Source: a virus
Reading direction: 5' to 3' (one strand)
DNA: 33,925 bases
IMG/VR virus record: IMGVR_UViG_3300021962_008753
Coordinates: 1 to 33,925 of that record
Positions 1 to 33,925 of this stretch are shown piece after piece. Each line of letters begins with the position of its first letter. Position 1 is the first letter of the stretch. The position numbers and the translations under genes were made by a program. The notes under the pieces were generated by a model that worked only from the letters and a program-made list of their open reading frames with translations, ran no database searches and was not told the origin of the DNA.

Positions 1-2160
1 AGTAGTTGAACCATCGGTTATCAGAGAACCCAATGTTACATAAGACCCTCTATCAGTTCCAAAATTCGTAGGTGTTCCTTTTGTGGTAAATTCTACCTTT
101 TCAAAACTTAATGCGGTATTATCATAGTTTAAATTGAATTGTGTACCAACCAATTCTTGTTGTAAAGGGTCTACTGAAATTGTTACTATCAGTTTACCAC
201 CAACATTTTCGCCCATTAGGTATGCGTTGATTTGATTGGAAACTGATTGAGTTGATAAACTCATAGTTCTCATTGAGTTGGTTGCGACACTACTTATGGT
301 TTGCTGTGCCGAATGTGATAGATTTACATCTCCTAACCATGTTACATTTAAATTGTACGTGTTATTCAATACTCCACTATTCAAATTAAATGGATACAAA
401 CTTCTAGTTGAATTAAATTGTGTATTCCAATTTGATTTAGTTATAGCATCATATTCAGTTTTACTATATAGTTTCATCAAATAAGTTAATGCTGAATATT
501 GTGTTAATGGTACAACTCCCGTTAAATGTTGTAATAGTTTGTAAGTATCACTTTCGTTAAATACACCATTACCATCAACATCCGCATTCATATATTGAAT
601 ACCATTTGTAAATTCCAATCCACTTTGATTTCCAAATATTCCACCATTTGATAATTCTTTAAACGCCAAATAGACATCTGTTACACTCACAATACTATTG
701 TATAAAGTATTTAATTCAGTTTGATTGTTTGCAATAATATCAATACCGTGTTGTTTGTAATTTCTATTTGATGAAAATGTGAATTCAGCGGTTAGTGCAT
801 AATATGAACCACCATTCCGTATGTTAGATGTAAACGATGAACCCGCAAAATTAAATTGTGTTTGAGTATAAACATATACTTCCGTCCAACCATTCGGGTC
901 ATAACTATTATATGTTACAGGTCCGTTATATAAATCAAATAATTGTAAACTACTTATTTTTGTTGGGTCTGAAAGAATACCATTTACCTCTCTACTATCT
1001 ATACCAATTCTATATCGTTGGTTGTAGGTATCATATTCGTAAATTACACACCATTCTACTTGTCCTGCTGTCGATGATACCTTAATACCATCATTTGATA
1101 TTTTAGCGGTATCCAAATCGTTTGTGATATCTACTTTACCTAAACCGCTCAATGTTCTTGATGTATTAGTTGTTACATTCCATACATTATTTACATAAGT
1201 GTTTGCTTTTGCTGAAAATTTTGTTTCATCTACGTTACCACCGAAATCGATATTGAATTTAGCAGTTAAAACTTCTCCGTTTGAATGTGATACTGAATTG
1301 GTATAAAATTCCGTAAACGTTGCATCATCTGGATTTGACCAAGTCCCATATTCGATTACATATGGGCAACTAAACCCATTTGGTAAATCATTCCATTGAG
1401 AACCACCGCCCCATTTAGTTACTGCGTAATCTTCATTACCACTATTGTTTGGTTCACCACCTGCCCAGTTATTGTATTGACCAACTATATTTCCATTCAG
1501 TTGCCCATTTGCCGTTTTGATTAGAGTTCCTTTTTCAGGTCCCGCATCAATTCTCCACTGCCCCTCAACAACCTCATCGGTTAATGCAAACCAAATGCTA
1601 GTTTGTGGTACATTATTATAAATAAACAAATCTTCATCGGCGGATGTGATTGTTACTAAATATCCTTTTTGTCCTTTGAATGTTGTTGCTTCTGCTGCAG
1701 TTCTTGCACCCGTATAAGTGTTTCCCGTTGATATCGGTCTATAAAAGTGTCCATTTACACCATTATAATAATATCCCGTTGGATTCACAGTTGCTGCTAC
1801 CGATAATAAAACATTTCCTTTTACTGAACCTGTATTTACTTTTAAGGATGCCAATGCCGTATTGATATTAGCCATCGTTCCCGTTACAACTAAACGAGTT
1901 TTATTACCTACTAATGTAAATCCACTTGCGGCAGTTAAACCCGTTGTTGTACTTAGATAGAATGTTGTACCAGATGGTGGATTTACTAAACTGATTGATG
2001 CTAATAAGATTGATGTAGAACCAAATCCATTTAATACAAATCCATTTGCATCTTGTCCATTGGTGGATGGTATAAACGATTTAGAGTCCGGAGCAGATAC
2101 ACTCTGTCCGAACCCTAAAAATGATATAAATAGAAATAATGTAACTAATAAGTGTTTCAT
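1..2160 (-). CDS. Secreted protein with C-type-lectin, dockerin-like and cohesin-like modules (3' end off the window)
   Basis: Read directly by translating the reverse strand: 720 codons open from the ATG at 2160 to the left edge, no stop, so the C-terminus is missing. Residues 1-19 form a Sec-type leader (MKH, then a hydrophobic core, ending GFGQ) of the kind common in Bacteroidota. Residues ~132-272 look like a C-type lectin fold: W190-F-A-L, GEPNN around 235-239, WND at 256-258 and CPYVIEYG near the end. Residues ~489-548 look dockerin-like, with a calcium-loop motif DVDGNGVFNESD (527-538) followed by a helix. Residues ~645-720 look cohesin-like (V-G-T-Q-F-N-L-N-Y-D). It lies 1 nt after a paralogue with similar C-terminal modules. 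Known families: CLECT domains in phages often bind receptors or glycans. Inference: an exported or virion adhesin; the exact location is unknown. Confidence 0.8.
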   Translation of the reverse strand, partial: MKHLLVTLFLFISFLGFGQSVSAPDSKSFIPSTNGQDANGFVLNGFGSTSILLASISLVNPPSGTTFYLSTTTGLTAASGFTLVGNKTRLVVTGTMANINTALASLKVNTGSVKGNVLLSVAATVNPTGYYYNGVNGHFYRPISTGNTYTGARTAAEATTFKGQKGYLVTITSADEDLFIYNNVPQTSIWFALTDEVVEGQWRIDAGPEKGTLIKTANGQLNGNIVGQYNNWAGGEPNNSGNEDYAVTKWGGGSQWNDLPNGFSCPYVIEYGTWSNPDDATFTEFYTNSVSHSNGEVLTAKFNIDFGGNVDETKFSAKANTYVNNVWNVTTNTSRTLSGLGKVDITNDLDTAKISNDGIKVSSTAGQVEWCVIYEYDTYNQRYRIGIDSREVNGILSDPTKISSLQLFDLYNGPVTYNSYDPNGWTEVYVYTQTQFNFAGSSFTSNIRNGGSYYALTAEFTFSSNRNYKQHGIDIIANNQTELNTLYNSIVSVTDVYLAFKELSNGGIFGNQSGLEFTNGIQYMNADVDGNGVFNESDTYKLLQHLTGVVPLTQYSALTYLMKLYSKTEYDAITKSNWNTQFNSTRSLYPFNLNSGVLNNTYNLNVTWLGDVNLSHSAQQTISSVATNSMRTMSLSTQSVSNQINAYLMGENVGGKLIVTISVDPLQQELVGTQFNLNYDNTALSFEKVEFTTKGTPTNFGTDRGSYVTLGSLITDGSTT

Positions 2161-2161
2161 A

Positions 2162-3814
2162 TTATTCAACTATTAAATCAATTTTACTTCCTACCGCATC
2201 AACTGCATCTGAAAGAACAAAGTAGAATAATCCTGCTGTATTAGTTAAAGTTGTTTTTGGTGTAAATACCAATTTATATGGAGTTCCCACCTTAATTCTC
2301 GCAGTTTTCAATTGGTCAATAGAACCAAATGTTAATCTACCATCTTTGTGAGTTGAAAAGTTAGTAATTGTAGAGCCAGAATCAAATATTATATTATCTA
2401 ATGTTAATTTAGATTCATCGTAGTTCATTATCACTTGTAATCCAGCTAAACCTTCTTTTGTTAAAGTTGTAGTTAATACAACCTTACCGGCTTCCAATGT
2501 AGATGTAATACCCAATGTAGCTTTTTCAGCTGCCAATGTTTGATACGCCATTGGAGCAGTACTCATAGATTTAATTGAGCTAGTAGCTTTATCGCTTACT
2601 GAATTCGTATATTGTCCCGCAGTTATTTTAGTTGCAATCACCGATGGGTCTGATGAGTGTGACCAATTCAAATCACCACCCCACGCAAAAACCGCATAAA
2701 CTTCTTTAATTGGGGAATCAATCAATACTCTATTTTTTACAACACCATCTAACCAACTCTGATTTAATAGACCACTATACCATCTTACAGATGTTGAAGT
2801 GTTGGTTGGAATCATTGCATTTGAATCCATATTCTGTCCCATTACATGTGCAAATAGTGCATATGAATCTCCTTCACCGAATGCGTTCATATTGTTAGTT
2901 ACCTTACCAACTTTCTTTTCTAATGTAGGTAAAGTAAAAAAGTTTGCAGTTCCACTAATATCGGTTTGTGAGTGACCTAAAAATGCTTTATAAGCATCAG
3001 ATACAGTTACAATGTTGTTCATCCAACTTTTTTGGAATGCTGCTCCTACGAATACACCAACCGAATCACCAACTTTAACTTGCGTTGTGAAAAGAGCTTC
3101 ACCACTTGCATCTAATGGTAATTGTGCAATTGGAGCTTGTGCCCAATCTATTTCACCACTACCATTTGATTTCAATCTCATCAATTGAACCGAATGGTCA
3201 GTAATAGTGTACCCTTGTGGATATAAAACTTTTACTTTGAATTGAGATGTGTTACCCGTTACACCTGTTATAGATGATGAACCGCCACCATAAATAGTTC
3301 CAACATTAGTACCATCTACATCAGTACCGGTTGCCAAATCTATTTTGAAAATGTTGTTGTAAGCGTTTTGGTCTTTTAAGATATATTTTTGAGTAGCAAT
3401 TACACCACTTATAGATGCATCTGCTCTTTGAACCGTTAATTGTCCAACATTCCAATCTGCATTTGATGCATAATTCCACGGAGTTAATCCGTATTGAACA
3501 TTCAAATCATTATCACTTGCACCACCGTTGAAAGTAAACTTATAGTTACTCCAACCTGTGTAGAATGTTTGTGCAGATGAACCTTGATTAAACGTAGTAG
3601 ATACATACGCTAATGCTTTATTGTTGTACTGATATCTAAACCAAAGATAACGAGGATTCTTAATTACCTGTCCTTTTGTTAGATTGTACTTTACAGTAAT
3701 TGTATCACCTACCTTTAAACCCGTTGCAGGTGTTAGCGATTGACTGATTGTCAGTTGTCCAAATGATGAAAGGGATATCATTAATACCCCTAAAAACAAT
3801 AAGATTTTTTTCAT
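2162..3814 (-). CDS. Secreted protein with cohesin-like and dockerin-like modules, paralogue of the downstream gene
   Basis: 550 residues from the ATG at 3814. I chose this start because it opens a clean leader (MKKILLFLGV to SSFGQ); an in-frame codon five residues earlier would overlap the upstream gene and spoil the leader. Residues ~25-130 resemble a cohesin-like beta sandwich (LKVGDTITVKYNL, then RYLWFRYQYN). A region around 275-340 (NNIVTVSDAYKAF, then NNMNAFGEGDSYALFAHVMG) resembles a dockerin pair whose calcium loop has lost most acidic residues. The C-terminus (~430-550; GLAGLQVIMNYDESKLTLDN) is a second cohesin-like module. The pieces WGGDLNWSHS and VSDAY have clear counterparts (WLGDVNLSHS, VTDVY) in the next gene, so the two are paralogues. 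Function unknown; probably exported or a virion surface protein. Confidence 0.75.
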   Translation of the reverse strand: MKKILLFLGVLMISLSSFGQLTISQSLTPATGLKVGDTITVKYNLTKGQVIKNPRYLWFRYQYNNKALAYVSTTFNQGSSAQTFYTGWSNYKFTFNGGASDNDLNVQYGLTPWNYASNADWNVGQLTVQRADASISGVIATQKYILKDQNAYNNIFKIDLATGTDVDGTNVGTIYGGGSSSITGVTGNTSQFKVKVLYPQGYTITDHSVQLMRLKSNGSGEIDWAQAPIAQLPLDASGEALFTTQVKVGDSVGVFVGAAFQKSWMNNIVTVSDAYKAFLGHSQTDISGTANFFTLPTLEKKVGKVTNNMNAFGEGDSYALFAHVMGQNMDSNAMIPTNTSTSVRWYSGLLNQSWLDGVVKNRVLIDSPIKEVYAVFAWGGDLNWSHSSDPSVIATKITAGQYTNSVSDKATSSIKSMSTAPMAYQTLAAEKATLGITSTLEAGKVVLTTTLTKEGLAGLQVIMNYDESKLTLDNIIFDSGSTITNFSTHKDGRLTFGSIDQLKTARIKVGTPYKLVFTPKTTLTNTAGLFYFVLSDAVDAVGSKIDLIVE

Positions 3815-3815
3815 T

Positions 3816-4478
3816 TTATTTTCCCTCAAAGATTTTGGTTATAAGTTTTTCCGAAGTTTTCTTTAAGGCATTGCTTAAAGATGTTTGGTTGAACTTACCA
3901 CCTTCATCTACTATGAGAGTCGACATTGAGATTTCAGATGAACTTTCTTCAACCATAACCTCTTTTGCCTTTTTACCATCTTTATAAAGGATACCCTTCA
4001 TTCTGATGACAACTTCTTCTTCGTTTTTGTGAAATACGGAGATATTTTGTTTAGTTGTCAAAACGTCTAAATAAACGATTTGAACTTGCAATTTATTTTG
4101 CGCCGATGGAGTTAAATCTAACCCTCTTTCTTGCAAATATTCTTCTAATATATTTTTTACACCGAATTCTAATTGTCTGTTTCCAGCCAATTTACCAATT
4201 TTAACATTATTTGTTACAGATTCAACCCACACATGCTCATCTGCTTCGTACATGATGTTTCCTGGGTTATTTTTAAACGTACCATCGAATTTCCAATTGA
4301 ATTCATTTACCGCTCTTTGAATTATAGCATCTTTACCTAAAGCGGTCAGAGCTATAAACGTTAATTGGGTTATTAACGCTAACGTTATAAAAGTTGCAAC
4401 TAAGTAGACAAAGCCCATTGCGAGCTTTTCTTTTAACTTCTCTAAGAAGTTTACTGAATAAACATTTTGTGTGACCAT
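3816..4478 (-). CDS. Membrane-anchored protein of unknown function
   Basis: 220 residues. A basic, short N-terminus is followed by one strong hydrophobic segment (about residues 20-47), so a single-pass inner-membrane anchor or uncleaved signal is likely. The rest is soluble, with alternating hydrophobic strands (LQVQIVYLDV, VVIRMKGILY) and a C-terminal amphipathic helix (SLSNALKKTSEKLI). The strand/helix layout loosely recalls YajG-like envelope lipoproteins, but there is no lipobox and I would not assign the family. It is the first gene after a promoter-like site and is followed with 1-nt spacing by the two secreted cohesin/dockerin-like proteins, so a role in their export, assembly or anchoring is a reasonable inference only. 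Confidence 0.7.
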   Translation of the reverse strand: MVTQNVYSVNFLEKLKEKLAMGFVYLVATFITLALITQLTFIALTALGKDAIIQRAVNEFNWKFDGTFKNNPGNIMYEADEHVWVESVTNNVKIGKLAGNRQLEFGVKNILEEYLQERGLDLTPSAQNKLQVQIVYLDVLTTKQNISVFHKNEEEVVIRMKGILYKDGKKAKEVMVEESSSEISMSTLIVDEGGKFNQTSLSNALKKTSEKLITKIFEGK

Positions 4479-4540
4479 TGATTATGCCTTTTTACTACCA
4501 TTAACTTATACATAACCAATTGATTTATTATTTACTCATA

Positions 4541-4571
4541 TAAATATAACTTTTTTAACTAACCTTTCAAA
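4541..4571 (-). promoter_or_regulatory. Probable promoter for the 4478-1 gene group (variant)
   Basis: Reverse strand shows TTTG (4568-4571), 19 nt, then TATATTTA (4541-4548). This is one base off the TATATTTG element and one base shorter in spacing than the six better sites in the window. It sits in the 80-nt gap between the cupin and the membrane protein, about 62 nt before the next start codon. Confidence 0.45.
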
Positions 4572-4948
4572 TCATCCGAATTATTTCTATATACTCTATA
4601 CGAATCTTCATCAAAGTGTTCAGTCGATACTTCAAATATGGTAGATTCGTCTACCATTGCTTCTAATTGATGTGGTAATCCTCTTTCTATCAGAACACTA
4701 TCTCCTGCAGCCAATACTTTTGTATTTAGCTTCCCATTTTCAACATCTATCCAATTGAATATGAATCCTCCCTTTTGTACATACCAAGTTTCTTTCTTTT
4801 TAAGGTGATAATGCATTGAGAATTTATCTCCAATTTTATTAAATACTAATAATTTTCCACAATACTCTTCATCATTGTGAACCCATAATTCATACCCCCA
4901 TTTTTTATCTACTCTATGAGGTGCTTTAATATTTATATCTATTTCCAT
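4559..4948 (-). CDS. Cupin-domain protein (sugar isomerase/epimerase-like)
   Basis: 129 residues, a single-domain cupin. Metal-binding pattern is intact: H46-x-H48-x4-E53 and H93 (GLPHQLEA). The N-terminal HRVDKKWGYELWVHN stretch resembles the cupin core of phosphomannose-isomerase-type and nucleotide-sugar-linked proteins that phages often carry. It follows thyA with a 2-nt gap and is the last gene before the next promoter. With the large glycan-gene island upstream, a step in sugar metabolism is plausible, but substrate cannot be read from sequence. Confidence 0.75.
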   Translation of the reverse strand: MEIDINIKAPHRVDKKWGYELWVHNDEEYCGKLLVFNKIGDKFSMHYHLKKKETWYVQKGGFIFNWIDVENGKLNTKVLAAGDSVLIERGLPHQLEAMVDESTIFEVSTEHFDEDSYRVYRNNSDDLKG

Positions 4949-4950
4949 AA

Positions 4951-5994
4951 TTAATTACTTAGTGGTGCTTTAATAGCCGGATGGGATTGATAATTTTCTA
5001 ATATAATATCGCCTGGCATAAATGATTCAATTCCATCTCTAACGTGTACTGCTGGTAAATCAAATGGTTCTCTCTTTATTTGTTCCTTTGCTTGCTCAAT
5101 ATGATTCTTATATAAATGAGTATCGCCTAAGTTCCCAATTAATTCATCTGGCATCATATTCATTTCATCTGCAATTAACATTAGTAATAAACCATATGAT
5201 GCGATATTAAATGGTAATCCTAAAAAGGTATCTACGCTTCTTTGATTCCACATTAGAGATATAGAGCGTGTTGGAATATTGTAAGATTGTAATTCTTCAC
5301 TCAATCCTCCACCGAATGGAACTATTTCATCAACCATTGATTTAAACTTGTCATCGCCAACTTTCTTCTTTAATAAATCCCATCTCTCCTCACCCGTTAA
5401 CTCTCTAGTATAAATTTGAAATCCATAATGACAAGGTGGAAGAACCATTGCATCCAATGCACCAACATTCCAAGCACTTACCATCATTCTTCTACTATCT
5501 GGATTTGTTTTTAGTTCATTGATTAGATTTTGAATTTGGTCAATTGGGGTTGGATTTAAATCCCAATCCCATCCCCTCCATTGCTTACCATAGATTGGTC
5601 CTAAATCTCCCCATTGTTTTGCAAACCCATCATCGGTTTTAATTTTGTTGATGAACTCCGATTGTGTCCAAATAGCCTTTGAAGGTGTATATGGTGGTTC
5701 ATCTCTAAAATTTATTTCATAGTTCTTATATGCATCACCATCCCAAATGTGGCAACCATTATCAACTAAATATTTGATATTAGTATCACCTCTTAAAAAC
5801 CATAATAACTCTGTTACCATAGTTTTCCATGCCATTTTTTTTGTAGTGAGTAACGGAAACCCTTCACTCATTTTGTGGCGAATTTGTCTACCAAACACCG
5901 ATATAGTTCCCGTTCCGGTTCTATCTCCTTTATTTACTCCATTATCTAAAATATCTTGCAGTAATGTTTGATAATGTTTATCTAAGTTGTTCAT
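4951..5994 (-). CDS. thyA: Thymidylate synthase
   Basis: Converts dUMP to dTMP using methylene-tetrahydrofolate. 347 residues, against about 264 for E. coli ThyA. Landmarks: DRTGTGT (24-30), the catalytic loop PPCHY with Cys188, RRMMVSAWN (168-176), and DTFLGLPFNIASY (255-267). Asn263 is the position where dCMP-hydroxymethylases carry Asp, so dUMP rather than dCMP is the expected substrate. The extra length comes mainly from an insertion at about 197-245 (GEERWDLL to LQSYN), between the catalytic-Cys strand and the QRS motif, plus a longer stretch at about 95-125. Overlaps the upstream gene by 17 nt. With the dUTPase at 30228-30653 it supplies and protects the thymine pool. Confidence 0.97.
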   Translation of the reverse strand: MNNLDKHYQTLLQDILDNGVNKGDRTGTGTISVFGRQIRHKMSEGFPLLTTKKMAWKTMVTELLWFLRGDTNIKYLVDNGCHIWDGDAYKNYEINFRDEPPYTPSKAIWTQSEFINKIKTDDGFAKQWGDLGPIYGKQWRGWDWDLNPTPIDQIQNLINELKTNPDSRRMMVSAWNVGALDAMVLPPCHYGFQIYTRELTGEERWDLLKKKVGDDKFKSMVDEIVPFGGGLSEELQSYNIPTRSISLMWNQRSVDTFLGLPFNIASYGLLLMLIADEMNMMPDELIGNLGDTHLYKNHIEQAKEQIKREPFDLPAVHVRDGIESFMPGDIILENYQSHPAIKAPLSN

Positions 5995-6346
5995 ATGATT
6001 TTAATCTTTTTTGATTATCAATTTTATCTTCAACGGAATATCGTTCTTTAAAAGCAATGATTCGGTGAAATTCTTTATAAGCAGATGGGTGCGTTTCTTT
6101 CAATCTATCTAAACCATATTCATATTCAAAAAGAATATCTTCATATAGTTGTTCTTTATTAGAAAATCCCCTTTCTTGCGTTTCTAATTCCGTTTGTAAT
6201 TCATTAATTACATTTTGTAAAGAATCCGACTTAGCACAATTTGTTGTAATTATCGTTTTCTTTGTATCACGTATTGACCAAATTGTAATAATTGATATTG
6301 CTATTATTAATGTAATTACTATTCTAAGATTAGTATCACTCTTCAT
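5978..6346 (-). CDS. Small single-pass membrane protein with coiled coil
   Basis: 122 residues. One N-terminal transmembrane segment (about 8-24, LRIVITLIIAISIITIW) is followed by a long charged helical region (QNVINELQTELETQE), likely a coiled coil in the periplasm or cytoplasm. It lies one gene after the endolysin, overlapping the small two-helix membrane protein by 11 nt and thyA by 17 nt. The layout fits an inner-membrane spanin-like or other lysis accessory protein, but no outer-membrane partner lipoprotein is visible, so this is a weak inference. Confidence 0.65.
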   Translation of the reverse strand: MKSDTNLRIVITLIIAISIITIWSIRDTKKTIITTNCAKSDSLQNVINELQTELETQERGFSNKEQLYEDILFEYEYGLDRLKETHPSAYKEFHRIIAFKERYSVEDKIDNQKRLKSYEQLR

Positions 6347-6518
6347 CCCTTCTCATTAATAAATTATGAATCGGTGTCCAAATACAATATACTCCTATTG
6401 CTTCTAAAAAATTTAATTTAGGAAAATTTGGAACTATTTGCGTAACATAGGATAATGCTAATCCTATTACACACGTTACCAATGTAACGTTTATAACTAA
6501 TTGTAATCTTTCTTTCAT
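6336..6518 (-). CDS. Small two-helix membrane protein, holin candidate
   Basis: 60 residues from the ATG at 6518 (MKERLQL). Codons further upstream are in frame but would run through the terminator and promoter at 6535-6602, so I reject a longer start. Two hydrophobic segments (about 6-26 and 36-52) separated by a short polar turn, and a charged C-terminus (MRRDEE). Size, topology and position right after the endolysin fit a class II holin, but it has its own promoter rather than sharing the endolysin transcript. Function not proven by sequence. Confidence 0.6.
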   Translation of the reverse strand: MKERLQLVINVTLVTCVIGLALSYVTQIVPNFPKLNFLEAIGVYCIWTPIHNLLMRRDEE

Positions 6519-6534
6519 TTTATTTTGTTTAGTA

Positions 6535-6565
6535 TTGTAACAAATATACGAAAAGTTTGTTACAA
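6535..6565. repeat. 10-bp perfect inverted repeat over a promoter
   Basis: Arms TTGTAACAAA (6535-6544) and TTTGTTACAA (6556-6565), 11-nt spacer, arm centres 21 bp apart (two helical turns). The left arm covers part of the TATATTTG promoter element at 6541-6548, so the dyad is well placed to be an operator. Confidence 0.7.
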
Positions 6566-6572
6566 ATCCAAA
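6541..6572 (-). promoter_or_regulatory. Bacteroidota-type promoter
   Basis: Reverse strand: TTTGG with TTTG at 6569-6572, exactly 20 nt, then TATATTTG at 6541-6548. It begins directly at the T-tract of the endolysin terminator and lies 22 nt before the ATG at 6518. Drives the 6518-4559 group (small membrane proteins, thyA, cupin). Confidence 0.8.
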
Positions 6573-6573
6573 T

Positions 6574-6602
6574 AAAAAAGGGAGAATTTCTTCTCCCTTT
6601 TT
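6574..6602 (-). terminator. Rho-independent terminator after the endolysin
   Basis: A perfect 12-bp stem (6575-6586 with 6591-6602, core GGGAGAA/TTCTCCC) and TTTC-type 4-nt loop, followed on the minus strand by a T-rich tail. It starts one base after the endolysin stop codon (6604-6606). Confidence 0.9.
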
Positions 6603-6603
6603 G

Positions 6604-7449
6604 CTATGCCAATAAATGATAATATTCTTTGAAATGTTTGATACGGTCTGGTAAACCAATCGTACCACCATTTACTCTTTTAGTTATTTTTGTTACTACT
6701 ACATCACTCGCTCCTTCATCCGCAATCTTATGTAATCCGTTTTTAGAGAAGAACCATGCTGCTGATGCCAATGCGTATGTTGTAGCAACTGAATCTGGGT
6801 TATTTGGAATATCCACTCCAATTGATTTACCAAATGCAGTGTAATTATCTCTACCCGTTAATTGGATATATCCTCTTCCTCTGAATTTGTAGCCATCACC
6901 ACTTGCTTCACTCCCATTACCCATACGAGATGAATAAACTTTGTTAGCAATCTTTTGTGGATTTCTAGCGTAAGCTGCTGCTGCCGCTTCGGTTGGAAAG
7001 TATTTTCTAAAAATACCATTCAATCCTTTTGCTGAATAGTTTAAGTTCTCTTGTGTTACTCTGAATCCACCACTCTCATGTCCACATTGTGCTAAGAAGT
7101 GTGCAACTCTCAATGGAGTATTGATTCCGAATTTAGAAGCAACTTCTGGAATTGAATCGATTACAACTTGCGGAACATGTCCTTTAAGTTTATCTAATTT
7201 CAATCCTGCAACTTGTGGTGCCGGAGTAGATACTATTGGCTGTGGAGTAGGAGTTGGTGTTGAACCTCCGTTCATTATCTTTGCCCACGTCCCATCGCCT
7301 ACAATACCATCTGCGGTTAATCCGTGCTTAGATTGAAAAGCCTTTACAGCTTCTTCAGTTTTTGGTCCAAAGTTACCAATTGGGTCTATTCCTAATTTTT
7401 GTTGTAATAATTTTACGTTCTCGTTGTTGTCACCTTTTTTAAGTAGCAT
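6604..7449 (-). CDS. Endolysin: peptidoglycan-binding domain plus GH19 glycoside hydrolase
   Basis: Degrades cell-wall peptidoglycan for lysis. 281 residues. Residues 3-59 are a PG_binding_1 domain (NVKLLQQKLG, GNFGPKTEEAVKAFQ, DGIVGDGTW). A Pro/Thr linker follows (62-78, TPTPTPQP). Residues ~88-280 form a GH19 chitinase/lysozyme-like domain: HFLAQCGHESGGF with Glu125 as the likely catalytic acid, ENLNYSA (134-140), GRGYIQLTGR (191-200) and YALASAAWFF. No signal peptide is visible, so it would need a holin. Followed by a strong terminator, meaning the transcript ends here. Confidence 0.95.
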   Translation of the reverse strand: MLLKKGDNNENVKLLQQKLGIDPIGNFGPKTEEAVKAFQSKHGLTADGIVGDGTWAKIMNGGSTPTPTPQPIVSTPAPQVAGLKLDKLKGHVPQVVIDSIPEVASKFGINTPLRVAHFLAQCGHESGGFRVTQENLNYSAKGLNGIFRKYFPTEAAAAAYARNPQKIANKVYSSRMGNGSEASGDGYKFRGRGYIQLTGRDNYTAFGKSIGVDIPNNPDSVATTYALASAAWFFSKNGLHKIADEGASDVVVTKITKRVNGGTIGLPDRIKHFKEYYHLLA

Positions 7450-7461
7450 AATTCTCTGAAT

Positions 7462-8232
7462 TTAATATTTGGTTACCATTTTATAATCAAGTATAGATAT
7501 TGGCTGAACTATGATTTCGTTCCATAAAGATGTTTTATTTTCTTTACATTCTTCCCAATTTCTACAAAGATTGTTCTCATTATCAGGATAAGAGAATCTA
7601 AATAAGTTAGCTGCTCTATTCCCTTTATCGGTTGCGAAAGATTTCACATCCGATTGAAAAGCGGCTACCAACCTACCTTTTAGTTTAACCAAAACATTAC
7701 TTTCAGGTCTAAAAAACTGCTTTTGCTGTACAGTAAAAGTTGATAACGCATAAGTGTAACCTGATTGTAAACTATCTACTAAATTTTTCATACCTTCTGG
7801 AGATGTCCAATGCATAGTTTCTATTTCTATGTTTGTATCACCATATGTATCTTTTGTAAATTGTTTATCCAATAAGATATAAGGTTCGATTGCCCCTCTA
7901 CTTTGAAAAAATGCTATCTTATCGTTTTGTATATTAACAATGTATTCTGCAAATTCATCAGCTAATCCCCAAACTCTATGGTTTATGAAATCCTCTATGA
8001 AATCCAATACATTCTTTTTCGTAAGGTCTGAATATAATTCGGTTTCTATATATAATTGATATCCAAAATATTTGTTAATCAATCCAACCAATTCGGCATT
8101 ATCATCAACCATGCCACCCCTAACATCATATCCTTTTTTTTGTAAAACCAAAAACTCATTCGCAATTTCTTCCCACTCACTTATAGTGTGAAAAGTTGTT
8201 TCAGGTTTTTGATATCCTCTAACTGGGTACAT
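7462..8232 (-). CDS. Protein of unknown function, possible degenerate ADP-ribosyltransferase-like C-terminus
   Basis: 256 residues, soluble. I do not recognise the family with certainty. N-terminal half: helical, with WEEIANEFLVLQKKGYDVRGG. C-terminal half is beta-rich: YALSTFTVQ, ESNVLVKLKGRLVAAF, NRAANLFRFSY, and TSLWNEIIVQPISIL near the end. The order ST(F)T then a late E followed by hydrophobics and P recalls the STS and ExE segments of ADP-ribosyltransferases, but no clear N-terminal catalytic Arg and only one Glu of the pair are present. It lies 3 nt after the ParB-like-domain gene and before the endolysin, in what looks like a late-expressed group. Confidence 0.7.
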   Translation of the reverse strand: MYPVRGYQKPETTFHTISEWEEIANEFLVLQKKGYDVRGGMVDDNAELVGLINKYFGYQLYIETELYSDLTKKNVLDFIEDFINHRVWGLADEFAEYIVNIQNDKIAFFQSRGAIEPYILLDKQFTKDTYGDTNIEIETMHWTSPEGMKNLVDSLQSGYTYALSTFTVQQKQFFRPESNVLVKLKGRLVAAFQSDVKSFATDKGNRAANLFRFSYPDNENNLCRNWEECKENKTSLWNEIIVQPISILDYKMVTKY

Positions 8233-8235
8233 AGT

Positions 8236-9201
8236 TTATCCTTTAGAGCCGGTATCAGCGGCTTTTGCTTTAATACCAATAGCTTCCGCAAATTTATTTG
8301 AACGTTGTACTAATGGTACAATTGGTTCATCTATAACTCGTACATTCATTGGAATTTGCTGATTAGGATGTGATGCGTTATATGCTACAACTGCCGCCCA
8401 TCTATGGTGTCCATCCAATACATATCCATCGTTTGAAACATATATAGGTGCGGTAATTGAGGGATGCTTTGGATTTTCCTCCAATGCTTTACTCATTCCT
8501 GCTACCTTAACACCAACCAATTCCGATTGAGTTGCTTTTAATCTATCCGGTGGAACTGCCGCCGGTTGTGATACATTTATACCCTGTTTCTCTAACATTT
8601 GTTTAAAGAATTCTTCGGTATCAGCTTCACCACTTTTATCTTTTGGTAATTTATCAGCCGGAGAACCTGGTTCAGGCGTTCCTTTAAATTGCGGCATATC
8701 CTCACGAGAAATACCTTTGTTACCATCACAATATAAGTTGGTACCTGGAATTGAAACCTGGCATAAATTAAAGTTTGGTGCTTTTTCACCACTTGCTTTT
8801 GCCTGATTACCCAATTCAGCCAACTTATCTATAATAGTAGATATTTGTTGTCTTTCTACGGGAGTTACTTGAGATAGGGGTTTGTTTGAGAAATCTGCTC
8901 CTGGCATTAAATCCTTTAATTTAGGAATACCATTTCCTTTTTCAGCAGATGATGCGAAATCACTACCACCCAATTTTTGACCTGATTTAGTAGGTGTGGT
9001 ATTTTGTGGAATCTTTGGAGTTTGAGAATGCGGCTCTCCTTTTGGTAGTACTCCATTATTAGCTTGCTTAGCTTTATGGATTTCCGTAGGAGTGGGTTTA
9101 TCATGCTTAGATGGGTCATAATTCTGAACCACATAAACATTGCCCGTTTTTCTATTCTTTACAACTTCCTCTTCGGTTAATAGTGATTTTAACTTTATCA
9201 T
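8236..9201 (-). CDS. Large protein with C-terminal ParB/Srx-like domain
   Basis: 321 residues. The N-terminus (MIKLKSLLTEEE) is short and amphipathic; residues 30-110 are Pro/Asn/Thr-rich and probably disordered; ~110-210 is helical and of unknown fold. Residues ~225-295 contain a ParB/sulfiredoxin-like nucleotide-binding core: KATQSELVGVKVAGM, APIYVSNDGYVLDGHHRWAA, then a strand PMNVRVID. The DGHHRW motif (263-268) is the phosphate/nucleotide-binding signature of this superfamily. Such domains occur in phage polyvalent proteins, CTP switches, kinases and nucleases, so the reaction is not defined. Stop TAA lies next to the start of the downstream unknown gene. Confidence 0.75.
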   Translation of the reverse strand: MIKLKSLLTEEEVVKNRKTGNVYVVQNYDPSKHDKPTPTEIHKAKQANNGVLPKGEPHSQTPKIPQNTTPTKSGQKLGGSDFASSAEKGNGIPKLKDLMPGADFSNKPLSQVTPVERQQISTIIDKLAELGNQAKASGEKAPNFNLCQVSIPGTNLYCDGNKGISREDMPQFKGTPEPGSPADKLPKDKSGEADTEEFFKQMLEKQGINVSQPAAVPPDRLKATQSELVGVKVAGMSKALEENPKHPSITAPIYVSNDGYVLDGHHRWAAVVAYNASHPNQQIPMNVRVIDEPIVPLVQRSNKFAEAIGIKAKAADTGSKG

Positions 9202-9202
9202 A

Positions 9203-9331
9203 TTATCTACCCTGTCCTCTATATTGTTTTGGTTTTTGTTCTTTAGGGCCGTAGTTTTTTTTAATTTTGCCAGTAGCCTTTTTGCCGAAAGAAACCTTTT
9301 GTGCGGTATTCGCAGATTTTGCCTTTGCCAT
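9203..9331 (-). CDS. 42-residue basic protein
   Basis: ATG at 9331, TAA at 9203-9205, translated by hand; too short for usual ORF cut-offs. Sequence begins MAKAKSANTAQKVSFGKK and ends KPKQYRGQGR: about one third Lys/Arg, no hydrophobic core, Gly-rich tail. Its stop is 1 nt before the ATG of the ParB-like gene, giving operon-type packing with no other explanation for the gap. It resembles small Lys-rich proteins that I recall from other large phages; possibly nucleic-acid-binding. Function unknown. Confidence 0.75.
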   Translation of the reverse strand: MAKAKSANTAQKVSFGKKATGKIKKNYGPKEQKPKQYRGQGR

Positions 9332-9365
9332 GTAAAAAATTAGTTATTCTCTGATTGATTTTGAT

Positions 9366-9626
9366 TTACTTTTTTGTAGCTTTAGCTTTAGCCTTTACAG
9401 TTTTTACTACTGTTTCTGCAACATTGATTGCTGTTTCATTTTCAGAAACTATTTCTGCTGCTTTTTTTGTAGCTTTCTTTGCTTTTGAAATGCCAGATTT
9501 AACCTTTTGAGTTACCTTCTTTGTTTCAGGTGCAATTTCTTCTACTTTCTCAACAAAAGTTTCAGCTGCTTCTTCGATTTGTTCTGCCTTTACAAAAAGG
9601 TTTTTAATGAATGCGAATAATCCCAT
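9366..9626 (-). CDS. Lys/Ala/Glu-rich helical protein, possibly DNA-associated
   Basis: 86 residues. N-terminal short hydrophobic patch (MGLFAFIKNLFVKA), an acidic helix (EQIEEAAETFVEKVEE), then a Lys/Ala-rich tail (SKAKKATKKAAEI, VKAKAKATKK) like the basic tails of histone-H1-type proteins. No enzyme motifs. It has flanking non-coding gaps (34 nt downstream, 51 nt upstream) with a weak promoter-like site upstream. Candidate nucleoid- or capsid-internal protein; low certainty. Confidence 0.65.
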   Translation of the reverse strand: MGLFAFIKNLFVKAEQIEEAAETFVEKVEEIAPETKKVTQKVKSGISKAKKATKKAAEIVSENETAINVAETVVKTVKAKAKATKK

Positions 9627-9662
9627 AGTTGTTTTGTTTTAATTAACAATTTATTGTAAATA

Positions 9663-9692
9663 TAAATATAAAAAATTTTATTTAAACTCCAA
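9663..9692 (-). promoter_or_regulatory. Weak promoter-like site
   Basis: Reverse strand: TTGG (9689-9692), about 19 nt, TATATTTA (9663-9670), one base off the window's consensus. Located in the 51-nt gap ahead of the gene starting at 9626. Confidence 0.3.
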
Positions 9693-9986
9693 TCCATAAA
9701 ATTGATAATTTTTATGAACAGATTCTAAATCTCCCATCGATATAGCTTCATCTTCATCTCTATATATAGCATCAACGGGACATTCTGGAATACATGCCCC
9801 ACAATCGATACACATAGATGGGTCTATAAATAATTGTTTATCAGAAAGTTCTTCTTTAGTCATAGAACTAACTTCTCTTCCTAATCTATCTGTATAGATA
9901 GGTCCGTTTATACAATCGATAGGACATACATTTACGCACGCTGTATCAACGCATCCAACACAATTTTTACCGATAATAAAGCTCAT
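9678..9986 (-). CDS. Ferredoxin with two Fe-S clusters
   Basis: 102 residues, electron carrier. First cluster motif C9-x2-C12-x4-C17-x3-C21-P; second C59-x2-C62-x2-C65-x3-C69-P. Both sets of four cysteines are present, so two [4Fe-4S] clusters are expected; the x4 spacing and 30-plus-residue separation resemble the bacterial 7Fe/8Fe ferredoxins with an inserted loop. The C-terminal extension ends VHKNYQFYGLEFK. Its ATG overlaps the last base of the nucleotidyltransferase stop. Partner enzyme is unknown; the 2OG oxygenases do not normally need ferredoxin. An unusual auxiliary gene for a phage of this type. Confidence 0.92.
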   Translation of the reverse strand: MSFIIGKNCVGCVDTACVNVCPIDCINGPIYTDRLGREVSSMTKEELSDKQLFIDPSMCIDCGACIPECPVDAIYRDEDEAISMGDLESVHKNYQFYGLEFK

Positions 9987-10420
9987 TATTTATTTTTTAA
10001 AAGCCAAGAAGATGATTGAATTTTTTCTCCCAAACCAAAAACCATTTCGATTCCTAATTTTTCACAAATTTCTTTTTCACCAATCGTTTCGGCCGTTTGG
10101 TCTCCACCATTAGTAAATACGAATCGTTGGTATTCATCCTTATAAGTATTATAAATTTTTTCTACTGTATTAGAAACCAATCTATTTTCATCGGATGCTA
10201 TGACTGCATAATCAACCGGCTTTAAGTTTTCTACGATATACCTTCGTTGTGCCTGATTCATAAATTCTTTAGAACCTTTCATAGCTCGTTGTATATCATT
10301 ATTTACAATGACAATTAGTTTATCACCATATCGTTTACTTTGTATTAAATATTCAATATGTCCTTCATGGACGGGATTAAAATATCCACTTGCAATCACT
10401 AATGATTTAATCTTCTCCAT
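9986..10420 (-). CDS. Cytidylyltransferase-fold nucleotidyltransferase (RfaE/HldE-C-like)
   Basis: 144 residues. Residues 7-30 hold the class signature GYFNPVHEGH with H18-x2-H21, the nucleotide-phosphate-binding motif of the cytidylyltransferase superfamily. YGDKLIVIVNND and QAQRRYIVENLKPVD follow the order seen in adenylyltransferase domains of HldE/RfaE and related sugar-phosphate or glycerol-phosphate enzymes; the end (QSSSWLL) corresponds to the ISSS-type motif of the family. It overlaps the next gene by 14 nt. Established role of relatives: make NDP-activated sugars or alcohols. With a heptose-7-phosphate-kinase-like gene at 11748-12782, activation of a heptose is a sensible but unproven guess. 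Confidence 0.85.
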   Translation of the reverse strand: MEKIKSLVIASGYFNPVHEGHIEYLIQSKRYGDKLIVIVNNDIQRAMKGSKEFMNQAQRRYIVENLKPVDYAVIASDENRLVSNTVEKIYNTYKDEYQRFVFTNGGDQTAETIGEKEICEKLGIEMVFGLGEKIQSSSWLLKNK

Positions 10421-10655
10421 AGAGTGAGAAACGTTTTACAGGTATTTCTACCTCTTCCTGCTTAATAATTTCAACTGTTCCCTTCCTTGCTTCAATGTAA
10501 AAGTTGGTATCACCATTGATTTGAAACCAACCTTCCAATGCATCAGTAAGAGATGGGTAAATGCCTTTTTGACTACCATCGGCAAATACCCATCTATCTC
10601 CTGGCGGAACTCTTTTAAGGACTAATTCTTTTTGTTCTTTGAGTTCTTTTTCCAT
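10407..10655 (-). CDS. Hypothetical protein, 82 aa
   Basis: Not recognised. Soluble, no membrane segment. A charged N-terminal helix (MEKELKEQKELVLKRV) is followed by PPGDRWVFADGSQKG and a small alpha/beta region (LTDALEGWFQ, FYIEARKGTVEII). Packed 1 nt after the DUF4494-like gene and overlapping the nucleotidyltransferase by 14 nt, so co-transcribed from the promoter at 10905-10936. Confidence 0.65.
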   Translation of the reverse strand: MEKELKEQKELVLKRVPPGDRWVFADGSQKGIYPSLTDALEGWFQINGDTNFYIEARKGTVEIIKQEEVEIPVKRFSLYGED

Positions 10656-10656
10656 A

Positions 10657-10863
10657 TTAGAATACTTCTAAGATTTTAGTTTCAGATACCTTAACTACTT
10701 CGTATTCTAAATTAACACCTTCGGATACGAACTTCTGAACCAATTTAGCTTCTGCTTCCGTTACCGATAATGCATCAACTAAATAGTTTTCTTTGTTCTT
10801 TTTAATTTTACCTTTCGCATCTTCTACTTCTACTGCGACTAATACTGAATAAAACTTTGCCAT
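10657..10863 (-). CDS. DUF4494-like small protein
   Basis: 68 residues. N-terminal strand MAKFYSVLVAVEVED, a Lys-rich turn, then KENYLVDALSVTEAEAKLVQKF and a final strand YEVVKVSETKILEVF. The YLVDALSxTEAEA motif is what I recognise from DUF4494, a small family found widely in Bacteroidota and their phages; function undescribed as far as I know. First gene after a strong promoter-like site (leader about 41 nt). Confidence 0.7.
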   Translation of the reverse strand: MAKFYSVLVAVEVEDAKGKIKKNKENYLVDALSVTEAEAKLVQKFVSEGVNLEYEVVKVSETKILEVF

Positions 10864-10904
10864 AACTTTTGTTTGTTTTAAATTAATTATTTTATTTAAT
10901 GTTT

Positions 10905-10936
10905 CAAATATACAACTATTTTTTTAAATTACCAAA
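10905..10936 (-). promoter_or_regulatory. Bacteroidota-type promoter
   Basis: Reverse strand: TTTGG with TTTG at 10933-10936, exactly 20 nt, TATATTTG at 10905-10912. It abuts the T-tract of the terminator at 10943-10960. ATG of the next gene lies about 41 nt downstream. Drives the 10863-9678 group. Confidence 0.8.
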
Positions 10937-10960
10937 TAAAAATGGGAGATTACTCTCCCA
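10937..10960 (-). terminator. Rho-independent terminator after the histone-like gene
   Basis: 7-bp stem TGGGAGA/TCTCCCA (10943-10949 with 10954-10960), 4-nt loop, T-tract on the minus strand running into the next promoter. It lies 4 nt after the stop codon of the gene 10965-11147. Its stem and tail closely match those of the terminator at 6574-6602. Confidence 0.85.
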
Positions 10961-10964
10961 AATT

Positions 10965-11147
10965 TTACTTACCACCTTTAGTTTCTTCAACCGATGCTTG
11001 TCTATAATCAGTAACTAATTTTTTCAAATCACCGATATGCGTTCTTGCATTCTTTTGAGATACTTTTGTTGTTTTGTTGTGCTCTTCTTCAAATTTTGTA
11101 AACAATGATTTCATCGTTTCAAAAATTTCCTGCTTTTTACTAGCCAT
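10965..11147 (-). CDS. Histone-H1-like small nucleoid protein
   Basis: 60 residues, highly charged and helical, no hydrophobic core. The pattern MKSLFTKFEEEHNK, then R-x4-DLKKLVTDYRQ-x-S-x-E-x2-K matches the short helical domain of bacterial histone-H1/Hc1-like proteins that I know from Bacteroidota. These bind DNA non-specifically. It forms a single-gene transcription unit: promoter-like site at 11169-11200 and terminator at 10937-10960. Such isolation suggests high or separately timed expression. Function inferred from pattern only. Confidence 0.65.
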   Translation of the reverse strand: MASKKQEIFETMKSLFTKFEEEHNKTTKVSQKNARTHIGDLKKLVTDYRQASVEETKGGK

Positions 11148-11168
11148 AAATTGGGTTTTTTAATTAAA

Positions 11169-11200
11169 CAAATATAAGGAGTTTTTTTGGAGTTACCAAA
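11169..11200 (-). promoter_or_regulatory. Bacteroidota-type promoter
   Basis: Reverse strand: TTTGG with TTTG at 11197-11200, exactly 20 nt, TATATTTG at 11169-11176. The upstream element touches the stop codon of the preceding gene (11201-11203). ATG at 11147 is about 21 nt downstream. Confidence 0.8.
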
Positions 11201-11401
11201 TTATCTTCCTCTTTTTCTAATCAGCTCCATCTCTTTTAGATATTTAGCTGTGTATTTATTTTCAACTGAAATTGGTCCGTTTGGTTGTTTATTTAAATCG
11301 TACTTCCAAATTGAAACACAATCTTCATCTTCGAATATGTATTCAAATTTGCGAGGTTTTTCCATTTTACCCGTATTCTCTTTAATAACTTTTAGTGCCA
11401 T
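11201..11401 (-). CDS. Hypothetical protein, 66 aa
   Basis: Start chosen at the ATG ending at 11401 (MALKVIKEN), 1 nt after the IscA-type gene's stop; a start eight codons earlier would overlap that gene. Soluble and charged: FEYIFEDEDCVSIWKYDLNK, then ENKYTAKYLKEMELIRKRGR. Not recognised. Co-transcribed with the Fe-S carrier gene, so a linked role is possible but not shown. Confidence 0.65.
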   Translation of the reverse strand: MALKVIKENTGKMEKPRKFEYIFEDEDCVSIWKYDLNKQPNGPISVENKYTAKYLKEMELIRKRGR

Positions 11402-11402
11402 A

Positions 11403-11726
11403 TTATAGTGAAAAACTTTCTCCACATCCGCATGTTCGGCTAGCGTTAGGATTTATGAATTGAAAACCTTTACCATTTAAACCATCTGAAAATTCCAATT
11501 CAGTACCGATTAGGTATAGTAAGGATTTATTATCTATCAATATCTTTACTCCTTTATCTTCCGAAAGTGTATCGTTTGGTTGTTGTTCTGTATCGAATGT
11601 GAGTTCATATGATAGACCACTACATCCACCACCCTTTACTGATACTCTTAGATATGGAGTTGCAAATCCACTTTCTTCGATAAGTTTTACAACTCTTTTA
11701 GCTGCTGTTTCTGTTACTGTTACCAT
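11403..11726 (-). CDS. A-type Fe-S cluster carrier (IscA/ErpA/HesB family)
   Basis: 107 residues, the normal family length. Start at the ATG of MVTVTETAAKRV; a TTG three codons earlier is part of the promoter. All three cluster cysteines are in place: Cys35 in GGGCSGLSY, and Cys99 and Cys101 in the C-terminal TCGCGESF. A-type carriers accept [2Fe-2S]/[4Fe-4S] clusters from a scaffold and hand them to target proteins. Possible phage targets in this window are the ferredoxin (9678-9986) and the Fe-S nuclease (26846-27709). The promoter element ends 6 nt before the ATG, so the message may be leaderless. Confidence 0.93.
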   Translation of the reverse strand: MVTVTETAAKRVVKLIEESGFATPYLRVSVKGGGCSGLSYELTFDTEQQPNDTLSEDKGVKILIDNKSLLYLIGTELEFSDGLNGKGFQFINPNASRTCGCGESFSL

Positions 11727-11732
11727 ATTATT

Positions 11733-11764
11733 CAAATATAAGAAAAATTATCCAATTTGCCAAG
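11733..11764 (-). promoter_or_regulatory. Bacteroidota-type promoter, probably giving a leaderless message
   Basis: Reverse strand: CTTGG with CTTG at 11761-11764, exactly 20 nt, TATATTTG at 11733-11740. Only 6 nt separate the last G of the element from the ATG of the IscA-type gene. Confidence 0.7.
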
Positions 11765-12782
11765 TTCTCATTCCAAATTTATTCCAAGTAAATGGTTGAT
11801 GATATCCCATTTCCAATTTATCTAATGCTTTAATGACATCATATTTGGTGTTATTTGGGCAATAGAAAAACATAAATCCACCACCACCTGCTCCACTTAT
11901 CTTACCACCCGTTGCACCTGCTTTTAATGCTGTTTCATATAGTAATTCGATTTCAGGTGTACTAATACCTTTAGCTAATAATTTCTTTTGTTGAAATCCA
12001 TAATCTAATATTTCACCCAATTCATCTATGTTTCCCCTTATTAAACAATCTTTAATAAGTTTAGCTTGCTCTACCAATGCGTGTAGTGAAAGTAAGGATG
12101 TCGTATTATTATCAGCCATTTTCTTAACTTGCTCTTCTAATACATCTGAACTATTGCGAGTAAAATTAGTAAAGTATAAAACTATATTATTTTCAATCTC
12201 ATCTTGTACTCTATCTCTAATTCGAATTGGATTTACAATTACATCGTTTCCTCTGAATTCCATATAATTGAATCCACCAAATGCTGCGGCATATTGGTCT
12301 TGCTTACCACCATTTTCTTTTAATTCAATTCTTTCAATTTGAATTGCCATTTCTGCTATATCATATTCACCTAATGGTAAGTTGAATAGTTCCATATAAA
12401 CTCCTATAAGAGAAACGATTAATGTAGATGATGTACCTAAACCACTTCCGGTAGGTACATCTTGGTATGAAACAATATCATAACCAATTGGTTCTATTTT
12501 GAATCGTTTGCAAATGTGATTATGAGTTGCTTTAAAGAGCTTTAATCCGTATGAACAATCCAACTCACTATTGAAATCATGCTCCTCATATTCATTCTTA
12601 TTTATCCATTTAAATGTAACTTTGTTATCATCTCTCAATTGCAAAGAGGTATGAGTAAATAAACGAATAGTCGTATTAATTACTGCACCAATATGAGTTT
12701 TAGTATATTCCGGCATATCAGTACCACCGCCGCCAAAACTTATTCTAAATGGAACTTTACTCCTGTATATTTTCTTCTTCAT
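11748..12782 (-). CDS. hddA: GHMP-family sugar kinase, heptose-7-phosphate-kinase-like
   Basis: 344 residues. Motifs in order: PFRISFGGGGTDMPEY (11-26), the ATP-binding motif PTGSGLGTSST (110-120), ENGGKQDQYAAAFGG, and the C-terminal KISGAGGGGFMFF. This set and length match D-glycero-D-manno-heptose 7-phosphate kinase (HddA) and the related fucokinase-like kinases. HddA makes heptose-1,7-bisphosphate, the first kinase step toward GDP-heptose for surface glycans. Overlaps the upstream regulator-like gene by 26 nt. No isomerase (GmhA) is visible here, and the phosphatase and nucleotidyltransferase partners would be, at best, the HAD protein at 13822 and the enzyme at 9986. Exact sugar uncertain. 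Confidence 0.85.
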   Translation of the reverse strand: MKKKIYRSKVPFRISFGGGGTDMPEYTKTHIGAVINTTIRLFTHTSLQLRDDNKVTFKWINKNEYEEHDFNSELDCSYGLKLFKATHNHICKRFKIEPIGYDIVSYQDVPTGSGLGTSSTLIVSLIGVYMELFNLPLGEYDIAEMAIQIERIELKENGGKQDQYAAAFGGFNYMEFRGNDVIVNPIRIRDRVQDEIENNIVLYFTNFTRNSSDVLEEQVKKMADNNTTSLLSLHALVEQAKLIKDCLIRGNIDELGEILDYGFQQKKLLAKGISTPEIELLYETALKAGATGGKISGAGGGGFMFFYCPNNTKYDVIKALDKLEMGYHQPFTWNKFGMRTWQIG

Positions 12783-13329
12783 CTAAATGATATCTTAATG
12801 GTATTTTTTTGATTTTGATTCGATTATCCCCTGCTAATAGAAAATAGCAATTGTAGCATAATGCTCTAACATTATCAATATGTCTATTATCTATATCACC
12901 ATCTAAGAAATCCAAAATGATTGGTGCTTTATTATCTGTGATTCTTCTCTCTGAATATCCGCAACAACTACATACTTCGGGAACCAATCCACTTTGAAAT
13001 ATTTTGTTTTTATATTTCCAAAGAGGAATATGATTGTGCATTCCTTCTAATAATTCTTCGGCTGGATATTTGTTTTTTCTAGCACCAAATGCCTTCTTTA
13101 TACCAACTCCATTTGGATTTTTTAAATCTTCAAAAATACCATATAGTTTTGCGTATTTTTTATAAGTATTATAAGATATACCCAATACTCTAGCCGCTTC
13201 CATTGCGGAGTTAGAATTTTCTTGTGCTGCTTTAATTTGTGATTCTAAGATTGGCTTTGCTCCCAATCCTCGCTTTGTGATGCGTTCTGTTAGATTCGGA
13301 AAGAATCCTTCGTTGTTTTCTATTTCCAT
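12757..13329 (-). CDS. HTH protein with degenerate HNH zinc domain, regulator candidate
   Basis: 190 residues from the ATG at 13329 (MEIENNEG); a TTG ten codons upstream lies in the inverted repeat and is rejected. Residues ~38-64 form a helix-turn-helix (SAMEAARVLGISYNTYKKYAK). Residues ~118-165 follow the HNH layout: C120-x2-C123, then ILDFLDGDIDNRHIDNVRALCYNCYFL with C158-x2-C161. The zinc cysteines are kept, but the HNH catalytic His positions read Asp-Phe and Tyr, so nuclease activity is doubtful. DNA-binding regulator is more likely than homing nuclease. A 9-bp inverted repeat sits just upstream. Confidence 0.75.
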   Translation of the reverse strand: MEIENNEGFFPNLTERITKRGLGAKPILESQIKAAQENSNSAMEAARVLGISYNTYKKYAKLYGIFEDLKNPNGVGIKKAFGARKNKYPAEELLEGMHNHIPLWKYKNKIFQSGLVPEVCSCCGYSERRITDNKAPIILDFLDGDIDNRHIDNVRALCYNCYFLLAGDNRIKIKKIPLRYHLDEEENIQE

Positions 13330-13336
13330 AACATTA

Positions 13337-13361
13337 TTTTGATATATTATAAATATCAAAA
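13337..13361. repeat. 9-bp inverted repeat upstream of the HTH/HNH-like gene
   Basis: Arms TTTTGATAT (13337-13345) and ATATCAAAA (13353-13361), 7-nt spacer, 8 nt before the start codon at 13329. Likely operator or autoregulatory site; AT-rich sequence makes chance occurrence possible. Confidence 0.5.
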
Positions 13362-13371
13362 AATAATATTT

Positions 13372-13818
13372 CTACCCGATTAGCCCTATTAATTTTGAAA
13401 AAGTATCATCAGGTGATGCGGATGTATCCAAATCAACATAAAATTGAATAGGCGGTTCGTAATCCAATGCAAAGAAACTCTCTCTACCTCTAATTTTTTT
13501 AGTATGGCAGTATATTTCTTGTACTTTACATTCCGATTTAAATTTCTCTCGCAATTCTCTATAAGGAGAAACTAATGATATGACAACATCAGTTCCACAG
13601 CTATCTAAATATTTTGCAATATCAAATGCTTTTTGAATATTTCGTTCTCTACCTTCTTTGGAATAATCGGTGTTAGGGAATAGTTCTCTTAATTGGTCGC
13701 CATCTATATGGAATACGGATTTTCTCCAATTCTTTTTATCTGTTTGTAACCAATATTGTAACTTCTTAGCCAAAGTAGTTTTACCACTTCCCGGCTGACC
13801 TGTAAATAGGTAAATCAT
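13372..13818 (-). CDS. P-loop kinase resembling adenylylsulfate (APS) kinase
   Basis: 148 residues, a little shorter than CysC (about 200). Walker A GQPGSGKTT (7-15), then FHIDGDQLRELF, YSKEGRERNIQKAFDIAKYL and VVISLVSPYRELREKF: the same order as DGDxxR, the GFSxxDRxENIRR-type stretch and the SPxxxxR loop of APS kinase. APS kinase makes PAPS, the sulfate donor. In this setting (glycan genes downstream of it in the same direction) it could supply a sulfated or phosphorylated sugar, but no sulfotransferase is seen. Could instead be a small sugar or nucleoside kinase of the same fold. Confidence 0.75.
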   Translation of the reverse strand: MIYLFTGQPGSGKTTLAKKLQYWLQTDKKNWRKSVFHIDGDQLRELFPNTDYSKEGRERNIQKAFDIAKYLDSCGTDVVISLVSPYRELREKFKSECKVQEIYCHTKKIRGRESFFALDYEPPIQFYVDLDTSASPDDTFSKLIGLIG

Positions 13819-13821
13819 AAC

Positions 13822-14664
13822 TTATTTCTTTTTTAATGCGAATTGTGCTGCTTTAAATGCTTTTGTATCTTTTTCGTATCCCAATGCTGTTTTTAATTTA
13901 ATCATTTTACCCGTATCTGGGTTTTTGATTTTCTTTTCTAAATCGGTTTTTGGAAGTAGAGATTTTAAACTCATATCGTTTCCTTTCATATCAGCATGTT
14001 TAATTGGTTCTCTTTTTATTTGCTTAGATGCTTTACCATCTTGCTTAGGAGCCGCTGGAATATCGTGTTGAACGTGTCTTACTTTTAATGATACGTTTGG
14101 ATATTTTTTAGAAAGAGCTTTTACAGCCGCAACATTTTTATGGGAATCATCTATAAAAAATACATCTTTCACCCCACTTTTAATCTTATCCTCAATCCAA
14201 TCAGCTTTTTTTTGTGGGTCTGAATCTGCTAATGCGACCACAAATAAATTATTTAATCCTATATCTTTTAAATAATCTTTGATTGGTTTATATGCGGCTC
14301 TAGCGGTTAATATAACAATTTCCGAACCCCCCACTCTTACGATGTTTTTAAGTAATCTCGTAACACCTTTGATTTCTTGCGGTTGTTTTACTTTTTCAAA
14401 ATCAGAAAAATCAAATTGGTCACCTGCTTTTGGCTCATACACCGCATATTCTCCAGGTGTTAATGTAGATGTTTTACCATCTTTATGTGTAATGTATATG
14501 TTAGATTTTGTTTTAACTAATGTATCATCAAAATCGAATATTCTCAATTTCTTTTCACCGGCTTCATTTAATGTGTTAAATGCGAAAGCGTTTAAGTTTG
14601 AATATACTTTTCCAAACTCAACTTTCATACCATTCCACATTCCCGATGTAAAGTTATTAACCAT
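13822..14664 (-). CDS. HAD-superfamily phosphatase
   Basis: 280 residues. HAD motif I DFDDT with nucleophile Asp44 and Asp46 (44-48); motif II in IVILTARAA; motif IV in VFFIDDSHKN. The cap region (about 55-90) is small. The C-terminal ~70 residues are basic with MSLKSLLPKTDLEKK and DTGKMIKLKTALGYEKD, not part of the HAD core. The fold resembles the phosphatase half of phage polynucleotide kinases and small sugar-phosphate phosphatases; no kinase domain is fused. Overlaps the upstream gene by 8 nt. Substrate unknown; a heptose-bisphosphate or nucleotide role is open. Confidence 0.85.
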   Translation of the reverse strand: MVNNFTSGMWNGMKVEFGKVYSNLNAFAFNTLNEAGEKKLRIFDFDDTLVKTKSNIYITHKDGKTSTLTPGEYAVYEPKAGDQFDFSDFEKVKQPQEIKGVTRLLKNIVRVGGSEIVILTARAAYKPIKDYLKDIGLNNLFVVALADSDPQKKADWIEDKIKSGVKDVFFIDDSHKNVAAVKALSKKYPNVSLKVRHVQHDIPAAPKQDGKASKQIKREPIKHADMKGNDMSLKSLLPKTDLEKKIKNPDTGKMIKLKTALGYEKDTKAFKAAQFALKKK

Positions 14665-14974
14665 GCAATGTTTGCCTCTTTGTTTTTGGTAATGCTTTTT
14701 CTAACTTATCATTTTCTTTGGTAAGAAATTCTACTTTAACAGTTAGTGCAGCTACTTCTTTTGTAAGAGCCAATACCATATTACGAAGCTCATCTTTCTC
14801 TTTAGCTGATGATTCTAACAATGCTTCCAATTTTGCTATGCGGTCTTTACAATCGTGTTTAATGAATTCATCATCTCTATCCTTGGCTATGGCTCTCTTC
14901 TCATAGTACCTCCAAGCTCCTGTTCCACCTAATACGGTTATTGCCGTAATTAATACCGAATAAATGTTTTCCAT
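14657..14974 (-). CDS. Small membrane-anchored coiled-coil protein
   Basis: 105 residues. One N-terminal transmembrane segment (about 4-22, IYSVLITAITVLGGTGAW) and then a long heptad-rich helix (IAKLEALLESSAKEKDEL, VAALTVKVEFLTKEN) ending in a basic tail. The plan fits holin/spanin-like or phage membrane accessory proteins. Not near the endolysin here. Function not recognised. Confidence 0.7.
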   Translation of the reverse strand: MENIYSVLITAITVLGGTGAWRYYEKRAIAKDRDDEFIKHDCKDRIAKLEALLESSAKEKDELRNMVLALTKEVAALTVKVEFLTKENDKLEKALPKTKRQTLHG

Positions 14975-14980
14975 TAATTG

Positions 14981-15388
14981 TTAAATTTTAAAAGGTTCTC
15001 TCTTACCATCATCCCCATCCATCGCATCGTGTACTGAATTTAGATTTTCTAATGCAATTGTAAGTTGGGAATACATCCAAGAATCTAATTCTTGTCCATC
15101 TTTCATTCTCGTTTCAATCATATTGGCATAATCGGCAATTCTTTCCAAATTACCCATTGCCATTTCTTTTAATCCTGCTAACGTTTCTTCAGGTGAAGAG
15201 TTATCATCGCCTTCGTTCATTTTGTGCTTTAGCAATTCAGTCATTTTATTGAATACTTGCTCTCCACCATTTTCGCCTAAACGATATGCCCCACCTAACT
15301 TCTCATAAATTTGTACTTTATGTTTCATTGGCAATTTTTTTTCTGCCAATTTTTTCCAAATTTTAGGATGTGTTACTTCGAATTTCAT
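14981..15388 (-). CDS. Hypothetical helical protein, 135 aa
   Basis: Soluble, mostly helical: HPKIWKKLAEKKLPMKHKVQIYEKLGGAYRLGENGGEQVFNKMTELLKHKM in outline, then a Ser/Pro/Glu turn (EGDDNSSPEETLAGLKEM) and NLERIADYANMIETRMKDGQELDSW. Motif-free as far as I can see. ATG overlaps the SGNH protein's stop by 4 nt. Family not recognised. Confidence 0.65.
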   Translation of the reverse strand: MKFEVTHPKIWKKLAEKKLPMKHKVQIYEKLGGAYRLGENGGEQVFNKMTELLKHKMNEGDDNSSPEETLAGLKEMAMGNLERIADYANMIETRMKDGQELDSWMYSQLTIALENLNSVHDAMDGDDGKREPFKI

Positions 15389-16056
15389 ATTAAATCTTTT
15401 TGTATATACCCATATAAATATTGAAAAAATTCAGAATGTCCAAATTTTGAGAAGTGTCTATCACTATTTTTTTGCCACCATTCGGTTTTCTTATCTATAT
15501 ATGGTTTGAACCATGCATCTTCGCCATTTGGATTGGGTATAAAATGCTCTCTATATTGGGTTTTCATCACATCAAACGCATGTATTCCTTGCACAGAATC
15601 TAAACACCAGAAATGAAAATTGATATTGGATTGCTTCATTATTTTAAATAAAAACAAATATTGCTCTAATAACTGCTGAAGATATCTTTTATACCCATCC
15701 TCATCTTGCAATCGCTTTGTATAGAAATCTATTTCATAATCAAATATACCTTTATCCAATAACTGCTCTCTCGTATTATGCAATATATCAACTCCACCAT
15801 TTTTATAGAAATCATATGTTCTATTAAAAAACGTTAATCCAATTATTACAGTATGTGCATCATTTGGATTAAAATTTCTATAAATCATTTGGAGTAACCC
15901 TTGATTGGATATACCTGCGTGCCCTTGGTCAACCATTTCTAATTCCAATTTATCTCTTAAAAGATATGGCCAAGAAAATTCTTTTTCAACATGCGAGCCA
16001 TCTGTTGAATAGTTTGTGGAAAACGAATCTCCGTAAATATATAACTTATTATTCAT
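15385..16056 (-). CDS. SGNH-hydrolase-like protein
   Basis: 223 residues. Block I YGDSFS with Ser11; block II near HAGISNQG (Gly48/Asn51); C-terminal DxH-type block DRHFSKFGH with Asp199 and His201. This is the Ser/Gly/Asn/His layout of the SGNH (GDSL) esterase and acyltransferase superfamily. In a glycan operon such proteins usually add or remove O-acetyl groups on sugars. Overlaps the oxygenase gene by 8 nt. One of three SGNH-like proteins in the window. Confidence 0.8.
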   Translation of the reverse strand: MNNKLYIYGDSFSTNYSTDGSHVEKEFSWPYLLRDKLELEMVDQGHAGISNQGLLQMIYRNFNPNDAHTVIIGLTFFNRTYDFYKNGGVDILHNTREQLLDKGIFDYEIDFYTKRLQDEDGYKRYLQQLLEQYLFLFKIMKQSNINFHFWCLDSVQGIHAFDVMKTQYREHFIPNPNGEDAWFKPYIDKKTEWWQKNSDRHFSKFGHSEFFQYLYGYIQKDLI

Positions 16057-16762
16057 CTTTTAAACTTATAAATGAAAGTACACAATATCTATTTTGTTCA
16101 CCAACCACTTCGGTAACTTGATGCTCTATATCAAATGAACTTAAATCTAAGATAGCTACATTACCAATTTTAGGTAAAACCTTTTCATTGCCATTTAATA
16201 TTAATATTCCGCCATTTTCTTCATCATATTCCTCATTCAAATATATTAAAATTACACACAATCTACCATCAACTTTACCATCTTTATGGTTTTGTAAAAA
16301 GCATTTATTGCTATACATAGTGAATTGAGAATTGAATTTCAATTGCTTAGATTCTTCTACATCGTATAAGTATCTAGCCATTTTATCAAAATATGGTTTA
16401 TAGTAGTTCTCAACTCCCATAATACTATCACCAGCGTTCCAATGCCAAATTTGAAAAATATCTTCCTTCAAATGTGTATTTCGGATATAATCCTTTATAC
16501 GTTCACCTTCTTGAAATGATTTGGCTTTATACATTTTAGAGTTACCATTCTCATCATACATATCCGATATAATCATATCAGTAAGTAATTCCCTATTGGT
16601 TACATCAAGTCTAACACCAGACATTAATCTTTTATATTTGGAATCATCTTTTCCAACTATATGTTTTCTGAACTTTTCTTCATAACTTTCATCGAATTCT
16701 GAAATATGAAAATGGCAATATCCTTTAGTTCTTAACGTATCCTTTATTTCTTCTTTAGTCAT
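16049..16762 (-). CDS. 2-oxoglutarate/Fe(II)-dependent oxygenase (copy 1)
   Basis: 237 residues. Double-stranded beta-helix with Fe-binding H159-x-D161 (QNHKDGK) and H214 (DIEHQVTEV), and Arg225 (GEQNRYCVLSF) for the 2OG carboxylate. NGGILILNG between them fits the prolyl-4-hydroxylase-like group. Hydroxylates a protein side chain, lipid or sugar; substrate unknown. Paralogous to the upstream gene, sharing the N-terminal layout (KEEIKDTLRTKGYCHFHI against PIEAKEHLHTKGYCSFNI). Overlaps both neighbours by 8 nt. Confidence 0.88.
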   Translation of the reverse strand: MTKEEIKDTLRTKGYCHFHISEFDESYEEKFRKHIVGKDDSKYKRLMSGVRLDVTNRELLTDMIISDMYDENGNSKMYKAKSFQEGERIKDYIRNTHLKEDIFQIWHWNAGDSIMGVENYYKPYFDKMARYLYDVEESKQLKFNSQFTMYSNKCFLQNHKDGKVDGRLCVILIYLNEEYDEENGGILILNGNEKVLPKIGNVAILDLSSFDIEHQVTEVVGEQNRYCVLSFISLKDE

Positions 16763-17447
16763 TTTTTACTAAATTTTTTTTATCAAATGGAAAACAAATA
16801 ATTGTATATCTTTCTGCACCATTTAGAACTTCTTCCACTTGATGGTAGATATCGAAGTTTTGTAAATCTATTATAGCAACATTTCCAAATTCAGGAACAA
16901 CTTTATAATCTATATTATCATCTCCTCTCAAAATCAAACTACCACCATCTTCAACTTTCCAATCCTTATTCAGATATACTAATATCGATGCGTAATTTTT
17001 AACAGGACTCTTTCCATCAATGTGGTCATTTAAAAAACAACCATCATTATATAGCGATATACTAATATCCAAATTTAAATCAACACTATCATCTATATCA
17101 TAGAAATATTTAGTTAATTCAGTATATAATTTTCTTAAAGATTCATTACCTTCCTTTGGGTGTCCGTATAACCATATTTGAACAATATCTTCTTTCTTTA
17201 ATAATGAAAGTTTCTCATTTTTTACTTCATCAGCTTTTTCGAACGATTTAAAATTGGTGTTTATGCCGACTTCTCCGCATGTAGTTGAAAAATCTCCCCT
17301 AAGAAAAATCATATTTTCTCTTTGAGATTCATTGATATCACATTTATATTGATTTACGATATCAAATAATTCCGAACTTAAATCGGCTATATTAAAACTA
17401 CAATACCCCTTTGTGTGCAAATGTTCTTTAGCTTCTATTGGTGTCAT
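16755..17447 (-). CDS. 2-oxoglutarate/Fe(II)-dependent oxygenase (copy 2)
   Basis: 230 residues. Fe ligands H142-x-D144 (NDHIDGKS) and H202 (DIYHQVEEV), 2OG-binding Arg213 (GAERYTIICF). Same N-terminal plan as the downstream copy, so the pair arose by duplication and has diverged considerably. All catalytic residues are kept in both, arguing for two active enzymes rather than one decaying copy. Overlaps the glycosyltransferase-like gene by 4 nt. Confidence 0.88.
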   Translation of the reverse strand: MTPIEAKEHLHTKGYCSFNIADLSSELFDIVNQYKCDINESQRENMIFLRGDFSTTCGEVGINTNFKSFEKADEVKNEKLSLLKKEDIVQIWLYGHPKEGNESLRKLYTELTKYFYDIDDSVDLNLDISISLYNDGCFLNDHIDGKSPVKNYASILVYLNKDWKVEDGGSLILRGDDNIDYKVVPEFGNVAIIDLQNFDIYHQVEEVLNGAERYTIICFPFDKKNLVKND

Positions 17448-18343
17448 TTTAAATTGTTTATTTCGGTTGAAAATGATAAATTCGCTTGATTTCTAAACTC
17501 ATCTTTTCTATCAATTCTTTTTATTAATTTATCATAATGAGTTCTATCTCTATAAATATAATTTTCACAAACAATATAATTTTTTAATTTAAATTGATAC
17601 ATCTGCTCACCATTCTGATTTAACTTTTCAGCTGCCCACATTATAAATGTATCATCGGGCCCATAGTGACCCATTGATTCCGGTAATGGTGCTCTATCTA
17701 ATAATGGCTTTGATAAACAATTAAACCACCCACCACCAAATTTCATTCGTGGTTGTCCTGGTACATTATTAAATAACGTTTCTAAAGTTACATCACCAAT
17801 TTCACCACTATCTTTAAATGGATTATTTATCTTACAATATCCAACCTCTTTATTAAGAAAGTTTTCATTAACCAAACAATCCCAGGTTGAATCCCATATT
17901 CTAACACATTCTGGGCTGATTACATATTTTTGTAAATCATCCGTTTCTTTTATTCTATCTATACTAGCTTCTATATAATATAAGATTCTATCATCGAAAC
18001 ATATATCCGTATCTAACCAAATAAAATGAGTTGCATCTGTACATTCATTATGTGCAATTCTTCTTAGAGATGTACAACCCATAATATCTTCTCTAATATG
18101 AAAATCCGTTTTACTTGCCCAATCTGTCAATGGTCTTAATTTATTAAATCTATCAATGAAATATTGTTTATCCAATTTAGATTCATTCCAATTTACTAAA
18201 TAATCATCAACTGAAAGTGCTAAGTAAAATTCGTAATTTTTACCATCGATGTATTTTGATGCTTTGTTTAAATCGCCCAATATTCTTTCCAAATCATCTA
18301 TTTCATTTGGCATTATAAAGGTTGTAATAACTATTTTTTTCAT
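17444..18343 (-). CDS. Glycosyltransferase-like protein (GT-A fold)
   Basis: 299 residues. The first strand (MKKIVITTFIMPNE) and a metal-binding DxD in THFIWLDTDICFDD (111-113) fit a GT-A enzyme. VISPECVRIWDSTWDCLV and the GGGWFNCLS segment then GHYGPDDTFIMW resemble the acceptor half of GT2-type transferases. Transfers an unknown sugar. Overlaps its neighbours by 4 nt each. First of nine glycosyltransferase-type genes going upstream. Confidence 0.75.
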   Translation of the reverse strand: MKKIVITTFIMPNEIDDLERILGDLNKASKYIDGKNYEFYLALSVDDYLVNWNESKLDKQYFIDRFNKLRPLTDWASKTDFHIREDIMGCTSLRRIAHNECTDATHFIWLDTDICFDDRILYYIEASIDRIKETDDLQKYVISPECVRIWDSTWDCLVNENFLNKEVGYCKINNPFKDSGEIGDVTLETLFNNVPGQPRMKFGGGWFNCLSKPLLDRAPLPESMGHYGPDDTFIMWAAEKLNQNGEQMYQFKLKNYIVCENYIYRDRTHYDKLIKRIDRKDEFRNQANLSFSTEINNLK

Positions 18344-19095
18344 TTGTATTTGTTTATAACTAAATTATTTAATTCTTCGTTCCTATCATATTGATGTACT
18401 AAAACATATGGATTATCTCCATTCATAATTATATCATCTTTTATTTTTAAATCTTTTGTAGTAGTTCCAACTTGCAATGCAAAATCGGAATTTATATCTA
18501 TCTTATCTTTAACCAATTCATTTGATATAATAAAGTTAAATGAACTCTGGTCTGTAAAATGTCTTGTATCACCCGATTGAGATACTAACCAATTTAACAT
18601 TAGTAAATCTTTTACAGATTTATGTTTCCCTGCAATCACACCAACATTACCAATAGTATTGGGTTTAATCCAATCCCAAAACATAGGCCCGTATCCTTCA
18701 TGTATATTTTTATGGCCCCAAGGTTCGTTTTCATATGTAACACATTCGGATGCACAAATGATTTTAGTTTTAAGATTTTGGTTTAACCACTCCGATGGAT
18801 TAGTTTGCCATACAATATCTCTAACATCTGTTGTGATTATATGATTCCATTCTCTATCATCGTTTTGTAAAAACCACCACATATCTACCAATCGTTTCAT
18901 ATGAGGATGTCCTTGTAATTCAGTACCATAGCATTCCCAACCAAATGAAGAAAGATATTCAATCGTTTCGGTTGGTATGTTATAACATATCATCACTTTA
19001 TCACCATCGAATCCACAACTGTTTAGGGATTCAACATATATTTTAATCTTTTCTGGCAAATAATTTGCTATTGCCGATATAACTAAATCTTTCAT
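18340..19095 (-). CDS. Glycosyltransferase-like protein
   Basis: 251 residues from the ATG at 19095 (MKDLVISAIAN), which makes the usual ATGA overlap with the upstream stop; a TTG seven codons earlier is rejected. N-terminal Rossmann-like strands (VMICYN), an acidic motif HIITTDVRDIVWQ, then NVGVIAGKHKSVKDLL and TDQSSFNFI, the typical late part of nucleotide-diphospho-sugar transferases. Ends PYVLVHQYDRNEEL. Sugar and acceptor unknown. Confidence 0.7.
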   Translation of the reverse strand: MKDLVISAIANYLPEKIKIYVESLNSCGFDGDKVMICYNIPTETIEYLSSFGWECYGTELQGHPHMKRLVDMWWFLQNDDREWNHIITTDVRDIVWQTNPSEWLNQNLKTKIICASECVTYENEPWGHKNIHEGYGPMFWDWIKPNTIGNVGVIAGKHKSVKDLLMLNWLVSQSGDTRHFTDQSSFNFIISNELVKDKIDINSDFALQVGTTTKDLKIKDDIIMNGDNPYVLVHQYDRNEELNNLVINKYK

Positions 19096-19835
19096 CGTTT
19101 TCCGTATTTTTGCCAATCATTGTGCATAAATAAACCCTCACCATGTGCAACTGAATAGTTTTGCTGTGCCCACCATTTACTGATGTTTCCTTCCAATCCA
19201 ATTCCTTCGCCCGCAAATGGTTCAACTGTATTCAAATAAAATTGCTTTTTATACATACACGGATTATTCGTCCAATTGCCATAGCGAGATGATGTTAAAA
19301 AATATTCTCCAAACTGCCCTATATATTCGGGAAATTCTTTTTTAGGGTCACACCAATGTAATGAATCTAAAAGATGTGGAGATGTACACCCAATCTCATC
19401 ATCATAGTAAGTAAGTTCGTTACCTCTATGTCTAAATGAAAAATGCGGATAACCTGGGTTCACTCTATGCCTATATCTTACAACATCAACACTACCATCT
19501 AATAATTCTAAACCCGATTCCAATCTTTGATACGTGGTTTCTCTATTTTCTATTAGATTCCAATCATGCTCTAATACTAATATATTTTCGGTTTGTGCAT
19601 TTTCAGTTAATCTAATAAATGCTTGCCCAATACCAATGTTGGTAGTTTCGCCAATAAAATCCAATCCGAAGTGTTTAGCTATTTCATAATCTTGCATACT
19701 GAACTCCTGAAATAATATAGTAACATCATTTACAATATCAAATAATCCATTGTTATGATATGTAGTCAAAGTATCAACTAATACTTGTCCACTATTCCAA
19801 GCCAATATTCCAACACTAATTGGTAATTTTTGCAT
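19092..19835 (-). CDS. Glycosyltransferase family 2-like protein
   Basis: 247 residues. Starts with LPISVGILAWNSGQVLVDTL, the GT2-type first strand and helix. NILVLEHDWNLI carries an acidic metal-site candidate (EHD). A long central segment is rich in aromatic and His residues (YRHRVNPGYPHFSFRHRG); the end GEGIGLEGNISKWW, then GLFMHNDWQKYGKR fits an acceptor-binding region. Overlaps both neighbours (20 nt and 4 nt). Confidence 0.75.
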   Translation of the reverse strand: MQKLPISVGILAWNSGQVLVDTLTTYHNNGLFDIVNDVTILFQEFSMQDYEIAKHFGLDFIGETTNIGIGQAFIRLTENAQTENILVLEHDWNLIENRETTYQRLESGLELLDGSVDVVRYRHRVNPGYPHFSFRHRGNELTYYDDEIGCTSPHLLDSLHWCDPKKEFPEYIGQFGEYFLTSSRYGNWTNNPCMYKKQFYLNTVEPFAGEGIGLEGNISKWWAQQNYSVAHGEGLFMHNDWQKYGKR

Positions 19836-20460
19836 TTCTTAAATAATTTATAAAGTTATTGTAATCTTCTTTCTTTCTTTCATCCCAAATAGGTTCATCG
19901 GATGTTGTGCTCATTTCAGTATCAACTCTAAAATTTCGTAATACTGCTTTTGGTGCTGGATTTACATCTTTTATTATATTATCTCCATACCATATTTTTA
20001 TATCATCTGGAATATCAATCCAATCTTTTTTATTCAACATAATAAAACAACCCCATCCCCAATCATTTACACCTGGTTGCCAAACTTCTAATATAGGGTC
20101 ACCTTCTATGTTTAAGGATTTATAATTACCCTCACCCATACCAATAATACCAAACTGATTTAATACATCTTCAGTTATTAGTTCAAATATGTTTGGATTA
20201 AAGTTTATATCATCGTTTAGTAATGCAATGTGATTGTTTTTAGCATTATGTATTCCCCAATTCCAAGCCGGATTTACATAAATGTTTTTACCAAATGAAA
20301 CATGTCTAACCTTTTCCACCTTTCCATCTAATATATCTGTCAATTGATTATTTATTACAATAATCTCATCTACATATTCACACTCATTTAAATCTGAAAG
20401 TAGTTTCTTTGTTCTGTCCGATTTCCAAAGTGTTGGAATTACTATTGAGAATTTTTCCAT
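19816..20460 (-). CDS. Glycosyltransferase family 2-like protein
   Basis: 214 residues. FSIVIPTLWKSDRTKKLL is a classic GT2 start; IALLNDDINFNPNIFEL carries the metal-binding acidic pair; GWGCFIMLNKKDW resembles the beta-strand after the DxD. Compact, single domain. Overlaps the upstream gene by 19 nt. Confidence 0.85.
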   Translation of the reverse strand: MEKFSIVIPTLWKSDRTKKLLSDLNECEYVDEIIVINNQLTDILDGKVEKVRHVSFGKNIYVNPAWNWGIHNAKNNHIALLNDDINFNPNIFELITEDVLNQFGIIGMGEGNYKSLNIEGDPILEVWQPGVNDWGWGCFIMLNKKDWIDIPDDIKIWYGDNIIKDVNPAPKAVLRNFRVDTEMSTTSDEPIWDERKKEDYNNFINYLRNAKITN

Positions 20461-21305
20461 TTTTCTATTAATTTATCTACTATCTGAATTTGTGTGTAGT
20501 TGTGTAATACTTTCATCATACCATTATGTGCTATTCTTTCTCTCTCCTCTTCGTTTTCATTGTAGTAGTTCATCTTTTCTATACAATCAAACATCTCATC
20601 GTAATATACAATATCTTCCCCATCCACAAACATTTCAGAAAGACCTGTTTCTTCCGGCAATCTATCAGTTAGAACCATCTTACCACAAGCCATACCTTCG
20701 AATATTCTACGAGTGATTTCTTTCCATCTACTATTTTGAATAACCATTATACCACTATTCAAAAATTCGGTATGCTCTTTTGGTCCTAAACCATTTCTAT
20801 TTCCAACTGCTCCCTCTGCCCAATGAGTTAAATAATCTAAAAAAGCTGAGTTTCCAATTCCTCTACTCGTAACAGCAACATGCTTTGGTTCTAAATTCAT
20901 AGGAAATTGAACTTTAGTATCTGCAAAATGGTTTACCCAATCTGCGTTTATTCCTCTATTTTTATATTCTTCGGCACATCGCTTATCAGGCGTTATCGTA
21001 TAATGAAATCTATCTGCTTTGGGCGAATTTCTTTCAAAGTTTTGTGGGTCATCTCCACTTTCTTGTATCCAAAATGCGGGTACTAAATTCTTATTTAGAT
21101 ATTGTGAATCAAATCTACCCCAATCCATAAACAATACGATATCAGTTTGTGGGTTGGAATCTACCCAATTCTTTAAGTCGGTATCATTTGTTTTAATTAT
21201 TTGAGTTTCCCAACCTCTCTCTTTAAATTCATTTACTAAAGCCATTGGTGTTGACCAAACTTCACCATCTTTGTAATCGTATATAAATGTTATTCTATTT
21301 TGCAT
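20442..21305 (-). CDS. Glycosyltransferase, GT-B (CgeB/Glyco_trans_1_2-like)
   Basis: 287 residues. N-terminal Rossmann half (RITFIYDYKDGEVWSTPM, DIVLFMDWGRFDS, VPAFWIQESGDDPQNF); C-terminal donor half RWKEITRRIFEGMACGKMVLTDRLPEETGLSEMF then VDGEDIVYYD, the EGMACG/LTD pattern of Glyco_trans_1_2 proteins that modify peptides or glycans. Distinct fold from the GT2-type neighbours. Overlaps neighbours by 11-19 nt. Confidence 0.88.
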   Translation of the reverse strand: MQNRITFIYDYKDGEVWSTPMALVNEFKERGWETQIIKTNDTDLKNWVDSNPQTDIVLFMDWGRFDSQYLNKNLVPAFWIQESGDDPQNFERNSPKADRFHYTITPDKRCAEEYKNRGINADWVNHFADTKVQFPMNLEPKHVAVTSRGIGNSAFLDYLTHWAEGAVGNRNGLGPKEHTEFLNSGIMVIQNSRWKEITRRIFEGMACGKMVLTDRLPEETGLSEMFVDGEDIVYYDEMFDCIEKMNYYNENEEERERIAHNGMMKVLHNYTQIQIVDKLIEKWKNSQ

Positions 21306-21927
21306 ATTCTTCTCTCTTAAAATTTATAGAGTAGTTATCTATATTATTCACATTATATGGTGAATATGGTTTCCAATTTTTACCAGATTGAATGAATTTT
21401 ATTTCTGCATTAAATCTGTTTTTCTTAATATTTTTCAAATCCATACTTTTAGCATATTGACCGGTTGTCCACCAAAAATTGCCTGAATAAAAGTATCCAT
21501 AGTAAAGTATTCCATATGTATTAAAATCGCTTCTTTCAAATAATTTAAATACATCATTTACTTTTTCTATATTAAAATAATTCATAACTCGTCTCCAAGT
21601 TATGATATTCTGATATTTTGAATCATTTTGTTTGGATGCACCTTTCGTATGAAGATACAAAATATAATCGGAATCTCCAAATTTTTCTTTATCAGTTTCT
21701 AATAAATCTAATGTGACAAATTCGTTACCTTTAGCTCTAATATCTCTTACTAAATTTTTATCCAATTTATTCAATACATTTGAAATGGATTTATTTTCAT
21801 CGGCAATTGATATTCCTATATTCAATTTATATGGAAAATCAAAGTGCGATTTAATCAAATTTAGTTGCTCATCGATTATAGTTTCTACACCATCTATCGC
21901 ATATATGTGATAATATATGTGAACCAT
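21295..21927 (-). CDS. Glycosyltransferase-like protein
   Basis: 210 residues. MVHIYYHIYAIDGVETIIDEQL, DYILYLHTKGAS and GYFYSGNFWWTTGQY fit a family of short polysaccharide-synthesis proteins in which the LHTKG and SGNFWW segments recur. No clear DxD. Likely acts on the same glycan as its neighbours. Catalytic role less certain than the GT2 and GT-B genes. Confidence 0.7.
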   Translation of the reverse strand: MVHIYYHIYAIDGVETIIDEQLNLIKSHFDFPYKLNIGISIADENKSISNVLNKLDKNLVRDIRAKGNEFVTLDLLETDKEKFGDSDYILYLHTKGASKQNDSKYQNIITWRRVMNYFNIEKVNDVFKLFERSDFNTYGILYYGYFYSGNFWWTTGQYAKSMDLKNIKKNRFNAEIKFIQSGKNWKPYSPYNVNNIDNYSINFKREEYAK

Positions 21928-22553
21928 TATAACGTATCGTAGTAGTTATTTTGCTTTTCTTGTCTTTCTATTGTTTTTGGATGTTTAATGCAATAGATTT
22001 CTTCCAATGGGAAATTCGTATAGTTTTCAAATCCACCAATTCTTTCGTGTACCTTACCACTCCATCCTATTTGTTCTGGTTTATTTTTATAAATACGAGT
22101 CTGAACATCTGGAAAGTTTACCCACCCCTTTTCATTCACATTCCAACCCCACTTTTGAATATGAGCGTGAGTCAATCCTTCTACTGTATTTATACGAGGT
22201 ACTAAGATAAGGTCTTTATCCATATTTGCTTCCAATAATGCTTCAATATTCACAATCAAATCAGGTGTTAAGTACTCATCCGCATCTAATTGAAATATCC
22301 ACTCTCCTTTACATTGTGAGTTCAATAGATTTTTCCATTGTGCAAAATCATTATCAAATTCGGATTCTATAAGTGTAATGTGGTCTGCATTTGCTTGTAA
22401 TTCCAAATACTCCACCAATTCCGTAGGAGCTTTTGGCGTATCTAATAAAACTACTATTTCAGAATTTTCTTCTTTATAATTTAATAACTGATTAACCAAA
22501 CGAATGGTTTCTTCGACTTCATTACAAGCCGTTATTGCATAACTTAATTTCAT
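21927..22553 (-). CDS. Glycosyltransferase family 2 protein
   Basis: 208 residues. LSYAITACNEVEETIRLVNQLL at the N-terminus, then WIFQLDADEYLTPDLIVNI with the metal-binding DAD and KVHERIGGF near the end, the layout of GT2 enzymes of the WaaE/SunS-like type that build lipopolysaccharide core or glycopeptides. Stop and start share one base with the upstream and downstream genes. Confidence 0.9.
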   Translation of the reverse strand: MKLSYAITACNEVEETIRLVNQLLNYKEENSEIVVLLDTPKAPTELVEYLELQANADHITLIESEFDNDFAQWKNLLNSQCKGEWIFQLDADEYLTPDLIVNIEALLEANMDKDLILVPRINTVEGLTHAHIQKWGWNVNEKGWVNFPDVQTRIYKNKPEQIGWSGKVHERIGGFENYTNFPLEEIYCIKHPKTIERQEKQNNYYDTL

Positions 22554-22565
22554 TTATATATTCTT

Positions 22566-22688
22566 TTAATTGGTATTTACTTTATTTAATTCATCTTTAA
22601 CCTTATCCCATGCGGCTGGAGTTAAATTCCAATGATGGGAAGCTTCTACAAATCCTTTCAACCAAATAACAAATTCTTTGGGTGTCAT
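22566..22688 (-). CDS. 40-residue protein
   Basis: ATG at 22688, TAA at 22566-22568, translated by hand. Reads MTPKEFVIWLKGFVEASHHW and ends DELNKVNTN, a compact amphipathic helical protein. Its ATG overlaps the TGA of the SGNH gene (ATGA). I recognise similar short WLKGFVEA proteins as recurring in phages, without known function; the conserved tryptophans suggest a protein-binding mini-domain. Confidence 0.8.
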   Translation of the reverse strand: MTPKEFVIWLKGFVEASHHWNLTPAAWDKVKDELNKVNTN

Positions 22689-23464
22689 AACAAATTATTT
22701 TTAATAATATATTCTTTAATTTTTTCAGCAACCACAATATTACCATATTTACTTATGTGATTATCCGGCACTAATCCATTTGTTTCCGATTCAATTTGTA
22801 ATTTTTCTTTTATACAAAAGTGTTTCAACGATAATCCATCAAATAATAAGTAATTTTCAGTCGAAGATTGTATGAATTCCAAATGCTTCTCATCATCTCC
22901 AAAATCCCAACCACTCCATATTATTTTTGAATTTTTTGATTTAGCAAAAGTATCAAACAATTTTATATTTCTATTCAGCGTATCCATTTCCGTTTGCAAA
23001 TCGAATACATATTCTAAATAGCTTGTAAAGTGATTATATAATGGTCTATATGATTCTCTATTATCGAATGGATTTCCTGAAAACTCTAGCATATTTAAAT
23101 TATGCTTTTGTTTATCACCCTCATAGTACCAATATCTACGGTGTGGTAATGATAGTATTATAAAATAAATTTCATTTGAATTTTCAACAATTTCTTTAAA
23201 TAAGTTTTCTAAAATATAATCATTTGAAGCTTGGGATTTGGCTAAATTGATTATATCTACATTTAGAGAATTTGCTAATATCGATGTAAATCTATTATTT
23301 TCTTTGTATGAATCTAAAAATTTAAGTATTTCAACTCGTTCTTCAGCAGTAGAATCTTTTGGCCAATATGTTAACGGAGTTTGTGGTGATTCTATAAAGT
23401 TATAATAATCTATATTATTTAATCCACCACCTTCAGTAAAACTACATCCAAAGAATTTTATCAT
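22685..23464 (-). CDS. SGNH-hydrolase-like protein (GCSFTEG type)
   Basis: 259 residues. Block I FGCSFTEGGG with Ser8; block III-type NLAKSQASNDY; C-terminal DNHISKYGN with a D-x-H pair. Same opening GCSFTEG as the protein at 27728-28585, so the two are related. Likely removes or transfers an acyl group on a glycan. Overlaps the 40-residue gene by 4 nt. Confidence 0.78.
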   Translation of the reverse strand: MIKFFGCSFTEGGGLNNIDYYNFIESPQTPLTYWPKDSTAEERVEILKFLDSYKENNRFTSILANSLNVDIINLAKSQASNDYILENLFKEIVENSNEIYFIILSLPHRRYWYYEGDKQKHNLNMLEFSGNPFDNRESYRPLYNHFTSYLEYVFDLQTEMDTLNRNIKLFDTFAKSKNSKIIWSGWDFGDDEKHLEFIQSSTENYLLFDGLSLKHFCIKEKLQIESETNGLVPDNHISKYGNIVVAEKIKEYIIKNNLL

Positions 23465-23470
23465 AATTTA

Positions 23471-23944
23471 TTATATGTTTCCTTTCTGTGATTTTTTATC
23501 AATTCCAATTACATTCATACTTTTAGGAGTTAATTCATTAACATCCATATTAAGTTCTATAACTTTACCAAATCCGCTTATCTTATACGTTCGATATGAT
23601 TCATTCGTAATTATTGGAATTTTAGCTACAACACCCGAATAGAACTTCTTTGCTCCACCTTTCATTTCCAATTGTTCCGTATCTTCATTTACAAACTTAC
23701 CAAAAAACTTTTTAATCAGATTTGGATTTACATTCGATACTTTTACGGCATGGACTATATCTTTTTGCTTAGACACAAATAATGTATAAATTATTGGAGC
23801 AGTAGTTTCGGTAAATTTACCTTTAGTACCATCCACATATTCGTACTCTTTTATAAGATAGAATTTAGCTCTAACCATTCTATCGGCTGAAACGTATTTT
23901 CTTTCATCTATAAATTTACGATATAGTGGATTAAAATTACCCAT
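23471..23944 (-). CDS. Hypothetical protein, 157 aa
   Basis: Not recognised with confidence. Soluble, beta-rich: MVRAKFYLIKEYEYVDGTKG, PIIYTLFVSKQKDIVHAVKVS, VVAKIPIITNESYRTYKISGFGKVIELN. Lys-rich with a C-terminal KKSQKGNI. Sits between an SGNH protein and a glycosyltransferase, sharing one base with the latter. Could be a phage-wide structural or regulatory protein that is only by position in the glycan operon. Confidence 0.65.
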   Translation of the reverse strand: MGNFNPLYRKFIDERKYVSADRMVRAKFYLIKEYEYVDGTKGKFTETTAPIIYTLFVSKQKDIVHAVKVSNVNPNLIKKFFGKFVNEDTEQLEMKGGAKKFYSGVVAKIPIITNESYRTYKISGFGKVIELNMDVNELTPKSMNVIGIDKKSQKGNI

Positions 23945-25212
23945 TATTTATTAAGAGGTTTTAATTTTGGCAATTGTAATTGCTGGAACTTTGGTTGTAT
24001 TTTTGTATAAATACCATATTGATTTAAAATATCATCAAACAGTAAGGTCATTTTTTCTAAACCAAAATTTTGCTTATTATACTTTGCCAATTTAGATGAT
24101 TCGGATTTATATTTATCATAATTCTTATAAACATCTTTGATTATCGGTAAAGATTTTGAAACATTTACATTAAACCATTGCGATTCTTTCAATAAGAATT
24201 GGTCAGCAGCTGATTCGTGTACTGGTTTCAAATCTCCTTCTAATAATACAGCTCCTTCTTTTAAGAAATCCAAATGACCACTCCAACCACTAACAATAAC
24301 AGGTTTACCAGTCAAACTGAATTCTAACAATGGTCTACCAAACCCCTCACCTTTTGTAAAATTCAACATTGCTTTTACTTTAGGATGTTCATATAAACCA
24401 TTCATTTGAGATGGAGATAAATCACCATGTAGTAAATAAATTGGAACTTTACCATAATCAGAACCCAATACTGATTTTATTTTTTTAATTGTGGCTTCTC
24501 TATCCATTACACTAAATCCAGCTGATGATGTTTTTAGAACTAATGCGGGTTTAATCTTTTCATTTTTAAACGCCATAGCAAATGTTTTAATCATCATACC
24601 CACATTCTTTCTATCTTCGCCCAAATCGCCTCTTAACCAATGTCCTACAAATAGGAATGCGAAATCTTCTTTAATTGAATCTAATTCAGTTACATATGAT
24701 ATCACATCAGTTCCGAAATCAAATTCATCGAATCCTTCAAAAAGAATCTCAACGGGCTTTTGAATTTTATGTTGTGCAAGTAGTTTGCCAGTTTGCTTAT
24801 CTTGTTCATTATAAACAGTTTTAACTAAACTATCTTTTGAATGTTGCGATGGAACAATAATTAAATCCATTCTATTACAACCGTGAATCCAATCTAATGG
24901 AGAAACAGTTGTTTCTATTGCCGCTGTAATACCAATATTATAAAATCCCAATGGTTGAAACTCATTTGGAACAGTAACCTGAATATAGATATCTGGCTTT
25001 TGTTGAATACCCGGAATGATATTATCTACCACCCACTTATGGAATGGTTTATCGTAATTCAATGCATCCATTGGGGTATTGCCCCAACGAGTGCTAATTA
25101 CTTTTATGTCGAATTTATCTAATTTATATAATGAATGCAACAAATCTCTTGCGTGGTCACCATATCCACTTCTTGTTGCTACGGGTGCTTGAAATACTAA
25201 CGTTGGTTTCAT
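23944..25212 (-). CDS. Glycosyltransferase, GT4-like (GT-B fold)
   Basis: 422 residues, the usual GT4 length. N-terminal half starts TLVFQAPVATRSGYGDHARDLL, with a G-x-G-x2 turn; donor half has FLFVGHWLRGD, ALVLKTSSAG, MLNFTKGEGFGRPLLEFSLTGKPVI, i.e. the E-x7-E motif in GEGFGRPLLEF. Transfers a sugar from a nucleotide donor with retention in the classic family. Adjacent to a second GT4-like gene with 1-nt spacing. Confidence 0.92.
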   Translation of the reverse strand: MKPTLVFQAPVATRSGYGDHARDLLHSLYKLDKFDIKVISTRWGNTPMDALNYDKPFHKWVVDNIIPGIQQKPDIYIQVTVPNEFQPLGFYNIGITAAIETTVSPLDWIHGCNRMDLIIVPSQHSKDSLVKTVYNEQDKQTGKLLAQHKIQKPVEILFEGFDEFDFGTDVISYVTELDSIKEDFAFLFVGHWLRGDLGEDRKNVGMMIKTFAMAFKNEKIKPALVLKTSSAGFSVMDREATIKKIKSVLGSDYGKVPIYLLHGDLSPSQMNGLYEHPKVKAMLNFTKGEGFGRPLLEFSLTGKPVIVSGWSGHLDFLKEGAVLLEGDLKPVHESAADQFLLKESQWFNVNVSKSLPIIKDVYKNYDKYKSESSKLAKYNKQNFGLEKMTLLFDDILNQYGIYTKIQPKFQQLQLPKLKPLNK

Positions 25213-25213
25213 A

Positions 25214-26593
25214 TTATAACTCTATTAACTTAAATTTTTGTTTTGGTTTCCAATTTGCAAATGCACCTTCCATACCATCTACTAATGATTGACACATTGC
25301 TTCTAAACTCAATTTACCTTCTCCTAAGAAATGATTTCTACCTTTTAAACCTGCAGCTTTTCTTTCTTCTCTACCCATTTTGTAAAAATCCATAATCAAA
25401 GGTGCTACATCTTCAAAATCAATTCTATCATCAAAAATATATGGAGTAGGTACTGAACCTGTTGTTGAACGAACTGGCCAAATCGGTTTAACCCAATCTC
25501 CCCAAACTACTTTGTTTCTTTTGTATCTATCATGCAATGAACCAATCTCAACATAATCTTCTGCCGTTAATAACTTACCACTTCCTCTTTCCCTAAATCC
25601 ACATTGGTCTTGTAATCCACCTGTCACAGTTACAATGATAGGAGTTCCTGCCATTACCGATTCAGCCGTTGCCAATCCAAAGCCTTCATTGGATGCTACA
25701 TTGATTGTTACATCTGCTAAATTATAAAGATAATTTAATTCTTGCTCTGTGTATTTATTTGGAGCAAATATTATATTACTTTCCGGCATACAATGGTCAA
25801 TAAATGTTGGTAAATCCGTACCATGCTCTTGTACAGGTTCAGTATGCATTAACATACATACTCTATCTCTCTTATCTTCGGGCAATGCTTCTCTAAATTT
25901 ATCAAAAGCCAACATAGCATCCATAGGCTGTTTTCTACGAATATTTCTATTATTCCAATAAAGAACAAATTCATATTCTTTATCTCCAAAAATACTTTTC
26001 TTAAAATCTTCGGGAACATCAATTGGTTTATATAAATCCGAATTGATACCATGTGGTACATAACTTACTTGCCAATCTTCCGGCTTAGCCCAGTACTTTT
26101 CTCTATCCCAACTCCAAACTCTCTTAGTAATACCATAGGTTTGTTTTGAAATAGTTCCAATCCAATCGCAACTTTCGTAATAATCTCTATTGTATTTTGG
26201 GTCTGGTAAATCATCCCAAATATGATAAAAGAAGAGAGGTACTGATTGGCGAATTTCATGCTCAATCTCATACAACCAAATCCAATATCTCGGGTCTGTA
26301 AAGTGTAAAATTGCATCAGGCTTTTCTCGCATCAACAATTGCCTAATGATATCAGGATTTCCATACCCATCGGATGGATATATCTTTACCTCCGCATCAG
26401 CAACGCCAGTTTGTTCCCTAACGCTTTGATTTAAATCTAAAATCTTCCCTGCTTCGGGATGTTTAATTGCTGCACCTAATTGAACCCAATCGTATTTATC
26501 AACTGTTCCCAATACTAATTGTTTGGATACGTTGGCAATACCACTAGTCATTCTAAGGTCATCCGAAAGTAACAGAATCTTCTTCTTTGTCAT
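25214..26593 (-). CDS. Glycosyltransferase, GT4-like (GT-B fold)
   Basis: 459 residues. N-terminal half KKILLLSDDLRMTSGIANVSKQL; donor half FVLYWNNRNIRRKQPMDAM, ITFAPNKYTEQELN-type stretch, VTINVASNEGFGLATAESVMAGTPII (E-x7-E motif, EGFGLATAE). The first nine-gene-island member on the upstream side. The gap to the previous gene is 16 nt, so no own promoter is apparent. Confidence 0.92.
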   Translation of the reverse strand: MTKKKILLLSDDLRMTSGIANVSKQLVLGTVDKYDWVQLGAAIKHPEAGKILDLNQSVREQTGVADAEVKIYPSDGYGNPDIIRQLLMREKPDAILHFTDPRYWIWLYEIEHEIRQSVPLFFYHIWDDLPDPKYNRDYYESCDWIGTISKQTYGITKRVWSWDREKYWAKPEDWQVSYVPHGINSDLYKPIDVPEDFKKSIFGDKEYEFVLYWNNRNIRRKQPMDAMLAFDKFREALPEDKRDRVCMLMHTEPVQEHGTDLPTFIDHCMPESNIIFAPNKYTEQELNYLYNLADVTINVASNEGFGLATAESVMAGTPIIVTVTGGLQDQCGFRERGSGKLLTAEDYVEIGSLHDRYKRNKVVWGDWVKPIWPVRSTTGSVPTPYIFDDRIDFEDVAPLIMDFYKMGREERKAAGLKGRNHFLGEGKLSLEAMCQSLVDGMEGAFANWKPKQKFKLIEL

Positions 26594-26609
26594 AACTTAT
26601 TTTGTTCTC

Positions 26610-26807
26610 TTAAAATTGTGAACCACTAATTTGTAATGTAGTGTATTCGTTTAATTGTTTTCTAAATTCTTCGTTCTTCGTATAAAGGTCTAATGTTCTA
26701 TTAACAAGTCTTTGAAAGTTCAATCCACCTTGAATTGTCTTTATCTTAAAATCCTCATCATATAACTTTTTTATAACCTTAACCGTAGTTAATTTTAAAT
26801 CCGCCAT
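26610..26807 (-). CDS. Small regulator-like protein (ribbon-helix-helix-like)
   Basis: 65 residues from the ATG at 26807 (MADLKLTTVKVIKKL); another ATG at 26831 would place the start inside the inverted repeat. DLKLTTVKVIKKLYDEDFK, then GGLNFQRLVNRTLDLYTKNEEFRKQL: a short strand followed by two helices, as in Arc/MetJ-type DNA-binding proteins or small phage scaffold proteins. Preceded by a 10-bp perfect inverted repeat. Might control the glycan operon it starts. Confidence 0.6.
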   Translation of the reverse strand: MADLKLTTVKVIKKLYDEDFKIKTIQGGLNFQRLVNRTLDLYTKNEEFRKQLNEYTTLQISGSQF

Positions 26808-26818
26808 AGTTAATAATA

Positions 26819-26842
26819 TTTGTATATACATATATATACAAA
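26819..26842. repeat. 10-bp perfect inverted repeat upstream of the small regulator-like gene
   Basis: Arms TTTGTATATA (26819-26828) and TATATACAAA (26833-26842), 4-nt spacer. Lies between the stop of the Fe-S nuclease gene (26846) and the ATG at 26807. Good candidate operator; purely AT-rich so it could also form a weak hairpin, but it has no G/C stem for a strong terminator. Confidence 0.6.
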
Positions 26843-26845
26843 AAA

Positions 26846-27709
26846 TTATTTTCCATCACAAATTCCTCTTTCTTTAAATTCACACCAAGCGCATAATTTT
26901 GATGGTTTCTTAGGATATTCAACATCCGTTCTATATGCACCATCCGTATTAAATACGCTATTTACAAATTCAGTAAATCCTTTCCATGCTTTATTAATAG
27001 ATGGTTTACCACTTGCGGGTACATGTTTACTAATACGTGGAATATGAAAATCAGTATTTTCCGATACTTTGCGTTTCAATATAATGAATTCAACTTCAAT
27101 CATATCTTCAGAAATTTTTAGCATTTCTGCGTAGAATTTCTTATATAAAAGTATTTGTGTATTCTTAATTGGGTCTGATTTTTGGTATTTACTCCAACCT
27201 TTTGTAGATGTTTTGAAGTCAGTAATACGATATTTGCCCGTCTTTTTATTTCTAACAATAAAGTCAATGAATCCTAAAAAGTTTACATTTTCGGCAATCT
27301 TAGTATTGATGGGTTGCTCGATTGCAATTAATTCATCATCTTTTAAAGAAAAGAAATTGTTGAAGTTTTTGGGTTTTTGGAAATAGTCCAAAATGAGATT
27401 TCCATCTTCTAAAAACTCTACTAATTCTTCTTTAGAACATATAGGGTCTTTACCTTCATTGGATTCTTTAAGAAAGAATTCTCTCATTTTTTCTTTAAGA
27501 AATGCTTTCGTATCCATTCCCTTATCAGCTTGTGATTTGGAGATACGAAGGCATCTACTTAAATATTCTTGCAATGTTTCGTGCATTGCTGAACCAAATA
27601 CAGAATGTATATTGGATGATGATTCTCGCAAATCATCTATGTAACTTAGTTTATATTGATGTGGGCAACTGCTCCACATACTATATTGTGAAAATGATAC
27701 TCTAGCCAT
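26846..27709 (-). CDS. PD-(D/E)XK nuclease with Fe-S cluster (Cas4/AddB-like)
   Basis: 287 residues. Nuclease core: H43 (GSAMHETL), D149 (FIDFIV), D164-F-K166 (ITDFKTS), and a Q185-x3-Y motif (TQILLYKKFY). Four cysteines fit the Fe-S cluster of Cas4/AddB/Dna2-type enzymes: C15 (SSCPHQY) at the N-terminus and C273-x2-C276-x7-C284 at the C-terminus. Such enzymes trim single-stranded DNA ends in recombination and repair. Near the replication genes, a role in phage recombination is likely. Promoter element lies only 4 nt upstream of the ATG, suggesting a leaderless message. Confidence 0.9.
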   Translation of the reverse strand: MARVSFSQYSMWSSCPHQYKLSYIDDLRESSSNIHSVFGSAMHETLQEYLSRCLRISKSQADKGMDTKAFLKEKMREFFLKESNEGKDPICSKEELVEFLEDGNLILDYFQKPKNFNNFFSLKDDELIAIEQPINTKIAENVNFLGFIDFIVRNKKTGKYRITDFKTSTKGWSKYQKSDPIKNTQILLYKKFYAEMLKISEDMIEVEFIILKRKVSENTDFHIPRISKHVPASGKPSINKAWKGFTEFVNSVFNTDGAYRTDVEYPKKPSKLCAWCEFKERGICDGK

Positions 27710-27713
27710 ATTA

Positions 27714-27745
27714 CAAATATAATCAATTTATTCGGATTTACCAAA
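27714..27745 (-). promoter_or_regulatory. Bacteroidota-type promoter, probably giving a leaderless message
   Basis: Reverse strand: TTTGG with TTTG at 27742-27745, exactly 20 nt, TATATTTG at 27714-27721. Only 4 nt to the ATG at 27709, so the expected transcription start is at about the A of the start codon. Confidence 0.8.
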
Positions 27746-28585
27746 TGTATCATTGATTATTTTCGTAAGTTTTTCAGCCCAAAGTTTAGAACCCAATTCA
27801 TTTGGATGCCCATCATTATTTATATGATATTCTGATGATTTATGAATAAATTCATGCAAAGTAATATCATTATAATAGAATGGATTTGCTTTTAGATTAT
27901 CTATTAGCTTCGAATGGATTGTTGGATAATGGTTTTTATGAAAAAAATTTATATCATCTTTAGAATCTTCCACTACTATTTCAAATGATGGAAATCCTGC
28001 TGAATCTTTTAGATACCAGCCCTTATCATTTTTTATTGGAATATGGTTATTTAACCCATCAAATACCAAATATGGATAGTTATTTGCTTTACAAAAATTG
28101 GTAAAATTGATAATATTGTTATATGTTTTCAACAAAGAAAACGTTATATTTGTATATAATTGTGCTATTTGAAATCTATTATCAAACACCCATCTATTCA
28201 ATTCAAATGATTTATCCCAATTTTTAAATCCATCCGCTGTAACTTTTTTGTTATTATTAGGGTCTAAAAATTGTAATGGAGTTATATGCCAATATAATGA
28301 ATGAAGTTCTGTATCTTTTGTGAAATCATCCCAACAAATTAAAAATCTTAAACACTCCGATAATTGTATAATAAACAAACTATCTTTGGCTATTTCAGGA
28401 TTTAATGTAGAATAATTAATAACATTTTGTGTAATGATTTCGTTACCAGTTCCTCCCTTTGCCAAATTTATTAATTCTAAATTATTATTTTCAGCAAAAT
28501 ACGTTGCCCAAGAACCAGCTTTACCCAATAAGTGCCCTTCGGTAAATGAGCAACCAGATGTTATTAAATATTTTTTATCTAACAT
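27728..28585 (-). CDS. SGNH-hydrolase-like protein (GCSFTEG type)
   Basis: 285 residues. Block I TSGCSFTEGHLLG with Ser13; NLAKGGTGNEI with the oxyanion-type Gly/Asn; C-terminal NNDGHPNELGSKLWA holding the D-x-H pair. Complete SGNH set. It sits next to the clamp-loader genes, away from the glycan island, yet shares its GCSFTEG block with the protein at 22685-23464. Shares one base with the upstream gene. Confidence 0.85.
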   Translation of the reverse strand: MLDKKYLITSGCSFTEGHLLGKAGSWATYFAENNNLELINLAKGGTGNEIITQNVINYSTLNPEIAKDSLFIIQLSECLRFLICWDDFTKDTELHSLYWHITPLQFLDPNNNKKVTADGFKNWDKSFELNRWVFDNRFQIAQLYTNITFSLLKTYNNIINFTNFCKANNYPYLVFDGLNNHIPIKNDKGWYLKDSAGFPSFEIVVEDSKDDINFFHKNHYPTIHSKLIDNLKANPFYYNDITLHEFIHKSSEYHINNDGHPNELGSKLWAEKLTKIINDTFGKSE

Positions 28586-29037
28586 TAAATTTTTAATTTT
28601 AACTTTGTAATTTGTTTCTTTTCTATACCATACTTTTCACAAATATATTTAATATTTTCTCTACCTTCTCTAGTAGAATAGAGAATATCGATGTATTCTA
28701 ATGCTTGTGATTCTGGTACTACAAAATCTTTTTTAATCAACTCCACTAAAAATTCTTCATACTTATCTTCCGATTTGCCTTTCGTATATTTTAAGTATTG
28801 TTTACCTTTTGGTAAAACACTAATATACAATTTGTACATTTCTTTTGGCTGAAGAGTTTGTGTTAATGGTAATAATGATGCAATAAGTTCAACCCATTCC
28901 GGTTTCATAGAAAGGAATCGATTAATCATAAAGTTACTCCACGATTTTAAATCTTCTTCCGATAACTTATCGAAGTAGTTTGGGTCTTGCTCTGCTGTAA
29001 TTGCATTAAGATGGTCGAATAACTTTTTAGCTGCCAT
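28585..29037 (-). CDS. Clamp-loader small subunit, T4 gp62-like
   Basis: 150 residues against about 187 for T4 gp62. All helical. EEDLKSWSNFMINRFLSMKPEWV resembles the conserved N-terminal block of gp62-type proteins, and PKEMYKLYISVLPKGKQYLKY the middle block. It is next to the large subunit, as in T4-like phages, with one small zinc protein between. With gp44 it opens the clamp and loads it on DNA. Sequence similarity is weak; genome context carries the call. Confidence 0.8.
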   Translation of the reverse strand: MAAKKLFDHLNAITAEQDPNYFDKLSEEDLKSWSNFMINRFLSMKPEWVELIASLLPLTQTLQPKEMYKLYISVLPKGKQYLKYTKGKSEDKYEEFLVELIKKDFVVPESQALEYIDILYSTREGRENIKYICEKYGIEKKQITKLKLKI

Positions 29038-29273
29038 TATTTTTCTTCTTTTGTAATTCTCAATTCTTCAGGTAAAAATTCCTGCAATGGTTTACCACAA
29101 TTTGTACATAGAAATACTTCAAACGGCATCACAGTATCTTTATCTCCGCCAGTTAATAACTTAGAAGCCTTACGGAATCTATAACCTGGCATAAAGATTA
29201 AGTTACCACATTCGCATGGTACATCTCTAGTATCTTTTAAATCGATTTGTGGTTGGTTAAATTGGTCTATCAT
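29037..29273 (-). CDS. Small zinc-ribbon-like protein
   Basis: 78 residues. Two metal-site pairs: VPCECGN (C-x-C) and FLCTNCGK (C-x2-C), separated by about 30 residues (FMPGYRFRKASKLL). Typical zinc ribbon layout. It sits between the two clamp-loader genes, overlapping the larger by 4 nt and sharing one base with the smaller, so it is co-expressed and may interact with DNA or with the loader. Function unknown. Confidence 0.75.
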   Translation of the reverse strand: MIDQFNQPQIDLKDTRDVPCECGNLIFMPGYRFRKASKLLTGGDKDTVMPFEVFLCTNCGKPLQEFLPEELRITKEEK

Positions 29274-30217
29274 TTTATAATATTTAAAATTTGAATAATT
29301 GTGCTCATAAACACTATTTCTTTATCTACTACTAACGCATCTTTGGATAATCCATCTGCAATAGTAAGTATCACATTTGCCGTATTTCCAGCTGCGTACT
29401 CATCTACCTTATCATATAACATAGTGTACATTTCCGAATAATCATTTAATCTATTATCAGCTACCGCTTGTCTGATATTCATAAATAAATTTCTCTTATC
29501 ATTAGATGATTTAAGTAAATCAATTAACTTTGTTTGGAAATTAGATTCAACCATAATTGCATGGTCTACTTTTAACTCTCCTTTTGCGGATTGTAATTGG
29601 CAAGTGTTTAAGATTCTACGAATATCAGGATAATATGAACTAATGATATCAGCCACATTTTTTAAATCATATTTGATATTCTCCTTATCCAAAATTTTAC
29701 TAACCTGAATTGCTACATCCTTTTTAGTTGGAGGTGTAATTGCAAACGATTGACATCTACTTTGAATCGGGTCAATAATCTTTTCAATGTAGTTACAAGT
29801 CAAAATGAATCTACAATGTTTACTGAATGTTTCCATTAAGTTACGAAGGATTGCCTGTGCATTTGGAGTCATATAATCGAACTCATCCAAAATCACAACT
29901 TTGAATCCCGCGAATCCAACCGATGATGCAAAGTTCTTTACTTTGTTACGAACAGTATCCACATTGTTTTCATCCGATGCGTTGATAATCATATGGTCGC
30001 ATTTGATTGTGTTTATGATTAACTTTGCTAATGTGGTTTTACCCGTACCCGCCTTACCATAAAGTAGTAAATGTGGGATATCGTTATTATCCAAATATTG
30101 TTGAATAGTTTCTTTGATGGTTTCATTACCAACATAATCAGCAAGTGTTTGTGGGCGGTATTTCTCCACCCACAAACTATGCTCTCTTTTACTAATATCG
30201 TTTGCGAAAAAGCTCAT
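29270..30217 (-). CDS. Clamp-loader large subunit, T4 gp44-like AAA+ ATPase
   Basis: 315 residues from the ATG at 30217 (MSFFANDISK). Earlier in-frame codons run into the dUTPase and are rejected. Begins LWVEKYRPQTLADYVG, the RFC-box start. Walker A GKAGTGKTT (54-62), Walker B VVILDEFDYM (107-116), sensor 1 FILTCNYIEKI, arginine-finger SRC motif (153-155). Forms the ATPase ring that loads the sliding clamp. Overlaps the zinc protein by 4 nt. Confidence 0.96.
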   Translation of the reverse strand: MSFFANDISKREHSLWVEKYRPQTLADYVGNETIKETIQQYLDNNDIPHLLLYGKAGTGKTTLAKLIINTIKCDHMIINASDENNVDTVRNKVKNFASSVGFAGFKVVILDEFDYMTPNAQAILRNLMETFSKHCRFILTCNYIEKIIDPIQSRCQSFAITPPTKKDVAIQVSKILDKENIKYDLKNVADIISSYYPDIRRILNTCQLQSAKGELKVDHAIMVESNFQTKLIDLLKSSNDKRNLFMNIRQAVADNRLNDYSEMYTMLYDKVDEYAAGNTANVILTIADGLSKDALVVDKEIVFMSTIIQILNIIK

Positions 30218-30227
30218 ATTTTTTATT

Positions 30228-30653
30228 TTATTTACCGGATGAACCGAATCCATCAATTCCTCTTTCTGAATCACTTAATTCATCAACCATTTCCAATTCA
30301 ATTGTAGGATATGGTATGATAATTATTTGGACTGCTCTATCTCCTATTTCATATACTTTAGATTCTAAACCTTTGGTTTTGTGAAAAGTTGCTTGTAATT
30401 CACCTCTATATCCACTATCAATTACACCAACCGAATTAGTCAATGCTAAATCGTAATTACGAATCGATGAACGGGGAAATACCAATCCAACAAATCCTTT
30501 TGGAATTTCTATTGCTAATCCTAATCCATATGTAATTTGAGTTGGAGTATGATTTATGATTGATGTTGCTACCAAATCTAATCCAGCATCACTTTCTTTT
30601 GCATATTTTGGCTTAACTGCGTTTTCAGCTAATAGTTTAATCTTTACTTGCAT
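30228..30653 (-). CDS. dut: dUTPase
   Basis: Hydrolyses dUTP to dUMP and pyrophosphate, lowering uracil in DNA and feeding thymidylate synthase. 141 residues, normal trimeric length. All five motifs are present: DAGLDL, PRSS, GVIDSGYRGE, RAVQIIIIP, and the flexible C-terminal arm RGIDGFGSSG. Catalytic Asp in GVIDSGY. Between gp44-like and clamp genes, unlike the T4 order. Confidence 0.97.
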   Translation of the reverse strand: MQVKIKLLAENAVKPKYAKESDAGLDLVATSIINHTPTQITYGLGLAIEIPKGFVGLVFPRSSIRNYDLALTNSVGVIDSGYRGELQATFHKTKGLESKVYEIGDRAVQIIIIPYPTIELEMVDELSDSERGIDGFGSSGK

Positions 30654-30924
30654 TTTTTTGTTTTTCTTTTGCTCTTTCTAATTTTGTTGCCTCCGAAATA
30701 GGTCTTGGGAAGATTCTAAATGCCATACCATTTTGAGTAAATTGTAAACCTTCTCCTTCATTTGGTTGAATTTGAAGAACCAATGGTGTTGCAGATTGTC
30801 CTTCTTCTTGATATCCGAATATCATAGGTTCGTTATCAAAAAATTGATAACACCATTCTGCATCCAAAATTGGAGCTCCTTCTGAAATACCTGCGGTTTC
30901 TTTTGTTTCTAATTTTTTTGCCAT
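30637..30924 (-). CDS. Hypothetical protein, 95 aa
   Basis: Not recognised. Charged ends (MAKKLETKETAG and a helical C-terminal EATKLERAKEKQKNASKD), central small beta region (WCYQFFDNEPMIFGYQEE, PLVLQIQPNEGEGLQF, AFRIFPRP). Overlaps the dUTPase gene by 17 nt and follows the clamp gene by 4 nt. Probably a replication accessory by position. Confidence 0.65.
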   Translation of the reverse strand: MAKKLETKETAGISEGAPILDAEWCYQFFDNEPMIFGYQEEGQSATPLVLQIQPNEGEGLQFTQNGMAFRIFPRPISEATKLERAKEKQKNASKD

Positions 30925-30928
30925 TTTA

Positions 30929-31642
30929 TTAATTTGAAATTTCTACTAAATAATACTTACAAACAAACTCATCAATGATGAATTCAACGTGTGCCAATCC
31001 ATCAGCTGATACTTTAAGTTTTGCGGATGTTGCTTCTTTATTAGCTGTTAAGATTTCTTTAAGGTACTTAGCGGAGAAAGAGATTGGTTTAACATCTCCA
31101 GCGTATCCCTTCTCACAAGTGAATGTTACTCTATTTGTAGAAATAGTTGAATAACCGATAGCCATCTTTAAATCACCACCTTCGGTGAATACAGTGAATG
31201 TATCGATATCAGATAATGCACCCTTTGCTTTGATAAATTTATCAATCATAGTAGATGCCATCTCAATCGAAATGCCAAATTCTGGCAATACTTTTAAATC
31301 CGGAACTGCAGGAATTACACCCAAATCAGCCAATTGATACGAAGTTTCAGTTTCTTCTGAAACCAATTTTAATACAGTTGCTTTATCTCCAACCGTATCA
31401 ACATTTAAAGATAAATCATTATCTAAAATGCCTAATAAATTTTTTAACAATGATGTAGTGTAAATACCAACATTGAATGGTTTTGATGTAAAGCCATTAA
31501 AATCCACTTCACCTAGCATTGTTTTGTCATCTGAAATGAAACGTACAGATAGTTTGTTTCCTTCTGCGTTCCATGCTACCGATTCAATTACTCCACCTAG
31601 TGAATACTTTTGAATGAATCTTTGTAAATTGTTTTTGTTCAT
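30929..31642 (-). CDS. Sliding clamp, T4 gp45-like
   Basis: 237 residues, close to T4 gp45 (228). Two PCNA-type domains are visible: GIYTTSLLKNLLGILDNDLSL around 60-80 and the second after about 125, with FSAKYLKEILTANK and a C-terminal strand HVEFIIDEFVCKYYLVE. The three-copy ring tethers polymerase to DNA. Its own promoter (31674-31705) separates it from the polymerase gene. No Fe-S or catalytic motif, as expected. Identification rests on overall plan and neighbours. Confidence 0.9.
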   Translation of the reverse strand: MNKNNLQRFIQKYSLGGVIESVAWNAEGNKLSVRFISDDKTMLGEVDFNGFTSKPFNVGIYTTSLLKNLLGILDNDLSLNVDTVGDKATVLKLVSEETETSYQLADLGVIPAVPDLKVLPEFGISIEMASTMIDKFIKAKGALSDIDTFTVFTEGGDLKMAIGYSTISTNRVTFTCEKGYAGDVKPISFSAKYLKEILTANKEATSAKLKVSADGLAHVEFIIDEFVCKYYLVEISN

Positions 31643-31673
31643 AATCTAATTTTTAAATTTTATTTTATTGTTA

Positions 31674-31705
31674 CAAATATAAGGAAATATTTCGAATGTT
31701 CCAAA
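31674..31705 (-). promoter_or_regulatory. Bacteroidota-type promoter
   Basis: Reverse strand: TTTGG with TTTG at 31702-31705, exactly 20 nt, TATATTTG at 31674-31681. The upstream element abuts the polymerase stop codon (31706-31708). ATG of the clamp is about 31 nt downstream. Lets clamp and clamp-loader be made in excess over polymerase. Confidence 0.8.
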
Positions 31706-33925
31706 TTAAAATGAGAAAAACTTTTTAGCAGTCTGAGCTTCAGTTGAAGCCTTTTGCCATTTAAGTGCGGTATAGAAATCATCTACCTTATTTTCCATAT
31801 CCGATACATATAATTTATCTCTATCAATATATTGTTCTACGAAATCTATAATTTCTTTTGGGTCATTATAATCTTTAAATGCTACGGTATCTAATCCCAA
31901 TGGATTATTTTTAAGATATACCCATTTTACTTTATCGCCATCTCTGATTGGTTCGTGCTTATATGGACAGTTAAAGAACTTTAATAATCGATTGTAAGTA
32001 ATACCAGCCTTAACGTGTGCAGGAGTTCCTTTCTCAAAAGATGCAATCGATTCACCACCATCCTTTCTCCAACTACCATTATCGTATTTACTTAATTCCT
32101 TAATTGCTCCACCCTTAGCTATCTTATTAACTGGCAATGTTGCCATACTCTTTTTAAAAGTAAGAATTTCTTCATCCATAAAAGCGTTATCTTTACCCAT
32201 TAAGATATCTTTTAACATTTTAGCCATAAAGTCCTGAAATGCTTTGGGGAATGATGAGCGAACTACATCCAATCCTTTAACATCCAACTTATCACATGGG
32301 ATACCATTTTTCAGAATCATCCATTGTGCGTATCGTTTCTTTGCTACCCAAAAACCAGCTTTACTGATGTATTCTTTTTTGATTTCAAATCTATGTTTAT
32401 CTTTTGGAATGAAGAAAAATCTTTCAGCCAACATATCATAGAATGAATTTAAAAACGATTGAGTTTCTTCGGCGATTGTGTTCACTTCTTCAGCCATTCG
32501 GTTTTGGTCGAACTCTTTGTAATTTGGATATCGATGCTTTACCAATGGTTCAGCCATCATATAAATGGAATCAGTATCGATGTACACATTATAATCCTCT
32601 TTAGTTCCGAGTTCTTTCCAATATTTGATATTTGCCATTTCTGCCGTTTTCTTAATAACAGTTTGACCTGTAATCGTAACCGCCTCAGCATTATCAATAT
32701 CATAAAACCGAAAGGCAGGAAGACCAAGCACACCATACATAGAATTGAGAAGAATCTTCTGAACCAACTGCCTTTTAGCATAAAATTCATACTTTTCCGT
32801 ATCTTTCGCTTCACCATATTTTTTTTCTAATTTCCTAAATTCAACACGTTTTTGAAACCAATCGTTTAGGATATCTGCGATTAGACCCGGCTTATCTTGT
32901 GTATAAAGGACTCCATTTGCAGCAACACCTAAATTACTATCTTTAATTACTTCTTTTAATTCCTGTGTACTATATTCGTAAGTATCACCATCTTTACCTA
33001 CTAACTTATATATCTTCTCTACTCCCCTTATATTTTCTTCAGCATCCCAATTTTGGATTTTACCAACCTTTTGTTTCGGACTGATGTTTAGAGTCATAAT
33101 GATAGATGGATATAGGGATGTTAAATCCAAGTCATAAATCCAATCATACTTACCAACGATAGGTTCTTTCACATAAGCTCCGATGAATTTCTCTTCGTTA
33201 TTATCACGAAGTGCTTGCATCCGTTCTTTTCTATCCTTTGGTTTATTAGTTGCTACCAATCCTTTCTTTTTAAGGTATCCTAAGCAAGCTCCCTCTAACC
33301 ATTTTGATGAATAGATGTAATCTTCATATGGTACATATCCGGCGTGACAAACTGCTCTACACAATTCAATAAACTGAAGTTTCTCATCCATTGCTACAAC
33401 TAAGTCCACATCGACAATATTATACTCAATGAATTTCTCTAAATCGTTTTCAAATAAATCATCCAAACTTCCCTCATATTCAATCTTACCTCTACCCAAC
33501 TCTTTGGTTGCTATATAATTTAATGTGTAAGATGCTTCCAATGTATAAGTGTATGTTTTGTATAGATTGATATAATCCAAAATAGCTACACCACCGAAAC
33601 TAAACTTTTCTCTATATGGAGACCAGAATGCCTGTCCAATCGGTGATAATCTTTTAGCATTACCTTCACCACATACGTTCTTTAATCGGTTATACAAATA
33701 TGGAATATCAAAGAAATCTATATTCCAACCCGTTAGAATCGTTGGATTAATTTCCTCATAGTAATTAAGGAAAGCATATAATAGATTTTTCTCATTATCA
33801 AAAATGTGAACGTTAACTTCTCTACCATCTTTGTTAAAGTTTTTGGCATTGTTTTTTACTTTTCTTTCTTTATCTAATACGAATACATCATACAATTTAG
33901 TTGCTCCATCATGTGCAGCAATTGC
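31706..33925 (-). CDS. DNA polymerase, family B (T4 gp43-like), 5' end off the window
   Basis: 739 residues visible, open at the right edge: the frame runs through the TTG at 33895 to the last base (AIAAHDGATK precedes it), so the N-terminus with exonuclease motif I is missing. Exo II TGWNIDFFDIP; Exo III YNIVDVDL; polymerase motif A YDLDLTSLYPSII; motif B KILLNSMYGVLG; motif C YIDTDSIYM. The C-terminal AKKFFSF is a probable clamp-binding peptide, in keeping with gp43 proteins. Exonuclease and polymerase motifs visible are all intact. Confidence 0.97.
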   Translation of the reverse strand, partial: AIAAHDGATKLYDVFVLDKERKVKNNAKNFNKDGREVNVHIFDNEKNLLYAFLNYYEEINPTILTGWNIDFFDIPYLYNRLKNVCGEGNAKRLSPIGQAFWSPYREKFSFGGVAILDYINLYKTYTYTLEASYTLNYIATKELGRGKIEYEGSLDDLFENDLEKFIEYNIVDVDLVVAMDEKLQFIELCRAVCHAGYVPYEDYIYSSKWLEGACLGYLKKKGLVATNKPKDRKERMQALRDNNEEKFIGAYVKEPIVGKYDWIYDLDLTSLYPSIIMTLNISPKQKVGKIQNWDAEENIRGVEKIYKLVGKDGDTYEYSTQELKEVIKDSNLGVAANGVLYTQDKPGLIADILNDWFQKRVEFRKLEKKYGEAKDTEKYEFYAKRQLVQKILLNSMYGVLGLPAFRFYDIDNAEAVTITGQTVIKKTAEMANIKYWKELGTKEDYNVYIDTDSIYMMAEPLVKHRYPNYKEFDQNRMAEEVNTIAEETQSFLNSFYDMLAERFFFIPKDKHRFEIKKEYISKAGFWVAKKRYAQWMILKNGIPCDKLDVKGLDVVRSSFPKAFQDFMAKMLKDILMGKDNAFMDEEILTFKKSMATLPVNKIAKGGAIKELSKYDNGSWRKDGGESIASFEKGTPAHVKAGITYNRLLKFFNCPYKHEPIRDGDKVKWVYLKNNPLGLDTVAFKDYNDPKEIIDFVEQYIDRDKLYVSDMENKVDDFYTALKWQKASTEAQTAKKFFSF

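Follow-up and report, generated by a model that had tools for sequence, protein, structure and literature searches.

Cohesins and dockerins are interlocking modules that bacteria use for the assembly of cellulosomes. In Cryophage, phage-encoded proteins leave the cell via the host type IX secretion system (T9SS), and competition or superinfection exclusion was suggested as their role (Bellas et al. 2020, PMC7468147); such phage-encoded T9SS cargo was termed a unique occurrence in this phage (PMC7468147). Pelagimyophages carry curli pore genes, for which the idea of 'sibling capture' was put forward (PMC7029224, PMC9004378).

Here we describe a viral locus whose exported proteins combine a C-type lectin with cohesin- and dockerin-type modules, together with an equivalent set, gp013–gp019, in the isolated Flavobacterium phage vB_FspM_immuto_2-6A (immuto; host Flavobacterium LMO8). 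The system shares with cellulosomes the cohesin fold, the dockerin calcium loop and a constant scaffold with exchangeable dockerin-bearing modules. It differs in that its proteins are viral lectins rather than cellulases, that both modules often occur in one chain, that their binding is a candidate interaction and that the first dockerin repeat lacks the calcium loop of cellulosome dockerins. Like the Cryophage cargo, the immuto-type relatives are phage-encoded and would be exported through the host T9SS; the Cryophage cargo, by contrast, consists of enzymes and a PA14 protein and is variable, with no cohesin/dockerin scaffold or conserved operon described (PMC7468147). The pelagimyophage curli genes, too, are phage genes concerned with outer-membrane export for which an adhesive role has been proposed, but homology to CsgG, CsgE or CsgF was not detected here.

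Two adjoining exported proteins with homologous C-terminal halves

The window, meaning the whole stretch of DNA analysed, comprises 33,925 nt of IMG/VR record IMGVR_UViG_3300021962_008753; it is a fragment, with base 1 inside the gene for P0002. Positions 1–3814 of the minus strand encode two adjoining exported proteins, P0001 and P0002, where a preliminary description had located them. Full-length homologues of P0002 measure 757–772 aa.

2162–3814, minus strand: P0001, exported cohesin/dockerin-type protein, 550 aa, complete
3758–3814, minus strand: P0001 signal peptide (residues 1–19), predicted cleavage before invariant Q20
1–2160, minus strand: P0002, exported lectin/dockerin/cohesin protein, first 720 residues, running off the window at base 1
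2107–2160, minus strand: P0002 signal peptide (residues 1–18), predicted cleavage before invariant Q19
310–333, minus strand: GDVNLSHS block of P0002, common to P0001, equivalent to the GDVNGTG end of immuto gp014

Both leaders have a hydrophobic h-region, and the glutamine at the predicted cleavage point is invariant (Q20 in 70/70 aligned P0001 sequences, Q19 in 67/67 P0002 homologues). The leader-plus-Q pattern was found in 67 of 70 P0001 and 66 of 67 P0002 sequences, compared with 692 of 4,288 ORFs in the loci overall, in agreement with the cleavable leaders proposed earlier. The proposed shared blocks WxGDxNxSHS, VxDxYxAF and NYDxxxL are present in both proteins as strongly conserved pairs (WGGDLNWSHS/WLGDVNLSHS, VSDAYKAF/VTDVYLAF and NYDESKL/NYDNTAL). 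The two proteins also proved to be paralogous, as had been suspected: hhalign matched their C-terminal halves with an E-value of 7.7e-19, and the dockerin-like region of P0001 with the dockerin of P0002 at 6.9e-10 (unrelated pairs, 0.3–0.8).

Cohesin, lectin and dockerin modules

The following modules were delineated in the two proteins.

3248–3757, minus strand: P0001 N-terminal cohesin fold (residues 20–189; AF2 pLDDT mostly 80–94)
3044–3247, minus strand: putative P0001 Ig-like domain, carboxypeptidase-regulatory/transthyretin type (residues 190–257)
2825–3043, minus strand: P0001 degenerate dockerin-like helices (residues 258–330), calcium loop lost; from AF2 helices and hhalign
2165–2545, minus strand: P0001 C-terminal cohesin-like domain (residues 424–550), from the hhalign match to the P0002 C-terminal domain (E 7.7e-19)
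1333–1782, minus strand: P0002 C-type lectin domain (residues 127–276; Pfam PF00059)
1447–1455, minus strand: EPN calcium/sugar-site motif of the lectin (residues 236–238), invariant in 67 homologues
1387–1395, minus strand: WND calcium-site motif of the lectin (residues 256–258), invariant in 67 homologues
517–705, minus strand: P0002 dockerin-like module (residues 486–548), from a weak Pfam dockerin match and hhalign to P0001
547–582, minus strand: P0002 dockerin calcium loop DVDGNGVFNESD (residues 527–538)
1–240, minus strand: P0002 C-terminal cohesin domain, cut by the window edge; from Pfam and hhalign

Structure modelling, which the preliminary description had recommended, returned a cohesin fold for the N-terminal domain of P0001. 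The AF2 model aligned with the PDB cohesin 1g1k over 133 residues (Z 13.5, rmsd 2.3), and the top matches of residues 19–189 in the structure comparison were all cohesins. Relatives of this domain gave weak Pfam cohesin matches; neither P0001 domain reached the curated Pfam cohesin cut-off (PF00963). The C-terminal domain of P0001 matched the cohesin of immuto gp015 with an hhalign E-value of 0.002. For the C-terminal domain of P0002, the same comparison gave 1.9e-6 (score 40.8; shuffled maximum, 20.6), and this domain exceeded the Pfam cohesin cut-off in three of four related whole genomes; the truncated copy in the window fell below it. The putative Ig-like domain of P0001 is based on AF2 strands and on weak transthyretin/MG4 matches in immuto-type counterparts. 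Our searches found no credible relatives of P0001 in bacteria and, by sequence, no homologues among sequenced phage isolates.

P0002 certainly carries the C-type lectin domain that had been read into one of the two proteins. The domain lies at or above the Pfam PF00059 cut-off, its AF2 model superimposes on mincle over 126 residues (Z 16.3, rmsd 2.1), and it retains the invariant EPN and WND motifs. From EPN, sugars of the mannose/GlcNAc/fucose type are the predicted ligands.

The calcium loop proposed for residues 527–538 is present in P0002 and conserved: ligand positions 1, 3, 5, 9 and 12 are D or N in 67/67 homologues, save one exception at two positions each. The loop is confined to P0002; the dockerin-like region of P0001 has lost it, and neither of the two dockerin loops is present there. 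Compared with the two loop/helix repeats of a type I dockerin (PF00404), P0002 retains a single intact loop, and its second helix has no loop. The Pfam dockerin cut-off of 22.9 bits was never reached; some relatives gave clearer matches than P0002, still below threshold, the best of them at 19.3 bits. Together, the conserved loop and these sub-threshold matches support the reading of this region of P0002 as a probable dockerin. The fold names, first assigned by pattern alone, are thus supported by structure in the P0001 N-terminal domain, by Pfam in the P0002 C-terminal domain and by the conserved dockerin loop.

A conserved operon with a counterpart in phage immuto

P0001 and P0002 adjoin in 150 of 154 loci and are part of an operon that is conserved across many viral contigs. 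Its order is fixed: an upstream gene, P0001, P0002, two lipoproteins, a TM protein, a 238-aa protein and an outer-membrane-like protein.

3816–4478, minus strand: upstream membrane/envelope protein, conserved in the operon; weak Lipoprotein_16 match; counterpart immuto gp019

As the window stops within P0002, the downstream lipoproteins are known from relatives only. One of the two combines a surface-export signal with a domain resembling T9SS sorting domains. The 122-aa lipoprotein carries a C-x-K-(D/E)2 motif, which is the published surface-export signal (PMC5080379). The 238-aa and upstream proteins appeared CsgG-like by eye. This curli reading was dropped because neither Pfam, nor a sequence search of the PDB, nor hhalign against E. 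coli CsgG, CsgE and CsgF, each template being a single sequence, gave a match for these two proteins or the outer-membrane-like protein.

The immuto set likewise comprises lectin–dockerin, cohesin–Ig–dockerin, cohesin, TM and outer-membrane-like proteins, a homologue of the upstream gene and a 238-aa protein (52% identical), and it is linked to the window via the P0002 lectin, gene order and structure. In immuto, however, the modules are divided among three proteins rather than two, and the cohesin protein, gp015, couples its cohesin (5.9e-9) to a T9SS type A sorting domain (9.3e-12), a domain missing from P0001 and P0002. Immuto-type cohesin proteins exceed the Pfam cohesin cut-off. Contigs L183, L180 and L223 encode a P0001-like architecture with a terminal T9SS sorting domain, and the best viral structural matches of the P0001 model resemble proteins of this type. 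No T9SS sorting domain was found on the P0001/P0002 family in the window's own clade, so these proteins could stay periplasmic.

Among immuto-type phages, gp014 and gp015 are mostly 65–80% identical, and the binding module of the dockerin protein varies (lectin, lectin plus LamG, GEVED and others). Judged by sequence comparison, the cohesin anchor is retained and the dockerin partner exchanges its binding module. The depositors labelled the set 'lectin' and 'cohesin domain' only; no function for it was reported in the literature that could be searched, where we also found no immuto virion proteomics.

Homologues of P0002 residues 21–291 occur in large surface proteins of Flavobacteriaceae in 52 of 199 genomes, with up to 50% identity across the N-terminal domain and lectin. 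The host proteins are mostly 800–3,000 aa long, and in all seven complete homologues examined the C-terminus is a T9SS type B sorting domain, whereas P0002 has a dockerin and a cohesin in its place.

Proposed function and alternatives

The conservation of an exported, sugar-binding cohesin/dockerin set in large Flavobacterium-type phages suggests that a lectin scaffold of viral origin probably covers the cells they infect. We favour, with confidence slightly above even, a cohesin/dockerin lectin scaffold that is encoded by the phage, exported by the host and located on infected bacteroidotal cells. Sec export with leader cleavage would be followed by arrival of the proteins outside the cell, where P0002 would present a calcium-dependent EPN-type lectin and could couple to P0001 via their cohesin and dockerin modules. 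In immuto-type phages, the cohesin protein would be T9SS cargo fixed on the surface, and binding modules that bear a dockerin would be its exchangeable payloads. For the window's clade, the two lipoproteins after P0002 may act as the anchor. The likely benefit would be altered stickiness of the infected cell or its remains, which may keep rival phages off, hold sister cells close or mask receptors on debris. The export and surface role envisaged earlier gains from the conserved leaders and from relatives that are T9SS cargo. Assembly of the two proteins into a chain or surface layer, also proposed earlier, would be a hypothetical extension of this role.

Alternatively, the proteins could act as a lysis aid in the periplasm or outer membrane together with neighbouring endolysin and spanin-like genes, their modules binding envelope glycans or peptidoglycan from inside. 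An endolysin and an Rz-like gene do lie near the operon in the window, endolysin and TM genes occur within or beside it in many contigs, and the window's clade lacks an outer-membrane sorting domain. Nevertheless, we consider such a role unlikely: the strong T9SS sorting domains on immuto-type cohesin proteins are signals for delivery outside the cell, the relatives of the lectin module are surface proteins of the host, and the immuto endolysin is encoded ~6 kb past the cassette.

Phage tail fibres are known to carry lectin-fold domains, and the two proteins might be receptor-binding fibres or decorations of the virion, with leaders left uncleaved or with attachment to virions at lysis. Dockerin-like loops do recur elsewhere in the genomes, for instance in an 843-aa immuto open frame, where the resemblance is very weak. 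A virion fibre is disfavoured by the invariance of the leader and of its cleavage-site glutamine, by T9SS sorting domains on relatives and by the operon of exported proteins and lipoproteins, which in immuto (10.5–16.4 kb) is distant from the virion genes (terminase and capsid at 119 kb and beyond). Moreover, cohesin matches were confined to this cassette across nine phage genomes, and a search for virion partners elsewhere in the genome revealed no cohesins and weak dockerin-like loops only; we regard this reading as improbable. C-type lectin folds are also the usual targets of diversity-generating retroelements in Bacteroidetes phages, which would make P0002 a protein hypermutated to alter binding. 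That idea is largely refuted and, to us, highly improbable: a reverse transcriptase is absent from the window and eight related phage genomes (nine records, which may be incomplete), and EPN and WND do not vary among the 67 homologues.

With regard to the scaffold on infected cells, a broader version can be put forward tentatively, at somewhat less than even likelihood: large Flavobacterium-type phages may build a cellulosome-like surface scaffold, in which a constant cohesin anchor, delivered by the host T9SS or a lipoprotein route, holds exchangeable dockerin-tagged lectins that determine what the dying cell adheres to or conceals. With this system, phage T9SS cargo gains a second and far more widespread case after Cryophage, spanning many contigs and following a recognisable assembly logic. 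Cohesin/dockerin modules would here be put to viral use outside plant-polymer degradation. With immuto on Flavobacterium LMO8, an isolated phage–host pair, both 'sibling capture' and the remodelling of cell surfaces by phages become testable ideas.

Conserved exported proteins built from cohesin-type and lectin modules

The window is a 33.9-kb virus-record fragment with genes for a B-family DNA polymerase and a T4-type clamp loader. Its left end encodes two adjacent exported proteins and an upstream membrane protein:

3816–4478: conserved upstream membrane protein with an N-terminal membrane segment and a weak Lipoprotein_16 match
2162–3814, minus strand: P0001, 550 aa
1–2160, minus strand: P0002, 720 aa, cut by the window edge (homologues 757–772 aa)

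The preliminary description had read P0001 and P0002 as paralogous cohesin-/dockerin-like proteins with cleavable leaders that might self-assemble. Every motif it named is present. Both leaders are conserved too, and the residue at the predicted cleavage site is always glutamine (Q20 of P0001 in 70/70 sequences; Q19 of P0002 in 67/67). The leader pattern occurs in 67 of 70 P0001 and 66 of 67 P0002 sequences, compared with approximately 16% of open reading frames across loci. The observation was confirmed; its interpretation was supported in part, and is extended here.

AlphaFold2 models were built for P0001 with 70 homologues (mean pLDDT 86.8) and for P0002 with 67 (mean pLDDT 84.6). By structure comparison, residues 19–189 of P0001 resemble solved cohesins (1g1k, Z 13.5, r.m.s.d. 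2.3 over 133 residues), which occupy the top rows throughout, and residues 127–275 of P0002 (full-length homologue numbering) resemble C-type lectins (mincle, Z 16.3). The lectin calcium-site motifs EPN and WND are invariant among the 67 homologues. Because a single domain dominated each fold list, assignment of the C-domains rests on sequence profiles rather than on a structure search of their own; by these profiles, both are cohesin-type. The P0002 C-domain exceeds the Pfam cohesin cut-off in three of four related whole genomes and aligns by profile with the cohesin of the isolated Flavobacterium phage vB_FspM_immuto_2-6A (immuto; E = 1.9e-6, score 40.8, shuffled maximum 20.6). The two C-domains are homologous (E = 7.7e-19), as are the two dockerin regions (E = 6.9e-10; unrelated pairs, 0.3–0.8 in both comparisons). 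P0002 retains one intact dockerin calcium loop (527–538), with D or N at the ligand positions and two exceptions in 67 homologues, and P0001 has lost the loop.

Neither protein qualifies as a dockerin-family member, since neither reaches the profile cut-off or has two calcium loops, nor as cargo of type IX secretion (T9SS), since both lack a sorting domain. The most apt description is cohesin-domain and C-type-lectin proteins whose mode of action probably resembles that of a cohesin/dockerin scaffold.

A conserved operon, and variable binding modules in immuto-type phages

Searching viral contigs of up to 288 kb, we found at least 79 P0001 loci and at least 80 P0002 loci, all distinct. The genes adjoin in 150 of 154 loci with both, some of which are views of one contig. 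The upstream membrane protein, P0001 and P0002 are followed by 113-aa and 122-aa lipoproteins, sometimes an endolysin, a TM protein, a 238-aa exported protein and an outer-membrane-like protein. The upstream and 238-aa proteins share an FNQ...KK motif (hhalign E = 2.4e-4, 31 columns). A conserved short protein with a single membrane segment and a long polar tail (L005:15564–15872, and L158:13426–13737 in immuto) is accompanied by a low-complexity outer-membrane-like protein; together, the two could bridge the envelope. The region that holds the lectin also contains glycosyltransferase-like genes (21927–26593), and any phage-made glycans could be linked to the P0002 lectin.

Immuto, which infects Flavobacterium LMO8 and has its terminase, portal and protease genes from 119 kb onwards, carries the same gene set at 10.5–16.4 kb:

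gp013: lectin and dockerin
gp014: cohesin-type N-domain, Ig and dockerin
gp015: cohesin (5.9e-9), then a T9SS type A sorting domain (9.3e-12), both above curated cut-offs

TM, 238-aa, outer-membrane-like and upstream-type proteins follow gp015. Directly before the cassette lies a nuclease (L158:9935–10513; Endonuclease_NS, 1.1e-25) with an apparent export leader, which suggests further exported phage proteins. Three other contigs (L183, L180 and L223) encode a P0001-like chain of cohesin-type N-domain, Ig (read by eye), dockerin, GDANGTG-type block and cohesin, with a T9SS sorting domain at its end. In immuto, this chain is thus divided into two halves, gp014 and gp015, and the same GDxNxT/S block marks the division. 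Among viral structure models, P0001 matched a phage protein named 'Secretion system C-terminal sorting domain' (E = 1.5e-20), followed by 363-aa and 243-aa proteins, which, having the lengths of gp014 and gp015, would be proteins of these types.

On immuto-type contigs, the dockerin-bearing protein carries an EPN lectin, a lectin with inserted LamG, a GEVED domain or other modules without EPN, and one contig encodes two such dockerin-bearing proteins. The gp014 and gp015 counterparts on the same contigs mostly share 65–80% identity with those of immuto. The LamG/concanavalin domain sits inside the C-type lectin domain (L183:11819–13513; L180:11220–12968). Judged by architecture, the immuto-type set would follow the principle of a cellulosome scaffold, in which the cohesin anchor stays constant and the payloads, each tagged with a dockerin, can be exchanged.

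Export route and possible roles

In the window's clade, P0001 and P0002 have no sorting domain, and they could stay in the periplasm. The 122-aa lipoprotein encoded after them is the sole T9SS-sorting-like match in three of four related genomes; in the fourth it is one of a pair (weak, E ~0.005). It aligns by profile with the gp015 sorting domain (E = 7e-5, score 28.8, shuffled maximum 17.1), and its lipobox is followed by C-x-K (K in 34/45) and then D/E, which corresponds to the optimal surface-export signal in the literature, C-X-K-(D/E)2-X (PMC5080379). This lipoprotein may thus anchor or export the scaffold.

We found no credible bacterial relatives of P0001 in the genomes searched. Residues 21–291 of P0002 resemble large Flavobacteriaceae proteins (best identity 50%), with matches in 52 of 199 genomes at E ≤ 1e-10. 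The phage lectin is kin to T9SS-exported host surface proteins, since all seven complete host matches tested end in a type B sorting domain. On one contig (L225:7419–13364), the N-domain and lectin of P0002 recur in a flavobacterial surface protein whose length is 1982 aa or more.

The published T9SS cargo encoded by a phage, that of Cryophage, has a proposed role in competition or superinfection exclusion (PMC7468147), and 'sibling capture' was proposed for pelagimyophages (PMC7029224). The present data do not discriminate between these roles and debris masking. In the likeliest reading, infection causes the cell to present a cohesin/dockerin scaffold that bears a calcium-dependent lectin.
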